64,000 nt of DNA from positions 1-64,000 of the forward strand of contig NZ_PZKE01000008.1 of the NCBI RefSeq assembly GCF_003034965.1, read 5' to 3'. Position 1 is the stretch's first letter, and every line of letters begins with the position of its first letter. This DNA comes from Fuscovulum blasticum DSM 2131 (GTDB lineage Bacteria > Pseudomonadota > Alphaproteobacteria > Rhodobacterales > Rhodobacteraceae). A model generated the notes under the pieces. The model had not been told where the DNA came from and did not search any database. It saw only the letters and a program-made list of their open reading frames with translations. The position numbers and the translations under genes are program-made. Positions 1 through 64,000 of this stretch are shown in pieces.

Positions 1-2
1 GG

Positions 3-3000
3 ACAAGACTCGCCCCCTCCGACTGGGGCCGCCATCTGGGCCGCTCGGCCTCTTCGCTGGTCAACGCCTCGACCTGGGCCTTGATGCTGACCGGCAAGGT
101 GCTGGAAGACCGCGAACCCGGCGTCGTCGGCCACCTGCGCGCCGCCGTCCGCCGCCTGGGCGAACCCGTCATCCGCACCGCCGTCGGCCGCGCGATGAAG
201 GAAATGGGCCGCCAGTTCGTGCTGGGCGAAACCATCGAAGGCGCCATGGACCGCGCCCGCGATCTGGAATCCAAGGGCTATACCTACAGCTATGACATGC
301 TCGGCGAAGCCGCCCGCACCGAGGCCGACGCCCGCCGCTACCACCTGGCCTATTCCAAGGCGATCACCGCCATCGCCGCCGCCGCCCACAGCGCCGACCT
401 GCGCGACAATCCCGGCATCTCGGTCAAGCTCTCGGCCCTGCACCCCCGCTATGAAATCGCCAAGCGCGAACGGGTCATGCAGGAACTGGTGCCCCGCCTG
501 CGTTCGCTGGCCACGCTGGCCCGCACCGCCGGCCTTGGCTTCAACATCGACGCCGAAGAGGCCGACCGCCTGTCGCTCTCGCTCGAGGTGATCGAGGCCG
601 TCCTGGCCGACCCGGCGCTCAAGGGCTGGGACGGCTTCGGTGTCGTGGTGCAGGCCTATGGCCGCCGCGCCGGCGCCGTGCTTGACTGGCTTTACGCCCT
701 GTCGCAGCGGCTTGACCGCCGCATCATGGTGCGTCTGGTCAAGGGCGCCTATTGGGACAGCGAAATCAAGCGCGCGCAGGTGCTGGGCCTGACCAGCTTC
801 CCCGTCTTCACCCGCAAGCAGGCGACCGATGTCAGCTACATCGCCAATGCGCGCAAATTGCTGGGCATGACCGATCGGATCTATCCGCAATTCGCCGGCC
901 ACAACGCCCATACCGTGGCCGCCATCCTGCACATGGCCGAAGAAACCGGCACGCCCTTGCGCGATTTCGAATTCCAGCGCCTGCATGGCATGGGCGAACG
1001 CCTGCATGATCTGGTGCTGACAGACCGGGGCACCCGCTGCCGCATCTATGCCCCCGTCGGCGCACACCGCGACCTGCTGGCCTATCTGGTACGCCGCCTG
1101 CTGGAAAACGGCGCCAACTCCAGCTTCGTGAACCAGATCGTCAACGAAGAGGTGCCCGCGACCGAAGTCGCCGCCTGCCCGCTGACCCATATGGAACGGG
1201 TCACGCCGCTGGAAAACCCCGCCGTCCGGCCCGCGCCGCAGCTTTTCCCCGGTCGCCGCAACGCGAAGGGCTGGGATCTGACCGATGCCGCCGATCTGGC
1301 CGCGATCGACGCCGCCCGCGCCCCCCATCAGGACCGGCTGTTCGAGGCCACCCCCCTCATCGCCGCGCCTGCACGCGGGGCTGACCGGCTGGCCGTCGCC
1401 AACCCGGCCACCGGCGCGCCCGTGGGCCATGTCACCACCGCCGCGCCGGAAGACGTGGACGCCGCCCTTGCCGCCGCCCGGCGCTGGGATGCCCCCGCCG
1501 CCACCCGCGCCGAAATCCTGACCCGCGCCGCCGATCTGTATGAGGAAAACTTCGGCCCGATCTTCGCCCTTCTTGCCCGCGAAGCCGGCAAGACCCTGGC
1601 CGATGCCGTGTCCGAACTGCGCGAGGCGGTGGATTTCCTGCGCTACTACGCCGCCGGGGCGCCCGCGCTGCGCGCCCCCGCGCGCGGCACCTTCGCCTGC
1701 ATCAGCCCGTGGAACTTCCCGCTGGCCATCTTCACCGGCCAGATCGCCGCCGCGCTGGCCGCCGGCAATGCCGTGCTGGCCAAGCCCGCCGAACAGACGC
1801 CGCTGATCGCCGCGCTGGCGGTGGGGCTGCTGCATCAGGCCGGGGTGCCCGCCGCGGCGCTGCAACTCCTGCCCGGCGACGGCCGCGTCGGCGCCGCGTT
1901 GACCCGCGATCCGCGGGTGCAAGGGGTGGCCTTCACCGGCTCGACCGAAACCGCGCAACTGATCCGCCGCGCCATGGCCGACAACCTTGATCCCGCCGCG
2001 CCGCTGATCGCCGAAACCGGCGGGCTGAACGCCATGCTGGTGGACAGCACCGCCCTGCCGGAACAGGCGGTGCGCGACATCCTCGCCTCCAGCTTCCAGT
2101 CGGCCGGCCAGCGCTGCTCGGCGCTGCGTTGCCTGTATGTGCAGGAAGACGTGGCCGAAACCGTCAAGCGGATGCTGTTCGGCGCGATGGACGATCTGGC
2201 CGCCGGCGATCCCTGGCACCTGTCCACCGACATCGGCCCCGTCATTGATGCCGAGGCGCAGGCGGCCATTTCCGCCTATGTCGCCGCCGCCCGCAGCCAG
2301 GGCCGGGTGCTGAAGGAAACCGCCGTGCCCGCCACCGGAACCTTCGTCGCGCCCGCCGTCCTGTCGGTGCCCTCGATCAAGGCGATGGAGCGGGAAATCT
2401 TCGGCCCCGTCCTGCATATCGCCACCTTCCGCGCCGGCGAGATCGACCGCGTGATCGACGAGATCAACGCCACCGGCTACGGCCTGACCTTCGGCCTGCA
2501 CAGCCGCATCGACGACCGGGTGCAGCAGGTGGTGGACCGGCTGCGCGTCGGCAACGCCTATGTGAACCGCAACCAGATCGGCGCCGTGGTGGGCAGCCAG
2601 CCCTTCGGCGGTGAAGGTCTTTCGGGCACCGGCCCCAAGGCCGGCGGCCCCGACTACCTGACCCGCTTCACCGCCGCCCCGGCCCCGGCGGCCGCCCCCG
2701 CCGCTGACAGCGCCCCGCTGGCCGAGGCCGAGGTCGCCCGCCGTCTGGCCGCCGTTCCGGCCCCCGTGGCCGAACTGCAGGCCGAAGACCTGCCGGGGCC
2801 GACCGGCGAATCGAACCGCCTGCGCCACAGCCCGCGTGCGCCCTTCCTCTGCCTTGGCCCGGGGGCCGAGGCCGCCCGTGCCCAGGCCGCCGCCGTCACC
2901 GCGCTGGGCGGTCTGGCGGTGGAAGCTCCCGGCCTGCCGCCGCAGGCGCTGGCCCGGCTGCAAGGCTTTTCGGGCGCGCTCTGGTGGGGCGATGAACCCG

Positions 3001-3167
3001 GCGCGCGGGCGCGCGCGCAGGCGCTGGCCAGCCGCCCCGGCCCGATCCTGCCGCTGGTCACCGGCACCCCCGACCGCGCGCATGTGCTGATCGAACGCCA
3101 TGTCTGCATCGACACCACCGCCGCCGGCGGCAACGCCCGCCTGCTGGCCGAAGTCTCCGCCGACTGA
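3..3167 (+). CDS. putA: Bifunctional proline dehydrogenase / L-glutamate gamma-semialdehyde dehydrogenase PutA, 5' end outside window
   Basis: PutA oxidises proline to glutamate in two steps: a FAD proline dehydrogenase, then an NAD-dependent aldehyde dehydrogenase. The frame is open from the first base, so the gene begins upstream; 1054 residues are visible. The first third holds the proline dehydrogenase barrel (FNIDAEEADRL, VRLVKGAYWDSE, FQRLHGMGE). The middle holds the aldehyde dehydrogenase: ISPWNFPLAIF, FTGSTETAQLI, the catalytic Glu at codon 2013 (AETGG) and the catalytic Cys at codon 2115 (GQRCSALR). A shorter, Ala/Pro-rich C-terminal extension follows, as in other alphaproteobacterial PutA. 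An ATG near position 84 lies inside conserved dehydrogenase sequence (SDWGRHLGRSASSLVNAS just before it), so it is not the start. A regulatory PutR gene is not seen here. Confidence 0.96.
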   Translation, partial: TRLAPSDWGRHLGRSASSLVNASTWALMLTGKVLEDREPGVVGHLRAAVRRLGEPVIRTAVGRAMKEMGRQFVLGETIEGAMDRARDLESKGYTYSYDMLGEAARTEADARRYHLAYSKAITAIAAAAHSADLRDNPGISVKLSALHPRYEIAKRERVMQELVPRLRSLATLARTAGLGFNIDAEEADRLSLSLEVIEAVLADPALKGWDGFGVVVQAYGRRAGAVLDWLYALSQRLDRRIMVRLVKGAYWDSEIKRAQVLGLTSFPVFTRKQATDVSYIANARKLLGMTDRIYPQFAGHNAHTVAAILHMAEETGTPLRDFEFQRLHGMGERLHDLVLTDRGTRCRIYAPVGAHRDLLAYLVRRLLENGANSSFVNQIVNEEVPATEVAACPLTHMERVTPLENPAVRPAPQLFPGRRNAKGWDLTDAADLAAIDAARAPHQDRLFEATPLIAAPARGADRLAVANPATGAPVGHVTTAAPEDVDAALAAARRWDAPAATRAEILTRAADLYEENFGPIFALLAREAGKTLADAVSELREAVDFLRYYAAGAPALRAPARGTFACISPWNFPLAIFTGQIAAALAAGNAVLAKPAEQTPLIAALAVGLLHQAGVPAAALQLLPGDGRVGAALTRDPRVQGVAFTGSTETAQLIRRAMADNLDPAAPLIAETGGLNAMLVDSTALPEQAVRDILASSFQSAGQRCSALRCLYVQEDVAETVKRMLFGAMDDLAAGDPWHLSTDIGPVIDAEAQAAISAYVAAARSQGRVLKETAVPATGTFVAPAVLSVPSIKAMEREIFGPVLHIATFRAGEIDRVIDEINATGYGLTFGLHSRIDDRVQQVVDRLRVGNAYVNRNQIGAVVGSQPFGGEGLSGTGPKAGGPDYLTRFTAAPAPAAAPAADSAPLAEAEVARRLAAVPAPVAELQAEDLPGPTGESNRLRHSPRAPFLCLGPGAEAARAQAAAVTALGGLAVEAPGLPPQALARLQGFSGALWWGDEPGARARAQALASRPGPILPLVTGTPDRAHVLIERHVCIDTTAAGGNARLLAEVSAD

Positions 3168-3183
3168 CGCCCTACCCACCGGA

Positions 3184-3205
3184 GCGGCCGCGCAAGCGCG
3201 GCCGC
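3184..3205 (+). terminator. GC hairpin just downstream of putA
   Basis: A perfect 10-bp inverted repeat (GCGGCCGCGC / GCGCGGCCGC) with a 2-nt centre lies 17 nt after the putA stop. No clean T-run follows, so it may be a weak or factor-dependent terminator or an mRNA-protecting stem. Confidence 0.4.
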
Positions 3206-3261
3206 ACGCCGTTTCTCTCGCCTCTGGTCCGCGCAGGGTGCGGCCCAACCGGCGCGGGGCT

Positions 3262-3371
3262 TGCCTCCGGCGGGGATATTTCAGGACAGATGACATCAGG
3301 GCGGGCCCTTGCCCCTTCAACTTGGTCCAAATACCCCGGGGGTGCGGGGGCAGCGCCCCCGCCCTTGCCGG
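3262..3371. repeat. Dispersed intergenic palindromic element, copy A
   Basis: The spacer between putA and the rhomboid gene contains GGGGATATTT-CA-GGACAGATG, a short middle, then GGTCCAAATACCCC followed by CGGGGGTGCGGGGGC and a GCGGGGGC/GCCCCCGC hairpin. The same order of parts recurs at 43720-43837. The arms are more degenerate here. It resembles the REP-like spacers seen between genes in Rhodobacteraceae; this family link is from memory. Confidence 0.6.
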
Positions 3372-3414
3372 CGGGGATTGACCGCCGGCCCCGGATCGGG
3401 AAGGCTCGCGCCCA

Positions 3415-4155
3415 ATGTTTCCGATCCGCGATCACAACCCGTCCGGCCGCACGCCCTATGTCACCATCGCGCTGATGGCGGTGAACATCCTGGTGTTCCT
3501 GGCCTATTACCCCGCTGCCAGCGAATGGGATCTGCAACGCTTCTACATGACCTGGGGTCTGGTGCCGGGGCGGGTGCTGTCGGGCGACGGCATGGTGACG
3601 CTGGTCACCCACATGTTCCTGCATGGCGGCTGGATGCACCTGGGCGGCAACATGCTGTTTCTCTGGATCTACGGCGACAATCTGGAAGAGGAGATGGGCC
3701 CCGTCGGCTTCCTGCTCTTCTACCTTGCCTCGGGTCTGGCCGCCGCCGCCTTGCAGATCGCGCCCGATCCCGGATCGGGCGTGCCCATGGTGGGGGCCTC
3801 GGGCGCCATCGCCGGGGTGATGGGGGGCTATCTGCTGCTGTTCCCGCGCGCCAAGGTCGATGTGCTGTTCATCATCGTCGTCTTCATCCGCATCATCGCC
3901 CTGCCGGCCTGGGTGATCCTGGGCGTCTGGCTGGCGATCCAGCTTTTCTCGGGCTTCGCCACGCCGATGGATGGTGGAGGCGTCGCCTATTGGGCGCATG
4001 TCGGCGGCTTCATCGCCGGCATCGTGCTGACCCTGCCGGTCTGGCTGCGCCGGGGCGGGCCGGGCTTCTGGCAGCAGACCGCCGGCCACCCGCCGCATCC
4101 CGACGCCGATTACCGTCTGTCGAAATCCTCGATCCCGCGGGTGCCGCGGCGGTAA
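3415..4155 (+). CDS. Rhomboid family intramembrane serine protease
   Basis: This 246-residue polytopic membrane protein has the rhomboid fold: a first membrane segment near residues 17-31, the H-x-x-x-H-x-x-x-N-type stretch HGGWMHLGGNML near 70-81, the catalytic serine in GASGAIAG (S129) and the catalytic histidine in HVGGFIAG (H195). Rhomboids cleave membrane-spanning substrates within the bilayer; the substrate here is unknown. The start is the ATG at 3415, giving the short cytosolic N-terminus MFPIRDHNPSGR that is usual in this bacterial subgroup. It stands alone between putA and a convergent inositol monophosphatase-family gene only 3 bp past its stop. Confidence 0.93.
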   Translation: MFPIRDHNPSGRTPYVTIALMAVNILVFLAYYPAASEWDLQRFYMTWGLVPGRVLSGDGMVTLVTHMFLHGGWMHLGGNMLFLWIYGDNLEEEMGPVGFLLFYLASGLAAAALQIAPDPGSGVPMVGASGAIAGVMGGYLLLFPRAKVDVLFIIVVFIRIIALPAWVILGVWLAIQLFSGFATPMDGGGVAYWAHVGGFIAGIVLTLPVWLRRGGPGFWQQTAGHPPHPDADYRLSKSSIPRVPRR

Positions 4156-4158
4156 GGC

Positions 4159-4950
4159 TTACTCGCCGCGGAGCGTCTTGCGGAAGCTCTCGAACAGCGC
4201 CTCGTTCCCGGCGATCACGGCGCCCGCCTCCAGCGGCTCCTGCCCCTCGCGCAGGCCCGAGACCATGCCACCGGCTTCCTTGACCAGCAGCAGGCCCGCC
4301 GCCATGTCCCAGGCGTTGATCTCGCGCTCCCAGTAGCCTTCGTAGCGGCCCGCCGCAACATAGGCCAGGTCCAGCGCGGCCGCGCCCCAGCGCCGCACGC
4401 CCGCGCAGGCCGGCATCAGCCGCGCCAGATCCTGCAGCGTGGCCGGCAGCGTCTTCTTCGCGCCGAAGGGCACGCCGGTGGCGAAGATCGCCTCCGACAT
4501 CTGCCGCCGACCCGACACCCGCAGCCGGCGGTTGTCGTTCAGCCAGGCGCCGGCGCCCTTTTCGGCCCAGAAGGTTTCGTCCTTGGCCGGGTCATGCACC
4601 ACCGCCGAGACGATTTCGCCCTTGTGTTCCAGCGCGATCGACACCGCCCAATGCGGCATCCCGTGCAGGAAGTTGGTGGTCCCGTCCAGCGGATCGACGA
4701 TCCAGCGCCGGGTCGGGTCTTCGCCCGCCTGTTCGCCGGTCTCCTCGCCCAGCCAGCCATAGCTGGGGCGGGCGCCCATCAGGTCTTCCTTGATCAGCCG
4801 CTCCGCCTCGCGGTCGGCCTTGGTGACGAAATCACCCGGTCCCTTGGCCGAGACCTGCAGGTTTTCCACCTCGCGAAAGTCCTTGACCAGCGAACGCCCC
4901 GCCTTGCGCGCGGCCTTGATCATGAGGTTGAGGTTGGCACTGCCCTGCAT
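4159..4950 (-). CDS. suhB: Inositol monophosphatase family protein (SuhB-like)
   Basis: The 263-residue protein carries the complete Mg-dependent phosphatase signature: the GEE pair at residues 68-70, DPLDGTTNFLHG at 86-97 (D86, D89, T91) and the second metal-site aspartate in NAWDMAAG (D215). The family dephosphorylates myo-inositol-1-phosphate or related sugar phosphates. In E. coli SuhB also acts in rRNA transcription antitermination, which cannot be judged from sequence here. The N-terminal MQGSANLNLMIKAARKAG matches alphaproteobacterial members, supporting the start. It converges on the rhomboid gene. Confidence 0.9.
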   Translation of the reverse strand: MQGSANLNLMIKAARKAGRSLVKDFREVENLQVSAKGPGDFVTKADREAERLIKEDLMGARPSYGWLGEETGEQAGEDPTRRWIVDPLDGTTNFLHGMPHWAVSIALEHKGEIVSAVVHDPAKDETFWAEKGAGAWLNDNRRLRVSGRRQMSEAIFATGVPFGAKKTLPATLQDLARLMPACAGVRRWGAAALDLAYVAAGRYEGYWEREINAWDMAAGLLLVKEAGGMVSGLREGQEPLEAGAVIAGNEALFESFRKTLRGE

Positions 4951-5031
4951 GGCACATCTCCGACGTTTCAGCCGGGCGTCCTAGCCCCAATCGGGCGGAA
5001 AGGAAAGCCTCGTGGCGCGGTCCGGGCCGCC

Positions 5032-5457
5032 TTACTGCACGATCGAGATGCGCATGTTGTCCATCCCTTCCCATTTGACCATCTGGAACAGGATCTTCGC
5101 ATTGTCCGGGTGCAGCCGCACGCAGCCATGGCTGGCCGGGCGGCCCAGCTTCTTCAGATGGGTGGTGCCGTGAATGGCATAATTGCCGTCATAGAAGATG
5201 GCAAAGGGCATCGGCGCATTGTTGTAGCGGCGCGAGCGGTGGTTCTTCGACAGGAACTCGGGCTTGTAGATGCCCGCGGGCGTCACGCTGCCGCGCCCCG
5301 CGGTCGAGACCGGCCAGTCATAGAGCAGCCGCCCCTCGTGATAGACCAGCATCTTCTGCTGCGAGATCGACACCCGCACCTCAAGCCGTTCGGCCCGCGC
5401 AGGCCCGGCCATGGCAAGCGCCAGCCCCAGGATCAGCGCCGCGCCGACTTTGCGCAT
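5032..5457 (-). CDS. Periplasmic L,D-transpeptidase (ErfK/YbiS family)
   Basis: The 141-residue protein has a signal peptide (MRKVGAALILGLALAMAGPA, cleavage after ARA) and a minimal YkuD domain. The active-site block is HGTTHLKKLGRPASHGCVRL, with H96, H110 and the nucleophile C112. Such enzymes make 3-3 crosslinks in peptidoglycan or attach lipoproteins to it. I chose the ATG at 5457 because it is followed by the signal peptide and preceded by a GGAGG ribosome site; the longer in-frame reading upstream is low-complexity spacer sequence. No LysM or other wall-binding domain is present. Confidence 0.92.
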   Translation of the reverse strand: MRKVGAALILGLALAMAGPARAERLEVRVSISQQKMLVYHEGRLLYDWPVSTAGRGSVTPAGIYKPEFLSKNHRSRRYNNAPMPFAIFYDGNYAIHGTTHLKKLGRPASHGCVRLHPDNAKILFQMVKWEGMDNMRISIVQ

Positions 5458-5855
5458 CTCAGCCTCCGGTCGAAAAATGCCTGTTGCAATGCCGACAGGA
5501 TTTCCCCGCAACCCCGTCCGGTCAACGGAAAACTCACCGGGCCGGGGTGGGGAATCCCCGCCGTGCCGGGGGCGGGGCTGGGTGGGGCGCTGGCAGGGCC
5601 ATCTGGCGAAGGCCATCGCCTTCGCCACGTCCCGCCCTTTGCCAAGGTCGGGGCCGGGTGCCAATGCACCCGGCCAGCGCCCGCCCCGCCCCCGGCGGGC
5701 GCTTCTCGCCCGCCAGGTCGGGCGCTGGCCTCTGACAGGGGCGTGTTCACCGTCTCCGGGCGGACCCCTCGCGCGGGGGCGGGGCGAGGCAATGCCTCGC
5801 CCTTTTCCGCCCCGTCAGCCGTAGGCAGGGAAAACGCACTGGCCGCCGCAGCCCC
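5458..5855. other. 398-bp gene-free spacer packed with perfect hairpins
   Basis: I see no gene. The stretch holds four perfect stems: 5604-5627 (TGGCGAAGGC / GCCTTCGCCA), 5652-5675 (GGCCGGGTGC / GCACCCGGCC), a nested pair with outer arms 5672-5683 and 5719-5730 (GGCCAGCGCCCG / CGGGCGCTGGCC) enclosing 5694-5714, and 5782-5802 (GGGCGAGGC / GCCTCGCCC) followed by TTTT. It separates two same-strand genes, the ABC-F gene and the L,D-transpeptidase gene. Confidence 0.75.
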
Positions 5856-7370
5856 CTACCGCCGCGCCTCCTCCGCCCGGAAGAACGCCTCCGGTCCCTC
5901 CACCTCGACCAGCCGCCCGCCGGTGATCTGCCAGAACCGGCTGCCGGTGGCGCGGATGAAGGCGCGGTCGTGGCTGACCAGCAGGCAGGCCGCGCCCTGC
6001 GCCCGCAGTTCTTCCTCCAGCGCCTCCTGGCCCTCGATGTCCAGATGGTTGGTCGGCTCGTCCAGCAGATAGAAGTTCGGCCGCTCCAGCCGCAGCAGCA
6101 ACAGCGCCAGCCGCGCCTTCTGCCCGCCCGACAGGGCCAAGACCGGCCGCCCCTGCCAGTCGGGCCGGATGCCCGCGCCCGCCAGCAGGCTGCGCGCCGC
6201 CGCATCGGCGCTGGTCCGGGCGCTGACCAGCGCAAAGGGCGTGGCTTTCGGCGGCAATTGCGCCAGCATCTGGTCGGAATGGCCCAGCCGCATCGCCGCC
6301 GCCGCCCGGATCGCCCCGCCGCCGGTCTCGCGCGCCGCATGGGCCGCCAGAACCGCCCGCACCAGTTGCGTCTTGCCCGCGCCATTCGGCCCCAGCAGCA
6401 CCACCCGCTCACCCGGCCCGATCCACAGCTTGCCGCTGCGGAACAGACGCCGCCCGTCGGGCGCCCGCACCTCGGCCTCGTCCAGCGTCAGCAGCGCCCG
6501 CGCATGGGCGTCCGAGGCCGACAGCCGGATCGCCCCGGCGCTGCGGTCGCGCGCCGCCGGACGCGCCGCCGCCTCGATCTTCTCGGCCCGCTCGGTCAGT
6601 TGCTTTGTCTTTACCACCAGCAGATCCGACCCCGAATTGATGCCGATGTTCTTCAGCTTGGCCGCCTGCCGCCGCAACTGCCCGGCCCGCGCCAGATCGT
6701 TCTCGAACCGCCGCGCATCGGCGGCATCGGCCTCGTCCAGCGCGGCGCGCGCACGGGTATAGGGCAGGGCAAAGCCGCGCGACGCGCTTTCGCGCAGGAA
6801 CAGCGTCCGCGTCGTGACCGCATCCAGAAAGGCGCGGTCGTGGCTGGTCAGGATCACGCCGGTCTCGCGGGGCAGGGCGGCCAGCCAGTCCTGCAACAGC
6901 CCGATGCGCGACAGGTCCAGATGGTTGGTCGGCTCGTCCATCAGGTAAAGGTCGGGCTCGGCCACCGCCGCCCGCGCCAGCAGCGCGCTGCGCTGCCAGC
7001 CGCCCGACAGCGCCGCCAGCGGCCGGTCGCGCAGATCGCCCGGCACCGCCAGATCGTCCAGCGCGATATCGACGCGCCAGTCCTCGTCGCGGTCGGCCAG
7101 CCCGCCCGCCACCGCCGCGCGCAGCGTCAGCGCCAGCAGCTCCGCCGGCACCTCCTGCGGCACCAGCCGGATGACCAGCCCGCGCGACCGGGTGATCTCG
7201 CCCGTGGTCGGCTCGGCCTGCCCGGCAAGGCAGGCCAGAAGCGAGGACTTGCCCCGCCCGTTGGCGGCCACCAGCCCCAGCCGGTCTCCGGGGGCAAGGG
7301 TCAGCGAAAGATCGGTGAACAGCGGCTGGCCAAGGGTCAGCGACAGGTCTTTGACGGCAAGAAGGCTCAT
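5856..7370 (-). CDS. ABC-F family ATP-binding protein
   Basis: This 504-residue protein has two fused ABC ATPase domains and no membrane segments. The first has a Walker A variant AANGRGKSS and the signature LSGGWQRSAL; the second has GPNGAGKT and LSGGQKARLAL. Each Walker B ends in LLDEPTNHLD or LMDEPTNHLD, the ABC-F hallmark. A charged linker lies between them. ABC-F proteins act on the ribosome in translation or antibiotic protection rather than in transport; the exact subgroup (Uup-, YheS- or Ettа-like) is not resolved. The ATG at 7370 begins MSLLAVKDLSLTLG, directly ahead of the first ABC strand. Upstream in-frame sequence is not conserved-looking. Confidence 0.9.
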   Translation of the reverse strand: MSLLAVKDLSLTLGQPLFTDLSLTLAPGDRLGLVAANGRGKSSLLACLAGQAEPTTGEITRSRGLVIRLVPQEVPAELLALTLRAAVAGGLADRDEDWRVDIALDDLAVPGDLRDRPLAALSGGWQRSALLARAAVAEPDLYLMDEPTNHLDLSRIGLLQDWLAALPRETGVILTSHDRAFLDAVTTRTLFLRESASRGFALPYTRARAALDEADAADARRFENDLARAGQLRRQAAKLKNIGINSGSDLLVVKTKQLTERAEKIEAAARPAARDRSAGAIRLSASDAHARALLTLDEAEVRAPDGRRLFRSGKLWIGPGERVVLLGPNGAGKTQLVRAVLAAHAARETGGGAIRAAAAMRLGHSDQMLAQLPPKATPFALVSARTSADAAARSLLAGAGIRPDWQGRPVLALSGGQKARLALLLLRLERPNFYLLDEPTNHLDIEGQEALEEELRAQGAACLLVSHDRAFIRATGSRFWQITGGRLVEVEGPEAFFRAEEARR

Positions 7371-7720
7371 GGATCGGCTCCGGGTCTGCGGCAGGGGGGC
7401 GCCATCGGGCGCAGGCTCACTGCAAGGCAGACCGGAAGGGGCCACACAAAAGGGTTGCGATGCCGTCCGGGTCAGCCCTGCGCATCACGCAGGGCGGAAA
7501 CAGGGCCGGGGCAGCGTTCAACCTTGATCAACCGTTCCATGCCCCCAGTCTGGGCAGCCCGCCGGGCGCGGTCAAGGGGCTGAGCCGCCCAAACTGGTTA
7601 ACGCCGCGCCCGCTGTGGCAGGGTAACACCCCTGCACGACGCGGATCATACGCAAGGCAGACGTGCCGCAGACGCGGCCGTTTGGGGAAACGGCCGCGTT
7701 AAGGCTGCGTTCCCAAGGGG
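7371..7720. other. 350-bp spacer between ABC-F gene and metR-like gene
   Basis: I see no coding sequence. The only clear structures are the 11-bp hairpin at 7673-7698 and a short GGGGTT/AACCCC repeat overlapping the 3' end of the regulator gene. It should also contain the ABC-F promoter, which I could not place. Confidence 0.6.
7673..7698 (-). terminator. Strong hairpin downstream of the metR-like gene
   Basis: A perfect 11-bp stem (CGCGGCCGTTT / AAACGGCCGCG) with a GGGG loop sits about 22 nt beyond the regulator's stop codon. There is no U-tract, so it may be a terminator or a 3'-end stabiliser. Confidence 0.5.
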
Positions 7721-8629
7721 TTAGAACCCCCGTTGCAGCTTCACCGGCTCACTCCGCGCCAGCCGCAGGAAATGCGCCACAAACGGCTTCGTCGCATCTT
7801 CCTCGCGGGTCGCGGCATACATCCGCTTCGTCACCGGCTCCGGTCCCAGCGGGCGGGTCACATAGTCGGCGCTGGTCTTCACCTCGCGCATCACCCAGTC
7901 GGGCAGCACCGCCACCCCCCGGTTCGAACCGACCAGCATCAGGATCACCGCCGTCAGTTCGGCGGTGCGCTGGGCGCGGGGTTCCACCTTGGCCGGGGTC
8001 AGCAGTTCGGTGAACACATCCAGCTTGTCGCGGCTGACCGGATAGGTGATCAGCACCTGGTCGCGAAAATCCTCGGCCGCGATGAAACCCTTTTCAGCCA
8101 GCGGGTTAAGCGATGAGGCGACAAAGGTCGGGTGATAGTCGAACAGCGGATTGAACACGATGCCCGGCGGCGGCACCCGGTCAGAGCTGATCACCAGATC
8201 CACCTCCTCACGGTGCAGGGCCGGCAGCGCCTCGAAGGCCAGCCCGGCGCGGATGTCCACATCCACCTCGGGCCAGGCGTGGCGGAACAGTTCCAGCACC
8301 GGGAACAGCCAGTCGAAACAGGCGTGGCATTCGATGGCAATGTGCAGCCGCCCCGTCTTGCCCGACCGCAGCGCGCGGAATTCCTCTTCCATCGCGTCGA
8401 TCTCGGGCAGAACCCGCTCGGCCGCCCGCAACATCCGGTGCCCGGCGGCGGACAGGCGCAAGGGCTTGGACCGCCGCACGAACAGCTCCATCCCAGCCTG
8501 ATCCTCCAGCCCCGCCACCTGATGGCTCAACGCCGATTGCGTGGTGTTCAACATCTCCGCCGCCCGCGCCAACCCCCCCGCCTGATGGATGGCCCGGATG
8601 GTTCGCAGGTGCTTCAGCTCGACGTACAT
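7721..8629 (-). CDS. metR: LysR-family regulator, MetR-like
   Basis: The 302-residue protein has an N-terminal LysR helix-turn-helix (LKHLRTIRAIHQAGGLARAA, TQSALSHQVAGLEDQAG) and a C-terminal substrate-binding-type effector domain. It begins MYVELKHLRTI, which is characteristic of MetR, the homocysteine-responsive activator of methionine genes. It is divergent from metF, 86 bp away, the usual arrangement of a LysR regulator and its target. A perfect 8-bp palindrome between the two genes is the likely operator. Homocysteine as co-effector is knowledge of the family, not visible here. Confidence 0.88.
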   Translation of the reverse strand: MYVELKHLRTIRAIHQAGGLARAAEMLNTTQSALSHQVAGLEDQAGMELFVRRSKPLRLSAAGHRMLRAAERVLPEIDAMEEEFRALRSGKTGRLHIAIECHACFDWLFPVLELFRHAWPEVDVDIRAGLAFEALPALHREEVDLVISSDRVPPPGIVFNPLFDYHPTFVASSLNPLAEKGFIAAEDFRDQVLITYPVSRDKLDVFTELLTPAKVEPRAQRTAELTAVILMLVGSNRGVAVLPDWVMREVKTSADYVTRPLGPEPVTKRMYAATREEDATKPFVAHFLRLARSEPVKLQRGF

Positions 8630-8638
8630 GAAGGGCTC

Positions 8639-8662
8639 TCATAATCATGCTGCGGATTATGA
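8639..8662. promoter_or_regulatory. Candidate MetR operator between metR and metF
   Basis: TCATAATC at 8639-8646 and GATTATGA at 8655-8662 form a perfect inverted repeat with an 8-nt spacer. It contains the T-N11-A core expected of LysR regulators and lies in the 86-bp divergent promoter region. Confidence 0.65.
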
Positions 8663-8715
8663 ATTGGTCTCACATCGGGGAATCTGCGACAAGGGGGCAA
8701 TCAAGGAGAAGACCC

Positions 8716-9585
8716 ATGCCCAAGGCCCCGCGCATCTCGTTCGAGTTCTTCCCGCCGCAGACGCTGGATGCGTCGTTCCGGCTGTGGGAAACCGTGCAGG
8801 CGCTGGCGCCGATGGGGCCGGAATTCGTGTCGGTGACCTATGGCGCCGGCGGCACCACCCGCAAGCTGACACATGACGCGGTGGCCACCATCCACCGCAA
8901 CTATGGCCTGAACGTCGCCGCGCATCTGACCTGCGTGCAGGCAACCCGCGCCGAAACCCTTGAAATCGCGGCCTCTTATGCCGATGCCGGCGTGACCGAG
9001 ATCGTCGCCCTGCGGGGCGATGCCCCCAAGGGCGCGGATCGGTTCACCCCGCATCCCGAAGGGTTCGCCTCCAGTGTGGAACTGGTCGAGGCGCTGGCCC
9101 GCACCGGAAAGTTCAAGGTCCGTGTCGGCGCCTACCCCGAACCGCACCCCGACAGCACCGGCACCGCCGCCGACGTGGACTTCCTCAAGCGCAAGATCGA
9201 CGCTGGCGCGACCAGCGCCATAACCCAGTTCTTCTTTGAAGCCGACACCTTCTTCCGCTTCCGCGATCAATGCGCCAAGGTCGGCATCACCGCCCCCATC
9301 ATCCCCGGCATCCTGCCGATCACCAGTTGGGACGGGGCGAAGAAATTCGCCACCCGCTGCGGCGGCAGCGTGCCGAAGAAGCTGGACGAAGCCTTCACCC
9401 GCGCCATCAAGGACGGCCGCGAGGAGTTGTATGCGCTGGCCCATTGCACCGCGCTCTGCGACCGGCTGATCGAAGGCGGCGTCGAAGACCTCCATTTCTA
9501 CACCCTGAACCGCCCGCATCTGACGCGCGAAGTCGTGCGCGCCCTTGGCATTCAGACCCCGGTCGTTCTGGAAAAGGTTGCCTGA
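8716..9585 (+). CDS. metF: 5,10-methylenetetrahydrofolate reductase
   Basis: MetF reduces methylene-THF to 5-methyl-THF for methionine synthesis, with FAD. The 289-residue barrel has the opening ISFEFFPPQ, VTYGAGGTTR, ALRGDAPKG and ITQFFFEADTFFRFRD, all typical. I place the start at the ATG at 8716 (MPKAPRISF) because AAGGAGAAG lies just upstream; the further in-frame ATG at 8647 falls inside the palindromic operator. A rho-independent terminator closes the unit. Confidence 0.95.
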   Translation: MPKAPRISFEFFPPQTLDASFRLWETVQALAPMGPEFVSVTYGAGGTTRKLTHDAVATIHRNYGLNVAAHLTCVQATRAETLEIAASYADAGVTEIVALRGDAPKGADRFTPHPEGFASSVELVEALARTGKFKVRVGAYPEPHPDSTGTAADVDFLKRKIDAGATSAITQFFFEADTFFRFRDQCAKVGITAPIIPGILPITSWDGAKKFATRCGGSVPKKLDEAFTRAIKDGREELYALAHCTALCDRLIEGGVEDLHFYTLNRPHLTREVVRALGIQTPVVLEKVA

Positions 9586-9622
9586 TTTCAGCCTGTTGAA
9601 GGCTTGTCCCCGTCTCCCTGTC

Positions 9623-9660
9623 CGGCCCCCTTTGCCCCTGTGGCGGGGGGCCGCTTTTTT
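9623..9660 (+). terminator. Rho-independent terminator after metF
   Basis: The stem CGGCCCCC (9623-9630) / GGGGGCCG (9646-9653) is followed by six T residues at 9655-9660, 38 nt past the metF stop. Confidence 0.85.
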
Positions 9661-9722
9661 GCCGGGCTTGCCCTGCGGACGCGATCGGCTAAGGTCGGGC
9701 GACCTGTCGGAAGGACGCCGCG

Positions 9723-10163
9723 ATGCCGAAGCTGATCACCCTGTTGAACGGGCCGAACCTGAACCTGCTGGGTCAGCGCCAGCCCGAAATCTATGGCCGC
9801 GAGACGCTGGAGGATGTGGTGTCGGCCACCGCCGAACTGGCCGAGGATCTGGGCCTGAACATCCGCGCCCTGCAATCCAACCACGAAGGCCAGTTGGTTG
9901 ACTGGATTCAGGCCGCGCGCGGAACCTCGGCCGGGATCATCATCAATCCCGGCGCCTATTCGCACACCTCGGTGGCGATCCTGGATGCGCTGAACGCCTT
10001 TGAAGGCCCGGTGCTTGAGGTGCATATCTCGAATATCCACAAGCGCGAACCGTTCCGCCACCATTCCCATGTGTCAACCCGCGCCGACGGGGTGATCGCC
10101 GGGTTCGGCACCGAGGGCTATCTGCTGGCCCTGCGCCGGATGGCAACGCTGGTGCTGAAATGA
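9723..10163 (+). CDS. aroQ: Type II 3-dehydroquinate dehydratase
   Basis: This 146-residue enzyme dehydrates 3-dehydroquinate to 3-dehydroshikimate in the shikimate pathway. It shows the family order: [19 protein letters not shown] with catalytic Y24, the NPGAYSHTS block near residues 75-83, and H101 in [17 protein letters not shown]. The length is usual for the type II dodecameric class. An AGGACG ribosome site precedes the ATG. The stop overlaps the next gene's ATG (ATGA), so the two are probably translated together. Confidence 0.96.
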
Positions 10164-10930
10164 CCCTGCCGGTCAACGCCTTCAAGCGCGCCTTGCGGGA
10201 CGGGCGGTCGCAGATCGGCATCTGGAACACCATCCCCGGCCCGGTGGTGGCCGAACTGCTGGCCGGCGCCGGGTTCGACTGGGTGCTGCTGGACACCGAA
10301 CATGCGCTGACCGACATCCCCGACATCTTTGCCATGTTGCAGGCGGTGGCGGCCTATCCGGTGTCGGCGGTGGTGCGGCCGCAGACCAATGACACCGTGC
10401 TGATCAAGCGGTTGCTGGACCATGGCGCGCAGACGCTGCTGTTGCCTTACGTCCAGTCGGCGGCCGAGGCCGAGGCGGCGGTGCGCGCCATGCGCTATGC
10501 CCCGCGCGGGGTGCGCGGCGTGTCGGGAATGACCCGCGCCAGCCGCTATGGCGCGATCCCCGATTACGTCCAGCGCGCCGAGGAAGAGTTGTGCCTTCTG
10601 GTGCAGGTCGAAACCGCCGAGGCCCTGGCGCAGATCGAGGCGATTGCCGCGGTTGACGGGGTGGACGGGTTGTTCATCGGGCCGTCCGATCTTGCCGCTT
10701 CGATGGGCCATCCGGGCAATGCGCGCCACCCCGAGGTGGTGGCCGCGATCGACGACGCGATCCGCCGGATCGTCGCCACCGGCAAGGCGGCCGGCATCCT
10801 GACGCTGGACCCGGCCTATGCCCGGCACTGTCTGGAACTGGGCACCAGTTTCACCGCCGTCGGGGTGGATATGGCCCTGCTGCGGGCGGCCGCGTCCGAT
10901 CTGGCCAAGGCGTTCGGACGGGGCGCGTAG
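10160..10930 (+). CDS. HpcH/HpaI family class II aldolase (4-hydroxy-2-oxoheptanedioate aldolase-like)
   Basis: The 256-residue protein has the pyruvate-aldolase barrel motifs: [46 protein letters not shown] with the metal-binding Glu, and [14 protein letters not shown]. The family splits 4-hydroxy-2-oxo acids into pyruvate plus an aldehyde using a divalent metal. The substrate cannot be assigned. No other aromatic meta-cleavage genes are nearby, so a role in homoprotocatechuate catabolism is not supported by context. Its start overlaps the aroQ stop by 4 nt. Confidence 0.88.
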
Positions 10931-10949
10931 CCCGGAAAAGCTGTGTTCG

Positions 10950-10984
10950 CCTGTGCGTCCGGCCCCCGAGGCAAGACGCACAGG
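10950..10984. terminator. Hairpin between convergent aldolase and bioY genes
   Basis: CCTGTGCGTC at 10950-10959 pairs perfectly with GACGCACAGG at 10975-10984 across a 15-nt loop. It lies between two convergent genes and could end transcription in both directions, though T-runs are weak. Confidence 0.5.
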
Positions 10985-10997
10985 GCAAGTTGCGGGC

Positions 10998-11540
10998 TCA
11001 GGCGCGCGACAGCAGGGCGCCGGGGCGCATCCGGGCAATGGCCTGGGTGACGAAGCCGGCCAGAACCACCTTCAGCGCGTCACCCGGCAGGAAGGCGCCG
11101 GTCAGCATCGCGGCTTCGGCGGGCGTCTTGTCCAGCATCACCGACATGCCGGCGATGCCGAACAGATACAGCACCGCGATCCCGCCAATGGCCGAAGCCG
11201 CGCCGGCCGCCAGGCCGACGGGCAGGGTTGTGCGTTCCATCAGCCAGCCAATGACGAAGGCCGCGATGGGGAAGCCGATCAGGAAGCCCACGGTCGGCCC
11301 GACAAAGACGCCAAGCCCGCCCCGTCCGCCCGACAGAAGCGGCAGGCCGGTTGCGACAAGCGCCAGGAACAGCAGCACCGCCAGCGCGCCGCGCCTGGCC
11401 CCCAGAACGGTGCCGCAGAGCATGATGCCCAGCGACTGGGCGGTGATCGGCACGCCGGTCGCCAGCGTGATCTGCGGCACAAGGCCAAGGATCGCCACAA
11501 GGGCCGCGAAAAGGGCGATATGCGTCAGGCTGCGTTCCAT
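10998..11540 (-). CDS. bioY: Biotin transporter substrate-capture protein BioY
   Basis: BioY is the S component of the biotin ECF transporter. The 180-residue protein is almost wholly hydrophobic with about six membrane segments; LGLVPQITLATGVPITAQSL, FVGPTVGFLIGFPIAAFVIG and LPGDALKVVLAG are typical BioY stretches. The start at 11540 (MERSLTHIALFAAL) has AGGAGA upstream. It is the last gene of bioM-bioN-bioY, 35 bp after bioN. I looked for a BioR-type TTATAGATAA operator ahead of the operon and saw none. Confidence 0.93.
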   Translation of the reverse strand: MERSLTHIALFAALVAILGLVPQITLATGVPITAQSLGIMLCGTVLGARRGALAVLLFLALVATGLPLLSGGRGGLGVFVGPTVGFLIGFPIAAFVIGWLMERTTLPVGLAAGAASAIGGIAVLYLFGIAGMSVMLDKTPAEAAMLTGAFLPGDALKVVLAGFVTQAIARMRPGALLSRA

Positions 11541-11575
11541 GCGAAGGGGGTCTCCTGTTCTGCGCTGCAGCAGGG

Positions 11576-12172
11576 TTACTCTGCCCCGCCCCGTGCACGC
11601 AAGGCTTCTGCCGCCTGATCCGCATCGTCCAGCGCGGCCAGCGTGGCCGGGACCAGCACCCGCCAGCCGGGGCGCCGCGGGCTGCGGGCGCGCCAGGCCT
11701 CGGTGATCTGGACCATGCGCGCGGCCAGCGTGGGAATGAAGCGGATCACCAGCGCGAAGGCCAGCGCCAGCCGCCGGGGCGGCAGAAGGGGCGCCAGCGG
11801 CGCGGCCAGCCGTTCCAGCACGGTGATCATGTCGGAAAGCCGGGTGGTCATGGTCACCAGGTTCGCCGCCGCCACTGCCGTGACCATCCGCAGGATCACC
11901 GCCGCGCCCGCGGCCGCCTCGCCGATCCACAGGTGCCAGGCCGCCACCACCGCGACAAAGGGCCAAAGTGGCCGCAACATCCGCGCCGCATGGGTGGTGA
12001 AGGCGGCCCCCCATGGCACATGCAGGGCCACAACGCCCCCAAGGGCCAGCGCCAGCGCCACAGGCGATTTCAGCCAGAACAGCACCACGGTGAACGCGGC
12101 CAGCGCGGCCAGCTTTGCCCCGGCGGGCAGGCGGTGCAGCGGCGTTTCAACCGGCGAGGTCAGTGTCAGCAT
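11576..12172 (-). CDS. bioN: Biotin transporter ECF transmembrane protein BioN
   Basis: This 198-residue membrane protein belongs to the CbiQ/EcfT family that couples the ATPase to BioY. It has several membrane helices (LAALAAFTVVLFWLKSPVAL, FVAVVAAWHLWI) and ends with EALRARGG, the Ala-Arg-Gly coupling motif that contacts the ATPase. The ATG at 12172 lies inside the 3' end of bioM, giving a 26-bp overlap and probable translational coupling. Confidence 0.9.
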   Translation of the reverse strand: MLTLTSPVETPLHRLPAGAKLAALAAFTVVLFWLKSPVALALALGGVVALHVPWGAAFTTHAARMLRPLWPFVAVVAAWHLWIGEAAAGAAVILRMVTAVAAANLVTMTTRLSDMITVLERLAAPLAPLLPPRRLALAFALVIRFIPTLAARMVQITEAWRARSPRRPGWRVLVPATLAALDDADQAAEALRARGGAE

Positions 12173-12917
12173 CGGCCTCTCCGATCCGGGCCATTTCGGC
12201 GATGAAGGCCGGCAGCACCGTTGCGGGCGGGCCATCCTGCCGCACCCGGCCCGCCTCAAGCCAGATCACCCGGTCGGAGGTGCCAACGGCGGCGGGATCA
12301 TGGCTGATGGTGATCAGCCGCTGGGGCAGGGCGGCCAGCCGCCGCGACAGGCGCGCGATGGTGGGCAGGTCCAGCCCGGCAAAGGGTTCATCCAGCAGAA
12401 TGGTGCCGGGCTGCATCAGCAGCACAGCCAGAAGGCAAAGGTAATGCCGCTGCCCGCCCGACAGCGTGCTGACCGGGGCCTTGGCCCAATGCGCCCGGCC
12501 CTCGGCTGCCAGCGCGGTTTGTGCTGCCGCTATTGCTTGCGCTTGCGCAAGCCCCTGCTGGCGCAGGCCAAAGGCCAGCTCCTCCTCGACCGTTGGGAAC
12601 AGGATCTGGTGATCGGGGTTCTGGAACAGGATGCCGATCCGGGTCAGCGCGGCCTTGCGGTCGGTATAGGGGGCGATCCCGTCGATCAGCACCTGCCCGG
12701 ACGCCGGGGCGATCAGCCCGGCGATCAGCCGCAGAAGCGTGGTCTTGCCGCTGCCATTGCGGCCGACGATCCCGATCCGCCGTTCGGTCAGATCCAGCCG
12801 CAGCGGGTGCAGGATGGTCTTGCCGCCCAGCATCACCGGGCCGGTCTCCAGCCGGATGCCGCCGTCAGGCGGGGCCGCAGGGTGCGGTGCAAAGGGGGAA
12901 GGGGGCGTTCCTGTCAC
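12147..12917 (-). CDS. bioM: Biotin transporter ATP-binding protein BioM
   Basis: BioM is the ATPase of the biotin ECF transporter. The 256-residue protein has Walker A GRNGSGKTT at 52-60, a Q-loop FQNPDHQ near 99, signature TLSGGQRH near 151 and Walker B TILLDEP at 172-178, in the CbiO/EcfA pattern. The likely start is a GTG at 12917; a nearby ATG at 12930 is out of frame. The GTG start would give a Pro-rich leader of about 20 residues, so a start further inside cannot be excluded. First gene of the operon. Confidence 0.9.
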   Translation of the reverse strand: MTGTPPSPFAPHPAAPPDGGIRLETGPVMLGGKTILHPLRLDLTERRIGIVGRNGSGKTTLLRLIAGLIAPASGQVLIDGIAPYTDRKAALTRIGILFQNPDHQILFPTVEEELAFGLRQQGLAQAQAIAAAQTALAAEGRAHWAKAPVSTLSGGQRHYLCLLAVLLMQPGTILLDEPFAGLDLPTIARLSRRLAALPQRLITISHDPAAVGTSDRVIWLEAGRVRQDGPPATVLPAFIAEMARIGEADADTDLAG

Positions 12918-13023
12918 GGGGCTGGTCCATCAGGCATGGCCCTGCCTTCTACGGCGCGCATCCCGCGCTGTCAATACGAAAGCCCGGCCGGGCGCCTTGG
13001 CAACCGGCCGGGCAAGGGGCTGA

Positions 13024-13287
13024 TCAGCAGGCCGCGATGTAGGTCTGGCCGGCCGAGTTGCGATAGTAGCACTGGCCCGGCGTGCTGGTCTTGCCAAGGA
13101 AGGTGCCGGCCACAGCGCCGACGGCCGCGCCAACCAGCGCCCCCTTGGTCTTGTCGGAATCCGACGACACGGCATAGCCAGCCGCGGCGCCGCCGACGGC
13201 GCCCAGCATGGTATTCTGTTCCGGCGTCGTGGTGCAGGCGCTGAGAGCCAGCGCGGCGACGGGAAGAGCAAGAAGAAGCGCTTTCAT
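13024..13287 (-). CDS. Small glycine-zipper lipoprotein
   Basis: The 87-residue protein has a lipoprotein signal (MKALLLALPVAALALSAC, lipid Cys C18) and two glycine-zipper helices (MLGAVGGAAAGYAV, ALVGAAVGAVAGTFLG). Two further Cys in its C-terminus (QCYYRN, YIAAC) may form a disulfide. Such proteins insert into or decorate the outer membrane; no specific function is known. It closely resembles the lipoprotein at 33004-33243 in zipper layout and in the KTKGAL motif, so the two are probably paralogues. Confidence 0.82.
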   Translation of the reverse strand: MKALLLALPVAALALSACTTTPEQNTMLGAVGGAAAGYAVSSDSDKTKGALVGAAVGAVAGTFLGKTSTPGQCYYRNSAGQTYIAAC

Positions 13288-13382
13288 GGTTACCTCTATG
13301 GATTACTGGCTTGGCGGGTTTCGGGCAAAGATTCGGTGCCAAAGTACCTTTGACGTTCCGCCACTTTGCCCGCCTCCGTCAA

Positions 13383-14660
13383 TCATCCGTTGCGGGCAGC
13401 CGCGACGGATTGCTCAAGGATAGTCATTGCCTCGGCAAAATGCGCCTCGGGAATGGTGATCGGGGCCAGGAAGCGGATCACGTTTCCGTAAACGCCGCAG
13501 GTCAGCAGGATCAGCCCGCGCTTCAGCGCCTCAAGCCGGACGCGGGTGGTGAAGCCGGCGTCGGGCTCCTTGCTGCCCGGCTTGCCGAATTCCACGGCAA
13601 CCATGAAGCCGGGGCCGCGGATGTCCATGATCTCGGGCGTGGTGGCGCGGATGGCCTCCAGCTTCTGCTTCAGCCGGCTGCCCAGTTCGTTGGCCCGCGC
13701 GCAAAGGTCTTCTTCCTCGATCACGTCCAGCACGGCATTGGCTGCGGCCACACCCAGCGGGTTGCCGGCATAGGTGCCGCCAAGCCCGCCCGGCTGGCTG
13801 GCATCCATCAGGTCGGCCCGCCCGGTCACGGCCGAGATGGGCAGGCCGCCGCCCAGACCCTTGGCCATGCAGGTGATGTCGGCGGCCACGCCATGGGCCT
13901 GCATCGCGAACATGGTGCCGGTGCGGGCAAAGCCGGTCTGCACCTCGTCGGCGATCATCACGATGCCATGGTCATCGCACAGCTTGCGGACGGCCTTCAC
14001 CAGATCGGTCGGCGCGGGGTAGAAGCCGCCTTCGCCCTGCACCGGCTCCATGATGATCGCGGCCACGCGGGCCGGGTCGACATCGGCCTTGAACAGCTTC
14101 TGGATGCCCTCCAGCGCCACGGCGGTCGGGACGCCATGTACCTCCTGCGGGAAAGGCACATGATAGACATCGGGCATCATCTGGCCAAAACCCTTCTTGT
14201 AGGGTTCGACCTTGCCGGTCAGCGTCATGCCCATGAAGGTGCGGCCGTGGAAGGCGCCGCCGAAGGCGATCACGGCATTGCGGCCGGTGGCGATGCGGGC
14301 AATCTTGACCGCGTTTTCAACGGCCTCGGCGCCGGTCGTGGCGAAGATCGTCTTCTTCTTCCAGTTCCCCGGAACCTTCTCGTTCAGCCGTTCGGCCAGG
14401 CGGATGTAGTTTTCATAGGGCAGCACCTGGTGGCAGGTGTGGGTGAAGCGGCCCATCTGTTCGGCCACGGCGGCCATGACCTTGGGGTGGCAATGGCCGG
14501 TGTTAACCACGGCAATGCCGGCGGCAAAGTCGATGTAGCGGTTGCCCTCGATATCCCAGACCTCGGCGTTCAGCGCGCGGTCGGCATAGATCTGGGTGGT
14601 CATCCCCACCCCGCGCGAGACCGCCTCGTCCCGGCGCTTGGCGACATCTGCATTCTTCAT
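13383..14660 (-). CDS. gabT: 4-aminobutyrate aminotransferase
   Basis: GabT transfers the amino group of GABA to 2-oxoglutarate, giving succinate semialdehyde, with PLP. The 425-residue class III aminotransferase has NTGHCHPKVMAAVAEQ, TTGAEAVENAVKIAR, the PLP-contacting IADEVQTGFARTG and the Schiff-base lysine in CMAKGLGGGLP. I placed the start at the ATG at 14660 (MKNADVAKRR) because AGGAG precedes it; upstream in-frame sequence is antisense to dprA. No succinate-semialdehyde dehydrogenase gene is adjacent. A TTTGATCAAA palindrome lies 45 bp upstream, shared with the glutamine synthetase region at 48.9 kb. Confidence 0.92.
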   Translation of the reverse strand: MKNADVAKRRDEAVSRGVGMTTQIYADRALNAEVWDIEGNRYIDFAAGIAVVNTGHCHPKVMAAVAEQMGRFTHTCHQVLPYENYIRLAERLNEKVPGNWKKKTIFATTGAEAVENAVKIARIATGRNAVIAFGGAFHGRTFMGMTLTGKVEPYKKGFGQMMPDVYHVPFPQEVHGVPTAVALEGIQKLFKADVDPARVAAIIMEPVQGEGGFYPAPTDLVKAVRKLCDDHGIVMIADEVQTGFARTGTMFAMQAHGVAADITCMAKGLGGGLPISAVTGRADLMDASQPGGLGGTYAGNPLGVAAANAVLDVIEEEDLCARANELGSRLKQKLEAIRATTPEIMDIRGPGFMVAVEFGKPGSKEPDAGFTTRVRLEALKRGLILLTCGVYGNVIRFLAPITIPEAHFAEAMTILEQSVAAARNG

Positions 14661-14704
14661 CGGTGCAACTCCTGCTGTGCGGGGCATCCACCCCTTTGGG
14701 GCCA

Positions 14705-14714
14705 TTTGATCAAA
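14705..14714. promoter_or_regulatory. TTTGATCAAA palindrome upstream of gabT
   Basis: A perfect 10-bp palindrome 45-54 bp before the gabT start, preceded on the gene strand by GGCGGAAC. Matching palindromes occur at 48912-48923 and 53109-53118. Confidence 0.5.
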
Positions 14715-14873
14715 GTTCCGCCCCCGCATCAATCCGCAGGGGTAAGGCCAAATCCCCGCTTTCGGTCGGGCCAGATCGGCGGGGCGAGAGTCCGGAGATA
14801 TTCCTCGGGCATGTTCACACACTATTAACCATCCCCGGGCCAATCTCCGACTCGCGAATGAGGCGAGGCGGTC

Positions 14874-16034
14874 ATGACGGACGGTCGGATTTCGAACCCC
14901 ACACACCCCACCCCACCCCGAACGGAGGATGATCGTCTGGATCGCCTTCGCCTCATTCGTTCCCGCAGGGTTGGCCCGGCCACCTATCACCGGCTGATGG
15001 CCGAACACGGCTCGGCCCGCGCCGCACTTGCGGCGCTGCCCGAAGTGGCCCGCGCCGCCGGGGTGCCGGATTACCGGACCTGTCCCATCGAAGTGGCGCG
15101 CGCCGAAATGGCCGAAGGGCGGCTTGCCGGCGCGGTGCCGCTGTTCCACGGTGCGCCGGATTACCCGGCGTCGCTGCTGGCGCTCTCCGACGCGCCGCCC
15201 GTGCTGTGGCTGCAGGGCGATGCGGGTCTGCTGGCGCGGCCCATGGTGGCGTTGGTGGGGGCCCGCAATGCCTCGTCCCTGGGCATCCGCATGGCGCGGC
15301 GGCTGGCCGAAGGGCTGGGGCAGGCGGGCTATGTCGTGGTTTCGGGTCTGGCGCGCGGCATCGATTCCGAGGCGCATATGGCGGCCATGGCCACCGGCAC
15401 GCTGGCGGTTCAGGCCGGCGGGGTTGAGGTGATCTATCCCGAAGAAAACACCGCCCTGGCCGAAGAGATCCGCCTGAAAGGCGCCCGCCTGTCCGAACAG
15501 CCGATGGGCACCCAGCCACAGACGCGGCATTTCCCGCAGCGCAACCGCATCATCGCGGGGCTGGCGCAGGCCGTTGTGGTGGTCGAGGCGGCCGCCCGGT
15601 CGGGCAGCCTGATCACCGCCCGCATGGCGCTGGATCAGGGGCGCGAGGTGATGGCGGTGCCGGGCCACCCGTTCGACGCCCGCGCCTCGGGCTGCAACAT
15701 GCTGATCCGCGACGGCGCCACCCTTGTCCGCGGCCCGGCCGATATTCTTGAGGCGCTTGGCCAGATCGGCGCGCAATTCGACGAAACCGGCGAGGTGCCG
15801 GCCGACATGTCCGCCCCGCCGCTGCCCGGTCCGGTGCCGCCGTCGCGCCCGCTGGCCGAGGCGGCCGAGTTGCACAGCCGCATCCTGGCCCGGCTTGGCC
15901 CCAGCCCGACGGCGGAAGACCAGTTGATCCGCGATCTGGCGTTGCCCCCGGCGCGGCTGGCCCCCGAGATCCTGACGCTGGAGCTGGAGGGGCGCATCCA
16001 GCGCCATCCCGGCGGGCTGCTGGCGCGGCTCTGA
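14874..16034 (+). CDS. dprA: DNA-protecting/processing protein DprA
   Basis: DprA binds incoming single-stranded DNA and loads RecA during natural transformation. The 386-residue protein has an N-terminal helical region, the Rossmann-like core (VALVGARNASSLGIRMARRL, SGLARGIDSEAH, RNRIIAGLAQAVVVVEA, SGSLITA) and a C-terminal winged-helix-like segment (SPTAEDQLIRDLALP). The N-terminal 18 residues are Thr/Pro-rich and not conserved-looking, so a start a little further in is possible. It is divergent from gabT and precedes topA, a common dprA-topA order in bacteria. Confidence 0.94.
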   Translation: MTDGRISNPTHPTPPRTEDDRLDRLRLIRSRRVGPATYHRLMAEHGSARAALAALPEVARAAGVPDYRTCPIEVARAEMAEGRLAGAVPLFHGAPDYPASLLALSDAPPVLWLQGDAGLLARPMVALVGARNASSLGIRMARRLAEGLGQAGYVVVSGLARGIDSEAHMAAMATGTLAVQAGGVEVIYPEENTALAEEIRLKGARLSEQPMGTQPQTRHFPQRNRIIAGLAQAVVVVEAAARSGSLITARMALDQGREVMAVPGHPFDARASGCNMLIRDGATLVRGPADILEALGQIGAQFDETGEVPADMSAPPLPGPVPPSRPLAEAAELHSRILARLGPSPTAEDQLIRDLALPPARLAPEILTLELEGRIQRHPGGLLARL

Positions 16035-16120
16035 CGCGGGTCAGGTCTGCCCCGGTTGACATTCCGTCCCCTAGGCCCACATTTGCCGCGCCATTCTGAG
16101 GGCGATCCGAAAGGGGCTCC

Positions 16121-18718
16121 ATGCCAGTCGTCGTTGTCGAATCTCCGGCCAAGGCCAAGACGATCAACAAATATCTTGGGCCCGACTTCACGGTCCTCGC
16201 CTCTTACGGACATGTCCGCGACCTGCCGGCCAAGGACGGATCGGTCGCGCCGGACGACGGTTTCGCCATGACCTGGGAGGTTGCGCCCGAAAGCCGCAAG
16301 CATGTGAAGGCCATCGCCGAGGCGCTGAAGACGGACGACACGCTGATCCTGGCCACCGACCCTGACCGTGAGGGCGAGGCGATTTCCTGGCACCTGAAAG
16401 AGGCGCTGAAATCCAGCCTCAAGAAGGGCAAGACCGTCTCTCGCGTCACCTTCAACGCCATCACCAAGGATGCGGTGACCAAGGCGATGAAGGAACCGCG
16501 CGAGGTGGATGAGGCGCTGGTCGATGCCTACCTGGCCCGCCGCGCGCTGGACTATCTGGTCGGCTTCACCCTGTCGCCGGTGCTGTGGCGCAAACTGCCC
16601 GGCGCCCGCAGCGCGGGCCGGGTGCAATCGGTCTGCCTTCGCCTCATCGTCGATCGCGAGATGGAGATCGAGGCCTTCAAGTCGCAGGAATACTGGACGG
16701 TGAAAGCCGTGTTCCGCACCCCGCGCGGGCAGGAATTCGAGGCGGGCCTTGTCACCCTGGGCGGCAAGAAATTGCAGAAATTCGACATTCCGACCGCAAC
16801 TGCGGCGGAGCTGGCGGTTCAGGCCATCAGTTCCCGAACCTTTGCGATTTCGGCGGTGGAATCCAAGCCGGCCACCCGCAACCCCTGGCCGCCCTTCATG
16901 ACCTCGACCCTGCAGCAAGAGGCCAGCCGCAAATACGGCATGGGCGCCAAGCAGTGCATGAACGCGGCACAGCGCCTGTATGAGGCGGGCTATATCACCT
17001 ACATGCGGACTGACGGCATCGACATGGCGCCCGAGGCGGTGATGGCCACCCGGGGCGAGATCGAGAAACGCTTCGGCAAGCCCTATGTTCCCGACAGCCC
17101 GCGCATGTACAAGAACAAGGCCAAGAATGCGCAGGAAGCGCATGAATGTATCCGGCCCACCGACATGGGCCTCGGGCCGGAAAAGATCCGGGTCGAGGAT
17201 GACCAGCGCCGGCTTTATGATCTGATCTGGAAGCGCACAATCGCCAGCCAGATGGCCGCCGCACGTCTGGAACGCACCGCGGTTGACGTGACCAGTCCCG
17301 ACGGTCAGGTCGGCCTGCGGGCCAACGGCCAGGTCGTGCTGTTTGACGGTTATCTCAAGGTCTATGACCAGGGCCGCGATGATGAGGGCGAGGACGAAGG
17401 CCGTCTGCCGCAGATCATGCAGGGCGAGCCCGCCGAAAAGGGTGCGGTCGCGCCGGAGCAGCATTTCACCCAGCCGCCGCCCCGCTATACCGAGGCGACG
17501 CTGGTCAAGCGGATGGAAGAGCTGGGGATCGGCCGCCCCTCGACCTATGCCTCGATCCTGACCACGATCGTTGACCGGGAATATGTCCGCAAGGACAAGA
17601 ACCGCCTGATCCCGGAAGACAAGGGCCGGCTGGTCACGGCGTTTCTGGCCAACTTCTTCCACCGCTATGTGGAATACGACTTCACCGCCGATCTTGAGAC
17701 GCAACTGGACGACGTGTCCGCCGGTGAGCGCGACTACAAGGATGTGCTGGCCCGGTTCTGGCGCGACTTTTCGGCTGCCGTGGCCGAAACCGCCGATCTG
17801 CGCATCAGCGAGGTTCTGGGCAAGATCGACGATTTCCTCAGCCCGCATCTCTATCCGCCGCGGGCTGATGGCGGCGATCCGCGCGCCTGCCCCACCTGCG
17901 GCACCGGGCGACTGCATCTGAAGACCGCGCGGTCCGGCGGCGCCTTCATCGGCTGCGGCAATTATCCGGAGTGCCGTTACACCCGTCCCCTGGCGGGCGA
18001 TTCCGAAAGCGTGGCATCAGACGGCCGGATTCTGGGGCAGGATGAAAACGGCAATGAAATCAGCCTGCGCGCGGGCCGCTTCGGGCCCTATGTCCAGCGG
18101 GGCGAGGCCACGGCAGAGCAGCCGAAGCCGGATCGCTCAAGCCTGCCCAAGGGCTGGTCGCCCGACAGCCTGACGCTGGAGCGCGCGCTGGCCCTGCTGT
18201 CGTTGCCGCGACTGGTGGGCGCCCACCCCGAGGATGGCCAGCCGGTGGAAACGGCCATTGGCCGGTTCGGTCCCTTCGTCAAACATGGTGCCACCTACGC
18301 CAACCTGCCCGATGTGGAAGAGGTGTTCACCCTGGGCATGAACCGGGCGGTGGAAGTGCTGGCCCAGAAGCGCAGCCGTGGCCCCCGCGCCGGGGCGGCG
18401 GCGGCCGGTCCGCTCAAGGTGCTGGGCGACCACCCGTCGGGCGGCGAAGTGCAGGTCATGCCGGGCCGATATGGGCCTTACGTCAAATGGGACAAGGTGA
18501 ACGCGACCCTGCCCAAGGATCTGGCGCCCGAGGCGGTGACGCTGGAGGAGGCGCTGGCGCTGATCGCGGAAAAGGCGGCCAAAGGGGGCGGCAAGCCGGC
18601 CCGCAAGACCGCCGCCAAGGCGGCCCCGAAGGCGGCGAAAAAGCCCGCCGCCAAGAAGACGGCGGTCAAGAAGCCGGCTGCGAAGAAGGCCGCCCCTAAG
18701 AAGGCGGCCGGGGCTTGA
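16121..18718 (+). CDS. topA: DNA topoisomerase I
   Basis: TopA relaxes negative supercoils through a transient 5'-phosphotyrosine link. The 865-residue protein has the Toprim opening VVVESPAKAKTINKYLG, DREGEAISWHL, the active-site tyrosine in YITYMRTDG, a four-Cys zinc ribbon (CPTCGTGRL...GCGNYPEC) and several C-terminal topoisomerase repeats (GRFGPYVQ, GRFGPFVKHG, GRYGPYVKW). It ends in a long Lys/Ala/Pro tail resembling histone H1, common in alphaproteobacterial TopA and thought to bind DNA nonspecifically. Length and domain order are normal. Confidence 0.97.
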   Translation: MPVVVVESPAKAKTINKYLGPDFTVLASYGHVRDLPAKDGSVAPDDGFAMTWEVAPESRKHVKAIAEALKTDDTLILATDPDREGEAISWHLKEALKSSLKKGKTVSRVTFNAITKDAVTKAMKEPREVDEALVDAYLARRALDYLVGFTLSPVLWRKLPGARSAGRVQSVCLRLIVDREMEIEAFKSQEYWTVKAVFRTPRGQEFEAGLVTLGGKKLQKFDIPTATAAELAVQAISSRTFAISAVESKPATRNPWPPFMTSTLQQEASRKYGMGAKQCMNAAQRLYEAGYITYMRTDGIDMAPEAVMATRGEIEKRFGKPYVPDSPRMYKNKAKNAQEAHECIRPTDMGLGPEKIRVEDDQRRLYDLIWKRTIASQMAAARLERTAVDVTSPDGQVGLRANGQVVLFDGYLKVYDQGRDDEGEDEGRLPQIMQGEPAEKGAVAPEQHFTQPPPRYTEATLVKRMEELGIGRPSTYASILTTIVDREYVRKDKNRLIPEDKGRLVTAFLANFFHRYVEYDFTADLETQLDDVSAGERDYKDVLARFWRDFSAAVAETADLRISEVLGKIDDFLSPHLYPPRADGGDPRACPTCGTGRLHLKTARSGGAFIGCGNYPECRYTRPLAGDSESVASDGRILGQDENGNEISLRAGRFGPYVQRGEATAEQPKPDRSSLPKGWSPDSLTLERALALLSLPRLVGAHPEDGQPVETAIGRFGPFVKHGATYANLPDVEEVFTLGMNRAVEVLAQKRSRGPRAGAAAAGPLKVLGDHPSGGEVQVMPGRYGPYVKWDKVNATLPKDLAPEAVTLEEALALIAEKAAKGGGKPARKTAAKAAPKAAKKPAAKKTAVKKPAAKKAAPKKAAGA

Positions 18719-18754
18719 CGCCAAGGGGCAGGGGCCACGGCCCCCGCCCTTACT

Positions 18755-19783
18755 CTAACCTTGCGGGTTCAGCAGCTTGCCCAGCACATCGGCCGCGCGG
18801 ATGCTGCCGATGCGCTGACCGTTTTCGACCACGGCCAGCGTTCCGCTGCCCTGCCGCAGCGCCTCCATCACCACCTTCACCGGGCTTTCGGCCGTAACCT
18901 CGGGGCCAGCCTCGCCATCGGGGGCGGACATCACATCGCGGGCGGTCAGCACCCCCAGCGGGTTCATATGGGCCACGAAATCGGCCACATAGTCGCTGAC
19001 CGGGTTGGCGATGATCTCGCGTGCGGTGCCGCATTGCACGATACGGCCCCCTTCCAGCAGCGCGATCCGGTTGCCGATCTTGAAGGCTTCGTCCAGATCG
19101 TGGCTGACGAAGATGATGGTGCGTTTCAGTTTGGCCTGCAGGTCCAGCAGTTCGTCCTGCAACTTTGCACGGATCAGCGGGTCCAGCGCCGAGAAGGGTT
19201 CATCCATCAGCAGGATCGGCGCTTCGGTCACGAAGGCGCGGGCCAGACCCACGCGCTGCTGCATCCCGCCCGACAGCTCGCCCACCTTGCGTTCGGCCCA
19301 TTGCGTCAGGTTCACCAGCGCAAGCTGGGCGTCCACCCGGGGCAAGCGTTCGGCCGGCGGGATGCCCGCCAGTTCCAGCCCCAGACCAACGTTTTCGCGC
19401 ACGCTGCGCCAGGGCAGCAGGCCGAATTGCTGGAACACCATGGCGATGCGCGTCGCGCGCAGCCGCCGCAGCGTTGCCGGATCGGCCTTGGTGACCGAAA
19501 CCATCCGGTCGCCGTCATTCACCCGCACCTCGCCCCGCACCACCGGGTTCAGCGCGTTCACCCCGCGCAGAAGGGTGGACTTGCCCGAACCGGACAGCCC
19601 CATCAGCACCAGGATCTCGCCCTCGGCCACGGTCAGCGAACAGTTGTGCACGCCCAGAACCTGCCCGGTGCCGGTCTGGATCTCGCCCCGGCTCTGACCC
19701 TGATCCATCAGCGGCAGCGCCAGATGGGGCGCATCGCCGAAAACGATGGAAACATTGTCGAATTCAACAGCGGTGCGCGTCAT
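18755..19783 (-). CDS. choV: Choline ABC transporter ATP-binding protein
   Basis: The 342-residue ATPase has Walker A MGLSGSGKST near residue 61-70, signature ELSGGMQQRVGLARA and Walker B ILLMDEPFSALDP, followed by a C-terminal tandem CBS-like domain (VLTARDVMSAP, GTLAVVENGQRIGSIRA), as in the ProV/OpuAA group. The adjacent permease and binding protein are choline-type, so ChoV of a ChoXWV system is the best call. CBS domains in this family sense ionic strength in some members. Its ATG overlaps the choW stop (ATGA). It converges on topA, 36 bp away. Confidence 0.92.
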   Translation of the reverse strand: MTRTAVEFDNVSIVFGDAPHLALPLMDQGQSRGEIQTGTGQVLGVHNCSLTVAEGEILVLMGLSGSGKSTLLRGVNALNPVVRGEVRVNDGDRMVSVTKADPATLRRLRATRIAMVFQQFGLLPWRSVRENVGLGLELAGIPPAERLPRVDAQLALVNLTQWAERKVGELSGGMQQRVGLARAFVTEAPILLMDEPFSALDPLIRAKLQDELLDLQAKLKRTIIFVSHDLDEAFKIGNRIALLEGGRIVQCGTAREIIANPVSDYVADFVAHMNPLGVLTARDVMSAPDGEAGPEVTAESPVKVVMEALRQGSGTLAVVENGQRIGSIRAADVLGKLLNPQG

Positions 19784-20760
19784 CTTTCGACCCTCAACAT
19801 TCGGTCCAGCAGGATGGCCAGCGCCACGATCACGGCGCCCGCCTCAAAGCCCAGATCGGGCCGCACCTGGTTCAGCGCCTTGACCACGGGCACCCCAAGA
19901 CCCGCCGCCCCGACCCAGGCCGAGATGACGACCATCGACAGCGACAGCATGATGGTCTGGTTCAAGCCCGCCATGATCTGCGGGAACGCCCAGGGAAGTT
20001 CGACCTTCCACAACAGTTGCCGCGGGGTGGCGCCAAAGGCGGTGGCCGCCTCTTTCAGCGCGATCGGGGTCGAGGCAACGCCCAGATGCGTCAGCCGGAT
20101 CGAGGCCGGGACGACGAAGATGATCGAGGCGAACAGCGCCGGCACCACACCGATGGAAAACAGGATGACGAAGGGAATCAGATAGACCGGGGCGGGCAGG
20201 GTCTGCATCAGGTCCAGCACCGGCTGCATGGCCTGAAACAGCCGGGGGCGGTGCGCAGCGGCCACCCCGACCGGCACGCCGATGGCCATGCAGATCGCGC
20301 AGACGAAGGCCGCCAGCGACAGCGTTTCCGTGGTTTCCTTCCAGTAGCCCTGGTTCAGGATGAACAGGAAGCCAAGTGCCACGATCACGCAGGGTTGCCA
20401 GCGGCGCTGGATCACGAAGGTCAGCGCCATGAACAGCGCCACCACCACCAGCGGGCTTATGCTTGCGGGCAGCGTGGGCACCACGATTCCCGCCTGGCGC
20501 AGCGCCAGCACGGCCACCAGCCCAAGCGCGCCGACATATCCCGCCAGCTTGAACCGGCGCAGGATCGACAGGGCCAGCACCGCCACCACCACCGCCAGCA
20601 GGTCAAGCGGCGGCGCTTGCAGAATGTTGGTCAGCCCTTCCACGGCGCCCTTGGTGGCATCGCCGAAGGCCTTGAAGGTGGGCTTGAAATTCAGTTTCAG
20701 CCAGTCGAACAGGGCTTTGGCCCATGGCCCGATGGGGATCTGCCAGGCGGTAAAGTCCAT
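19780..20760 (-). CDS. choW: Choline ABC transporter permease
   Basis: This 326-residue ProW-type permease has about eight membrane segments and the coupling motif near EAATAFGATPRQLLWKVELP, which contacts the ATPase. The N-terminus (MDFTAWQIPIGPWAKALFDW) is an amphipathic lead typical of ChoW/ProW. The start at 20760 was chosen for that lead and for GGA upstream; further upstream in-frame codons run into the choX 3' region. Middle gene of choX-choW-choV. Confidence 0.92.
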   Translation of the reverse strand: MDFTAWQIPIGPWAKALFDWLKLNFKPTFKAFGDATKGAVEGLTNILQAPPLDLLAVVVAVLALSILRRFKLAGYVGALGLVAVLALRQAGIVVPTLPASISPLVVVALFMALTFVIQRRWQPCVIVALGFLFILNQGYWKETTETLSLAAFVCAICMAIGVPVGVAAAHRPRLFQAMQPVLDLMQTLPAPVYLIPFVILFSIGVVPALFASIIFVVPASIRLTHLGVASTPIALKEAATAFGATPRQLLWKVELPWAFPQIMAGLNQTIMLSLSMVVISAWVGAAGLGVPVVKALNQVRPDLGFEAGAVIVALAILLDRMLRVER

Positions 20761-20824
20761 CCGGTCCTCACGCAAGGGAAAGAGGCCCCGATGCGGTGTG
20801 CATCGGGGCCGGATACCAGGGCGA

Positions 20825-21754
20825 TTACTGCAGCGCCGCCGCGACGGCGGCCTTGGCGTCTCCACCATCCTTGGTGGTCACGCCGTCCAGCCACGGTTCC
20901 CAGACGGCGGGGTTCGCCGCCAGCCAGGCCTTCGCCGCATCGCGCGGGTCTTTCCCATCATTCAGGATCGCGCCCATGATCTCGTTCTCCATGGGCAGCG
21001 AGAAGACAAGGTTTTGCAGGAGTTTGCCGGTGTTCGGGCATTCCTTCACATAGCCGGCGCGGGTGTTCGTGGCCACGATGGCGCCGCCGAAGTTGGGGCC
21101 GAAGTAATCATCCCCGCCGGTCAGGTAGGTCATCTTGAAGTTGGCGTTCATCGGGTGGGGTTCCCAGCCGAGGAAGACGATGGGCTTGCTCTCGCCATCC
21201 TTGTTCGCCACTTCGGCCAGCATCCCCTGTTCGCTGCTTTCCACCACCTCGAACCCGTCCAGTCCGAAGGGGCCTTTCGCGATCATGTCGCTGATCAGGC
21301 GGTTGCCGTCATTGCCCGGCTCGATGCCGTAGATCTTGCCTTCCAGCGCATCCTTGTGCGCTGCGATGTCCTTGAAATCCTTGATGCCAAGCGTCGCGCC
21401 GGCCTCGTTGGTTGCCAGCGTGTACTTGGCGCCTTCCAGGTTGGTGCGCACGGTGTCCACGGTGCCCGCGTCGCGGTAGGGGGCAATGTCGGCCTCCATC
21501 GTGGGCATCCAGTTGCCCAGGAACACATCGACATCGCCTTCGGCCAGCCCGGTATAGGTGACCGGAACAGCCAGAACCTTGATTTCGGTTTCATAGCCAA
21601 GCGCGTCCAGCACCAGGGTGGTGGCGGCCGTGGTGGCGGTGATGTCGGTCCAGCCGACATCCGAGAACACGATCTTGTCGCAGCCTTCCGCAAAGGCAGA
21701 GCCTGCCAATGCAAAGGTCACTGCGCTGGTCAGAAGGGCAGAACGGATGGTCAT
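20825..21754 (-). CDS. choX: Choline-binding periplasmic protein
   Basis: ChoX captures choline (and possibly acetylcholine) in the periplasm. The 309-residue protein starts with a signal peptide (MTIRSALLTSAVTFALAGSA, cleaved after AFA) and has the OpuAC fold motifs DVGWTDITATTAATTLVL, FLGNWMPTMEADI, YGIEPGNDGNRLISDMI and FLGWEPHPMN. Trp residues in W-T/D and GWEPH contexts are those that form the aromatic cage for quaternary ammonium in the family. AGGGAG precedes the ATG at 21754. Transcribed divergently from betI over a BetI-like palindrome. Confidence 0.94.
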   Translation of the reverse strand: MTIRSALLTSAVTFALAGSAFAEGCDKIVFSDVGWTDITATTAATTLVLDALGYETEIKVLAVPVTYTGLAEGDVDVFLGNWMPTMEADIAPYRDAGTVDTVRTNLEGAKYTLATNEAGATLGIKDFKDIAAHKDALEGKIYGIEPGNDGNRLISDMIAKGPFGLDGFEVVESSEQGMLAEVANKDGESKPIVFLGWEPHPMNANFKMTYLTGGDDYFGPNFGGAIVATNTRAGYVKECPNTGKLLQNLVFSLPMENEIMGAILNDGKDPRDAAKAWLAANPAVWEPWLDGVTTKDGGDAKAAVAAALQ

Positions 21755-21777
21755 GTGGGCTCCCTGGGTTATTGTTG

Positions 21778-21791
21778 ATTGACGAGTCAAT
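21778..21791. promoter_or_regulatory. Candidate BetI operator between choX and betI
   Basis: ATTGAC-GA-GTCAAT is a perfect inverted repeat in the 85-bp divergent promoter region, inside the wider TTGATTGACGAGTCAATAAA. It resembles the BetI boxes described ahead of bet genes in other proteobacteria (recalled, not checked). Confidence 0.7.
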
Positions 21792-21839
21792 AAACTTCAT
21801 GCTTCGTCCGCCTGACAACAAAAATCTTGAGCGGACGAT

Positions 21840-22421
21840 ATGCCGAAGCTTGGAATGGAGCCTATCCGCAAGGCCGCGCTGGTAAAAGCGACGATTGTCG
21901 AAATCGGCCGGACGGGGTCGCTGGATGTGACGGTCAGCCAGATCGCCAAGCGGGCGGGCATGTCCCCGGCCCTGGCGCACCATTACTTCGGTTCCAAGGA
22001 AGACATGTTCCTGGCCGCCATGCGCCATATCCTTACCCTTTACGGGGCCGAGGTGCGCGGCGCCCTGGCCGCGGCGGAAACGCCCGAAGGGCGGCTGCGG
22101 GCGATTCTGCGCGCCTCGTTCAGCCCCGGCAACTTCCGGCGCGAGGCGGTGGGGGCCTGGCTGAACTTCTGGGTGCTGGCCCAGACCGTGCCGCAGGCGC
22201 GCCGCCTGCTGGCCATCTATCAGGGGCGGTTGCAGTCGAACCTGATCACGGCCTTGCGCCCGCTGGCCGGGGCACGGGCGCCCGGTATCGCGCAGGGGCT
22301 GGGGGCGCTGATCGACGGGCTGTACCTGCGCGAAGTCTTGAAATCCGGCGCCCCCGACGGGGCGGCGGCGGTGGCCACGGCGCTGGCCTTTCTTGAGGCA
22401 GAACTGAGGAAACCCGAATGA
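21840..22421 (+). CDS. betI: TetR-family repressor BetI
   Basis: BetI represses the choline genes and is relieved by choline. The 193-residue protein has the TetR DNA-binding helix-turn-helix ([35 protein letters not shown]) and a BetI-type ligand domain ([23 protein letters not shown]). It heads betI-betB-betA and overlaps betB by 4 nt (ATGA). The start [15 protein letters not shown] matches the family. Confidence 0.94.
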
Positions 22422-23872
22422 TCGCACAACCCAAGGCCAGCCATTTCGTGGACGGCGCCTATGTCGAGGATACCGCCGGCGCGGCGATTGACGTGCTGTA
22501 TCCCGCCACTGGCGCGGTGATCGCGCGCCTGCATGAGGCGACGCCCGCCGTGATCGAGGCCGCGCTGGCCAGTGCCGCGCGGGCGCAGGCTGCCTGGGCC
22601 GCGACCCGGCCGGTCGAACGTGCCCGCATCCTGCGCCGCGCCGCCGACCTGATCCGCGAAAGGGGCGAGGAGCTGGCCCGTCTGGAAACGCTGGACACCG
22701 GCAAGCCCATTCAGGAAACGCGGGTGGCTGACTGGCCAAGCGGGGCCGATGCGCTGGAGTATTTCGCGGGTCTGGCCCCCACTGTTACCGGCGAAACCAT
22801 CCCGCTGGGGCGCGATTTCGTCTACACGCTGCGTGAACCGCTAGGCGTCTGTGTCGGCATCGGGGCCTGGAACTACCCCAGCCAGATCGCCTGCTGGAAA
22901 TCGGCACCGGCGCTGGCGCTTGGCAATGCCATGGTGTTCAAACCCAGCGAGGTGACGCCCCTTGGCGCGCTGAAACTGGCCGAGATATTCATCGACGCCG
23001 GTCTGCCGCCGGGCCTGTTCAACGTGGTGCAGGGCCGGGGTGCCGTGGGCGGGGCGCTGGTCACCGATGCCCGGGTCGCCAAGGTGTCGCTGACCGGATC
23101 GGTGCCGACCGGGCAAAAGGTCTATGCCGCCGCGGCGGCAGGGGTGCGCCATGTCACCATGGAACTGGGCGGCAAGTCGCCGCTGATCGTGTTTGACGAT
23201 GCCAGTCTGGAAGATGCCGTCGGCGCGGCGATGCTGGCGAATTTCTATTCCGCCGGTCAGGTGTGCAGCAACGGCACGCGGGTTTTCGTGCAGAAGGGCC
23301 TGAAGGACCGGTTCCTGGCCCGCCTGAAGGACCGCGCCGAAACCATCCTTCTGGGCGACCCGCAGGACGACGCCACCCAGATGGGCCCGCTGGTCAGCGC
23401 CGTCCAACTGGACAAGGTGATGGGCTATATCGACCGCGCCCGCGCCGAAGGCGCCCGGCTGGTGACGGGCGGGGGCAGGGGGGCCGGCAACACCGGCTGG
23501 TTCGTGCAGCCCACCGTCTTTGCCGATGTCACCGACACGATGGAAATCGCCCGCGAGGAAGTGTTCGGCCCCGTCATGGCCGTTCTTGACTTCGACACCG
23601 AGGATGAGGTGATCGCCCGCGCCAATGCCACCGAATTCGGTCTGGCCGCCGGGGTTTTCACCGCCGACCTGACCCGCGCGCATCGGGTGATCGGCCAGTT
23701 GCAGGCCGGCACCTGCTGGATCAACGCCTATAACCTGACCCCGGTGGAATCGCCCTTCGGCGGCTCCAAGCAATCGGGTGTCGGGCGCGAGAACGGCCAT
23801 GCCGCCGTGGAACATTATACCCAGGTGAAAAGCGTCTATGTCGGGCTTGGCCCGGTGGACGCGCCTTACTGA
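22418..23872 (+). CDS. betB: Betaine aldehyde dehydrogenase
   Basis: BetB oxidises betaine aldehyde to glycine betaine with NAD(P). The 484-residue aldehyde dehydrogenase has [49 protein letters not shown], catalytic Glu in MELGGKSP and catalytic Cys in [30 protein letters not shown] near the C-terminus is the family's coenzyme/oligomer motif. Translation is probably coupled to betI. A betC choline sulfatase gene, present in some rhizobial bet operons, is absent. Confidence 0.95.
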
Positions 23873-23925
23873 GAAAGCCCCGCCAAAGGGGCACGGCAAC
23901 CAACAGGACAAGGGCCGAACACGGG

Positions 23926-25575
23926 ATGTATGCGGACTATGTGATCGTCGGGGCAGGATCGGCCGGTTGTGCCATGGCCTATCGTCTGGCCGAGGCCGGG
24001 CGGCGCGTGGTGGTGATCGAATTCGGCGGCAGCGATGCCGGCCCGTTCATCCAGATGCCGGGCGCACTCAGCTATCCGATGAACATGCCGCGCTATGACT
24101 GGGGCTTCCAGTCCGAGCCCGAGCCGCATCTGGGCGGCCGCCGTCTGGCCACGCCGCGCGGCAAGGTGATCGGCGGATCGTCCTCGGTGAACGGCATGGT
24201 CTATGTGCGCGGCCACGCGCGCGACTATGACACCTGGGCCGAGATGGGGGCGGATGGCTGGTCCTATGCCGATGTGCTGCCCTATTTCAAGCGGATGGAA
24301 CATTCGCACGGCGGGTCCGGCCCCGAATACCGCGGCACCCGCGGGCCGCTGCACATCACCCGTGGTCCGCGCCACATTCCGCTGTTTGACGCCTTCATCG
24401 AAGCGGGCAAGCAGGCCGGCTATCCGGTGACGGAAGATTACAACGGTCGCCAGCAGGAAGGTTTCGGCCCGATGGAGGCGACGATCTGGCGCGGGCGGCG
24501 TTGGTCGGCCGCCAATGCCTATCTTCGGCCGGCCATGGCGGGGGGCAATGTCCACCTGATCCGGGGGCTGGCCCGCCGCGTGGTGTTTGAAGGCACCCGC
24601 GCCGTGGGGGTTGAGGTGGATGCGCAGAACGGCCGTCAGGTGGTGCGCGCCAACCGCGAGGTGATCCTGGCCGCGTCCTCGATCAACACGCCCAAGCTGC
24701 TGATGCTGTCGGGCATCGGGGCGGCCGACCATCTGCGCGAACACGGGATCGAGGTGCTGGCCGACCGGCCGGGTGTGGGCGCGAACCTGCAGGACCACCT
24801 TGAAATCTACATGCAGTTCGCCTCGTCCAAGCCGGTGACGCTGTTCAAGTACTGGAATATCTGGGGCAAGATGTGGGTAGGGGCGCAATGGCTGTTCCTG
24901 CGCCGCGGGGTCGGCACCTCGAACCAGTTCGAGGCCTGCGGCTTCATCCGGTCCAAGGCAGGGGTCGAATATCCCGACATCCAGTATCACTTCCTGCCGC
25001 TGGCCGTGCGGTATGACGGGCGGTCTGCGGCGGGCGGGCATGGGTTCCAGGCGCATGTCGGGCCGATGCGGTCAAAGTCACGCGGTTCGGTCACGCTGCG
25101 TTCGGCCGATCCGGCCGAGGCCCCGGTGATCCGTTTCAACTACATGTCCACCCCCGAGGACTGGGAGGATTTCCGCGCCTGCGTTCGTCTGACGCGCGAG
25201 ATCTTTGGCCAGCCGGCGATGGATGGCTTCGTCAAGGGCGAAATCCAGCCCGGCCCCGCCGTGCAAAGCGATGCCGAGATTGACGCCTTCCTGCGCGAGC
25301 ATGTCGAAAGCGCCTATCACCCCTGCGGCACCGCCCGGATGGGGCGCGCCGATGATGCGATGGCGGTGGTTGATCCGCAATGTCGGGTGATCGGCGTCGA
25401 AGGGCTGCGCGTGGCCGACAGTTCGATCTTCCCGCAGGTGACGAACGGCAACCTCAACGCGCCGTCGATCATGGTGGGCGAAAAGGCGGCGGACCATGTG
25501 CTGGACCGTGCGCCGCTGCCGGCCTCGAACCTGGAGCCCTGGATCAACCCGGCCTGGCGCACCTCTCAGCGGTGA
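23926..25575 (+). CDS. betA: Choline dehydrogenase
   Basis: BetA is a membrane-associated FAD enzyme of the GMC oxidoreductase family that converts choline to betaine aldehyde. The 549-residue protein has the FAD-binding [19 protein letters not shown], the GMC signatures [19 protein letters not shown] and [20 protein letters not shown], and the catalytic His region [10 protein letters not shown] and [17 protein letters not shown]. Normal length. Third gene of the operon, 53 bp after betB. Confidence 0.95.
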
Positions 25576-25608
25576 TTTGACCAAGGTCATAGTGACATGC
25601 CTTGCCCC

Positions 25609-25627
25609 GCCTTATGATTGATAAGGC
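25609..25627. promoter_or_regulatory. Small inverted repeat upstream of DUF465 gene
   Basis: GCCTTAT-GATTG-ATAAGGC, 19-37 bp before the start at 25646. It could be an operator or the start of a leader hairpin; no T-run follows, so a terminator for betA is less likely. Confidence 0.4.
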
Positions 25628-25645
25628 AGACAAAAGGAGAAGACG

Positions 25646-25885
25646 ATGTCGCATACGCCCCACGACCTGGCCGAGGAATTCCCGGCAGAAGCGGCCCGGA
25701 TTGCGGAACTGAAGGAAAGCGACGCGCATTTCTCGAAGCTGGTTGAGGAATACAATCAGGTGAACCAGGCGGTGTATCGGGCGGAAAACCGCATCGACAC
25801 GGTTTCCGAAGAGCATGAGGAAGCCTTGCGCCGTCAGCGCGCCCGCCTGAAAGACAGCCTCTGGGCCATCATCCGCAAGGCCTGA
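25646..25885 (+). CDS. DUF465 / YdcH-family small helical protein
   Basis: The 79-residue, highly charged protein (MSHTPHDLAEEFPAEAARI, then long Glu/Arg-rich helices with RAENRIDTVSEEHEEAL) matches the YdcH/DUF465 family: short antiparallel coiled coils of unknown function, common in proteobacteria. AAAGGAGAAG precedes the ATG. Its stop codon abuts the stop codon of the convergent pccR gene with no gap. Confidence 0.85.
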   Translation: MSHTPHDLAEEFPAEAARIAELKESDAHFSKLVEEYNQVNQAVYRAENRIDTVSEEHEEALRRQRARLKDSLWAIIRKA

Positions 25886-27283
25886 TCAGCCGGCAATCTC
25901 ATAAGGCAGCACGTCCCGCCGGTCGGGGTTGACGCGCAGGCGTCGCTCCAGCGGCGGGACCGATCTTTGATGGCAGGTTGGGCGTTCGCAGATCCGGCAG
26001 GAAATGCCGATCGGCTCGAACCGGCCTTTCAGATCCAGCCCGTCGGCATAGACCATTTCGGCGGCGTGCTGGACCTCGCATCCCAGACCGATGGCATAGC
26101 GGCGGACCGGGGCCAGAAAGGCCCCGGCCGGCTTTGACACGTCGCGCGCAAGGCACAGGTAGCGCACGCCATCCGGCGTTTCTGCAAGCTGGCGCAGGAA
26201 CTGGCCGGGCGTTTCAAACGCCCTGTGCATGTTCCACAGCGGGCAGGCGCCGCCGAAGCGGGCGAATTGCAGCCGCGTGGCGGAGTGGCGCTTGGTGATG
26301 GTGCCGGCCTGATCAACCCGGACAAAGAAGAACGGAATCCCCTTGGCGCCCGGCCGCTGCAAGGTGGACAGCCGGTGTGCCACCTGTTCGATGGAGGCGC
26401 CGAACAGATCGGCCAGACGCTCCAGATCGTGGCGGGTGTCCTTGGCCGCCTGCAGGAACGCCCGATAGGGCAGAAGGGCTGCCCCGGCGAAATAGTTGGC
26501 CAGCCCGATCTTGGCGATCTCGCGCGCCTCGGGGGTTGAAAAGCGGGCCAGATCCAGCGTCGCTTCCAGCAAGTCGTTATGGGCGATCAGCGCCACCTGA
26601 TGCAGCAACTGGAACCGTTTTGTCGGCCCCGAGGCCCGGGCCGAGACTTCCAGCCGCCGCGTGGCGGGATCATAGCGGCGCAGGCCGGAATTGTCGGAAA
26701 AATGCAAGCTGATGCCAAGGCGGTGGAACAGGTCTTCTGCAAGAATAGTAACGTCTTTTCTGTTACCTCCGGGCATTGCGAAATGTTCCGCTGCCCGGTC
26801 CACCGCATCCAGGTAATTGTCGCAATAGTGAAAGAAATCCCGAACCTCTTCCCAGGGGCTCGGCTTCAGGCTGGCACCTTCCCGCCCCAGGGCTTCGTCC
26901 AGCGAGGCCAGGCGTTCGTGGGTCTGGCGGTAGGCGCGGTGCAGGTCAAGGAAGGCGCGCGCCAGCGCCGGGGCGTTGGACGCGGCCAGCCGCAGATCGG
27001 CCAGCGGCGGCTGGCCGCTGGTGAACACCGGGTCGGCCAGCGCCTCGCGCATGTCGCTGACAAGGCGTTCGCTTTCGCCCACCGTCAGTTCGGTCACGTC
27101 CAGCCCGAATTCCTGCGCCAGCGCCAGCACCACGCCGGCAGACACCGGGCGGTGGTTGTTCTCCATCTGGTTCAGATAGGGCAGCGACACGCCCAGCTTG
27201 TCGGCAAAGGCCTTCTGCGTCAGGCTCAGCCTGCCACGGATTTCTCGCAGCTTGACACCGGCATAAAGCTTCTGGCTGGGCAT
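25886..27283 (-). CDS. pccR: Short-chain fatty acyl-CoA regulator PccR (ScfR family)
   Basis: The 465-residue protein has an N-terminal XRE helix-turn-helix (LSLTQKAFADKLGVSLPYLN QMEN), a central IrrE/ImmA-type domain without an obvious intact zinc motif (LLHQVALIAHNDLLE in place of HExxH), and a C-terminal Cys-containing domain (GISCRICERPTCHQR). This order is that of ScfR regulators. PccR of Rhodobacter sphaeroides controls propionyl-CoA assimilation; location beside pccB, pccA and mcm supports the same role. I chose the ATG at 27283 (MPSQKLYAGVKLREIR). Two TTTGCAAA boxes lie 19-46 bp upstream, suggesting autoregulation. Confidence 0.9.
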   Translation of the reverse strand: MPSQKLYAGVKLREIRGRLSLTQKAFADKLGVSLPYLNQMENNHRPVSAGVVLALAQEFGLDVTELTVGESERLVSDMREALADPVFTSGQPPLADLRLAASNAPALARAFLDLHRAYRQTHERLASLDEALGREGASLKPSPWEEVRDFFHYCDNYLDAVDRAAEHFAMPGGNRKDVTILAEDLFHRLGISLHFSDNSGLRRYDPATRRLEVSARASGPTKRFQLLHQVALIAHNDLLEATLDLARFSTPEAREIAKIGLANYFAGAALLPYRAFLQAAKDTRHDLERLADLFGASIEQVAHRLSTLQRPGAKGIPFFFVRVDQAGTITKRHSATRLQFARFGGACPLWNMHRAFETPGQFLRQLAETPDGVRYLCLARDVSKPAGAFLAPVRRYAIGLGCEVQHAAEMVYADGLDLKGRFEPIGISCRICERPTCHQRSVPPLERRLRVNPDRRDVLPYEIAG

Positions 27284-27301
27284 GGGCCACCTCGGCTGGG
27301 A

Positions 27302-27329
27302 TTTGCAAAGACAGGCATCGCTTTGCAAA
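27302..27329. promoter_or_regulatory. Paired TTTGCAAA boxes upstream of pccR
   Basis: TTTGCAAA occurs twice, at 27302-27309 and 27322-27329, two helical turns apart (20 bp centre to centre). I recall this octamer pair as the PccR recognition sequence in R. sphaeroides, though with a shorter spacer. Confidence 0.7.
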
Positions 27330-27338
27330 GGCCGTGGG

Positions 27339-28559
27339 TCAAGGGGAAAGACCCAGATCCCGGGCGCGGCGGATGACCGCAAGGATCGCCACCACCGACC
27401 CGACCGAGGATGCCAGCATCAGCAGGATCAGCGGCGTCTCGGTCGATCCGGGGGGCAGCAGCACCCCCGCAAGCGAGGCCAGCCCGGCCCCGCCGCCAAT
27501 GATGAAGGCCCCGCCAAGCCCCGAGGCCGTGCCCGCCACTTCGGGCCGGACGGACAGGATGCCCGCATTGGCATTGGGCAGGCAGACCCCGTTGCCGATG
27601 CCCATGGCCATGGTCAGCCCGAAGAACACCACCGGCCCCGACAACCCCGCCAGAGTCAGCGCCAGCAGCACCACCAGCCCCGCCGTGGTGATGACGGTTC
27701 CGATCAGCACCATCCGGTTCATCCCCACCCGCACCGACCAGCGCCCGGCGATGAAATTCCCGCCCATGTAGCCCACGGCCGTCAGGGCAAACAGCGCCCC
27801 GACATGGGCCGAAGAGAGGCCGAACACCTCGGTCCCGACATAGGGCGCCCCGCCAAGGTAGGCGAAGAAGCACCCCGAGGCGAGGGCGGCCGACAGGCAA
27901 TAGCCCCAGAACCGGCGTGATCCCAGCAGCACCGGATACTGGCGCGCCTGATCGCGCAGCGACACCCGGCGCAGCGTGGCGGTTTCACCCAGATCGAACC
28001 AGATCAGCGCCATGACAACCGCCCCCAGCCCCAGCAGCAGGGCAAAGTTCGCCTGCCAGCCGAAAGCCTCGTCCAGAACCCCGCCGATCACCGGGCCGAT
28101 CATCGGCACCACGCTCATCCCCATGGTGACATAGCCGATCATCGAGGCCGCTTCGGCATCGCTGACCATGTCGCGCACGATGGCGCGGCTGAGCACCATG
28201 CCGGCGGCCACCACCGCCTGCGCCATGCGGCAGATCAGGAACACCGTGGCATTCGGCGCCAGCAGCGTGCCTACCGTTGCCAGCAGGAACAGCGCAAAGG
28301 ACCAGATCAGCACCTTGCGGCGACCGAAGCGGTCGCTCAGCGGCCCGATGGCGATCTGCAATGCGGCGGACAGCGCCAGATACAGCGCCACCGATTGCTG
28401 CATCAGGCCATAGGGCACGCCAAACCATTCCGCCATGCCGGGCAGGGACGGCAGGAAGATGTTCATGGTCAGCGCGGAAAGACCTGCCACCAGCACCAGC
28501 GTCAGCAGATGCGGCGGGGTCGTCCGGTCAAGAAAGCGGGCTTTGGGGCGATCAGTCAT
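27339..28559 (-). CDS. Bcr/CflA-type MFS multidrug exporter
   Basis: The 406-residue membrane protein has 12 predicted membrane helices and the MFS loop 2-3 motif PLSDRFGRRKVLI plus the antiporter motif in MGMSVVPMIGPVIGG (motif C), as in the Bcr/CflA drug-resistance group. It would export an unknown compound by proton antiport. The ATG at 28559 (MTDRPKARF) is preferred to a TTG two codons earlier. It lies between pccR and the DUF486 gene on the same strand, and its 3' end is 10 bp from the pccR upstream boxes. Confidence 0.88.
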   Translation of the reverse strand: MTDRPKARFLDRTTPPHLLTLVLVAGLSALTMNIFLPSLPGMAEWFGVPYGLMQQSVALYLALSAALQIAIGPLSDRFGRRKVLIWSFALFLLATVGTLLAPNATVFLICRMAQAVVAAGMVLSRAIVRDMVSDAEAASMIGYVTMGMSVVPMIGPVIGGVLDEAFGWQANFALLLGLGAVVMALIWFDLGETATLRRVSLRDQARQYPVLLGSRRFWGYCLSAALASGCFFAYLGGAPYVGTEVFGLSSAHVGALFALTAVGYMGGNFIAGRWSVRVGMNRMVLIGTVITTAGLVVLLALTLAGLSGPVVFFGLTMAMGIGNGVCLPNANAGILSVRPEVAGTASGLGGAFIIGGGAGLASLAGVLLPPGSTETPLILLMLASSVGSVVAILAVIRRARDLGLSP

Positions 28560-28618
28560 CCCCAAGCGCTACGCCGGGCGCCCTGGCTTGTCCACGGGCG
28601 CGCGGGTGCGAACCTGCC

Positions 28619-28972
28619 TCAAACCCATTTGTGAAAGATGAAAAATGCCCCCAGGGCGATGAAGGCAAAGCCGAGGGCATGGTTCCACATCAGCGGTTCC
28701 TTTAGGTAAAGCACCGAAAAGACCGCAAAGACCAACAGGGTGATGACCTCCTGAATGGTCTTGAGCTGGGCCGCGTTGAAGGTGCCGTAGCCGATGCGGT
28801 TGGCCGGAACCATCAGGCAGTATTCGAAGAAGGCGATGCCCCAACTGACGAAGATCGCGGTGATCAGCGGCACCGACTTGTCTTTCAGGTGGCCATACCA
28901 GGCGAATGTCATGAACACGTTCGAGGCCACAAGAAGGCCGATGGTGATGACGGGAACAGGCAGTGTAGTCAT
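28619..28972 (-). CDS. DUF486 (DMT-like) small membrane protein
   Basis: The 117-residue protein has four membrane helices (VITIGLLVASNVFMTFAWYG, AIFVSWGIAFFEYCLMVPAN, VITLLVFAVFSVLYL, ALGFAFIALGAFFIFHKW). The sequence FMTFAWYGHLK and EYCLMVPANRIGYG are characteristic of DUF486, a family of unknown function related to half-size drug/metabolite transporters. The start at 28972 (MTTLPVPVI) fits the first helix; the longer reading adds an Arg-rich stretch that overlaps the pccB promoter region. Confidence 0.88.
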   Translation of the reverse strand: MTTLPVPVITIGLLVASNVFMTFAWYGHLKDKSVPLITAIFVSWGIAFFEYCLMVPANRIGYGTFNAAQLKTIQEVITLLVFAVFSVLYLKEPLMWNHALGFAFIALGAFFIFHKWV

Positions 28973-29028
28973 GACGCGCCTCTTGCGATTTGGGCTGTGA
29001 TACCCAATCGCCGCGCCGGGCGCGAGGT

Positions 29029-29076
29029 TTCGCAAATTTGCAATTCGCGCGATGCTTGCTGCGCGCTCTATGCAAA
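29029..29076. promoter_or_regulatory. TTTGCAAA-like boxes in the pccB promoter region
   Basis: TTCGCAAA (29029-29036) directly followed by TTTGCAAT (29037-29044), centred on the palindrome GCAAATTTGC, and TATGCAAA at 29069-29076. Each is one base off TTTGCAAA. They lie 74-121 bp before pccB. A further GCGCAAATTT is at 29121-29130. Confidence 0.55.
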
Positions 29077-29149
29077 TTTACGATCTTCCTCTTTACGCAA
29101 CCCGTACAGCCGCTATGGTCGCGCAAATTTTCCGGGGGGAGAGTGACCC

Positions 29150-30682
29150 ATGAAGGACATCCTGGCCGAACTCGAGTCGCGGCGCGAAACCGCGCGGGCG
29201 GGGGGCGGTGAGCGCCGCGTTGCCGCGCAGCACGCCAAGGGCAAGCTGACGGCGCGCGAACGGATCGACCTTCTGCTCGACGAAGGCTCGTTCGAAGAGT
29301 TCGACATGTTCGTCGCGCATCGCTGCACCGATTTCGGCATGGAGAAGGATCGCCCCGCCGGGGATGGCGTGGTCACCGGCTGGGGCACGATCAACGGCCG
29401 CATGGTCTATGTGTTCAGCCAGGATTTCACGGTGTTCGGCGGATCGCTGTCCGAAACCCATGCGCAGAAGATCTGCAAGATCATGGACATGGCCATGCAG
29501 AACGGCGCCCCCGTGATTGGCCTGAACGACAGCGGCGGCGCCCGCATCCAGGAAGGCGTGGCCAGCCTTGCCGGCTATGCCGAGGTGTTCCAGCGCAACA
29601 TCATGGCCAGCGGCGTGGTGCCCCAGATCAGCGTGATCATGGGCCCCTGCGCCGGCGGCGCGGTCTATTCGCCCGCGATGACCGACTTCATCTTCATGGT
29701 GAAGGACAGCTCCTACATGTTCGTGACCGGCCCCGATGTGGTGAAGACGGTGACGAACGAAGTGGTCACCGCCGAGGAACTGGGCGGCGCCAGCACCCAT
29801 ACCCGCAAGTCCAGCGTGGCCGACGGCGCCTTTGAAAACGATGTCGAGGCGCTTGCCGAGATCCGCCGCCTGTTCGACTTCCTGCCGCTGAACAACCGCG
29901 AAAAGGCGCCGGTCCGCCCGTTCTTCGATGATCCGGCGCGGGTCGAGGCCAGCCTGGACACGCTGATCCCGGACAACCCCAACCAGCCCTACGACATGAA
30001 GGAACTGATCCTCAAGATCGCGGATGAGGGCGACTTCTACGAGATCCAGAAGGATTACGCCGGCAACATCATCACCGGCTTTGTCCGCATCGAGGGCCAG
30101 ACCGTCGGTGTGGTTGCCAACCAGCCGATGGTTCTGGCGGGCTGCCTTGACATCGACAGCTCGCGCAAGGCCGCGCGGTTCGTCCGCTTCTGCGATGCCT
30201 TCGAAATTCCGATCCTGACCCTGGTCGATGTGCCGGGCTTCCTGCCGGGCACGTCGCAGGAATACGGCGGCGTCATCAAGCATGGCGCGAAACTGCTGTT
30301 CGCCTATGGCGAGGCGACGGTTCCCAAGGTCACGGTCATCACCCGCAAGGCCTATGGCGGGGCCTATGACGTGATGGCGTCCAAGCACCTGCGCGGCGAT
30401 TTCAACTATGCCTGGCCGACGGCGGAAATCGCGGTGATGGGCGCCAAGGGCGCGACCGAGATCCTTTATCGCAGCGAACTGGGTGACAAGGACAAGATCG
30501 CCGCCCGGACGGCGGACTATGAAGACCGTTTCGCCAATCCCTTCGTTGCGGCTGAAAAGGGCTTCATCGACGAGGTGATCCGTCCGCAATCCACTCGCCG
30601 CCGGGTCGCCCGGGCCTTTGCGTCGCTGCGGGGCAAGCGGCTTGAGAACCCCTGGAAAAAGCACGACAACATTCCGCTCTGA
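29150..30682 (+). CDS. pccB: Propionyl-CoA carboxylase beta (carboxyltransferase) subunit
   Basis: PccB transfers CO2 from carboxybiotin to propionyl-CoA, giving (S)-methylmalonyl-CoA. The 510-residue protein has two crotonase-like halves: [20 protein letters not shown] and [20 protein letters not shown] in the first, and [21 protein letters not shown] and [18 protein letters not shown] in the second, with the two oxyanion-hole Gly pairs. Length is normal. A ribosome site (GGGGGAGAG) precedes the ATG. The alpha subunit gene lies 2.7 kb downstream rather than adjacent. Confidence 0.97.
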
Positions 30683-30691
30683 GGCCCGACG

Positions 30692-31117
30692 ATGCGCCCC
30701 GCACGCCGCTCCTTCGCTGCCCTTGTCACGGCCCTGGCCGCCAGCCTGCTGCTGGCCGCCGGTGGCTGCGAAGAGGACAAGAAGGACGCCGGCGGTGAGG
30801 TTGTCGCCGTTCCCTCGGGGCGCGAGGTGCGGGCGCTGGACGTGATCACCAACGCGCGCGGCACCGAAGGGGCGGCGGCCCGCTTCCGCTTCGTGGTGCC
30901 CGGTCTCAAATCCGGGGACGACTGGGTGGACGACATGCAGGCGCTTTGCGACGGTTATGCCGTCCCGCGCACCGAAGGCATGGTGCCCGCCCCGCAGCAG
31001 ATCATCATCTCCCTCTCGGCAAGCCCGGTGCCCTTTGGCGAGGCGGCCCCCGATGTGGTGCAGCTTTTCGAAAGCTATTCCTTCAAGGACGGCTCCTGCA
31101 TCTGGGAGGTTTTCTGA
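30692..31117 (+). CDS. Hypothetical lipoprotein downstream of pccB
   Basis: The 141-residue protein has a lipoprotein signal (long hydrophobic stretch, LLLAAGGC with lipid Cys C26) and a small soluble domain containing FRFVVPGL, MQALCDGYAVPRTEG, QIIISLSASPVPFGEAAPDVVQLFE and CIWEVF. I do not recognise a function. It starts 9 bp after the pccB stop, so it is probably co-transcribed with pccB. Confidence 0.82.
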   Translation: MRPARRSFAALVTALAASLLLAAGGCEEDKKDAGGEVVAVPSGREVRALDVITNARGTEGAAARFRFVVPGLKSGDDWVDDMQALCDGYAVPRTEGMVPAPQQIIISLSASPVPFGEAAPDVVQLFESYSFKDGSCIWEVF

Positions 31118-31328
31118 AGATGGCACCATATCTTGTTGACTCTGCGGGGTTTTGCCGCGGCTCTGATGTAACTGAGTCACAGCTTGGCACAAAGGCCGGT
31201 CCGGCGTGTCAATCGTTTGTCATTTCAGATAGAATCGCCACAGGCCGGACCCTTGCGGCCTGGACCTCGAAGCGGGGCGCTGCGGGCATGTTGCCCCTGA
31301 CGACCCCCAACAAAGAAGGAACTAGAGG

Positions 31329-31466
31329 ATGTCGAGCACCACGCGTATCGTTATTGCCCTTGCCATGGTCGGCTTCATCGCCGCCTGCGCCAAGAAGGCC
31401 GAAGAAGTCGTCTACGTCGGCGACGCCGTTTCGGTCGAACCGACCTACACCGGCAAGTACAAGTAA
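31329..31466 (+). CDS. 45-residue lipoprotein ending SVEPTYTGKYK
   Basis: The reading frame encodes a lipoprotein signal (MSSTTRIVIALAMVGFIAAC, lipid Cys C20) and only 25 further residues. Its last 11 residues, SVEPTYTGKYK, are identical to the end of the next gene. GAGG sits just before the ATG but close to it. A hairpin with a T-run follows. Function unknown; it is probably a periplasmic-leaflet lipopeptide. The paired copy argues that it is real. Confidence 0.75.
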   Translation: MSSTTRIVIALAMVGFIAACAKKAEEVVYVGDAVSVEPTYTGKYK

Positions 31467-31470
31467 GACC
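31434..31470 (+). repeat. Direct repeat, copy 1 (3' end of first tiny lipoprotein gene)
   Basis: A 37-nt stretch covering the SVEPTYTGKYK codons, the stop codon and GACC beyond it matches 31719-31755 with a single mismatch. Identity past the stop points to duplication or gene conversion rather than protein-level constraint alone. Confidence 0.85.
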
Positions 31471-31473
31471 GAA

Positions 31474-31516
31474 GCGCGGGCTGTTGCGGCCTTTGCGCCC
31501 CGGCCCGCCTTTTTTC
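31474..31516 (+). terminator. Probable terminator after first tiny lipoprotein
   Basis: GCGGGC (31476-31481) pairs with GCCCGC (31503-31508) across a 21-nt loop and is followed by a run of T at 31510-31515. The stem is short, the T-run good. Confidence 0.6.
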
Positions 31517-31625
31517 TGCGCAGAAGGGTGCGGGAATCCGCCCCGTTTGTGCCATACCTGTTTGCGTCTGGACTCCTGCCCTCATATGGTGTCGGCGCAT
31601 GCGTTGAATCACACTGGAGGTTGAC

Positions 31626-31751
31626 ATGCGGACCACTGCTATCATTGCCATGCTGGCGCTCACTGCTATCGCTGCTTGCTCGAAGCCGGCTCCGGCTCCG
31701 GAGCCCGCTCCGATCAGCGTCGAGCCGACCTACACCGGCAAGTACAAGTAA
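31626..31751 (+). CDS. 41-residue lipoprotein ending SVEPTYTGKYK (paralogue)
   Basis: A lipoprotein signal (MRTTAIIAMLALTAIAAC, lipid Cys C18) is followed by a Pro/Ala linker (SKPAPAPEPAPI) and SVEPTYTGKYK. TGGAGG lies 6 nt before the ATG. The mature part is about 24 residues: a lipid anchor, a Pro-rich spacer and a short basic/aromatic tip. It is a paralogue of the preceding gene. Function unknown. Confidence 0.78.
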   Translation: MRTTAIIAMLALTAIAACSKPAPAPEPAPISVEPTYTGKYK

Positions 31752-31755
31752 GACC
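31719..31755 (+). repeat. Direct repeat, copy 2 (3' end of second tiny lipoprotein gene)
   Basis: Matches 31434-31470 with one mismatch, including the stop codon and the four bases after it. Confidence 0.85.
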
Positions 31756-31759
31756 AAGC

Positions 31760-31784
31760 GGTCCGGCCGGTCTCCGGCCGGACC
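31760..31784 (+). terminator. Strong stem-loop after second tiny lipoprotein
   Basis: GGTCCGGCCGG and CCGGCCGGACC form a perfect 11-bp stem with a TCT loop, 8 nt past the stop. There is no T-run, so it may protect the mRNA end or stop transcription weakly. Confidence 0.6.
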
Positions 31785-31904
31785 CGCCCCTTGCCGGGGG
31801 ATTCCGGCACTTCGCATTTTGGCGTCGCTGACAGATTTTCTTGCTTTTCGCCCTGCGCGGCGAGAAGATTTCATCACTTCACCTGTTTCAGATTGGAGCA
31901 TTCG

Positions 31905-32237
31905 ATGCGTATTCGCGCTCTGGTTTCCTGTGGTCTTGTCTCGGTCGCCGTCCTTGTGGCCTGTGCCCCAAAGGCGCCGCCCCCGATCATGCCCGAACCC
32001 GTCTATGACAAATACGGCAATGAGGTTCTCAGCGGCGGCGACGGCGGAGCCTGCCGCGATGGCCGCCAGAGCTATGGCGCGAACGATGCCCGCGCCAGCC
32101 TGCCGATCTGTGCAGGGTCTTGCGGTGCCGGCTACGCTGCCACGGCCAACCGCCAGCAATGTGTGCCCGTCACGCGCGATGGCGGTGGCGATCAACAGAC
32201 CGGGCGTGACCCGCAAGGAAGCCCGACCCGCGGCTGA
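31905..32237 (+). CDS. Cys-rich small lipoprotein
   Basis: The 110-residue protein has a lipoprotein signal (MRIRALVSCGLVSVAVLVAC, lipid Cys C20) and then APKAPPPIMPEPVYDKYGNE, GGACRDGRQ, PICAGSCGAGY and NRQQC. The four Cys of the mature domain could form two disulfides. Its EPVYDKY resembles EPTYTGKY of the two tiny lipoproteins just upstream, so the three may belong together. GGAG precedes the ATG at 31905. Function unknown. Confidence 0.75.
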   Translation: MRIRALVSCGLVSVAVLVACAPKAPPPIMPEPVYDKYGNEVLSGGDGGACRDGRQSYGANDARASLPICAGSCGAGYAATANRQQCVPVTRDGGGDQQTGRDPQGSPTRG

Positions 32238-32279
32238 TCTGCCCAAGCGCCGGGTCGCCCCTCGAAAGGAGACCCGGCC

Positions 32280-32675
32280 ATGCTGAAGCACCGTGGCTTT
32301 CCTGGCCGGATGCCGGGAACCGATTTCCAGTTCACCATTCGCCGGGCCAACGTCAAGGAAGGCCCGACCAAGATCATCCGGCGTGAGCGGTTCAAGGATC
32401 GCAAATACGCGGACCGCATGGCGGATCAGGCCTTCATGGCCGCGCTCTGGTCCTGTTTCGGCGAGGACGTGTTCGAGCGCGGCAATCTGGATGCCGGTCG
32501 CCTGTCCTGGCTGATCGGGCGCGAGGTTGTGCCGGCCGAAGATCCGTTCGATCCGGCGTCTTATGAAGCCCTGCTGCGCATCGACGTGGCCCGCGCTCAG
32601 GCAGCCTTCCCGCAGGTGTTTGCCCCCGACGCCCCCGCCTTCGACTGGGGCGATGACGAGGACGACCCGGCATGA
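32280..32675 (+). CDS. Conserved-looking hypothetical cytosolic protein
   Basis: The 131-residue protein has no signal or membrane segment. It is basic at the N-terminus (IRRANVKEGPTKIIRRERFKDRKYADRMADQ) and acidic at the C-terminus (DWGDDEDDPA). AAAGGAGACC sits 7 nt before the ATG, which supports the start. I do not recognise the family. Gene position, between the lipoprotein cluster and pccA, gives no clear functional clue. Confidence 0.7.
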   Translation: MLKHRGFPGRMPGTDFQFTIRRANVKEGPTKIIRRERFKDRKYADRMADQAFMAALWSCFGEDVFERGNLDAGRLSWLIGREVVPAEDPFDPASYEALLRIDVARAQAAFPQVFAPDAPAFDWGDDEDDPA

Positions 32676-33003
32676 TCCTGCGCAGCGGCCCCGCGAACCG
32701 GCAGCTTTGCGCGCAGCCCGCCGTGGCCGCGCAGATGGCGTTTGCGTCCCGGGCCGGGCATGGGCGATCCTTGTCCCTGCGGGCCGGTGCTTTCCGCCGG
32801 CGCATGTCGGAGCAGGCCCGCTTCCCTTCCTTTCCCCTGCGGTCCGGCCCTTCAGGGGTCGGGCCGGTCTTTCCGCGTGCCTGTGCCGGCAATCGGCAAA
32901 CTGTCGCCATCGTGAAGGACGGCTTCGCGCAAGACCTCTTTAACTCTCCGTGCTTTGCGGTAGACTCCTCGCCAATAACAACAACGTATCGAGGCAGTAC
33001 ATC
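32676..33003. other. 328-bp spacer upstream of glycine-zipper lipoprotein
   Basis: I see no credible gene. CCGGCCC (32844-32850) and GGGCCGG (32861-32867) form a hairpin followed by TCTTT that may terminate the upstream unit. The last 100 bp are less GC-rich and probably hold the promoter of the next lipoprotein (TAGACT at about 32962 is a possible -10). Confidence 0.5.
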
Positions 33004-33243
33004 ATGCGTAAGACAATCGTGCTTCTGGCACTGGCGACCTTCTCGGTTGCTGGCTGCGTCAGCAACAATGGCTACGGCAACCAACAGCCGCTCAACAACG
33101 CGGCCGTCCGCACCGTGGGCGGTGCTGCGGCGGGTGCCGTCATTGCCGATGTCACCGGCGGCTCGAAAACCAAGGGCGCGCTCATCGGCGCCGTGGTCGG
33201 CGGTGCGTCCTGCGCCGTTCCGGGCACCAACAACTGCTACTGA
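33004..33243 (+). CDS. Small glycine-zipper lipoprotein (paralogue)
   Basis: The 79-residue protein has a lipoprotein signal (MRKTIVLLALATFSVAGC, lipid Cys C18), an Asn/Gly-rich linker and a glycine-zipper helix pair (TVGGAAAGAVIADV, ALIGAVVGGASCAV). C-terminal Cys residues (ASCAV, NNCY) parallel those of the lipoprotein at 13024-13287, with which it shares the KTKGAL motif. The start at 33004 begins the signal peptide. Outer-membrane location is likely; function unknown. Confidence 0.82.
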   Translation: MRKTIVLLALATFSVAGCVSNNGYGNQQPLNNAAVRTVGGAAAGAVIADVTGGSKTKGALIGAVVGGASCAVPGTNNCY

Positions 33244-33289
33244 GCTGACGTCCGCGCGTCGCGCGGACCGTCCGGCCTTACCGATCCAC

Positions 33290-33330
33290 AGGGCTCTTCC
33301 GGGGTGTCTCCCCGGAGGGGCCCTTTTCTT
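33290..33330 (+). terminator. Strong terminator directly upstream of pccA
   Basis: A 15-bp stem (33290-33304 with 33310-33324, two G-T wobbles) with a TGTCT loop is followed by TTTTCTTTT. It ends 39 nt before the pccA start. Confidence 0.88.
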
Positions 33331-33368
33331 TTCTGACCCGGCCATCCGGGCAGAGCCGAGGGAGTGAC

Positions 33369-35372
<2,004 letters not shown>

Positions 35373-35421
35373 GCATGATCCGGCACGGGGCAGACACGGC
35401 GCAAAGGGGGGCTGGACGAAT

Positions 35422-35436
35422 GTTCATCATTTGTTC
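35422..35436. promoter_or_regulatory. LexA (SOS) box upstream of Y-family polymerase gene
   Basis: GTTC-N7-GTTC (GTTCATCATTTGTTC) 42 bp before the start codon. This direct-repeat form is the LexA box of alphaproteobacteria, first defined for Rhodobacter and rhizobial recA. Confidence 0.75.
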
Positions 35437-35477
35437 CAATATCCCCGCCTGTCCGCCCTGTCCCGAGTCGGCCCGCC

Positions 35478-36716
35478 ATGGATCTGCATGTCTCAACCCT
35501 GTTCTTCGACATGAACAGCTTCTACGCCTCGGTCGCCCAGGCCGAGGAGCCGGCGCTGATGGGCCGTCCGGTGGGCGTGCTGACGACCGATGCCCCGAAC
35601 GCGGGCTGCATCGCCGCCAGCATCGACGCCAAACGGCTTGGTGTCGGCATGGGCACCCGGCAGGACGAGGCGCGGCGCCTGTGCCCCGGCATCGTGTTCC
35701 GTCCGGTCCGGCACGATGTCTGCGTGCGTTACCACCATGCGATCCTCGCGGCGGTGGAAACCGTGGTGCCGGTGCACCGGATCTGGTCGATCGACGAATG
35801 TTCCTGCCTGCTGACCGGCTCGGAACAGCGGCTCGACCGCGCCTTGGCGATTGGCCGCGCCTTGCAGCAGGCAGTGCTGGACCGGGTGCATCCGGCGTTG
35901 CGCTGTTCGGTGGGGCTTGGCCCGACGCGGCTTCTGGCCAAGGTGGCGGCCGGGCTGGAAAAGCCGGGGGGGCTGCACTGGCTGTTGCCGCATGTGCTGC
36001 CCGACCGCATCGCCCATCTGGCGCTGGACGATCTGCCGGGGATTTCCCGGCGCATGAAGCTGCGGCTGGAAGCGGCGGGTATCCCGGATGTGCGGGCGCT
36101 TTTCGCGCTGGACCCCAAGCGCGCGCGGGCGATCTGGCACAGTGTGACCGGCGAACGCTTCCTGCGCGAATTGCGCGGCGAAACCGTGATCTGGCCGGAA
36201 ACGCGGCGCGGCATGATCGGGCACGGGCAGGTGCTGACCGCGGGCAACAAGACGCCCGAGGGCGCGCGGCTGGTGGCGCGGCGCCTGCTGGTCAAGGCGG
36301 CCGCCCGGCTGCGGCGCGAAGGGTTCCTGGCCCGCAGCCTGCATGTCTCGGTCCGGTCGGAAGACGGGGCGTCCTCGGCGCAAGAGGGGCAGATCCGCGC
36401 CACGCAGGACACATTCTTCCTGTTGCAGACGCTGGATCGCTACTGGTCCGGGCTGCGGCTGCGTCGGCTGCGGGCGGTGAATGTCATGCTGGGCGGGCTG
36501 ATTGCCGAGGGGCAGGTGACGGACGATCTGTTCGAAAGCCCCGGACCGGCGGCCGAAGCGGGCCGGGCCGGGCTATGCCGGGCAATCGACGCGCTGAACC
36601 AGCGGTTCGGTCAGGACACGGTGCATTTCGGTTCGCTGCCCCCGCATCGGGTGCCCTATACGGGCGCCAAGATTGCCTTCGGGCGCATCCCCGTGGCCGA
36701 GGATTTTCTGGAATAG
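35478..36716 (+). CDS. Y-family DNA polymerase (DinB/UmuC-like)
   Basis: The 412-residue protein has the Y-family palm motifs: LFFDMNSFYASV (first metal Asp), a conserved Asp-Glu pair in WSIDECSCLL, and SVGLGPTRLLAKVAAGLEKPGGL, followed by helix-hairpin-helix DDLPGISRRMKLRLEAAGI and a little-finger domain. Such polymerases copy across damaged bases. The post-catalytic sequence CSCLL departs from the DinB form (EAYLD). There is no C-terminal clamp-binding QxxLxLF that I can see. The LexA box upstream implies SOS induction. It is not the ImuB of an imuA-imuB-dnaE2 cassette, as neither partner is near. Similar genes are sometimes mislabelled ImpB. Confidence 0.85.
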   Translation: MDLHVSTLFFDMNSFYASVAQAEEPALMGRPVGVLTTDAPNAGCIAASIDAKRLGVGMGTRQDEARRLCPGIVFRPVRHDVCVRYHHAILAAVETVVPVHRIWSIDECSCLLTGSEQRLDRALAIGRALQQAVLDRVHPALRCSVGLGPTRLLAKVAAGLEKPGGLHWLLPHVLPDRIAHLALDDLPGISRRMKLRLEAAGIPDVRALFALDPKRARAIWHSVTGERFLRELRGETVIWPETRRGMIGHGQVLTAGNKTPEGARLVARRLLVKAAARLRREGFLARSLHVSVRSEDGASSAQEGQIRATQDTFFLLQTLDRYWSGLRLRRLRAVNVMLGGLIAEGQVTDDLFESPGPAAEAGRAGLCRAIDALNQRFGQDTVHFGSLPPHRVPYTGAKIAFGRIPVAEDFLE

Positions 36717-36721
36717 CGCCG

Positions 36722-37168
36722 TCAGCGTCCGGCGGGGTTCTTCTCCAGCGCCTCGGATCGGGCGATGGGCATCTTGTCGATCGAGTTGATGATCTCGCGC
36801 CCGTCCCAGGGCAGGGGCTTGCGGATCGAGGGCTTCCAGTCCTTGTCCATCAGCACCAGCGAAAAGCCCCGCGGCCGCAGCTTGCGGCGCAGATCCGAGG
36901 GATTGGCCGGATCGGTGTCGATGATCAGGATGACATCGCGCGCCTGAAAATCGGCGCCGTAGCGGGCCAGCATCTCCATCTGGCGAACGAAGGTCGGGTC
37001 GGCCGGACTGTCGGCGAAGATGATGACCGGGCGGCGGACATACAAGAGATCGGCCTCCACCACCTGATCGGCGGGGACGGGGGCAATTTCCGGGGCCGCA
37101 GCCTCGGCGTGAACGGAAAGCGGCGCAAGGGCCGCAAGAAACAGGACGGAACGGCGGTTAAGGCGCAT
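36722..37168 (-). CDS. DUF4174 periplasmic protein
   Basis: The 148-residue protein has a signal peptide (MRLNRRSVLFLAALAPLSVH, cleaved near AEAAA) and the DUF4174 fold pattern: RPVIIFADSPADPTFVRQM, DVILIIDTD, FSLVLMDKDWKPSIRKPLPW and a C-terminal IDKMPIAR. The fold is thioredoxin-like but without a CxxC; function unknown. Two ATGs are adjacent (37168 and 37171); I prefer 37168 because AAGGG then sits at a workable distance. It converges with the polymerase gene and is divergent from mcm. Confidence 0.8.
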   Translation of the reverse strand: MRLNRRSVLFLAALAPLSVHAEAAAPEIAPVPADQVVEADLLYVRRPVIIFADSPADPTFVRQMEMLARYGADFQARDVILIIDTDPANPSDLRRKLRPRGFSLVLMDKDWKPSIRKPLPWDGREIINSIDKMPIARSEALEKNPAGR

Positions 37169-37251
37169 CATGCCCTTGGATATAGGGCAGCTCGCCGAAA
37201 ACCCCAAGCGCCGAGGCGGAGCCCGGGTGCAGAGCAGGAGCGGAGAGACCA

Positions 37252-39378
37252 ATGGCGGATGTGAAGGTTTGGGAGGCGCTGGCCTCGAAGGAACTCAAGG
37301 GTGCCGATCCGGCCACCTTGAACTGGCAGACGCTGGAGGGCATCACCGTCAAGCCGCTTTATACCGCGGCCGATGTGCAGGGTCTGCCGCAGATGGGCGA
37401 ACTGCCGGGCATCGCGCCCTTCACCCGTGGCGTGCGCGCCACCATGTATGCCGGCCGGCCCTGGACCATTCGTCAATACGCCGGCTTCTCGACCGCCGAG
37501 GAATCAAACGCCTTCTACCGCAAGGCGCTGGCCGCCGGGCAGCAGGGCGTGTCGGTCGCCTTCGACCTGGCCACCCACCGCGGCTATGACAGCGACCACC
37601 CCCGCGTGGTGGGCGATGTGGGCAAGGCCGGCGTCGCCATCGACAGTGTCGAGGACATGAAGATCCTGTTCGACGGCATCCCGCTGGAAAAGGTCAGCGT
37701 CTCGATGACGATGAATGGCGCGGTGATCCCGATCCTCGCCAATTTCATCGTGACCGGCGAAGAGCAGGGCGTGGACCGCAGCCTGCTGTCCGGCACCATC
37801 CAGAACGACATTCTCAAGGAGTTCATGGTCCGCAACACCTATGTCTATCCGCCCGAACCTTCGATGCGGATCATCGCGGACATCATCGAATACACCAGCG
37901 CCGAGATGCCGAAGTTCAACTCGATCTCGATCTCGGGCTATCACATGCAGGAAGCCGGGGCGAACCTGGTGCAGGAACTGGCCTATACCCTGGCCGACGG
38001 GCGCGAATATGTGCGCGCGGCCATTGCGCGCGGCATGAATGTCGATGATTTCGCCGGGCGCCTGTCGTTCTTCTTCGCCATCGGCATGAACTTCTTCATG
38101 GAGGCGGCCAAGCTGCGGGCGGCGCGTCTGCTGTGGCACCGCATCATGTCGGAGTTCGAACCGAAGAAGACCGGCAGCCTGATGCTGCGCACCCATTGCC
38201 AGACCAGCGGCGTGTCGCTGCAAGAGGCGGACCCCTACAACAACGTCATCCGCACCGCCTATGAGGCGATGGCGGCGGCGCTGGGGGGCACGCAAAGCCT
38301 GCACACCAACGCGCTGGACGAGGCGATTGCCCTGCCGACCGAATTCAGCGCCCGGATCGCGCGGAACACCCAGCTTATCCTGCAGGAAGAAACCGGGATC
38401 ACCCATGTCGTCGATCCTCTGGCGGGCAGCTACTATGTGGAAAGCCTGACCCATCAGCTTGCCGAAGAGGCGTGGAAGCTGATCGAAGAGGTCGAGGCCA
38501 TGGGCGGCATGACCAAGGCCGTGGCCAGCGGGATGCCCAAGCTGCGGATCGAGGAAACCGCCGCCCGCCGGCAGGCGCTGATCGACCGCGGCGAAGAGGT
38601 GATCGTTGGCGTCAACAAGTACCGCAAGGCCAAGGAAGACCCGATCGACATTCTCGACATCGACAATGTGATGGTCCGCGACGCGCAGATCGCCCGGCTG
38701 AAGGCGACCCGCGCCGCACGGGACGACGCGGCCTGCACGGCGGCACTGGCGGAACTGACCCGCCGCGCGGCCGAGGGCGGCAATCTGCTGGAGGCGGCGG
38801 TTCAGGCCGCCCGGGCACGGGCAACGGTCGGGGAGATCAGCGACGCGATGGAAAAGGTGTTCGGGCGGCATCGGGCCGAGGTGAAGACGCTGGCCGGGGT
38901 CTATGGCGCCGCCTATGAGGGCGACCAGGGTTTCGCCCGGATTCAGCAGGATGTGGAAGCCTTCGCCGAGGAAGAGGGCCGGCGGCCGCGGATGCTGGTG
39001 GTCAAGATGGGCCAGGACGGCCACGACCGCGGCGCCAAGGTGATCGCCACCGCCTTTGCCGACATCGGCTTTGACGTGGACGTGGGCACCCTGTTCCAGA
39101 CCCCGGAAGAGGCCGCGCAGGACGCGGTGGACAACGACGTTCATGTCGTCGGCATCTCGTCGCTGGCCGCGGGGCACAAGACGCTGGCGCCCAAGCTGAT
39201 CGAGGCGCTGAAGGCCAAGGGGGCAGGGGACATTCTGGTGATCTGCGGCGGGGTGATCCCGCAGCAGGACTATGATTTCCTCAAGAAGGCCGGGGTGAAG
39301 GCGATCTTCGGCCCGGGCACCAACATCCCGGCCGCCGCCAAGGACATCCTCGACCTGATCCGCGCCGCCCGGAGCTGA
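37252..39378 (+). CDS. mcm: Methylmalonyl-CoA mutase
   Basis: This B12 enzyme rearranges (R)-methylmalonyl-CoA to succinyl-CoA, the last step of propionyl-CoA assimilation. The 708-residue single-chain form has the substrate barrel ([63 protein letters not shown]-like [20 protein letters not shown]) and the C-terminal cobalamin domain with [10 protein letters not shown] (H591 ligand), [12 protein letters not shown] and FGPGTNI. A MeaB-type G-protein chaperone and an epimerase gene are not in the window. Confidence 0.97.
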
Positions 39379-39411
39379 TCCCTTCGCGCGGCCGAAGATC
39401 CTGACCGGCAA

Positions 39412-39445
39412 CCGGCACCGGATCACCCTGGGGGTCCGGTGCCGG
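39412..39445 (+). terminator. Hairpin downstream of mcm
   Basis: CCGGCACCGG and CCGGTGCCGG form a perfect 10-bp stem with a 14-nt loop, 33 nt past the mcm stop. No T-run follows. Confidence 0.5.
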
Positions 39446-39527
39446 GCCGGGCCTGCCCACGGGGCATGGCCCAGCCGATAGCGATCAGCGAAAGCGGGCG
39501 ATTGTCGCGCGGGAACGGCGGAAAAAC

Positions 39528-39557
39528 AAATGGCGCCCGTCTGCGGGCGCCATTTTT
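39528..39557. terminator. Bidirectional rho-independent terminator between mcm and rpoD
   Basis: AAATGGCGCCCG and CGGGCGCCATTT form a perfect 12-bp stem with a TCTG loop. T-runs flank it on both strands (TTTTT on plus, TTTGTTTTT on minus). It serves rpoD on the minus strand and could stop mcm transcripts. Confidence 0.9.
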
Positions 39558-39580
39558 CGTTTCCAGCCCCTTGGGGCGGT

Positions 39581-41593
<2,013 letters not shown>

Positions 41594-41677
41594 GCGTGCT
41601 CCTTGAAGGCGGCGAATCGGGTAAGGGCCTTTTCGAATCAATACCGCGAATCACGGCAGGGTGAAGGCCGATTCGGT

Positions 41678-43660
41678 TTAACTGCGGCTGCGACCGCCGC
41701 GGGTGAAGTCGATTTGGTCATGCAGGCGGCGTGCCCGGTCCAATTCCTCTCGGTCCAGTTCCACGCCATTCGGCGCAATCACGGCCTCTCCCTTCTGTTC
41801 TTTCGGGGCGCCACGGGCGGCGCTTTGCCGGGCGGCGGTGGCCCGCGACAGGCGGAAGGTGGTGCCTTCGTCGGCCAGGCCGTCCATATCTTCCTCGGCC
41901 TCGATCAGCTCGGCGCGATGGGCGCGGTTGGCTTCCAGCGCGGCCAGGTCCACCTCGACACAGGCGGCGGCAAATTCCTCATCGGCACGCGGCAGCATGG
42001 GCGGGGCAATGCGCACATGGGGATGCGCCAGCAGCCGGTCAAGGGCTTGCGGGCTGTCGGTCTCGATCCGGGCGCGACATTCGCTGTCCTGCGCATGGGT
42101 CAGCAGCAGGTTGCGCAACCGGGTGTGGTCCTCGGAACTGAGGTCCAGCCGTTCCAGCGAGGTCTCGAACCGCGGCACCAGCGCGGGGAAGCGGATCAGC
42201 GCGGCCAGGATCACCGCCTCGCGCAGGGTGTCTTCCGGCATGTGCCCGGCCGCCAGCAGCGAGGCGCGGGTGGTGGCCAGCGGCGGGGCGGGTGGCGGCA
42301 CGAAGCGGCCCTTGCGGAAGCCCGGTCCGCCGGATTGGCCGCCGAACGGGGCGCGCGGCTGTGTGGCGGGGCGGCGGTTGGTGCCGAACAGATCCCAGCG
42401 AAGCTGCTTGATCTCTTCGCCGTAATGGGCGCGGATCGACGGGTCGGCGATGCGCTTCAGCGCGGCGCGCAGGGTCTTGTCCAGCGCGGCCTTGCGTTCT
42501 GGGCTGTCGAAGACGCGGCCTTCTGTCTCGCGCTGCCACAACAGGCGGACCATCGGCTGCGCCTCGTCCAGCACCTTCTGCATGGCCGGTGCGCCCTCGG
42601 CCTTGATCAGGTCGTCGGGGTCCATGCCGCCGGGCAGCAGGGCAAAGCGCAGGCCCTTGCCCGCCTCCAGCAGCGGCAGCGCCAGATCCACCACCCGCAG
42701 GCCGGCGCGCAGACCGGCAGCGTCGCCGTCCAGCGCGATGACAGGTTCGTCAGAGACGCGCCACATCAGGCGCAACTGGTCTTCGGTGACGGCGGTGCCA
42801 AGCGGCGCCACGGCGGCGGTGAACCCGGCCTCGACCAGCGCGATCACGTCCATATAGCCTTCGGCCACCACCAGCGGCTTGCCCTTGCCGGCCGCTTCGC
42901 GCGCCGGGCCGATGTTGAACAGGTTGCGGCCCTTGTCGAACAGCTCGGTCTCGGGGCCGTTCAGGTATTTCGCCCGTGCGTTCGGATCAAGCGACCGCCC
43001 GCCCAGGCTGATGGCACGGCCGCGCGCATCGCGGATGGGAAAGATGATCCGGCCGCGGAAGCGGTCATAAAGCGCACCGTCATCGGCCCGCGCCACCAGC
43101 CCGCTGTCCACCATCAGGTCGGGCGCAATGCCCTTGGCGGCCAGCATGTCCTTCAGCGCGTGGCGGCTGTCGGGGGCCCAGCCGATTTCCCAGCGGTCCT
43201 GCGCGGCGTCCGACAGGCGGCGGCGGGTCAGATAGGCCCGCGCCTCGGCCGCGGCGGCGGTTTTCAGTTGCAGGCGGAACCATTTGACCGCCTCTTCCAT
43301 CACCCGCGCCAGATCGCTGCGCCGGTCGGCCTTCTCGGCCGCGCGCGGATCGCGCTCGGGCATCGGCATCCCGGCTTCGGCGGCCAGAACGGCAACCGCT
43401 TCGATGAAAGGCAGGTTTTCGGTTTCCTTCACGAAGGTCAGCGCATCGCCCTTCGCGTGGCAGCCGAAGCAATAGTAAAACCCCTTGCGGTCATCGACGT
43501 GGAAACTGGCCGACTTTTCCTGATGGAACGGGCAGGGCGCCCACCAGTCGCCCTTTGCCATGTTCGACTTGCGCATGTCCCAGGTGACCTTCCGCCCGAC
43601 AACGGCGGAAAGCGAGACGCGGGTGCGCAGTTCATCCAGGAATCCGGGTGGCAGGAACAT
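41678..43660 (-). CDS. dnaG: DNA primase
   Basis: DnaG makes RNA primers at the replication fork. The 660-residue protein has the N-terminal CHC2 zinc finger (C43, H46, C64, C67), the RNA polymerase core with Toprim motifs VVAEGYMDVIAL and VIALDGDAAGL, and a C-terminal helicase-binding region. The ATG at 43660 begins MFLPPGFLDELRTRVSLSAV, the family's usual lead; the reading frame is open further upstream but runs through a dispersed intergenic repeat. No strong ribosome site is seen before the ATG. Confidence 0.95.
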   Translation of the reverse strand: MFLPPGFLDELRTRVSLSAVVGRKVTWDMRKSNMAKGDWWAPCPFHQEKSASFHVDDRKGFYYCFGCHAKGDALTFVKETENLPFIEAVAVLAAEAGMPMPERDPRAAEKADRRSDLARVMEEAVKWFRLQLKTAAAAEARAYLTRRRLSDAAQDRWEIGWAPDSRHALKDMLAAKGIAPDLMVDSGLVARADDGALYDRFRGRIIFPIRDARGRAISLGGRSLDPNARAKYLNGPETELFDKGRNLFNIGPAREAAGKGKPLVVAEGYMDVIALVEAGFTAAVAPLGTAVTEDQLRLMWRVSDEPVIALDGDAAGLRAGLRVVDLALPLLEAGKGLRFALLPGGMDPDDLIKAEGAPAMQKVLDEAQPMVRLLWQRETEGRVFDSPERKAALDKTLRAALKRIADPSIRAHYGEEIKQLRWDLFGTNRRPATQPRAPFGGQSGGPGFRKGRFVPPPAPPLATTRASLLAAGHMPEDTLREAVILAALIRFPALVPRFETSLERLDLSSEDHTRLRNLLLTHAQDSECRARIETDSPQALDRLLAHPHVRIAPPMLPRADEEFAAACVEVDLAALEANRAHRAELIEAEEDMDGLADEGTTFRLSRATAARQSAARGAPKEQKGEAVIAPNGVELDREELDRARRLHDQIDFTRGGRSRS

Positions 43661-43719
43661 GACACAGATATGGGGCCTTGGGGGGCCAGAGTCGAGCCGA
43701 CGGTCGAGCCGGCGGTCAG

Positions 43720-43837
43720 GCCGGGGGCGCTTCGCCCCCCGGACCCCCCGAGGATATTTGAGGACAGAAAATGGCCTGGCCCAGATCATTTTCTGTCCAG
43801 AAATATCCACGGGGGTGCGGGGGTGTGAAACCCCCGC
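43720..43837. repeat. Dispersed intergenic palindromic element, copy B
   Basis: GGATATTT-GA-GGACAGAAAATG (43752-43773) and CATTTTCTGTCC-AG-AAATATCC (43787-43808) form a 22-bp inverted repeat with only the central dinucleotides unpaired. It is flanked by a GGGGGCG/CGCCCCC hairpin on the left and GCGGGGGT/ACCCCCGC (43817-43837) on the right. A degenerate copy is at 3262-3371. The right hairpin ends 8 nt before the stop codon of the minus-strand oxidase gene, so it may serve as its terminator. Confidence 0.75.
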
Positions 43838-43845
43838 GTGCAACG

Positions 43846-45153
43846 TCAGAAGCCGATCCGGTCGCGCGCCGAATACCAGCTCATCGCCAGCACCAGAAGC
43901 GGCCAGCGCAGCGCCGCGCCGCCGGGGAAGCGGGGTTGCGGCAGGCTGGCCATCAGGTCGAACCCGGCCGACTGGCTGGACACCGCCTCGGCCAGCAGCT
44001 TGCCCGCCAGCGTGGCCAGCGCCACGCCATGCCCCGAATAGCCCGAGGCCGACAGCACGTTCGGCCGCACACGGGTGAAGCAGGGCATCCGGTTCAGGGT
44101 AATGGCCAGCGTGCCGCCCCAGGCGTGGTCGATCTTCACGCCCTTGAGCTGCGGATAGACCTCAAGCATCGGCCTGGTCACTGTCTTCACCAGATCGGGG
44201 AAACGGTAGCCATAGCTTTCGCCGCCGCCGAACAGCAGGCGGTTGTCTTCCGACAGGCGCCAGTAGTTCACCACGAATTTGGTGTCGCAGGCGGCGACGG
44301 GTTCCGACAGGATGTCTTTCGCCCGCGCGCCCAGGGGTTCGGTCGCCACCATGAAGTTGTTGATCGGCATGACGCGGGCGGCAACCCTGGGTTCCAGCCC
44401 GCCCAGATAGCCGTTGGCGGCCAGGATCACATGGTCGCAGGTGACGCGGCCGCTGGCGGTGGTCACCACGGGCTTCGCGCCATGGTCGATCTTCACCACT
44501 TCGCTGCGCTCATGCAGCCGCGCGCCGGCCTTGGCCGCCGCCGCCGCCAGCCCCAGCGCAAAGTTCAGCGGATGCAGATGGCCCGCGCCTCGGTCCACCT
44601 CGCCGCCCTTGTAGACGGGCGAGCCGACGATGGCGTGGATGCCCTCGCGGTCCAGCGGTTCCAACTGGTCATAGCCATAGTCGCGGTGCAGCTTTTCCCC
44701 GTAAAGGTGCAGCTCGCGCACCTCGGTATCGGTCCAGCAGGCGTGAACGATGCCGGGGTAAAAGGTCACCGGCATGGCGTGGCGGGCGATCAGGTCGCGG
44801 ACGATCTGCTTGGCGTCCTCGGCCAGGTGCCAGAAGCGGCGGGCGTTTTCGCGCCCCGCCACCTTTTCCAGCCAGACCTGATCCTGCCGCTGGCCGCTGC
44901 CCACCTGGCCGCCATTGCGCCCCGAGGCACCGAAGCCCACGCGATGCGCCTCCAGCAGCACGACCGACAGGCCGCGTTCGGCCAGATGCAGCGCGGCGGA
45001 CAGGCCGGTATAGCCGCCGCCGACAATGCAGACATCGGCCGTGGTGTCGCCCGCCAGCGCCGGGAAGGGCGCCAGCGGCGTTGCGGTCGCGGCATAGTAG
45101 CTGGCCGGGTATTCGCCCGGCCGGTCATTGGCGTGCAGAAGATTTGCCGCCAT
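43846..45153 (-). CDS. puuB: FAD-dependent amine oxidoreductase (PuuB/DadA-like)
   Basis: The 435-residue protein has the FAD-binding VCIVGGGYTGLSAALHLAERG, SGRNGGQVGSGQRQDQ and a C-terminal DAO motif NVLSASGYSGHGVALATLAGK. Members oxidise gamma-glutamylputrescine or related glutamyl-amines and D-amino acids. The next gene upstream is a PuuA-like synthetase whose stop overlaps this ATG by one base (TGATG), so a paired ligase-oxidase step is likely. The exact amine is unknown; the puuB symbol is by analogy. Confidence 0.82.
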   Translation of the reverse strand: MAANLLHANDRPGEYPASYYAATATPLAPFPALAGDTTADVCIVGGGYTGLSAALHLAERGLSVVLLEAHRVGFGASGRNGGQVGSGQRQDQVWLEKVAGRENARRFWHLAEDAKQIVRDLIARHAMPVTFYPGIVHACWTDTEVRELHLYGEKLHRDYGYDQLEPLDREGIHAIVGSPVYKGGEVDRGAGHLHPLNFALGLAAAAAKAGARLHERSEVVKIDHGAKPVVTTASGRVTCDHVILAANGYLGGLEPRVAARVMPINNFMVATEPLGARAKDILSEPVAACDTKFVVNYWRLSEDNRLLFGGGESYGYRFPDLVKTVTRPMLEVYPQLKGVKIDHAWGGTLAITLNRMPCFTRVRPNVLSASGYSGHGVALATLAGKLLAEAVSSQSAGFDLMASLPQPRFPGGAALRWPLLVLAMSWYSARDRIGF

Positions 45154-46508
45154 CACACGTTCAGGAGCAGATGCTCGCGCTCCCACGGGCTGATGACTTG
45201 CAGGAACTCCTTGTATTCGTTCCGCTTCACGCTGTCATAAACCTTGATGAAGTCAGGCCCCATCACCTCTTTCAGCGCTTCGTCCTCATCCAGAAGGTCC
45301 AGCGCGTCGCCCAGGTTCACCGGGATGTCCTCATTGTCGATATAGGCCGATCCGGTGAATTCGGGGCGCGCGGGCTTCTTTTCCATCAGGCCCAGATAGC
45401 CGCAGGCCAGCGTGGCCGCGATGCCCAGATAGGGGTTGCAGTCCATGCCCGGCAGCCGGTTTTCGATCCGCCGCGCCGAGGCGCTGGAGATCGGCACCCG
45501 CAGGCCCGTGGTGCGGTTGTCACGGCCCCATTCCAGATTGATCGGCGCGGCGAAATCGGGAACGTAGCGGCGGTAGCTGTTCACATAGGGGGCCATCAGC
45601 GCGATGGCGGCCGACATGTGATGCTGCATCCCGGCGATGAAATGGTTGAAGGCTTCCGTCTCCACCCCCTTGGGGCCGGCAAAGATGTTCTTGCCGGTCT
45701 TGGTATCCACCACCGACGTGTGGATGTGCATGGCCGAACCCGGCTCGCCCGCAATCGGCTTGGCCATGAAGGTGGCGAAACAGTCATGCCGCAGGGCGGC
45801 TTCGCGGATCATGCGCTTGAAGAAGAACACGTCGTCCGCCAGGCGCACCGGGTCGCCATGGGCAAGGTTCAGCTCGATCTGGCCCGCGCCGCCTTCCTGA
45901 AGGATGCCGTCGATTTCCAGCCCCTGCGCTTCGGCGAAATCATAGATGTCGTCGATCACCTTGCCGTATTCATCGACAGCCGACAGCGAATAGGCCTGCT
46001 TGCCCGCCGCGCGGCGGCCCGATCGGCCCATCGGGGGAATGACCGGCTGGTTCGGGTCAATGTTGCGGGCGGTCAGGAAGAATTCCATCTCGGGCGCGAC
46101 CACCGGCTTCCAGCCTTGCGCGGCGTAAAGGCTGACGATCCGGCGCAGCACGTTGCGCGGGCTGTAGGCCACCAGATTTCCCTGCTGGTCCTTGGCGTCA
46201 TGGATCACCTGCAGCGTCACATCCGCCGTCCAGGGCGCGGCGGTGGCGGTGGACCAGTCGGGTTCCAGGATCATGTCGGGTTCGGTGAAGGCGTCGAAGG
46301 GGCTGTCGGCCCATTCGCCGGTGATCGTTTGCAGGAAGATCGAGTTCGGCAGGAAGTAGTTGGTCTGCTTGGCGAATTTCGCGGCGGGCATCGCCTTGCC
46401 GCGCGCCACGCCGGCGATGTCGCCGATGACGCACTCCACTTCATCCACCCGGCGGTTGCCGATGTAGTCGCGCGCTGCCTCGGGCAGTTGGTCGGTCCAT
46501 TTGGACAT
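45153..46508 (-). CDS. puuA: Glutamine synthetase-family ligase (gamma-glutamylputrescine synthetase-like)
   Basis: This 451-residue ligase has the glutamine synthetase catalytic domain: APEMEFFL, GAGQIELNL, FMAKPIAGEPGSAMHIHTS, NSYRRYVPDFAAPINLEWG and NRLPGMDCNPYLGIAATLA. The N-terminal beta-grasp is present (VECVIGDIAGVARGKAMPA). PuuA ligates glutamate to putrescine or another amine with ATP. It is translationally linked to the oxidase downstream. A second paralogue lies at 47395. I cannot separate putrescine from ethanolamine or amino-acid amines as substrate. Confidence 0.88.
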   Translation of the reverse strand: MSKWTDQLPEAARDYIGNRRVDEVECVIGDIAGVARGKAMPAAKFAKQTNYFLPNSIFLQTITGEWADSPFDAFTEPDMILEPDWSTATAAPWTADVTLQVIHDAKDQQGNLVAYSPRNVLRRIVSLYAAQGWKPVVAPEMEFFLTARNIDPNQPVIPPMGRSGRRAAGKQAYSLSAVDEYGKVIDDIYDFAEAQGLEIDGILQEGGAGQIELNLAHGDPVRLADDVFFFKRMIREAALRHDCFATFMAKPIAGEPGSAMHIHTSVVDTKTGKNIFAGPKGVETEAFNHFIAGMQHHMSAAIALMAPYVNSYRRYVPDFAAPINLEWGRDNRTTGLRVPISSASARRIENRLPGMDCNPYLGIAATLACGYLGLMEKKPARPEFTGSAYIDNEDIPVNLGDALDLLDEDEALKEVMGPDFIKVYDSVKRNEYKEFLQVISPWEREHLLLNV

Positions 46509-46549
46509 GGGTCACACTGTGATTGGGGGGTGGCCCCCGCGCCCGGTGA

Positions 46550-47263
46550 TCAGGCGCGGAGCTTCTCGGCCCCAGAGGAACGGGTATTCTGGTGGTTCAG
46601 GAAAAAGGCGGCGATGCGGCCGGCCATGGTCTGATCGTCCAGCGGATCGGCAAGCCGCGCCCGCGCCTGCGCCATCAGCTCATCCGGCACCAGACCGGGG
46701 CCGCGCGTGCGCATCAGGCCATCCACGAATTCCGGCCGGAATTCGGGGTGGGCCTGCACCGTGAACATGCGGTCGTCGTACAGAAGGGCCGCGTTGGTGC
46801 AGAATTCGTTGGTGGCCACCACCTCGGCCACGGCAGGCTTTTCGGTGACCTGATCGCGGTGCCAGGCGTTCAGGGTGATCTTTTCGCCGTTGAAATCATA
46901 GTCGGTCGGGCCGACCGACCAGCCACCGGCGTAGCGTTCCACCTTGCCGCCCATGGCCTGGGCGATGATCTGGTGGCCAAAGCAGATGCCCACCACCGGA
47001 ACCTGCGCGGCATAGGCCTGGCGGATGAACGCTTCCAGCGGCTTGATGAAGGGGTGGTCCTCATAGGCGCCATGGCGCGAGCCGGTGATCAGCCAGCCCT
47101 CGCAGTCATGCACGTCCTTGGGAAATTCCATCGCCTCGACATGGAAGCGGCGGAAGGTCAGGCCGCGGTCTGCCAGCAGCCGTTCGAAGAAATCGGGATA
47201 ATCCCCCATATCGGCCCGAAGGGCGTCGGGGGAAGCTCCGGTCTGGAGGATGCCGATCTGCAT
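46550..47263 (-). CDS. Class I glutamine amidotransferase (GMP synthase-like)
   Basis: The 237-residue protein is a stand-alone GATase1 domain with catalytic Cys in VVGICFGHQIIAQAMGG (C94) and the His-Glu pair in VQAHPEF. GGWSVGPTDY and WHRDQV are also typical. In PuuD, which hydrolyses gamma-glutamyl-GABA, the nucleophile motif is GICRG; here it is GICFGHQ, closer to GMP synthase-like hydrolases. Between two PuuA-like genes, a glutamyl hydrolase role is plausible but not proven. The ATG at 47263 has AAGGA upstream. Confidence 0.85.
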   Translation of the reverse strand: MQIGILQTGASPDALRADMGDYPDFFERLLADRGLTFRRFHVEAMEFPKDVHDCEGWLITGSRHGAYEDHPFIKPLEAFIRQAYAAQVPVVGICFGHQIIAQAMGGKVERYAGGWSVGPTDYDFNGEKITLNAWHRDQVTEKPAVAEVVATNEFCTNAALLYDDRMFTVQAHPEFRPEFVDGLMRTRGPGLVPDELMAQARARLADPLDDQTMAGRIAAFFLNHQNTRSSGAEKLRA

Positions 47264-47334
47264 GGCGGTGTCCTTGGCGGTTTCCAACAGGGTTGTCGCG
47301 GCAGGCGCGTGTGGTCAAGTGGCTTGCACCGGCA

Positions 47335-47388
47335 GCCCGGACGGACGTGGCGTTTCCTGCCGGGGCAGGGGCGCCGTGCCGTCCGGGC
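47335..47388 (-). terminator. Hairpin downstream of second glutamine synthetase gene
   Basis: GCCCGGACGG and CCGTCCGGGC pair perfectly over 10 bp with an inner CCTGCC/GGCAGG stem, 7 nt past the stop codon at 47395. No T-run. Confidence 0.5.
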
Positions 47389-47394
47389 CGGGGA

Positions 47395-48732
47395 TCAGAC
47401 GGTGTCGAGGTAAAGCTCGATCCGTTCCTCGGGCGACAGTTCGTTGATGTAATGCAGTTCCTGCCGCTTGGTCTGCACGAAGTTGTGGATCAGCTCCTTG
47501 GGCAGGAAGCGATAGACGGTGTCCGAATGTTCGAAGGCGTCAATCGCGGCATCCCAGGTTGCCGGAATCTGCGGCAGGTCCATGGCATAGGCGTTGCCGG
47601 CCACGGCGGGCGGCGGCTCCTTGCCGTCTTCCAGGCCCGAAAGGGCGGCGCCCAGAATGGCGGTCAGCATCAGATAGGGGTTCACGTCGCCCCCCGCCAC
47701 GCGATGTTCGATCCGGCGCGCGGCCGGGTTGCCGGCGGGGATGCGGATCGCGGCGGTGCGGTTCTCATAGCCCCAGCTTATGGCGGTCGGCGCGTGCTTG
47801 TCGGGCACCAGCCGGTCATAGCTGTTCATATGCGGCGCGAAGAGCAGCGTCGAATCGTGCATCGCCTCAAGACAGCCGGCGACCGCGTGGCGCAGTTGCG
47901 CCGTGCCCTTGGGGCCGCCGCTGTCAAAGATGTTCTCGCCCTTCTCGTCCACCACCGAGAAATGCGTGTGCAGCCCCGACCCGGAATATTCGGCATAGGG
48001 CTTGGCCATGAAGCTGGCGGCAAAGCCGTGCCGGCGGGCCAGACCCTTGACCAGCATCTTGAACAGCCAGGCATCGTCGGCGGCCCGCAGCGGATCGTCA
48101 CAATGCATCAGGTTCACCTCGAACTGGCCAAGGCCGGTTTCCGAGGTGGTGGTGTCGGCGGGAATGTCCATCGCCTCGCAGGCGTCGTACAGGTCGGTAA
48201 AGAAGGTGTCGAAGGCGTCCAGCGCCCGGATCGACAGCGTTTCAGCCGCCTTGCGCCGCTTGCCGGACCGCGGGCTGGCGGGCACCTGCATCGTCTTGCC
48301 GGAATCGTCGATCAGGAAGAACTCCAGCTCCATCGCCACCACCGGCGTCAGGCCGCGCGCCTTGTAGCGCTGCACCACCGCGTTCAGCGCGTGGCGCGGG
48401 TCGCCGTCATAGGGTTGCCCGTTTTCGCGGAACATCCAGATCGGCAGCAGGGCGCTGGGCGCCTCAAGCCAGGGCATCGGCATGAAGCCGCGTTCGGTGG
48501 GTTTCAGCACACCGTCCTGATCGCCCTGGTCGAAAACCAGCGGGCTGTCGTCGATGTCTTCGCCCCAGATGTCGAGGTTGAGGATCGAGAAGGGGAAACG
48601 GGTTCCGTCCTTGACGACCTTGTCGGCAAATCGTGCCGGGATGCGTTTGCCGCGGGCCTGACCGTTCAGGTCGGCAGCAGCCACGCGGATGGTCCGCACA
48701 TGCGGGTTCTTTCTCAGCCAGTCCTTCATCAT
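47395..48732 (-). CDS. Second glutamine synthetase-family ligase
   Basis: The 445-residue protein keeps the whole ligase core: VAMELEFFLI, GLGQFEVNLMH, SFMAKPYAEYSGSGLHTHFS, NSYDRLVPDKHAPTAISWGYENR and RRIEHRVAGGDVNPYLMLTAI. It is a paralogue of the ligase at 45153 and belongs to the same glutamyl-amine type rather than to the housekeeping GlnA. Two ATGs are adjacent (48732 and 48729); no strong ribosome site is seen, so the start is uncertain by a few codons. A 199-bp promoter-like gap with an ATTTGATCAAAT palindrome lies ahead. Confidence 0.86.
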   Translation of the reverse strand: MMKDWLRKNPHVRTIRVAAADLNGQARGKRIPARFADKVVKDGTRFPFSILNLDIWGEDIDDSPLVFDQGDQDGVLKPTERGFMPMPWLEAPSALLPIWMFRENGQPYDGDPRHALNAVVQRYKARGLTPVVAMELEFFLIDDSGKTMQVPASPRSGKRRKAAETLSIRALDAFDTFFTDLYDACEAMDIPADTTTSETGLGQFEVNLMHCDDPLRAADDAWLFKMLVKGLARRHGFAASFMAKPYAEYSGSGLHTHFSVVDEKGENIFDSGGPKGTAQLRHAVAGCLEAMHDSTLLFAPHMNSYDRLVPDKHAPTAISWGYENRTAAIRIPAGNPAARRIEHRVAGGDVNPYLMLTAILGAALSGLEDGKEPPPAVAGNAYAMDLPQIPATWDAAIDAFEHSDTVYRFLPKELIHNFVQTKRQELHYINELSPEERIELYLDTV

Positions 48733-48911
48733 GTTCAACACAAGAGAGCACGGCCCCCCGCGCTCGGGGTCTGCCGGTGCAAAACACGCAACTGACCCAC
48801 CTGATGCGCAAGGATCTGGACCATGCCCTTGGTCCTTCCCTTGTTCGATCGCCTTTCCCGCCGGCGCCTTCTTTTCGGCTTTGGCCGGGGGTCCGGGCGG
48901 GTGCCCGGAAA

Positions 48912-48923
48912 ATTTGATCAAAT
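48912..48923. promoter_or_regulatory. ATTTGATCAAAT palindrome between permease and glutamine synthetase genes
   Basis: A perfect 12-bp palindrome inside GCCCGGAAAATTTGATCAAA, in the 199-bp gap upstream of the ligase gene. The same core occurs at 14705-14714 and, with one change, 53109-53118. Confidence 0.55.
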
Positions 48924-48931
48924 AAAGGCTA

Positions 48932-49759
48932 CTACCGGATCAGGGAAGGACGCAAGCGGATTCTGGCTTTCATGTTGGAGGGAAGATGCCGGTTCAGATA
49001 GCGGTTGACCCGGCCGAACCCCCAGATCAGCGCCAGGGTGATCAGGATGAAGTAGAACCCGACGATGGGGTAGGGGATGAACGGGTTGAACGTCTTGTCG
49101 GCGAAGTAGTTGGCGTAATACAGCGCATCGCCGCGCTGCTGGAACGCCGGAAAGCCGCTGAAGAACACCAGCGTCGTGGCATGGAACAGGAAGATCGCCT
49201 CGTTCGTATAGGCGGGCCAGCCCAGCCGCAGCATGGTGGGCCATTCGATCCGGCTGAACTTCTTCCACCCGCTGATGCCATAGGCCTCGGCGGCTTCAAG
49301 GTCGCCCTTCGGAATGGATTGCAGCGCGCCATGGAAGATTTCGGCCGAATAGGCGGCGGTGTTCAGGAACAGCACGAACAGCGCCCCCGCCCAAGCCTTG
49401 GTCGTCCAGGCGGTCTGGATGGTGATGCCGAAGATGTCGATCCCGGCCTTGGGCAGCAGAACCAGCGTTTCATAAGCCAGGAAGAACTGGATGAAGAGCG
49501 GCGAGCCGCGGAAGACGAAGATGAACCATTCGGCGGGCTTGCGGACCCACCGGCTGCGGCTGGCCTTGGCCAGCGCCAGCGCATTGGCCAGGAAAAAGCC
49601 GAAGGCCAGCGCCAGGGTGCCGAAGTAGATATTCCAGATCAGCCCCGATCCGATCAGGGTGAAATGCTGGCACAGGTCATAGCCTTCGCGCGGCAACAGC
49701 CGTTCGCCATAGCCCAGCGAACGCAGGGAATAGGCCTGGAAGGTTTCCCAGCAGGTCAT
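48932..49759 (-). CDS. Polar amino acid-type ABC transporter permease (second)
   Basis: The 275-residue HisM/ArtM-type permease has about five membrane helices and the coupling motif EAAEAYGISGWKKFSRIEWP. FRGSPLFIQFFL is the usual helix-3 motif. The ATG at 49759 (MTCWETFQAYSLR) overlaps the stop of the first permease by 4 nt. With the paired permease it forms the membrane channel of an importer for basic or amide amino acids, opines or a polyamine; sequence does not decide which. Confidence 0.88.
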   Translation of the reverse strand: MTCWETFQAYSLRSLGYGERLLPREGYDLCQHFTLIGSGLIWNIYFGTLALAFGFFLANALALAKASRSRWVRKPAEWFIFVFRGSPLFIQFFLAYETLVLLPKAGIDIFGITIQTAWTTKAWAGALFVLFLNTAAYSAEIFHGALQSIPKGDLEAAEAYGISGWKKFSRIEWPTMLRLGWPAYTNEAIFLFHATTLVFFSGFPAFQQRGDALYYANYFADKTFNPFIPYPIVGFYFILITLALIWGFGRVNRYLNRHLPSNMKARIRLRPSLIR

Positions 49760-50646
49760 GTGGCAGCCCCTCCCTTGCGCATATCCTCGCCGGCGCGGGT
49801 GGCCTGGCCGCGTGACAGGCGCCGGGTCAGCCGCGCCAGCAGGATTTCGGACACCCGGGTCGAGACCAGGTAAAACACCAGAAGGGCAAGGAAGTAGAAC
49901 AGCCGCCAGTCGCCATGCGGATAGGGGTTGTTGCCGCTGGTCTTGGCGCTGCCCAGTTCCCGCGCCCAGTAGACCGCATCCTTGATGCCCAGCAGGAACA
50001 GAAGTGGCGTCGCCTTGATCAGGATCAGCCACAGGTTCGACAGGCCGGGCAGCGCATAGATCCACATCTGCGGCACCAGCACACGGCGGAACACCTGGCG
50101 GTGCGACATGCCATAGGCCTCGGCGGTTTCAAGCTGTGCCCGCGGCACGGCGGTCATCGCGCCATACAGCACATTGGCGGCAAAGGCGCCGAAGACGATG
50201 GCGAAGGTGGTGACGGCCAGCGTGAAGGAATAGGCGCTGACCATGAAGGGAGAAGCGTCATTCGCCGGCACCTTGGCGGCCGGACAGACGCGGAATTCGC
50301 CGTTGTTCCAGACGGGTTGCGACAGGTCTTCACAGACGAACAGATGCCGGAACCATTCGATCCCCTGGTCGAGGGCGATCACGAAGAACAGGAAGAACAC
50401 GATGTCGGGTATGCCCCGCACGGCGGCAATATAGGCGCGGCCCAGCCAGGAAACCGGCAGCACATGCGACCGCGCGGCCGAGGCGCCGGCAAAGCCGAAG
50501 GCCAGCGCCAGCGGTGCGGTCACCGCAAGCAGCGTCAGGACGGTCAGGAAGGACCAGTAAAAGCTGAAATGCGTTGCCGTCGTCAGATAGCAACTCAGCC
50601 ATTGCAGGCCTTCAAGCGATCGGGGGTCTGAGCAATACTCGAACAT
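49756..50646 (-). CDS. Polar amino acid-type ABC transporter permease (first)
   Basis: The 296-residue HisQ/ArtQ-type permease has a helix-3 motif AAVRGIPDIVFFLFFVIAL and the coupling motif ETAEAYGMSHRQVFRRVLVP. An extended loop between helices (LFVCEDLSQPVWNNGEFRVC) contains two Cys and makes it longer than standard members. It follows the binding-protein gene after a hairpin and overlaps the second permease. Confidence 0.88.
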   Translation of the reverse strand: MFEYCSDPRSLEGLQWLSCYLTTATHFSFYWSFLTVLTLLAVTAPLALAFGFAGASAARSHVLPVSWLGRAYIAAVRGIPDIVFFLFFVIALDQGIEWFRHLFVCEDLSQPVWNNGEFRVCPAAKVPANDASPFMVSAYSFTLAVTTFAIVFGAFAANVLYGAMTAVPRAQLETAEAYGMSHRQVFRRVLVPQMWIYALPGLSNLWLILIKATPLLFLLGIKDAVYWARELGSAKTSGNNPYPHGDWRLFYFLALLVFYLVSTRVSEILLARLTRRLSRGQATRAGEDMRKGGAAT

Positions 50647-50666
50647 CTTGGGAATAAGGGGGTGGA

Positions 50667-50684
50667 GGCGGCCCGAAGGCCGCC
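50667..50684 (-). terminator. Intercistronic hairpin between binding-protein and permease genes
   Basis: GGCGGCC-CGAA-GGCCGCC, 12 nt after the binding-protein stop. Stems in this position commonly stabilise the upstream message, raising the binding protein above the permeases. Confidence 0.6.
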
Positions 50685-50695
50685 CCCGTGCTCCC

Positions 50696-51427
50696 TCAGA
50701 ACTTTTCGGATTCGGGGCCGAAGTACTTTTCGATCAGCGCGTTCAGGCTGCCGTCCGCCTTCATCGCCTGGATCGCGCCGTCGAACTTGGCCTTCAGCTC
50801 GGTGTCCGACTGGCGCAGGCCAATGCCGATGCCGCCGCCCAGGGCCACGTCCTTGTCCAGCATGACCAGAGCGCCGCCCGAATCGCCGGCGATCGGAACC
50901 AGATAGTCCTTGTCGGCAAAGACGGCATCGGCTTCACCGTTCTTCACGGCGGCCACGGTTTCATCCGGCGTGGCGAATTCCAGCAGCGTGTTGCCGGCCT
51001 GTTCGGCGATGTAACCCGCCTGGATCGTGCCGGTCTGCGCCGAGATCACCGCGCCTTCGCCGGTGTTGGCATCGGCCGAAGCCGCCATGTAGGACGATTT
51101 CGACGGCGGGGTGTAGTTGTCCGAGAAGGTGATGACCTTCTTGCGCTCATCGGTGATCGACATGCCGGCCATGATGGCGTCGTAGTTGCCCGACTGCAGG
51201 TTCGGGATGATCGAATCCCAGTCGTTCTGCACGAATTCGCAGGTCAGGTTGGCGCGCTTGCACAGCTCGCCGCCCAGTTCGATTTCAAAGCCCACCAGCT
51301 TGCCGGTGGCCTGGTCGATGTAGTTGTAGGGCTCATAGGCGCCCTCGGTGCCGATCTTGATGGCGTCCTGCGCCGAGGCCACGCCGGCGATTGCGGCGAA
51401 GGCGGTTGCGAGAAGCAGTTTTTTCAT
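50696..51427 (-). CDS. Periplasmic polar amino acid/polyamine-binding protein
   Basis: The 243-residue protein has a signal peptide (MKKLLLATAFAAIAGVASA, cleaved before QDAIKIG) and the SBP family 3 fold: IGTEGAYEPYNYIDQATGKL, GFEIELGGELCKRANLTCEF, DAIMAGMSITDERKKVITFSDNY and GIGLRQSDTELKAKFDGAI. This is the HisJ/ArgT/OccT group (Lys, Arg, ornithine, His, opines). It is the nearer of two binding-protein genes to the permeases and the likely main receptor. Confidence 0.9.
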   Translation of the reverse strand: MKKLLLATAFAAIAGVASAQDAIKIGTEGAYEPYNYIDQATGKLVGFEIELGGELCKRANLTCEFVQNDWDSIIPNLQSGNYDAIMAGMSITDERKKVITFSDNYTPPSKSSYMAASADANTGEGAVISAQTGTIQAGYIAEQAGNTLLEFATPDETVAAVKNGEADAVFADKDYLVPIAGDSGGALVMLDKDVALGGGIGIGLRQSDTELKAKFDGAIQAMKADGSLNALIEKYFGPESEKF

Positions 51428-51478
51428 TGGGGTCTCCCTGGGTTGGCTTCTGTCGGTCATTGTGCCGCCGGTTCGGGT

Positions 51479-52192
51479 TCAGAACCAGCGGGATTCAAGG
51501 GCATCAAGCGCGCCGTCCTTGCGCATGGCCTCAAGGGTGGCATTCAGGTCGTTCAAAAGGGCGGTGTTGCCGCGGCAGACGGCCATGCCGACCCCTTCAT
51601 CGGGGATCTCGACCGACAGCAGGAACTCCAGCCCCTTGCCATAGATCAGCTCGTCCAGCTCGGGTCGCCCCTGATAGGGCCCCAGCGCCATGTCTGCCTG
51701 CCCCCCGGCCACGGCCTTCAGCGCGTCAAACTCGGTCGGATAGCCGTGATAGCTCAGCCCTTCGGCCTGAAGATAGGATTCGTGGATCGTCCCCGCCTCG
51801 ACCGAGATGAGGGCCTTGTCCGGCTGGGGCGCTTCGGGGGGGCCGACAAACCAGTCCAGCCCGCCGCCGGGCGCATAGGATGTGGTGAAATCCACCAGCC
51901 GGCGCCGTTCCGGGGTGATGGCCATGCCGCCCAGAACCACATCGAACCGCCCCTCGATCACGCCGGGAATCAGCTCTTCGAAGGTGACGGTCTGCCAGTC
52001 GCACTGCCGCGCCAGCCGCGCGCAGATTTCCTGCATCAGCTCATAGTCATGCCCGGTCAGCGACCCGTCGGCCGCAAGCTCGACATAGGGCGGGAAACTG
52101 GCTTCGGCGCCGATGGCAAGGCTGCGGTCATCGCCGGCTGAAGCCAGCGTCAGAACCGCGCCAAGAGCCGAGATCGTGCCGATGCAGGCCAT
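51479..52192 (-). CDS. Second SBP family 3 protein in the transporter operon
   Basis: The 237-residue protein has a signal-like start (MACIGTISALGAVLTLASAG) and a divergent family 3 fold: IGAEASFPPYVELAADGSL, DYELMQEICARLARQCDWQ, DVVLGGMAITPERRRLVDFT and GVGMAVCRGNTALLNDLNAT. It is not a close copy of the neighbouring binding protein. Two receptors for one transporter can widen its range. It follows the ATPase gene by 13 bp. Confidence 0.85.
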   Translation of the reverse strand: MACIGTISALGAVLTLASAGDDRSLAIGAEASFPPYVELAADGSLTGHDYELMQEICARLARQCDWQTVTFEELIPGVIEGRFDVVLGGMAITPERRRLVDFTTSYAPGGGLDWFVGPPEAPQPDKALISVEAGTIHESYLQAEGLSYHGYPTEFDALKAVAGGQADMALGPYQGRPELDELIYGKGLEFLLSVEIPDEGVGMAVCRGNTALLNDLNATLEAMRKDGALDALESRWF

Positions 52193-52205
52193 CCGCGGAT
52201 GCCCC

Positions 52206-52976
52206 TCAGGCAGCCGTGGCCGACAGGAAGCCGCGCAGGCGTTCCGTCTGCGGGTTGCCGAACAGGCGGTCGGGCGGGCCTTGTTCCTCGATCCTGCCCA
52301 TATGCAGGAAGATGACGTGATCGGAACAGTCCGCCGCCAGCCTCATGTCATGGGTCACCAGGATCATCGTGCGCCCTTCATCCGCCAGGGCCTTGATGAC
52401 CTTGACGACTTCCTGCTCCAGCTCGGGGTCCAGCGCGCTGGTCGGTTCATCGAACAGCAGGGCGCGGGGTTCCATGCACAGCGCGCGGGCAATCGCAGCG
52501 CGCTGCTGCTGGCCGCCCGAAAGCTGCGCCGGCCAGGCCTCGGCCTTGTCGGCGATTCCCACCTTGGCCAGGTAATACCGCGCCTTTTCCTCAACCTCCT
52601 TCGGATCGCGTTTCAGCACCGTCACCGGCGCCTCCATCACGTTCTGCAAAATGGTCATGTGGGACCACAGGTTGAACTGCTGGAACACCATCGACAGGTT
52701 GGTGCGGATGCGCGTGACCTGCGCCCGGTCTGCCGGGTGGCGGTGCAGCCCGTGCCCCTTCCAGTGGACGGCTTCGCCCTCGAACCGGATCTCGCCCTGC
52801 TGGCTGTCTTCCAGCAGGTTGCAGCAGCGCAACAGCGTGGATTTGCCGGACCCGGACGAGCCGATCAGCGAGATGACATGGCCGCGCGGGGCGGTCAGGT
52901 CGACGCCTTTCAGCACCTCAAGGTTGCCATAGCTTTTGTGAAGGTCGTGAATTTCGATAACGGGGGTGTCGGCCAT
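52206..52976 (-). CDS. Polar amino acid-type ABC transporter ATP-binding protein
   Basis: The 256-residue HisP/GlnQ-type ATPase has Walker A GSSGSGKST (39-47), signature LSGGQQQRAAIARAL and Walker B ALLFDEPTSALDPEL. It contains the extra HisP-type insert HWKGHGLHRHPADRAQ seen in octopine and histidine transporters. I placed the start at 52976 (MADTPVIEIHDLHKSYG), directly before the first strand. First gene of the operon ATPase, SBP, SBP, permease, permease. Confidence 0.92.
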   Translation of the reverse strand: MADTPVIEIHDLHKSYGNLEVLKGVDLTAPRGHVISLIGSSGSGKSTLLRCCNLLEDSQQGEIRFEGEAVHWKGHGLHRHPADRAQVTRIRTNLSMVFQQFNLWSHMTILQNVMEAPVTVLKRDPKEVEEKARYYLAKVGIADKAEAWPAQLSGGQQQRAAIARALCMEPRALLFDEPTSALDPELEQEVVKVIKALADEGRTMILVTHDMRLAADCSDHVIFLHMGRIEEQGPPDRLFGNPQTERLRGFLSATAA

Positions 52977-53100
52977 GTGTCCCCTTGGGCTTCCCTGATG
53001 CTGGCCGGCGCATCTGACGACGCCGGTCCGTTCATTTCGGTCAATAGGGCAAATGTTTCGGGCCAATGCAACGACGATTGCGCCGGTTGGCGCGGCACCT

Positions 53101-53126
53101 GCCCGGAATTTGATCAGATTCCGGGC
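53101..53126. promoter_or_regulatory. Palindrome with TTTGATCAGA core upstream of the transporter operon
   Basis: GCCCGGAAT (53101-53109) and ATTCCGGGC (53118-53126) surround TTGATCAG. The left half is nearly the same as GCCCGGAA ahead of the palindrome at 48912. It spans the stop codon of the PhnD-like gene and lies 125-150 bp before the transporter ATPase gene. It could be an operator, a terminator, or both. Confidence 0.5.
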
Positions 53127-53884
53127 TGAAAATGGGCAGGCGGGGGTGGGTTGGGCACCGCAAGATAGGCCTCTGCGGGAATCGCCACCAGACCTTGCAG
53201 GTGCAGCGTGTTCCGGTCTGCGGGCGACAGTCCGGCAATGGCGGCCTGCAACACCGCGAACACGGTGTCCCGGTCAGCCCCCGCCGCGGCGATATAGGGC
53301 AGCGTCGGCGTGGGGGCGGTTTCCGCCACCCCCCGCAGCGCGGCCGCTGCCGGATCGCCATCAGCCTGCATCATGGCCCAGGTCACGGCATCCAGCGCCG
53401 CAAGGTCGGCCCGCCCCTCGGCCACCGCGCGGGCCGAAAGCCGGTGTCCGCCGCTGCGCAGGGCGGGGCGCGGCTGAAGTCCCATCCCCAGCAGATGGTT
53501 CACCGGCGCCGCCCAGCCTGATTGCGACAGGTCTTCGTTGAAGGCAAAGCGGGCTTCGGCCAGGTCGGCCAGTGACCGCAGGTCATCCGCGCGGGCCACA
53601 AAGACCGAACGGTAATGTCCGGGCGGGCAGCCGGGCAGGCCGGGGTCGGGCGTGCCGATCAGGCTGACCCGGTCGTGCAGCCGGGCGCGGAACGGGTAGC
53701 CGCAGGTCTGCGACAGCACCAGATCGGGGCTTTCCCAGGCCGGCCAATAGGCGCCTTCGCCACGGGTCAGCCCTTCGGGCGCGGGCAGGCCACGCGCGCG
53801 AATGCCATCGCGGATGGATGCCCAAAGCCGGTCATTCGCGGCCATGGCCGGGCCGGCATCATACATGCCCAGACTGGCGATCAT
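53114..53884 (-). CDS. PhnD-like substrate-binding domain protein without signal peptide
   Basis: The 256-residue protein resembles phosphate/phosphite/phosphonate-binding proteins: IASLGMYDAGPAMAANDRLW, DLVLSQTCGYPFRARL, FNEDLSQSGWAAPVNHLL, SGGHRLSARAVAEGRADLAALD. It starts straight into the first strand at 53884 and has no signal peptide, nor any in-frame one upstream. A cytosolic sensor or binding role is possible. It is the last gene of rlmJ-phzF-terB-phnD-like, 7 bp after the TerB-like gene, and no phosphonate genes are near. Confidence 0.8.
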   Translation of the reverse strand: MIASLGMYDAGPAMAANDRLWASIRDGIRARGLPAPEGLTRGEGAYWPAWESPDLVLSQTCGYPFRARLHDRVSLIGTPDPGLPGCPPGHYRSVFVARADDLRSLADLAEARFAFNEDLSQSGWAAPVNHLLGMGLQPRPALRSGGHRLSARAVAEGRADLAALDAVTWAMMQADGDPAAAALRGVAETAPTPTLPYIAAAGADRDTVFAVLQAAIAGLSPADRNTLHLQGLVAIPAEAYLAVPNPPPPAHFQPGI

Positions 53885-53891
53885 TTGGCGA

Positions 53892-54332
53892 TCATTCGGC
53901 ACGTTCCGCCTTTTGCCGGGCCTGCGCATTCTGCACATCGGTCAGGCCCAGCAGATTCGACACCATCCGCATCAGCCGGTCTTCGTCGGCGTCGCGCAGG
54001 CCATCGGCAATGGCCACCGACCACAGCGCGCTGATCAGTTCGGTCCGGTCCTCCAGGGCTGTTGCCGCCTTCAGCGCGCGGGTGAACCGCACGGTGTCGG
54101 GCGCCTCGGCCTCCAGCGTTTCGGCGGCGGTGCGCAGCTTGGCGGCCTCGAACGGCCCCATGTGGTGACGTGCCATCAGGATGCGGTCGATCCGCTCCAC
54201 CTCTTCGGCGGCGTAAAGGCCATCGGTGCGGGCAACCCGCACCAGCAATGCTGCCAGCGCAAGCCGGGCATCGGGTTCTGGCAGGCGGGCGGTGGCGGGG
54301 GCCGCAAGGCGGCGGAGCAAGGCTTCGAACAT
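53892..54332 (-). CDS. TerB-family (tellurite resistance TerB-like) protein
   Basis: The 146-residue helical protein matches the TerB-like fold: LALAALLVRVARTDGLYAAEEVERIDRIL in the first half and LISALWSVAIADGLRDADEDRLMRMVS in the second, each with the Asp/Glu pair that binds metal. Stand-alone TerB proteins are common in alphaproteobacteria and not tied to tellurite. The start at 54332 (MFEALLRRLAAP) fits the first helix; upstream frame is antisense to phzF. Confidence 0.85.
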   Translation of the reverse strand: MFEALLRRLAAPATARLPEPDARLALAALLVRVARTDGLYAAEEVERIDRILMARHHMGPFEAAKLRTAAETLEAEAPDTVRFTRALKAATALEDRTELISALWSVAIADGLRDADEDRLMRMVSNLLGLTDVQNAQARQKAERAE

Positions 54333-54384
54333 GGGGGCAGGATAGGGGCTTCGGATCGTCCGCGCCAGCGGCCGTTGCAGCCGA

Positions 54385-55263
54385 TCACGGAAGGCGGAGC
54401 CGCCCCTCGCCGATTCGCACCGCCGTCCCGGCGATCCGCACCGCGACCAGCGCTCCGTCCGCCACCTCGGCCGTAAGGCGCAGGTCGGACGGGCGGCCCA
54501 TCTCGACCCCCTGTTGCAGATGCAGGACCGTGGTCCCGTCAGCCAGGGCGCCATTGGCCAGAAGCTGCGCCGCAAGAATCGCCGTGGCCGATCCGGTGGC
54601 CGGGTCTTCGGGGATGCCCGCCGTGGGGCTGAACATGCGCGCGCGGTAGTCGCCTGCCGGCGTGTAAAGATAGGCGCTGTCCACACCGGCCGCCGCCATC
54701 AGCCGGCTCCACTGCGGTTCCATCGGGCGGGCTTTTGCCAGCATGTCCAGATCGCGGACCGGCACATACAGGAACCGCGGCCCACCCTGGAACAGGCCGG
54801 GCGCGTGGGGGCCCAGGTCGGCGGGCGTCAGGTCCAGCGCGGCGGCGATCAGCGCGCGGTCCGGCACCGCGCCGGCGGCAAAGGGCAGCACGGGCGCGGT
54901 GAACTCCGCCAGGATGCGCCCCGCTTGCCGGGTGACGGTCACCGGCACCAGCCCCGCCTCTTCCTCCAGCGTGATGGTGATGGAAAAATCCCCCTCCTGC
55001 GCCTGTTCGGCCAGCAGGATGGCGCAGCCGATGGTCGGATGCCCGGCGAAGGCAATTTCCGCCGTGGGAAAGAAGATGCTGACCCGCGCCGTATGGGCCG
55101 GGTTGGCAGGGGGCTGGACGAAGATCGTCTCGCTCAGGTTGAACTCGCGCGCGATGGTCTGCATCTGCGCCGGGCTCAGGCCCCCCGCCTCCAGCACCAC
55201 GGCCAGCGGGTTGCCGGCGAAGGGGCGGTCGGTGAAGACATCCAGCGTGTGAAACGGGATCAT
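54385..55263 (-). CDS. PhzF-family isomerase/epimerase-like protein
   Basis: The 292-residue protein has the diaminopimelate epimerase-like PhzF fold: FTDRPFAGNPLAVVLEA, the catalytic Glu in FNLSETIFV, FFPTAEIAFAGHPTIG and the C-terminal PEDPATGSATAILAAQLL. Only true PhzF acts in phenazine synthesis; no other phz gene is here, so the substrate is unknown. Its ATG overlaps the rlmJ stop by 4 nt. Confidence 0.9.
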   Translation of the reverse strand: MIPFHTLDVFTDRPFAGNPLAVVLEAGGLSPAQMQTIAREFNLSETIFVQPPANPAHTARVSIFFPTAEIAFAGHPTIGCAILLAEQAQEGDFSITITLEEEAGLVPVTVTRQAGRILAEFTAPVLPFAAGAVPDRALIAAALDLTPADLGPHAPGLFQGGPRFLYVPVRDLDMLAKARPMEPQWSRLMAAAGVDSAYLYTPAGDYRARMFSPTAGIPEDPATGSATAILAAQLLANGALADGTTVLHLQQGVEMGRPSDLRLTAEVADGALVAVRIAGTAVRIGEGRLRLP

Positions 55264-56039
55264 CGCAGCCTCTTGAACAGGGCGGTCAGTCGGGCGGCCT
55301 CATCCGCCAGACCGAAGGGCGGGTTCACGAAGAACATCCCCGATCCTTCCATCCGGTGGCCTTCGCGGGCCGGGGGGAAGCGGACCTCATGCGTCAGATG
55401 GTCGGGGTGCTGCTCTTGCAGCGCCTTCACCATGGGCCGGTGCGGGCCGCCGGTCAGGATGGGATACCACAGGATCAGGATGCCGACGTTCCACTTTCGG
55501 GCGATCTGGGCAAAGATGCGGGGGATGCGGTCGTAATCCTCCTTCACCTCATAGGACGGATCGCACAGCAGCAGCCCCCGGCGCGGGGTCGGGGGCGTCA
55601 GCGCCAGCGCCAGGTCGAATCCGTCACGCTTGTAGACATTTGCCCCCCATTCCTCCATGCCGCCCGCCAGCGCGGCATGTTCCTGCGGATGCAGTTCGGC
55701 CAGATGCAGGCTGTCGTTTTCCCGCAGCCCCAGCGCCGCGATCAGGGGCGAACCGGGATAGGCGTCACCGCCATACATCGTCTGCGTTTCGTGCAGGCGT
55801 TCGGCATAGGGGTGGCCGTCGGGAAACCAGTCGGCATGGGCCAGGATGCCCTGCGCCGCCTCGCCCGTCTTCGCCGCTTCGGCCGAGGTCAGCCGATACA
55901 GCCCGCGCCCGGCGTGCGTCTCGATGTAACTGAGCGGCTTGTCCTTGCGGGTCAGGTAATCCAGCGTCCAGGCCAGCAGCGCGTGCTTCTGGACATCGGC
56001 CAGGTTCCCGGCGTGGAAGGCGTGTTGATAAGACAGCAT
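55260..56039 (-). CDS. rlmJ: 23S rRNA (adenine(2030)-N6)-methyltransferase RlmJ
   Basis: RlmJ methylates A2030 of 23S rRNA using SAM. The 259-residue protein has the family start MLSYQHAFHAGNLADVQKHA, the SAM-binding IETHAGRGLYRL and the catalytic LLCDPSYEVKEDY (DPxxE in place of the usual NPPF/DPPY). GMFFVNPPFGL lies near the C-terminus. First gene of the four-gene operon. Confidence 0.94.
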   Translation of the reverse strand: MLSYQHAFHAGNLADVQKHALLAWTLDYLTRKDKPLSYIETHAGRGLYRLTSAEAAKTGEAAQGILAHADWFPDGHPYAERLHETQTMYGGDAYPGSPLIAALGLRENDSLHLAELHPQEHAALAGGMEEWGANVYKRDGFDLALALTPPTPRRGLLLCDPSYEVKEDYDRIPRIFAQIARKWNVGILILWYPILTGGPHRPMVKALQEQHPDHLTHEVRFPPAREGHRMEGSGMFFVNPPFGLADEAARLTALFKRLR

Positions 56040-56082
56040 GACAGCCGCCTAGCAGGCGCGGGGGGCGGGCGGCAAGCGCCAA

Positions 56083-56113
56083 AGGAAAAGGGCGGGAAAC
56101 CCCGCCCTTTCCG
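56083..56113 (-). terminator. Rho-independent terminator after outer-membrane barrel gene
   Basis: AAAGGGCGGG (56087-56096) and CCCGCCCTTT (56101-56110) form a 10-bp stem with a 4-nt loop; on the minus strand it is followed by TTTTCCTTT. Confidence 0.85.
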
Positions 56114-56136
56114 TTCATTGCCAGAAGCGATGCAGA

Positions 56137-57084
56137 TCAGAAGTTCAGAACCGTCTGGGTGATCGCGTTGTGGCTGGGGTTCAGGATCGCGTCGGCGGTG
56201 CTGTTCAGCGGTGCCTTCGTGGTCTTGGTGCCCAGCGGGATCGACAGGCCCAGGCGGACAGTGTCAACGTCGATGTCCGAGCCGCCCAGATCAGGCGTGG
56301 TCCGGGCCAGTTCCAGCGAAACCGACATCGGCATCCCCGCCATGGCGGTCAGGTCATAGGCGACGCCAAGGCCGATGGTGGTGACATCCAGATCCAGATC
56401 GTTCTGCGAGGTGCGCGACAGGCCCCCGAAGACGGTAAAGGTGTCGTTGATGTCATAGACGCCCGCCAGGCCGATGTAATCGACATCGAAGTCCTGGTTG
56501 ATGGCGCCGATGTCAAAGGTCGTGCGGATCGCCGAACCGCCGACGGTCAACTGGCTGTTCGGGCTGTAGCTGGCCGACAGGCCGAAGCTGCGCACATCCA
56601 GATCGGCCGAGGCCAGCGCGGCGCCGATCAGGCCGCCGGTGTCGCTGACCGAGACGAAGGCGCCCAGCTTCAGCGCGCCGGTGGTGTAGCTGCCCTCGAT
56701 CCCGTAGGTGTTCGAGCTGGCGATCGCCGACAGCGAGGTGCCGGAAACGTCAGCCCCGACTTCGCCATGTTCGTAGAAAACGCCGGCCGAGAAGGCATCA
56801 GAGATCGCATAGCTGACGTTCAGGCCGATCAGGTTGCCGTTCAGGTCCAGATCGGCATCGCTGACATCAAGGCTGAACGTGTTGAACCGGGCGCCGACCG
56901 TGACGCCGCTGCCAATGTTGTAGGCAAGGCGACCATCCAGCGACAGACCCGTCAGGTCCACGTCAACGTCCGAGATATTGGAGCGGGCCAGGCCGAAGGT
57001 CAGGCCGCCAGAGAAATCCTGGGCCATGGCCGCAGGAGCAAGAAACACGGAACCAAGCAACACTACCATGAAATTGCGAGTCAT
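56137..57084 (-). CDS. Outer-membrane beta-barrel (porin-like) protein
   Basis: The 315-residue protein has a signal peptide (MTRNFMVVLLGSVFLAPAAM, cleaved after AMA) and alternating amphipathic strands throughout (GLSLDGRLAYNIGSGVTVGA, LIGLNVSYAISDAFSAGVFY, YGIEGSYTTGALKLGAFVSV, RSFGLSASYSPNSQL), each with Asp-rich turns. It ends in Phe (TVLNF), as barrel proteins often do, but a 30-residue tail follows the last clear strand. It is probably a porin or small barrel; no specific family is certain. A good terminator follows. Confidence 0.8.
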   Translation of the reverse strand: MTRNFMVVLLGSVFLAPAAMAQDFSGGLTFGLARSNISDVDVDLTGLSLDGRLAYNIGSGVTVGARFNTFSLDVSDADLDLNGNLIGLNVSYAISDAFSAGVFYEHGEVGADVSGTSLSAIASSNTYGIEGSYTTGALKLGAFVSVSDTGGLIGAALASADLDVRSFGLSASYSPNSQLTVGGSAIRTTFDIGAINQDFDVDYIGLAGVYDINDTFTVFGGLSRTSQNDLDLDVTTIGLGVAYDLTAMAGMPMSVSLELARTTPDLGGSDIDVDTVRLGLSIPLGTKTTKAPLNSTADAILNPSHNAITQTVLNF

Positions 57085-57321
57085 CGGGAAAATCCCTCCA
57101 TATACAACAAAACCAGAAGTTACTCCCGCAGGGGGTGAGTCGGAAAGTCGGGAATGCCATCGCGGGGAATGCGCGCGCCTGTGTGCCGGGCGGGCAACAG
57201 AGGCCCATCTTTGGGTGAGTGTATTTACTGTTAATCAACCCTTGCGTGTCTTCGGGGCGCGTTGTCGACGGGGCCGCTGGCCCATGAGCGAAGGCCCCTG
57301 CGGTGGCCCTGGCAGCGCCGG

Positions 57322-58383
57322 TCAGGCCGACTGGCCCTGTGCCTGATCCCGCAGCCAGGCCGCATGACGTGTCTCGTATTCGGCCTTCAGGTGCCGGGAC
57401 AGCGGCACCTGAGCGCCCGCCGCGTTTTCAACGGCATAGCGGCCCGGCCCGGTGCGCAGCACGGAGCCGGCTGCCGCAAAGGAAATCCAGTATGACCGAT
57501 GAATCCTCATCCCCATGGTGTCGGGCAGGGCCGAGCAGATGACAGAGATCCGGTCCCGCACCAGAAAGCTGTCGTCCGTCGTGAAGACCCGCAGATAATG
57601 CTCCTGCGCTTCCAGCAAACGGATCTGGCTTGCGTCGAAAAAACGCCCGCCAATCTCGACCGGCGCCCCGCCGGCTGCGGGCGATGGCAGAAAAGCGGCC
57701 GAACGCGCCGCCATCGGCACAACGGATGGCACTTCGGCTTGTGCCGGGTCCGGCGCCAAAGCACCTTGCGGGCTACTCTTCGGATCAAGCACGTCAGCGC
57801 TGCGGGGCGCGTCACCGCTTCTGCTGTGCTTCAGAAGCTGTGCCGCCGTCATGACGTTATATTTTTCAAGCCTGTCCTGATAGAACAGCCGGATGAAAAG
57901 CTGCTCCAGCGCGATGATTGGCGGAAGCAGATGCAAGGCGATGTAAAACACATCCCATGCCGTGCCTTTGAAAGAAGGGTCGATGGTCGCATTTGCAAGG
58001 TGACGCGTGAAGCTTGATGTCAGTGCCGCAATAAAATAGCTGATCGGAGCATACCCCGGCGCCTCCCATACCTGCGATAAAAGAAGGTGCAGCCAGGCCA
58101 CAAGATAGACCACCAGGAAGAAGACAATTCCACAAATGACAGATATTGCAAAGCCGATGTAAAATGATTCAACCCGGCCATAGGGCGGCACAAAAACCAG
58201 TGACACAAGAAGGCTTGCCGGAATTGCGAAAGCAAGAAAGACGCGGGACCGAAACATTTCCTTCAGTACGCTGCCATCCAGAAAATAACTTGGCCCGAAA
58301 GAAAAGATGATCAGTTGTGGCTTCATGCGGTTGGCCTTGTTCTGCAACGGTCTTGACCGCGATGTTATACTTGTGACGGTCAT
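57322..58383 (-). CDS. Membrane-anchored LytTR-domain transcriptional regulator
   Basis: The protein (353 residues from 58383, 334 from the alternative ATG at 58326) has about four membrane helices in its first half (VFLAFAIPASLLVSLVFV, FYIGFAISVICGIVFFLVVY, ISYFIAALTSSF, IALHLLPPIIALEQLFI), a Pro/Ala-rich linker and a C-terminal LytTR DNA-binding domain (RLLEAQEHYLRVFTTDDSFL, GMRIHRSYWIS). It has no receiver domain, so input is probably sensed through the membrane part. The N-terminal half is distinctly less GC-rich than its neighbours. The GTATAC repeats 4 nt beyond 58383 suggest that the real start is 58326. The nearest unlinked targets are the Hint-domain genes. Confidence 0.85.
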   Translation of the reverse strand: MTVTSITSRSRPLQNKANRMKPQLIIFSFGPSYFLDGSVLKEMFRSRVFLAFAIPASLLVSLVFVPPYGRVESFYIGFAISVICGIVFFLVVYLVAWLHLLLSQVWEAPGYAPISYFIAALTSSFTRHLANATIDPSFKGTAWDVFYIALHLLPPIIALEQLFIRLFYQDRLEKYNVMTAAQLLKHSRSGDAPRSADVLDPKSSPQGALAPDPAQAEVPSVVPMAARSAAFLPSPAAGGAPVEIGGRFFDASQIRLLEAQEHYLRVFTTDDSFLVRDRISVICSALPDTMGMRIHRSYWISFAAAGSVLRTGPGRYAVENAAGAQVPLSRHLKAEYETRHAAWLRDQAQGQSA

Positions 58384-58386
58384 CCC

Positions 58387-58410
58387 GTATACAGATTAGT
58401 GCATGTATAC
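58387..58410. promoter_or_regulatory. GTATAC repeat pair at the LytTR gene start
   Basis: GTATAC at 58387-58392 and 58405-58410, 18 bp apart, each flanked by C/G-rich bases (CCC before, CG after). If translation starts at 58326 this is 61-84 bp upstream and may be an autoregulatory site. Confidence 0.4.
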
Positions 58411-59099
58411 CGATTGAAGTAAGGTGTGTCTACACGACACCTTTTCCGCAAGCCGCGTGCTTGCGCCGGCAAGCTTCGCCCAGTCCGAAGGACGCCTGTG
58501 CTAGCCGTCTCCGGTTGCCCGATGATCCAACTCCGCAGGACAGGAATCCTCCGGGTGATTTGTTTGCAGGCAAGCAATAATGTCAGCCCGCGGTCGTAGG
58601 CTGGGCCGGGTCCGAAGGGATCGGCCTGTCAAACCGCCTGACAGTGCCCCGCCCGAAGCGCCGGAAACCCAATGCGCTGCACGCCTTTATTAAATGGGCC
58701 CCGGCCCTGTCGGGGCAGGGCCGCGCAAGGCGCAATATCCTGGTCCCCTTTCATGGCAGGTGAACGGCAGGCGCGGCGCCCGCCATCCGCCCTGACACGA
58801 ATCACTGCGCGGTGCGGACCGGCGGCAATCCCGACTGGCAGGGTGATTCGGCGCGCCGGCACCTGCATTCGGCCGCACTGGCGCTGAAAACCGACAAAAA
58901 TGGGGGAGTTTCGTTCGGTTTCCTGCGCTGCGCGTCAGGCTTGATCGGCTCCGCGCGGCATCAGGCAATCAGGCCTCGGGCAGGAAGGGTTGCCTCAACC
59001 TCCTGCAACGGCGCCCTCCCACGGACAGCGACCGATTCGAACAAGGCGTCCTGGCCGTGTTGCGCGGCATCTGGAGGGGTGATCGAACATTTGGTGAGG

Positions 59100-59130
59100 C
59101 ATGAAATGTCGATTGTTTTTCATGAAATGT
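59100..59130. promoter_or_regulatory. CATGAAATGT direct repeat, 21-bp period
   Basis: CATGAAATGT occurs at 59100-59109 and again at 59121-59130, exactly 21 bp apart, on the same face of the helix. LytTR regulators bind paired direct repeats with about this spacing. It lies about 480 bp before the first Hint gene. Confidence 0.5.
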
Positions 59131-59612
59131 TTGCGCGGTGCAGGCTGTGACAAAAACGGCTGCTTTGCCATTTTTTTGTGGTATCCTTTAAACACTTTTG
59201 TTGAAGCTTGAATTCTGTCTGACATGCGAAGGCGCTGTCCCGTAAGGGCGGCCATGTATGGGTTCATCCATCCATACACCTGTAATCTCCGCATCCATCA
59301 GATGGCAGCATGGGCAAGCTTCAGGCGTTCCGAGTGCCTGGCTTATGAATGGCGTCTTGGCGGAACCGAATGACAATAGGCACGATGCTACCTGCTTACC
59401 CATGAGAAACACATCAATGACATTCCGAGTGAGCACATTGGTGCGCTGCTGCTGTCAAATTGACTTCGGCACGCCCGTTGTTGACCAGTCTGCGATGCGG
59501 CCGCGAAACCGGTCGTCACTTTCACCTTCGCAATCAACCCTGGTGCACCCTGTCGATTTGGCTGTTTGCCGGCCCTGACAGTTCAAGTTTCACGATCTAC
59601 TGGAGTTTCATG

Positions 59613-62600
59613 ATGGCCACGTTCACCGTTGTTCCCGTCGTAACAAATCCGGCAACGCAGAAGTTGCAAGGTGTGATCAACGTCACCGCGGGTGATACCT
59701 ATATCATTGATCCGACTGTTTCCGTCGGCATTACGTTCAACCCGCCGGCCGGCACGCCCCTGGGGACAACGGTCAGCTACAATATCCAGATCAATGCGGC
59801 CAATGCTTCTGCGGGCACCGCGCAGCGGCTTATTACGCTTGGCGACCAGACAACGGCGAATATCACGATTGCCCCCGGCGTGAATGCCGGGCGCTATGAT
59901 TTCGGCGGCGGCACGGTGGATGGTGCGAATTACACCATCGGGGCAGGGGCCACGACCGGCGATCTGCAACTGGGCGATGGCGGCAACGGCAGCCTGACCA
60001 CGGTGACAAGCTCGGTGACGCTGGGCGACGGGGCCACTGTCGCGGGGCAGATCACGGGCGGGGCGGGGGCTGATACCCTGACGGTCGGCACGAATGTGAC
60101 CGTGACCGAAGCGATCAACCTTGGCGCCGGGGCCGCCAGCGGCACCTTCGGCACCGGATTCTCGGCCCAGTCCTTCGCGGCCAGCGGGGCAGGCGCCAAG
60201 ACGTTCGACTTCAGCAACACCACGACCTTCACGGGAACCGGGGCCAGCGTCAGCATCGCCTCGACCAACGCCCCGGTTTCGGTCGATTTCGATGACAACC
60301 TGTCGACCAACGGCACGATCAGCGTGTCGTCCAGCACCGGCGCGGCCACGCTGGACATCGGGGCCAATCTCAAGACCGGCAACGCCACCCTGCATACGGG
60401 CGGCGCCATCAGCGTCGTCGGCGGCGGCACCGGCAGCGCGAACATGTTGACCATCGGTCTGGATGCGCAGGTCAACGGCGCCATCACGATCAATGGCTCC
60501 GGCGGGACCAACACGCTGACCATCGGCGACAGTTCCGAGGTCTACGGCTTCATCTACGCCAACGGCACCAACTCGGCCGCTACGGTGACCATCGGGGATC
60601 TCAGCACCGTCACGGGCGACATCTACGCAAATTCGGGCGGCACGCTGGCGCTGGGCAACATCGACAACAGCGTGACTGTCGGCGACGGCACGACCACCGG
60701 AAGCATCTTCGTCAACGGGCTTTACAGCGACAACACCGTTTCGGTCGGGCTCGCCTCGACGGTTGGCAACCTTTACTTCGGCACCGATGGCACCGTCAGC
60801 CAGACCGACCCCACCTCGGGGCAGGTGCTGACAATGGCCGACAATTCGACCGCGGGCCTGATCTACCTGACCGCATCGAATTCAACCTTCGACGTGACCT
60901 TCGGCACCGGCGTCACCACGAATGCCATCTACGGCTACGGCTACAACTCGGATTACAACGTCTCGATCCCCGACGATTTCACGGCGAATGGCTATGTGTA
61001 CTTCGGGTCAACCAACAGCACCACCGATGTCACCATCGGCAACAACGCCGTCATCAACACCGGGGCGCTGGACATCAGCGGCAGCGATGTCACGACCCTG
61101 ATCGGTGACGGCCTCTCCGTTCAGTATTTCGCCTCGTTCGGCGATCTGAACGGGGCAACCGATGTGACGATCGGCCAGGGCGCCAACATTGGCGGGGCGC
61201 TCTACGCCAATGGCTCGACCGTCGATTTCACCGCCGGACCGGATTTCGACGTGTCCGGCTATGCCTATCTGAACGACGCGAACGCGACCTACACCATCGA
61301 CATCGGCCCGGGTTCCGACATCGGTGGCGGCTTCTATGCCAACGGTTTCAACTCCGATGTCACGCTGACGACGGGCGACAACTTCATCGTGTCGCTTGAT
61401 GCCTATATCGGCGGAACGGACGGCACCACCACTGTCACCCTTGGCTCTGGGTCGTCGATCGGCACGGTGCTGAACGTCGGCGGGGATACGGTGAACTTCA
61501 CCGCCGGCACCGGCCTGACAACCGGCGGCGCTGTCACCTTCGGCGATGCGGTCTCGCTTTCGACCACGGTCAACCTGACCGGCCCCACGGTGTTCGGCGG
61601 CCTTCTGGATGTGAACGGCGACCAGATCATCTTCAACGGCGGCCCGAACCTTACGGTCAACGGGCCGGCCTATTTCACCAATGACGGCGGCACCTCGACC
61701 ATCGTTCTGGGCGACAACACCACGATCAACGGCCTCGCAGACTTTGCCGCGCCCAATCAGGATGTGTCGCTGACGATCGGCACCAACGTGACGATCGGCA
61801 CCATCTACGGCGACACCACCGGCACCGGCTCGTTCAACATGACGACCGGCGACGATTTCACCTTCGCGAACTTCTACGGTGGCACGACGGACAATGACGA
61901 ACACGTCACCATCGGCAAGAACTGGACGATGACCGGAAGCGGTGTCTATGACGCCGGCACCGGGAACGACACGCTGATCCTGGGCACGACCGCCGACCGC
62001 AGTTCCACGAACTACATCTACGGCGGCGAAAGCGCGAACGACAATGACGTCCTCACCTTCCGTCTGAACGCGGCCGATCAGGCCAGTTTCACCACCGCGG
62101 CGCTGGCGGCCGGCTGGACGCTGAACCCCGATGGCACCTTCAAGACCACGAACGGCGCCGGGGCGCATATCCAGCTTACCTGGCAAGGGCAGGTGATCAA
62201 CTACTGGGAATCGGTGGCCTTCTGCTTTGCGCAGGGCACCGAGATCAGCACCGACGCCGGCCCGGTGAAGGTTGAGGATCTTCGGCCCGGCAGCATGGTT
62301 CTGACCATGGACCGGGGCTATCAGCCCGTTGCCTGGATCGGCGGGCGGCAGCTTTCCGGCGCCGATCTGCAGCGCAAGCCCAACCTGCGGCCAATCCGCA
62401 TTGCGGCCGGCGCGCTGGGCCATGGCCTGCCGACGGCCGATCTGGTGGTGTCGCCGCAGCATCGCGTTCTGGTGCGGTCACGGCTGTCGGAGCGGATGTT
62501 CTCGGACCGTGAGGTTCTGATCGCGGCCAAGCATCTGGTGGGCCTGCCCGGCATCACCGTCGCCGAAGAGATGGACGGCGTGTCCTACTGGCACTTCCTC

Positions 62601-62858
62601 TTCGAACAGCACGAGATCGTCTATTCGAACGGGGCCCCCACCGAAAGCCTGTTCACCGGCCCCGAGGCGCTGAAGGCGCTGACCCCGGACCAGCAGCAGG
62701 AAATCCTGACGCTGTTCCCCGAACTTTCGGAAACCGATGCCGTGCTGAACGGCGACCGTCTGATCCCGGCCCGGACAATTGTTCCGGGCAGGCTGGCCCG
62801 CAGCTTTACGCGGCGGGCGACGAAACGCGGAGCTTCGGACGTGCTGTCCCCGGTGTGA
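59613..62858 (+). CDS. Large beta-repeat protein with C-terminal Hint domain
   Basis: The 1081-residue protein has a Cys-free N-terminal region of about 870 residues made of degenerate Gly/Asp/Thr/Asn-rich units of roughly 25-35 residues (patterns like TVTIGDLSTVTGDIYAN and LTIGDSSEVYGFIYANG), which suggest a right-handed beta-helix. A Hint domain follows, beginning at C871 (CFAQGTEISTDAGPVKVEDL) with the conserved His in SPQHRV (H950). About 70 residues follow the Hint core. No signal peptide is seen; secretion by another route is possible. Hint domains self-cleave in inteins and Hedgehog proteins; there is no C-terminal HN-Cys/Ser splice junction here. Two ATGs are adjacent; 59613 fits GGAG best. 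Confidence 0.85.
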   Translation: MATFTVVPVVTNPATQKLQGVINVTAGDTYIIDPTVSVGITFNPPAGTPLGTTVSYNIQINAANASAGTAQRLITLGDQTTANITIAPGVNAGRYDFGGGTVDGANYTIGAGATTGDLQLGDGGNGSLTTVTSSVTLGDGATVAGQITGGAGADTLTVGTNVTVTEAINLGAGAASGTFGTGFSAQSFAASGAGAKTFDFSNTTTFTGTGASVSIASTNAPVSVDFDDNLSTNGTISVSSSTGAATLDIGANLKTGNATLHTGGAISVVGGGTGSANMLTIGLDAQVNGAITINGSGGTNTLTIGDSSEVYGFIYANGTNSAATVTIGDLSTVTGDIYANSGGTLALGNIDNSVTVGDGTTTGSIFVNGLYSDNTVSVGLASTVGNLYFGTDGTVSQTDPTSGQVLTMADNSTAGLIYLTASNSTFDVTFGTGVTTNAIYGYGYNSDYNVSIPDDFTANGYVYFGSTNSTTDVTIGNNAVINTGALDISGSDVTTLIGDGLSVQYFASFGDLNGATDVTIGQGANIGGALYANGSTVDFTAGPDFDVSGYAYLNDANATYTIDIGPGSDIGGGFYANGFNSDVTLTTGDNFIVSLDAYIGGTDGTTTVTLGSGSSIGTVLNVGGDTVNFTAGTGLTTGGAVTFGDAVSLSTTVNLTGPTVFGGLLDVNGDQIIFNGGPNLTVNGPAYFTNDGGTSTIVLGDNTTINGLADFAAPNQDVSLTIGTNVTIGTIYGDTTGTGSFNMTTGDDFTFANFYGGTTDNDEHVTIGKNWTMTGSGVYDAGTGNDTLILGTTADRSSTNYIYGGESANDNDVLTFRLNAADQASFTTAALAAGWTLNPDGTFKTTNGAGAHIQLTWQGQVINYWESVAFCFAQGTEISTDAGPVKVEDLRPGSMVLTMDRGYQPVAWIGGRQLSGADLQRKPNLRPIRIAAGALGHGLPTADLVVSPQHRVLVRSRLSERMFSDREVLIAAKHLVGLPGITVAEEMDGVSYWHFLFEQHEIVYSNGAPTESLFTGPEALKALTPDQQQEILTLFPELSETDAVLNGDRLIPARTIVPGRLARSFTRRATKRGASDVLSPV

Positions 62859-62927
62859 AATCTGCGGCCGCCGCCCGCGTGGCGGCGGCCACAACTGTAA
62901 AGAGTGCATTGCTGAAAGAGGAAAATC

Positions 62928-64000
62928 ATGGCGTTGACGCCAGCTTATACCAAGGCCTGGGTGCTGAACACGCCCTATGGTGGCACGGTGACATCCCTGA
63001 CGAACGACGCAAGCGGCGTTACCGCTCTGAAGGGCATGGGGACTGTCACCTCAACCTTCGACGTGATGAAATACTACACGGGTCCGCTGGGAACATCCGG
63101 CACGGATTTCCTGCTGGAGAAAGCGCACAGCAGCGCCTTCTTCGGGTCCGGTGCCGATGACTGGGTCTCCTTTGATGACGGCGTCACGCAAAAGACGATT
63201 CAGCAGTATGTCGTGCTGAACGGCGTTACCGTTTCGATCAACGGGGGCGCGCCGATCAGTGTGCAAGTCTATGCCATGATCCTGAACGATGGCACCGTCG
63301 CCATCTCCCTGCCGCCGACCTTTGTCACCGCGCAATCGCTGACAGGCAGCGATGTGCTGGTGTTCAACTTCACCGCGGCGACCGACATCAACACCACATC
63401 GTCCGAGATTGGCATTTCCGTTGTCAACCTTCCCGCGGCCCCCTGCTTTGTCAGGGGCACGCTGATCGAAACCGACCGTGGCCCGGTTGCGATCGAAGAC
63501 CTTCGGCGCGGCGATCTGGTGGAAACGGTGGATGACGGGTTTCAGGAAATCCGCTGGATCGGGTCAAGCCGGCTGAACGAAGCCGATTTCGCCCTGAACC
63601 CCAAGATGCGCCCCATCCGTATCCGGGCCGGCGCGCTGGGCCGCGGGTTGCCGCTGGCCGATGTGCTGGTGTCGCCCCAGCATCGGGTGGTCGTGTCGTC
63701 GAAACTGGCGCGCAAGATGTTCGACGTGGACGAGACGCTGGTCGCCGCCAAGCAGCTTCTGCTGATCCCCGGCGTCGACATCGCGACGGATGTGTCGGAG
63801 GTGGAGTATTTCCATTTCCTGTTTGACCGGCACCAGATCGTTTACGCCGAAGGCGCGCCGATGGAATCGCTCTACACCGGGCCCGAGGCGATCAAATCGG
63901 TGTCCGAAGCCGCGCGTGAGGAAATCTTCAAGCTTTTCCCGGAACTGGCCATGGGGCTGCCGGACCAGTTGCCCGATCCTGCCCGCCTGATTGTGGCCGG
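62928..64000 (+). CDS. Second Hint-domain protein, 3' end outside window
   Basis: The frame from the ATG at 62928 (AGAGGA just upstream) is open to the window end: 357 codons. The first 172 residues are an unrelated passenger (MALTPAYTKAWVLNTPYGG, FDDGVTQKTIQQYVVLNGVT). The Hint domain begins at C173 (CFVRGTLIETDRGPVAIEDL), with His in SPQHRV at H252. The Cys-to-His distance, 79 residues, is the same as in the preceding protein, and the two domains align throughout (FHFLFDRHQIVYAEGAPMES against WHFLFEQHEIVYSNGAPTES). The gene is 69 bp after the first Hint gene. Function unknown. Confidence 0.85.
   Translation, partial: MALTPAYTKAWVLNTPYGGTVTSLTNDASGVTALKGMGTVTSTFDVMKYYTGPLGTSGTDFLLEKAHSSAFFGSGADDWVSFDDGVTQKTIQQYVVLNGVTVSINGGAPISVQVYAMILNDGTVAISLPPTFVTAQSLTGSDVLVFNFTAATDINTTSSEIGISVVNLPAAPCFVRGTLIETDRGPVAIEDLRRGDLVETVDDGFQEIRWIGSSRLNEADFALNPKMRPIRIRAGALGRGLPLADVLVSPQHRVVVSSKLARKMFDVDETLVAAKQLLLIPGVDIATDVSEVEYFHFLFDRHQIVYAEGAPMESLYTGPEAIKSVSEAAREEIFKLFPELAMGLPDQLPDPARLIVA

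Follow-up and report, generated by a model that had tools for sequence, protein, structure and literature searches.

Organization of the locus

The DNA analyzed (the window) comprises positions 1 to 64,000 on the forward strand of contig NZ_PZKE01000008.1 of Fuscovulum blasticum DSM 2131 (assembly GCF_003034965.1). At its end, two genes lie in tandem on the plus strand. Gene 1 (59613–62858) encodes a protein of 1081 amino acids and is preceded by a likely ribosome-binding site recognized by eye (GGAG, 59602–59605); another ATG is found at position 59610. The N-terminal part of the protein, here termed the passenger (residues 1–870, 59613–62222), lacks cysteine and carries repeats which, from a structure model, are read as a β-solenoid. 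It is followed by a Hint_2 domain (62223–62660, profile match and sequence), with the codons of Cys871 at 62223–62225 and of His950 at 62460–62462, and by a tail of 65 residues (62661–62858 including the stop codon). A gap of 69 bases separates gene 1 from gene 2 and contains a GC inverted repeat (62866–62890; perfect over 10 bp, 5-base loop, no T-run) and the likely ribosome-binding site of gene 2 (AGAGGA, 62917–62922), both found by eye. Gene 2 (62928–64061 of the contig, 377 amino acids) is cut by the window edge at 64000. Its passenger (residues 1–172, 62928–63443) is likewise free of cysteine according to sequence and composition. The Hint_2 profile match of gene 2 (63441–63881, Pfam bounds) includes the codons of Cys173 (63444–63446) and His252 (63681–63683), and the tail covers 63882–64000 within the window and continues to 64061. 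A third Hint gene, gene 3 (64158–65993 of the contig), lies just beyond the window, convergent to gene 2 at a distance of approximately 95 bases; its passenger contains RTX repeats (PF00353).

The preliminary description had likened genes 1 and 2 to polymorphic secreted systems, and a toxin released by Hint, as in polymorphic toxin systems, would account for the combination of Hint domains with variable modules. In such systems, Hint stands ahead of a variable toxin at the C-terminus, and an immunity gene comes next. Here, the variable part is N-terminal and a conserved tail lies downstream of Hint; the likeness was rejected on this layout, and a polymorphic toxin system is considered highly improbable. 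The gaps of 69 and approximately 95 bases offer hardly any space for immunity genes within the group of genes 1, 2, and 3. A LytTR regulator gene (57322–58383), which has a 38% match beside a Fuscovulum Hint gene, was considered as a fixed partner and dropped because a search of 99 Hint loci, including that of the window, found such a match in only four.

Distribution of Hint_2

Hint_2 is an already named family (PF13403, "Hint domain-containing protein", the name used by most of the plasmid records listed). The Pfam model gives no function, and the tail and the swapped passengers described below lie beyond it. The genome of F. blasticum contains 27 Hint_2 matches, 26 of them above the cut-off, and in the family, sampled with one genome per genus, at least 105 of 120 genomes contain the domain, judged from the best places among the matches listed. 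A phage origin was set aside since no match occurred in 50,697 phage records. The Pfam run covered 22 of the 26 Hint proteins of the own genome, together with the part of gene 2 that lies inside the window. For wider comparisons, a set of 111 domains was used, which leaves out one degenerate copy of the own genome (C12:76841). The 79 further loci were drawn from the best 80 of a scan and lean to Paracoccus; they contain 90 Hint ORFs, of which four under 200 bits, including pieces of a broken gene in locus L065, were left out. Passenger starts were set at the first ATG in frame in the own genome and at the first Met in frame in the 79 loci, and some passengers are thus overlong.

The Hint domain and its catalytic residues

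That both genes end in homologous Hint domains was borne out by the profile search, in which gene 1 (E 3e-54, profile positions 2–146 of 147) and gene 2 (E 5.7e-53, positions 1–146) matched Hint_2 over nearly its whole length. The first cysteine (Cys1) and the block-B histidine are 79 residues apart in both proteins (C871/H950 and C173/H252), a spacing found in 98 of the 111 domains. A HINT fold is predicted for the domain (pLDDT about 95–98), and Foldseek matches of the model comprised BIL2, the Prp8 intein, and 2lwy, for gene 1 also Hedgehog 1at0 (E 0.018). When PDB chains were compared with a profile of 206 positions, the matches spanned at most about 90 of them, and the single chain under E 0.001 matched 30; no solved structure thus covered Hint_2 in full.

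A routine loss of the active residues among homologues, which would speak against self-cleavage, was not found: Cys1 is present in 110 of the 111 domains, and 24 of the 26 domains of the own genome have both Cys1 and the block-B His, one having Ser1 with His and one (C12:76841) having lost both. SxxH occurred in 111/111 domains, a count that is biased because the search pattern used to select the 79 loci can contain SPQHR. The strict Cys motif was fitted by 79 of the 90 Hint ORFs before the 200-bit filter, all with Cys; among the other 11, eight full ones and a piece of the L065 gene also have the Cys by eye, and two miss the start. The degenerate copy C12:76841 and similar short matches that recur in the genus could suggest that Hint is inactive in most copies and instead gives secreted proteins a stable C-terminal domain for adhesion or assembly. 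The retention of the active residues and the constrained residues at the junction make this distinctly unlikely.

The domain has no block G and no C-terminal His-Asn and passes via a Glu-Ser motif into the tail. A splicing intein and a type A BIL were ruled out on the lack of His-Asn; for the same reason, and with nothing to splice to, the domain should cleave or transfer rather than splice. Cys1, the block-B His, and the missing block G are shared with type B BILs as defined in the review PMC4031507, which reports that these cleave at splice sites but do not splice. The secreted RTX protein YP_168868 of Ruegeria pomeroyi, a related bacterium, also contains a Hint-fold domain; this type A BIL is internal and ends in His-Asn, whereas the Hint domain here is C-terminal and lacks this motif. 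According to PMC2953401, the exoproteome yielded no peptides of the intein region of YP_168868.

Directly before Cys1, the passengers end in a constrained sequence. In 88 of 110 junctions, both of the last two residues are hydrophobic, Ala, or Pro, compared with 13% of random cuts, and Asp or Glu occurs at positions −3 to −8 in 70 of those 88 junctions compared with 60%, kinship being ignored in both comparisons. For the idea that a freed passenger C-terminus serves as a type I signal, this means a strong enrichment of hydrophobic ends and a mild one of acidic residues, with the same disregard of kinship. The hydrophobic junction may, however, simply fit the Hint active site. Pro stands directly before Cys1 in 42 of 110 cases. 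In inteins, Pro at this position slows thioester formation, and its frequency here counts against the thioester route proposed below.

The C-terminal tail

The tail of about 60 residues is helical, predicted to be folded, and conserved. Among the plasmid matches listed, 11 of 19 from Rhodobacterales extend through it and none of the rhizobial or acetic-acid ones does. The order of passenger, Hint, and extra C-terminal region is that of Hedgehog/Hog proteins. A Hedgehog-like transferase, in which the tail would bind a specific small nucleophile that resolves the thioester, ends on the passenger C-terminus, and anchors the passenger to the surface, would agree with this order, the Rhodobacterales tail coverage, and the missing block G. 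Hedgehog/Hog proteins have a Gly before Cys1. This residue is absent in all 111 domains, the tail was not found to match the Hedgehog sterol region in either sequence or fold (1at0 does not contain that region), and no acceptor is known, so that such a transferase appears unlikely. The family is thus neither a splicing intein nor Hedgehog, and its layout is not that of a polymorphic toxin.

Passengers and their exchange

The N-terminal parts differ as had been described, with 870 compared with 172 amino acids and no link between them by BLAST at E 1e-3. In the structure predictions, the gene 1 passenger consists of many short strands in succession with a period of about 22 residues, probably a β-solenoid; for gene 2, no fold was predicted, with pLDDT under 50 for residues 1–76 and 132–165. 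The gene 1 passenger had no significant fold relatives in Foldseek and no match among plasmids. In 12 congeners, no counterpart of either passenger was found, and PF00353 repeats were absent from genes 1 and 2 in the Pfam search.

The passengers are swapped onto one Hint module, as judged from sequence comparison and in line with the swapped arrangement noted initially. The Hint domain of gene 2 groups with those of RTX proteins, though gene 2 has no RTX repeats, and a Fuscovulum protein with the passenger of gene 2 bears a Hint domain nearer to that of gene 3. On the Hint tree, the RTX label required 18 changes compared with 23.5 in shuffles, but the well-supported branches force only three, a point against the reading proposed below. 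The exchange probably proceeds by recombination or gene conversion between the numerous copies of the cassette.

The composition of the passengers contrasts with that of the remaining chain. D+E exceeded K+R in 109 of 110 passengers (totals 4907 and 1028), and 33 Cys occurred in 34,216 residues. One passenger (C17:53327) has seven Cys because the start choice made it too long. Hint and tail are charge-balanced (D+E 2636, K+R 2665) and contain 110 Cys beyond Cys1 in 22,543 residues. For comparison, a selection of ten further ORFs in the window, made by us, gave D+E 457, K+R 403, and 35 Cys in 3,956 residues. The gene 1 passenger was confirmed to be free of Cys (0 in 870 residues), and no signal peptide is visible by eye in either protein. 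The acidic, nearly Cys-free make-up and the RTX relatives among Hint proteins thus uphold the impression of putatively secreted passengers without a signal peptide. A composition poor in basic residues is also described for Roseobacter RTX proteins in PMC3933643.

Probable link to type I secretion

RTX repeats occur in gene 3 and in a further ten Hint genes, and of the 15 RTX reading frames found in the own genome (best 150 of 172 candidates scored), 11 end in Hint. These Hint proteins end in Hint and tail, whereas the RTX proteins of contigs C7 and C14 end short. In the 79 loci, no RTX protein lacking Hint passed the motif filter. One HlyD was found above the cut-off in the own genome among the best candidates scored; the adjoining ABC gene is cut by the contig end. 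In the 120 genomes, with the best 10 and best 13 exporter candidates per genome scored, genomes lacking PrtD/HlyD had no Hint among the matches listed in five of six cases, and those possessing PrtD/HlyD had none in 10 of 114 (Fisher p 8.8e-5, only indicative because the genomes are related). These ten exporter-only genomes count against the link, as does genome G036, which has 12 Hint_2 matches and no PrtD, HlyD, or LssB over the cut-off among the best candidates scored.

Genes 1 and 2 share with type I substrates an acidic, Cys-free chain without an N-terminal signal (by eye). Since they lack RTX repeats, their assignment to type I export rests on composition and family. Genes 1, 2, and 3 belong to one large modular family, the proteins of which are most likely exported by type I secretion; for genes 1 and 2, this export is inferred.

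Proposed processing of the passengers

The domain, its predicted fold, the conserved active residues, the composition contrast, the swapping, and the co-occurrence with type I genes are directly supported. Judged from sequences and models, Hint_2 and tail probably form a portable self-processing cassette of proteins exported by type I secretion, acting via an N–S acyl shift. Cys1, assisted by the block-B His, would attack the peptide bond between passenger and Cys; the thioester would then be resolved by water or another nucleophile, and the passenger would be parted from Hint and tail.

If cleavage preceded export, Hint would be a removable cap, the loss of which gives the passenger a working C-terminus. 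Alternatively, the tail, with or without Hint, would be the type I signal; the whole chain would be exported C-terminus first, and Hint would fold outside and free the passenger or join it to a surface nucleophile. Type I secretion signals lie at the C-terminus, which is where the tail sits and thus speaks for cleavage after export, and Hint with tail is the sole part common to passengers with and without RTX repeats. Typical type I signals are, however, neither folded nor conserved, unlike the tail, a stable domain at the C-terminus should impede export by this route, and Hint and tail do not have the acidic, Cys-poor make-up of the passengers. Cleavage after export is a realistic possibility, though short of probable; we lean slightly toward cleavage before export and regard the later timing as nearly as likely.

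A more far-reaching and rather doubtful proposal is that, in bacteria of this family, one type I exporter serves about two dozen interchangeable passengers, and that the Hint-tail cap has to cut itself off before export as a licensing step or, Hedgehog-like, adds a small adduct to the newly formed C-terminus, assisted by the tail, making up a genome-wide system of C-terminal finishing. Judged from sequence and models, the end piece may be a widespread means by which exported proteins are finished. Should the cassette prove to cut or modify passengers of type I secretion, this would mean an additional, new processing step in a textbook secretion pathway, a bacterial parallel to Hedgehog, and a tool for protein cutting that tolerates widely differing passengers. 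Though Hint_2 proteins are named in many genomes, the literature searched gave no account of their function. According to PMC12487129, Hint_2 is over-represented in strongly responding Rhodobacteraceae.

Tandem Hint_2 genes, active residues and fold

Gene 1 (1081 residues; 59613-62858, + strand) and gene 2 (377 residues; contig C8 positions 62928-64061, + strand, cut by the window end) encode proteins with a Hint_2 domain at the C-terminal end. Cys1, the first Hint residue, is separated from the block-B His by 79 residues in both (C871/H950 and C173/H252), and the gene 1 passenger, the part N-terminal of Hint_2, contains no Cys in 870 residues. The preliminary description of two adjacent Hint-ended genes with this spacing and a Cys-free first passenger was thus borne out, and the Pfam Hint_2 profile matched both proteins (E 3e-54 and 5.7e-53, respectively). 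A convergent Hint gene with a passenger of RTX (PF00353) repeats, gene 3 (C8:64158-65993), is located just beyond the window. Between genes 1 and 2 lies a perfect 10-bp GC inverted repeat without a T-run (window 62866-62890). A LytTR regulator near the Hint genes (window 57322-58383) shares 38% identity with one near a Hint gene on the Fuscovulum blasticum plasmid pRsa (L120:13851-14807); it is present in few other Hint loci.

Throughout the genome, Cys1 and the block-B His were kept in 24 of 26 domains; one combines Ser1 with His, and one has lost both. Among 111 Hint domains with the following tail (25 from this genome, 86 from 79 named loci, the best places of a scan), Cys1 was found in 110 and the His in all 111, a count biased by the two peptide patterns used to find the loci, one of which includes SPQHR. 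The routine loss of active residues in homologues that was to be checked for was not observed. The Hint end carries an invariant His, plus a Glu-Ser motif whose Ser is nearly invariant; His-Asn is absent there in the alignment of the genome's paralogues. For domains lacking the His-Asn block, cleavage in the absence of splicing has been reported (PMC4031507). In the AlphaFold2 model of gene 2, the pLDDT is about 95-98 for Hint and 81-98 for the tail, which is modelled as short helices. Foldseek grouped this model with BIL (bacterial intein-like) domains and inteins, and placed the gene 1 model additionally near Hedgehog 1at0 (E 0.018). The sole PDB match by sequence under E 0.001 was a BIL domain, over 30 residues.

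A short Hint_2 copy of about 180 aa (C12:76841-77203) lacks Cys1 and the block-B His. Most genomes of the genus have comparable short matches that begin at profile position 3-8, so a catalytically dead Hint may be retained (the residues were read in the copy of this genome). The Ser1 paralogue (C6:104255-104662, 380 aa) covers profile range 2-144; matches with this range occur in 12/13 genus genomes and are perhaps its orthologues, in contrast to the swapped Hints. Hint genes on contig C44 and in locus L065 (about 11509-12740) are apparently broken, with parts in different frames.

Distribution of the domain and its tail

The genome contains 27 Hint_2 matches, 26 of them above the cut-off. Matches were present in 105 of 120 Rhodobacteraceae genomes (one per genus, this genome included) and in 13/13 genomes of the genus (3 to 27 per genome, some of them fragments). 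In a class-wide sample, 14/289 genomes had a match, 10 above the cut-off, four of these from Rhodobacteraceae. The gene 2 Hint and tail matched 238 of 72,556 plasmid records and no phage record. Plasmid pRsa bears five Hint places, some adjoining glycosyltransferase and rhamnan-synthesis genes, perhaps a surface-polysaccharide or biofilm setting.

A similar stretch of ~60 residues follows Hint in most paralogues of the genome, being shorter in three and divergent in a few. Its reach was assessed in 40 plasmid records taken at even steps from the 238, with the gene 2 Hint and tail (206 residues) as query. Of 19 Rhodobacterales records, 11 matched at least as far as position 193 and the other eight to 168-169, whereas the match stopped at 143-175 in the 13 rhizobial records and at 143, the Hint end, in the eight from acetic acid bacteria. 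The full tail therefore looks like a trait of part of the Rhodobacterales, judging by these alignments.

Passengers and their exchange

BLAST sorted the 103 passengers at least 60 residues long into 33 groups; RTX repeats, PA14, lamin-tail and Big_9 were the known Pfam domains. The gene 1 passenger is modelled with strands at a spacing of about 22 residues; between 280 and 640, pLDDT is mostly 85-94. Acidic residues exceeded basic ones in 109 of 110 passengers (sums 4907 vs 1028), and 93 of the 110 were Cys-free, with 33 Cys in 34,216 residues over the whole set. The corresponding Hint domains with tails had 2636 acidic vs 2665 basic residues and 110 Cys in 22,543 residues, Cys1 not counted; ten other window ORFs had 457 vs 403 and 35 Cys in 3,956 residues. 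Passenger and Hint with tail look shaped by different surroundings. The passenger composition agrees with the basic-poor composition reported for RTX exoproteins of Roseobacter strains (PMC3933643). One Hint gene (C6:123815-124252), directly upstream of another, has just 26 residues before the domain, which may mean that its passenger has been lost or is still to be acquired.

With an E cut-off of 0.001, neither the gene 1 nor the gene 2 passenger was found in 12 further species of the genus, all of which nonetheless contain Hint_2. The gene 2 Hint and tail grouped with three Hints of the genome bearing RTX passengers (SH-aLRT 97), and those of gene 1, less firmly, with those of three RTX genes, gene 3 among them (SH-aLRT 91). 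In a pRsa protein whose passenger is 58% identical to that of gene 2 over 169 residues, the Hint and tail are closest to those of gene 3 (63.6%), with gene 2 ranking seventh (52.4%). This mismatch would be accounted for if the Hint copies recombine or undergo gene conversion among themselves. Against a strong claim of swapping, however, the RTX label required 18 changes on the Hint tree, compared with 23.5 after shuffling, and just three are imposed by well-supported branches.

Type I secretion and proposed processing

Eleven of the 15 RTX-repeat reading frames found in the genome were Hint-ended. Among the others, the C7 gene, which is whole, and the C14 gene, with its C-terminus present, have short ordinary C-termini; the C10 frame runs off the contig end and carries repeats suggesting that it could be the remaining half of the C14 gene; the C44 frame lies just upstream of a Hint gene in a different frame. 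A single HlyD above the cut-off was detected, adjoining an ABC gene that is truncated where the contig stops, and none of the genome's Hint matches lies on that contig. Scattered RTX genes with a separate exporter are described for a Roseovarius genome (PMC4511512). Hint was absent in 5/6 family genomes without PrtD over the cut-off and without HlyD, vs 10/114 with either (p 8.8e-5, only indicative for 120 related genomes). The exception had 12 Hint_2 matches, and no exporter genes were found in it.

Most likely, the cassette would cut before Cys1. The junction is constrained in the 110 passengers: position -2 is V or I in 65, and position -1 is P in 42 and never G. If the cut preceded export, the freed passenger would resemble the ordinary RTX proteins of the genome, and the tightly folded, Cys-bearing, charge-balanced Hint would never need to cross. 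A cut after export would fit the position of the shared tail, which sits where a signal is expected. We lean slightly towards cutting before export. Hedgehog-like transfer to an adduct may take place instead of plain cutting. Hint_2 as a named family and BIL domains are already known, and exoproteome data reported for a secreted Ruegeria RTX protein agree with the removal of its type A BIL domain (PMC2953401). No account of a C-terminal cassette of Hint and tail, of swapped passengers or of a tie to type I secretion was found in the literature covered, most subscription literature, original BIL papers included, being outside its scope. A Hint_2 protein on Sinorhizobium meliloti pSymB (L124:3794-4627) has a very short passenger and, by eye, a twin-arginine-like N-terminus, which can be read as export by another route.
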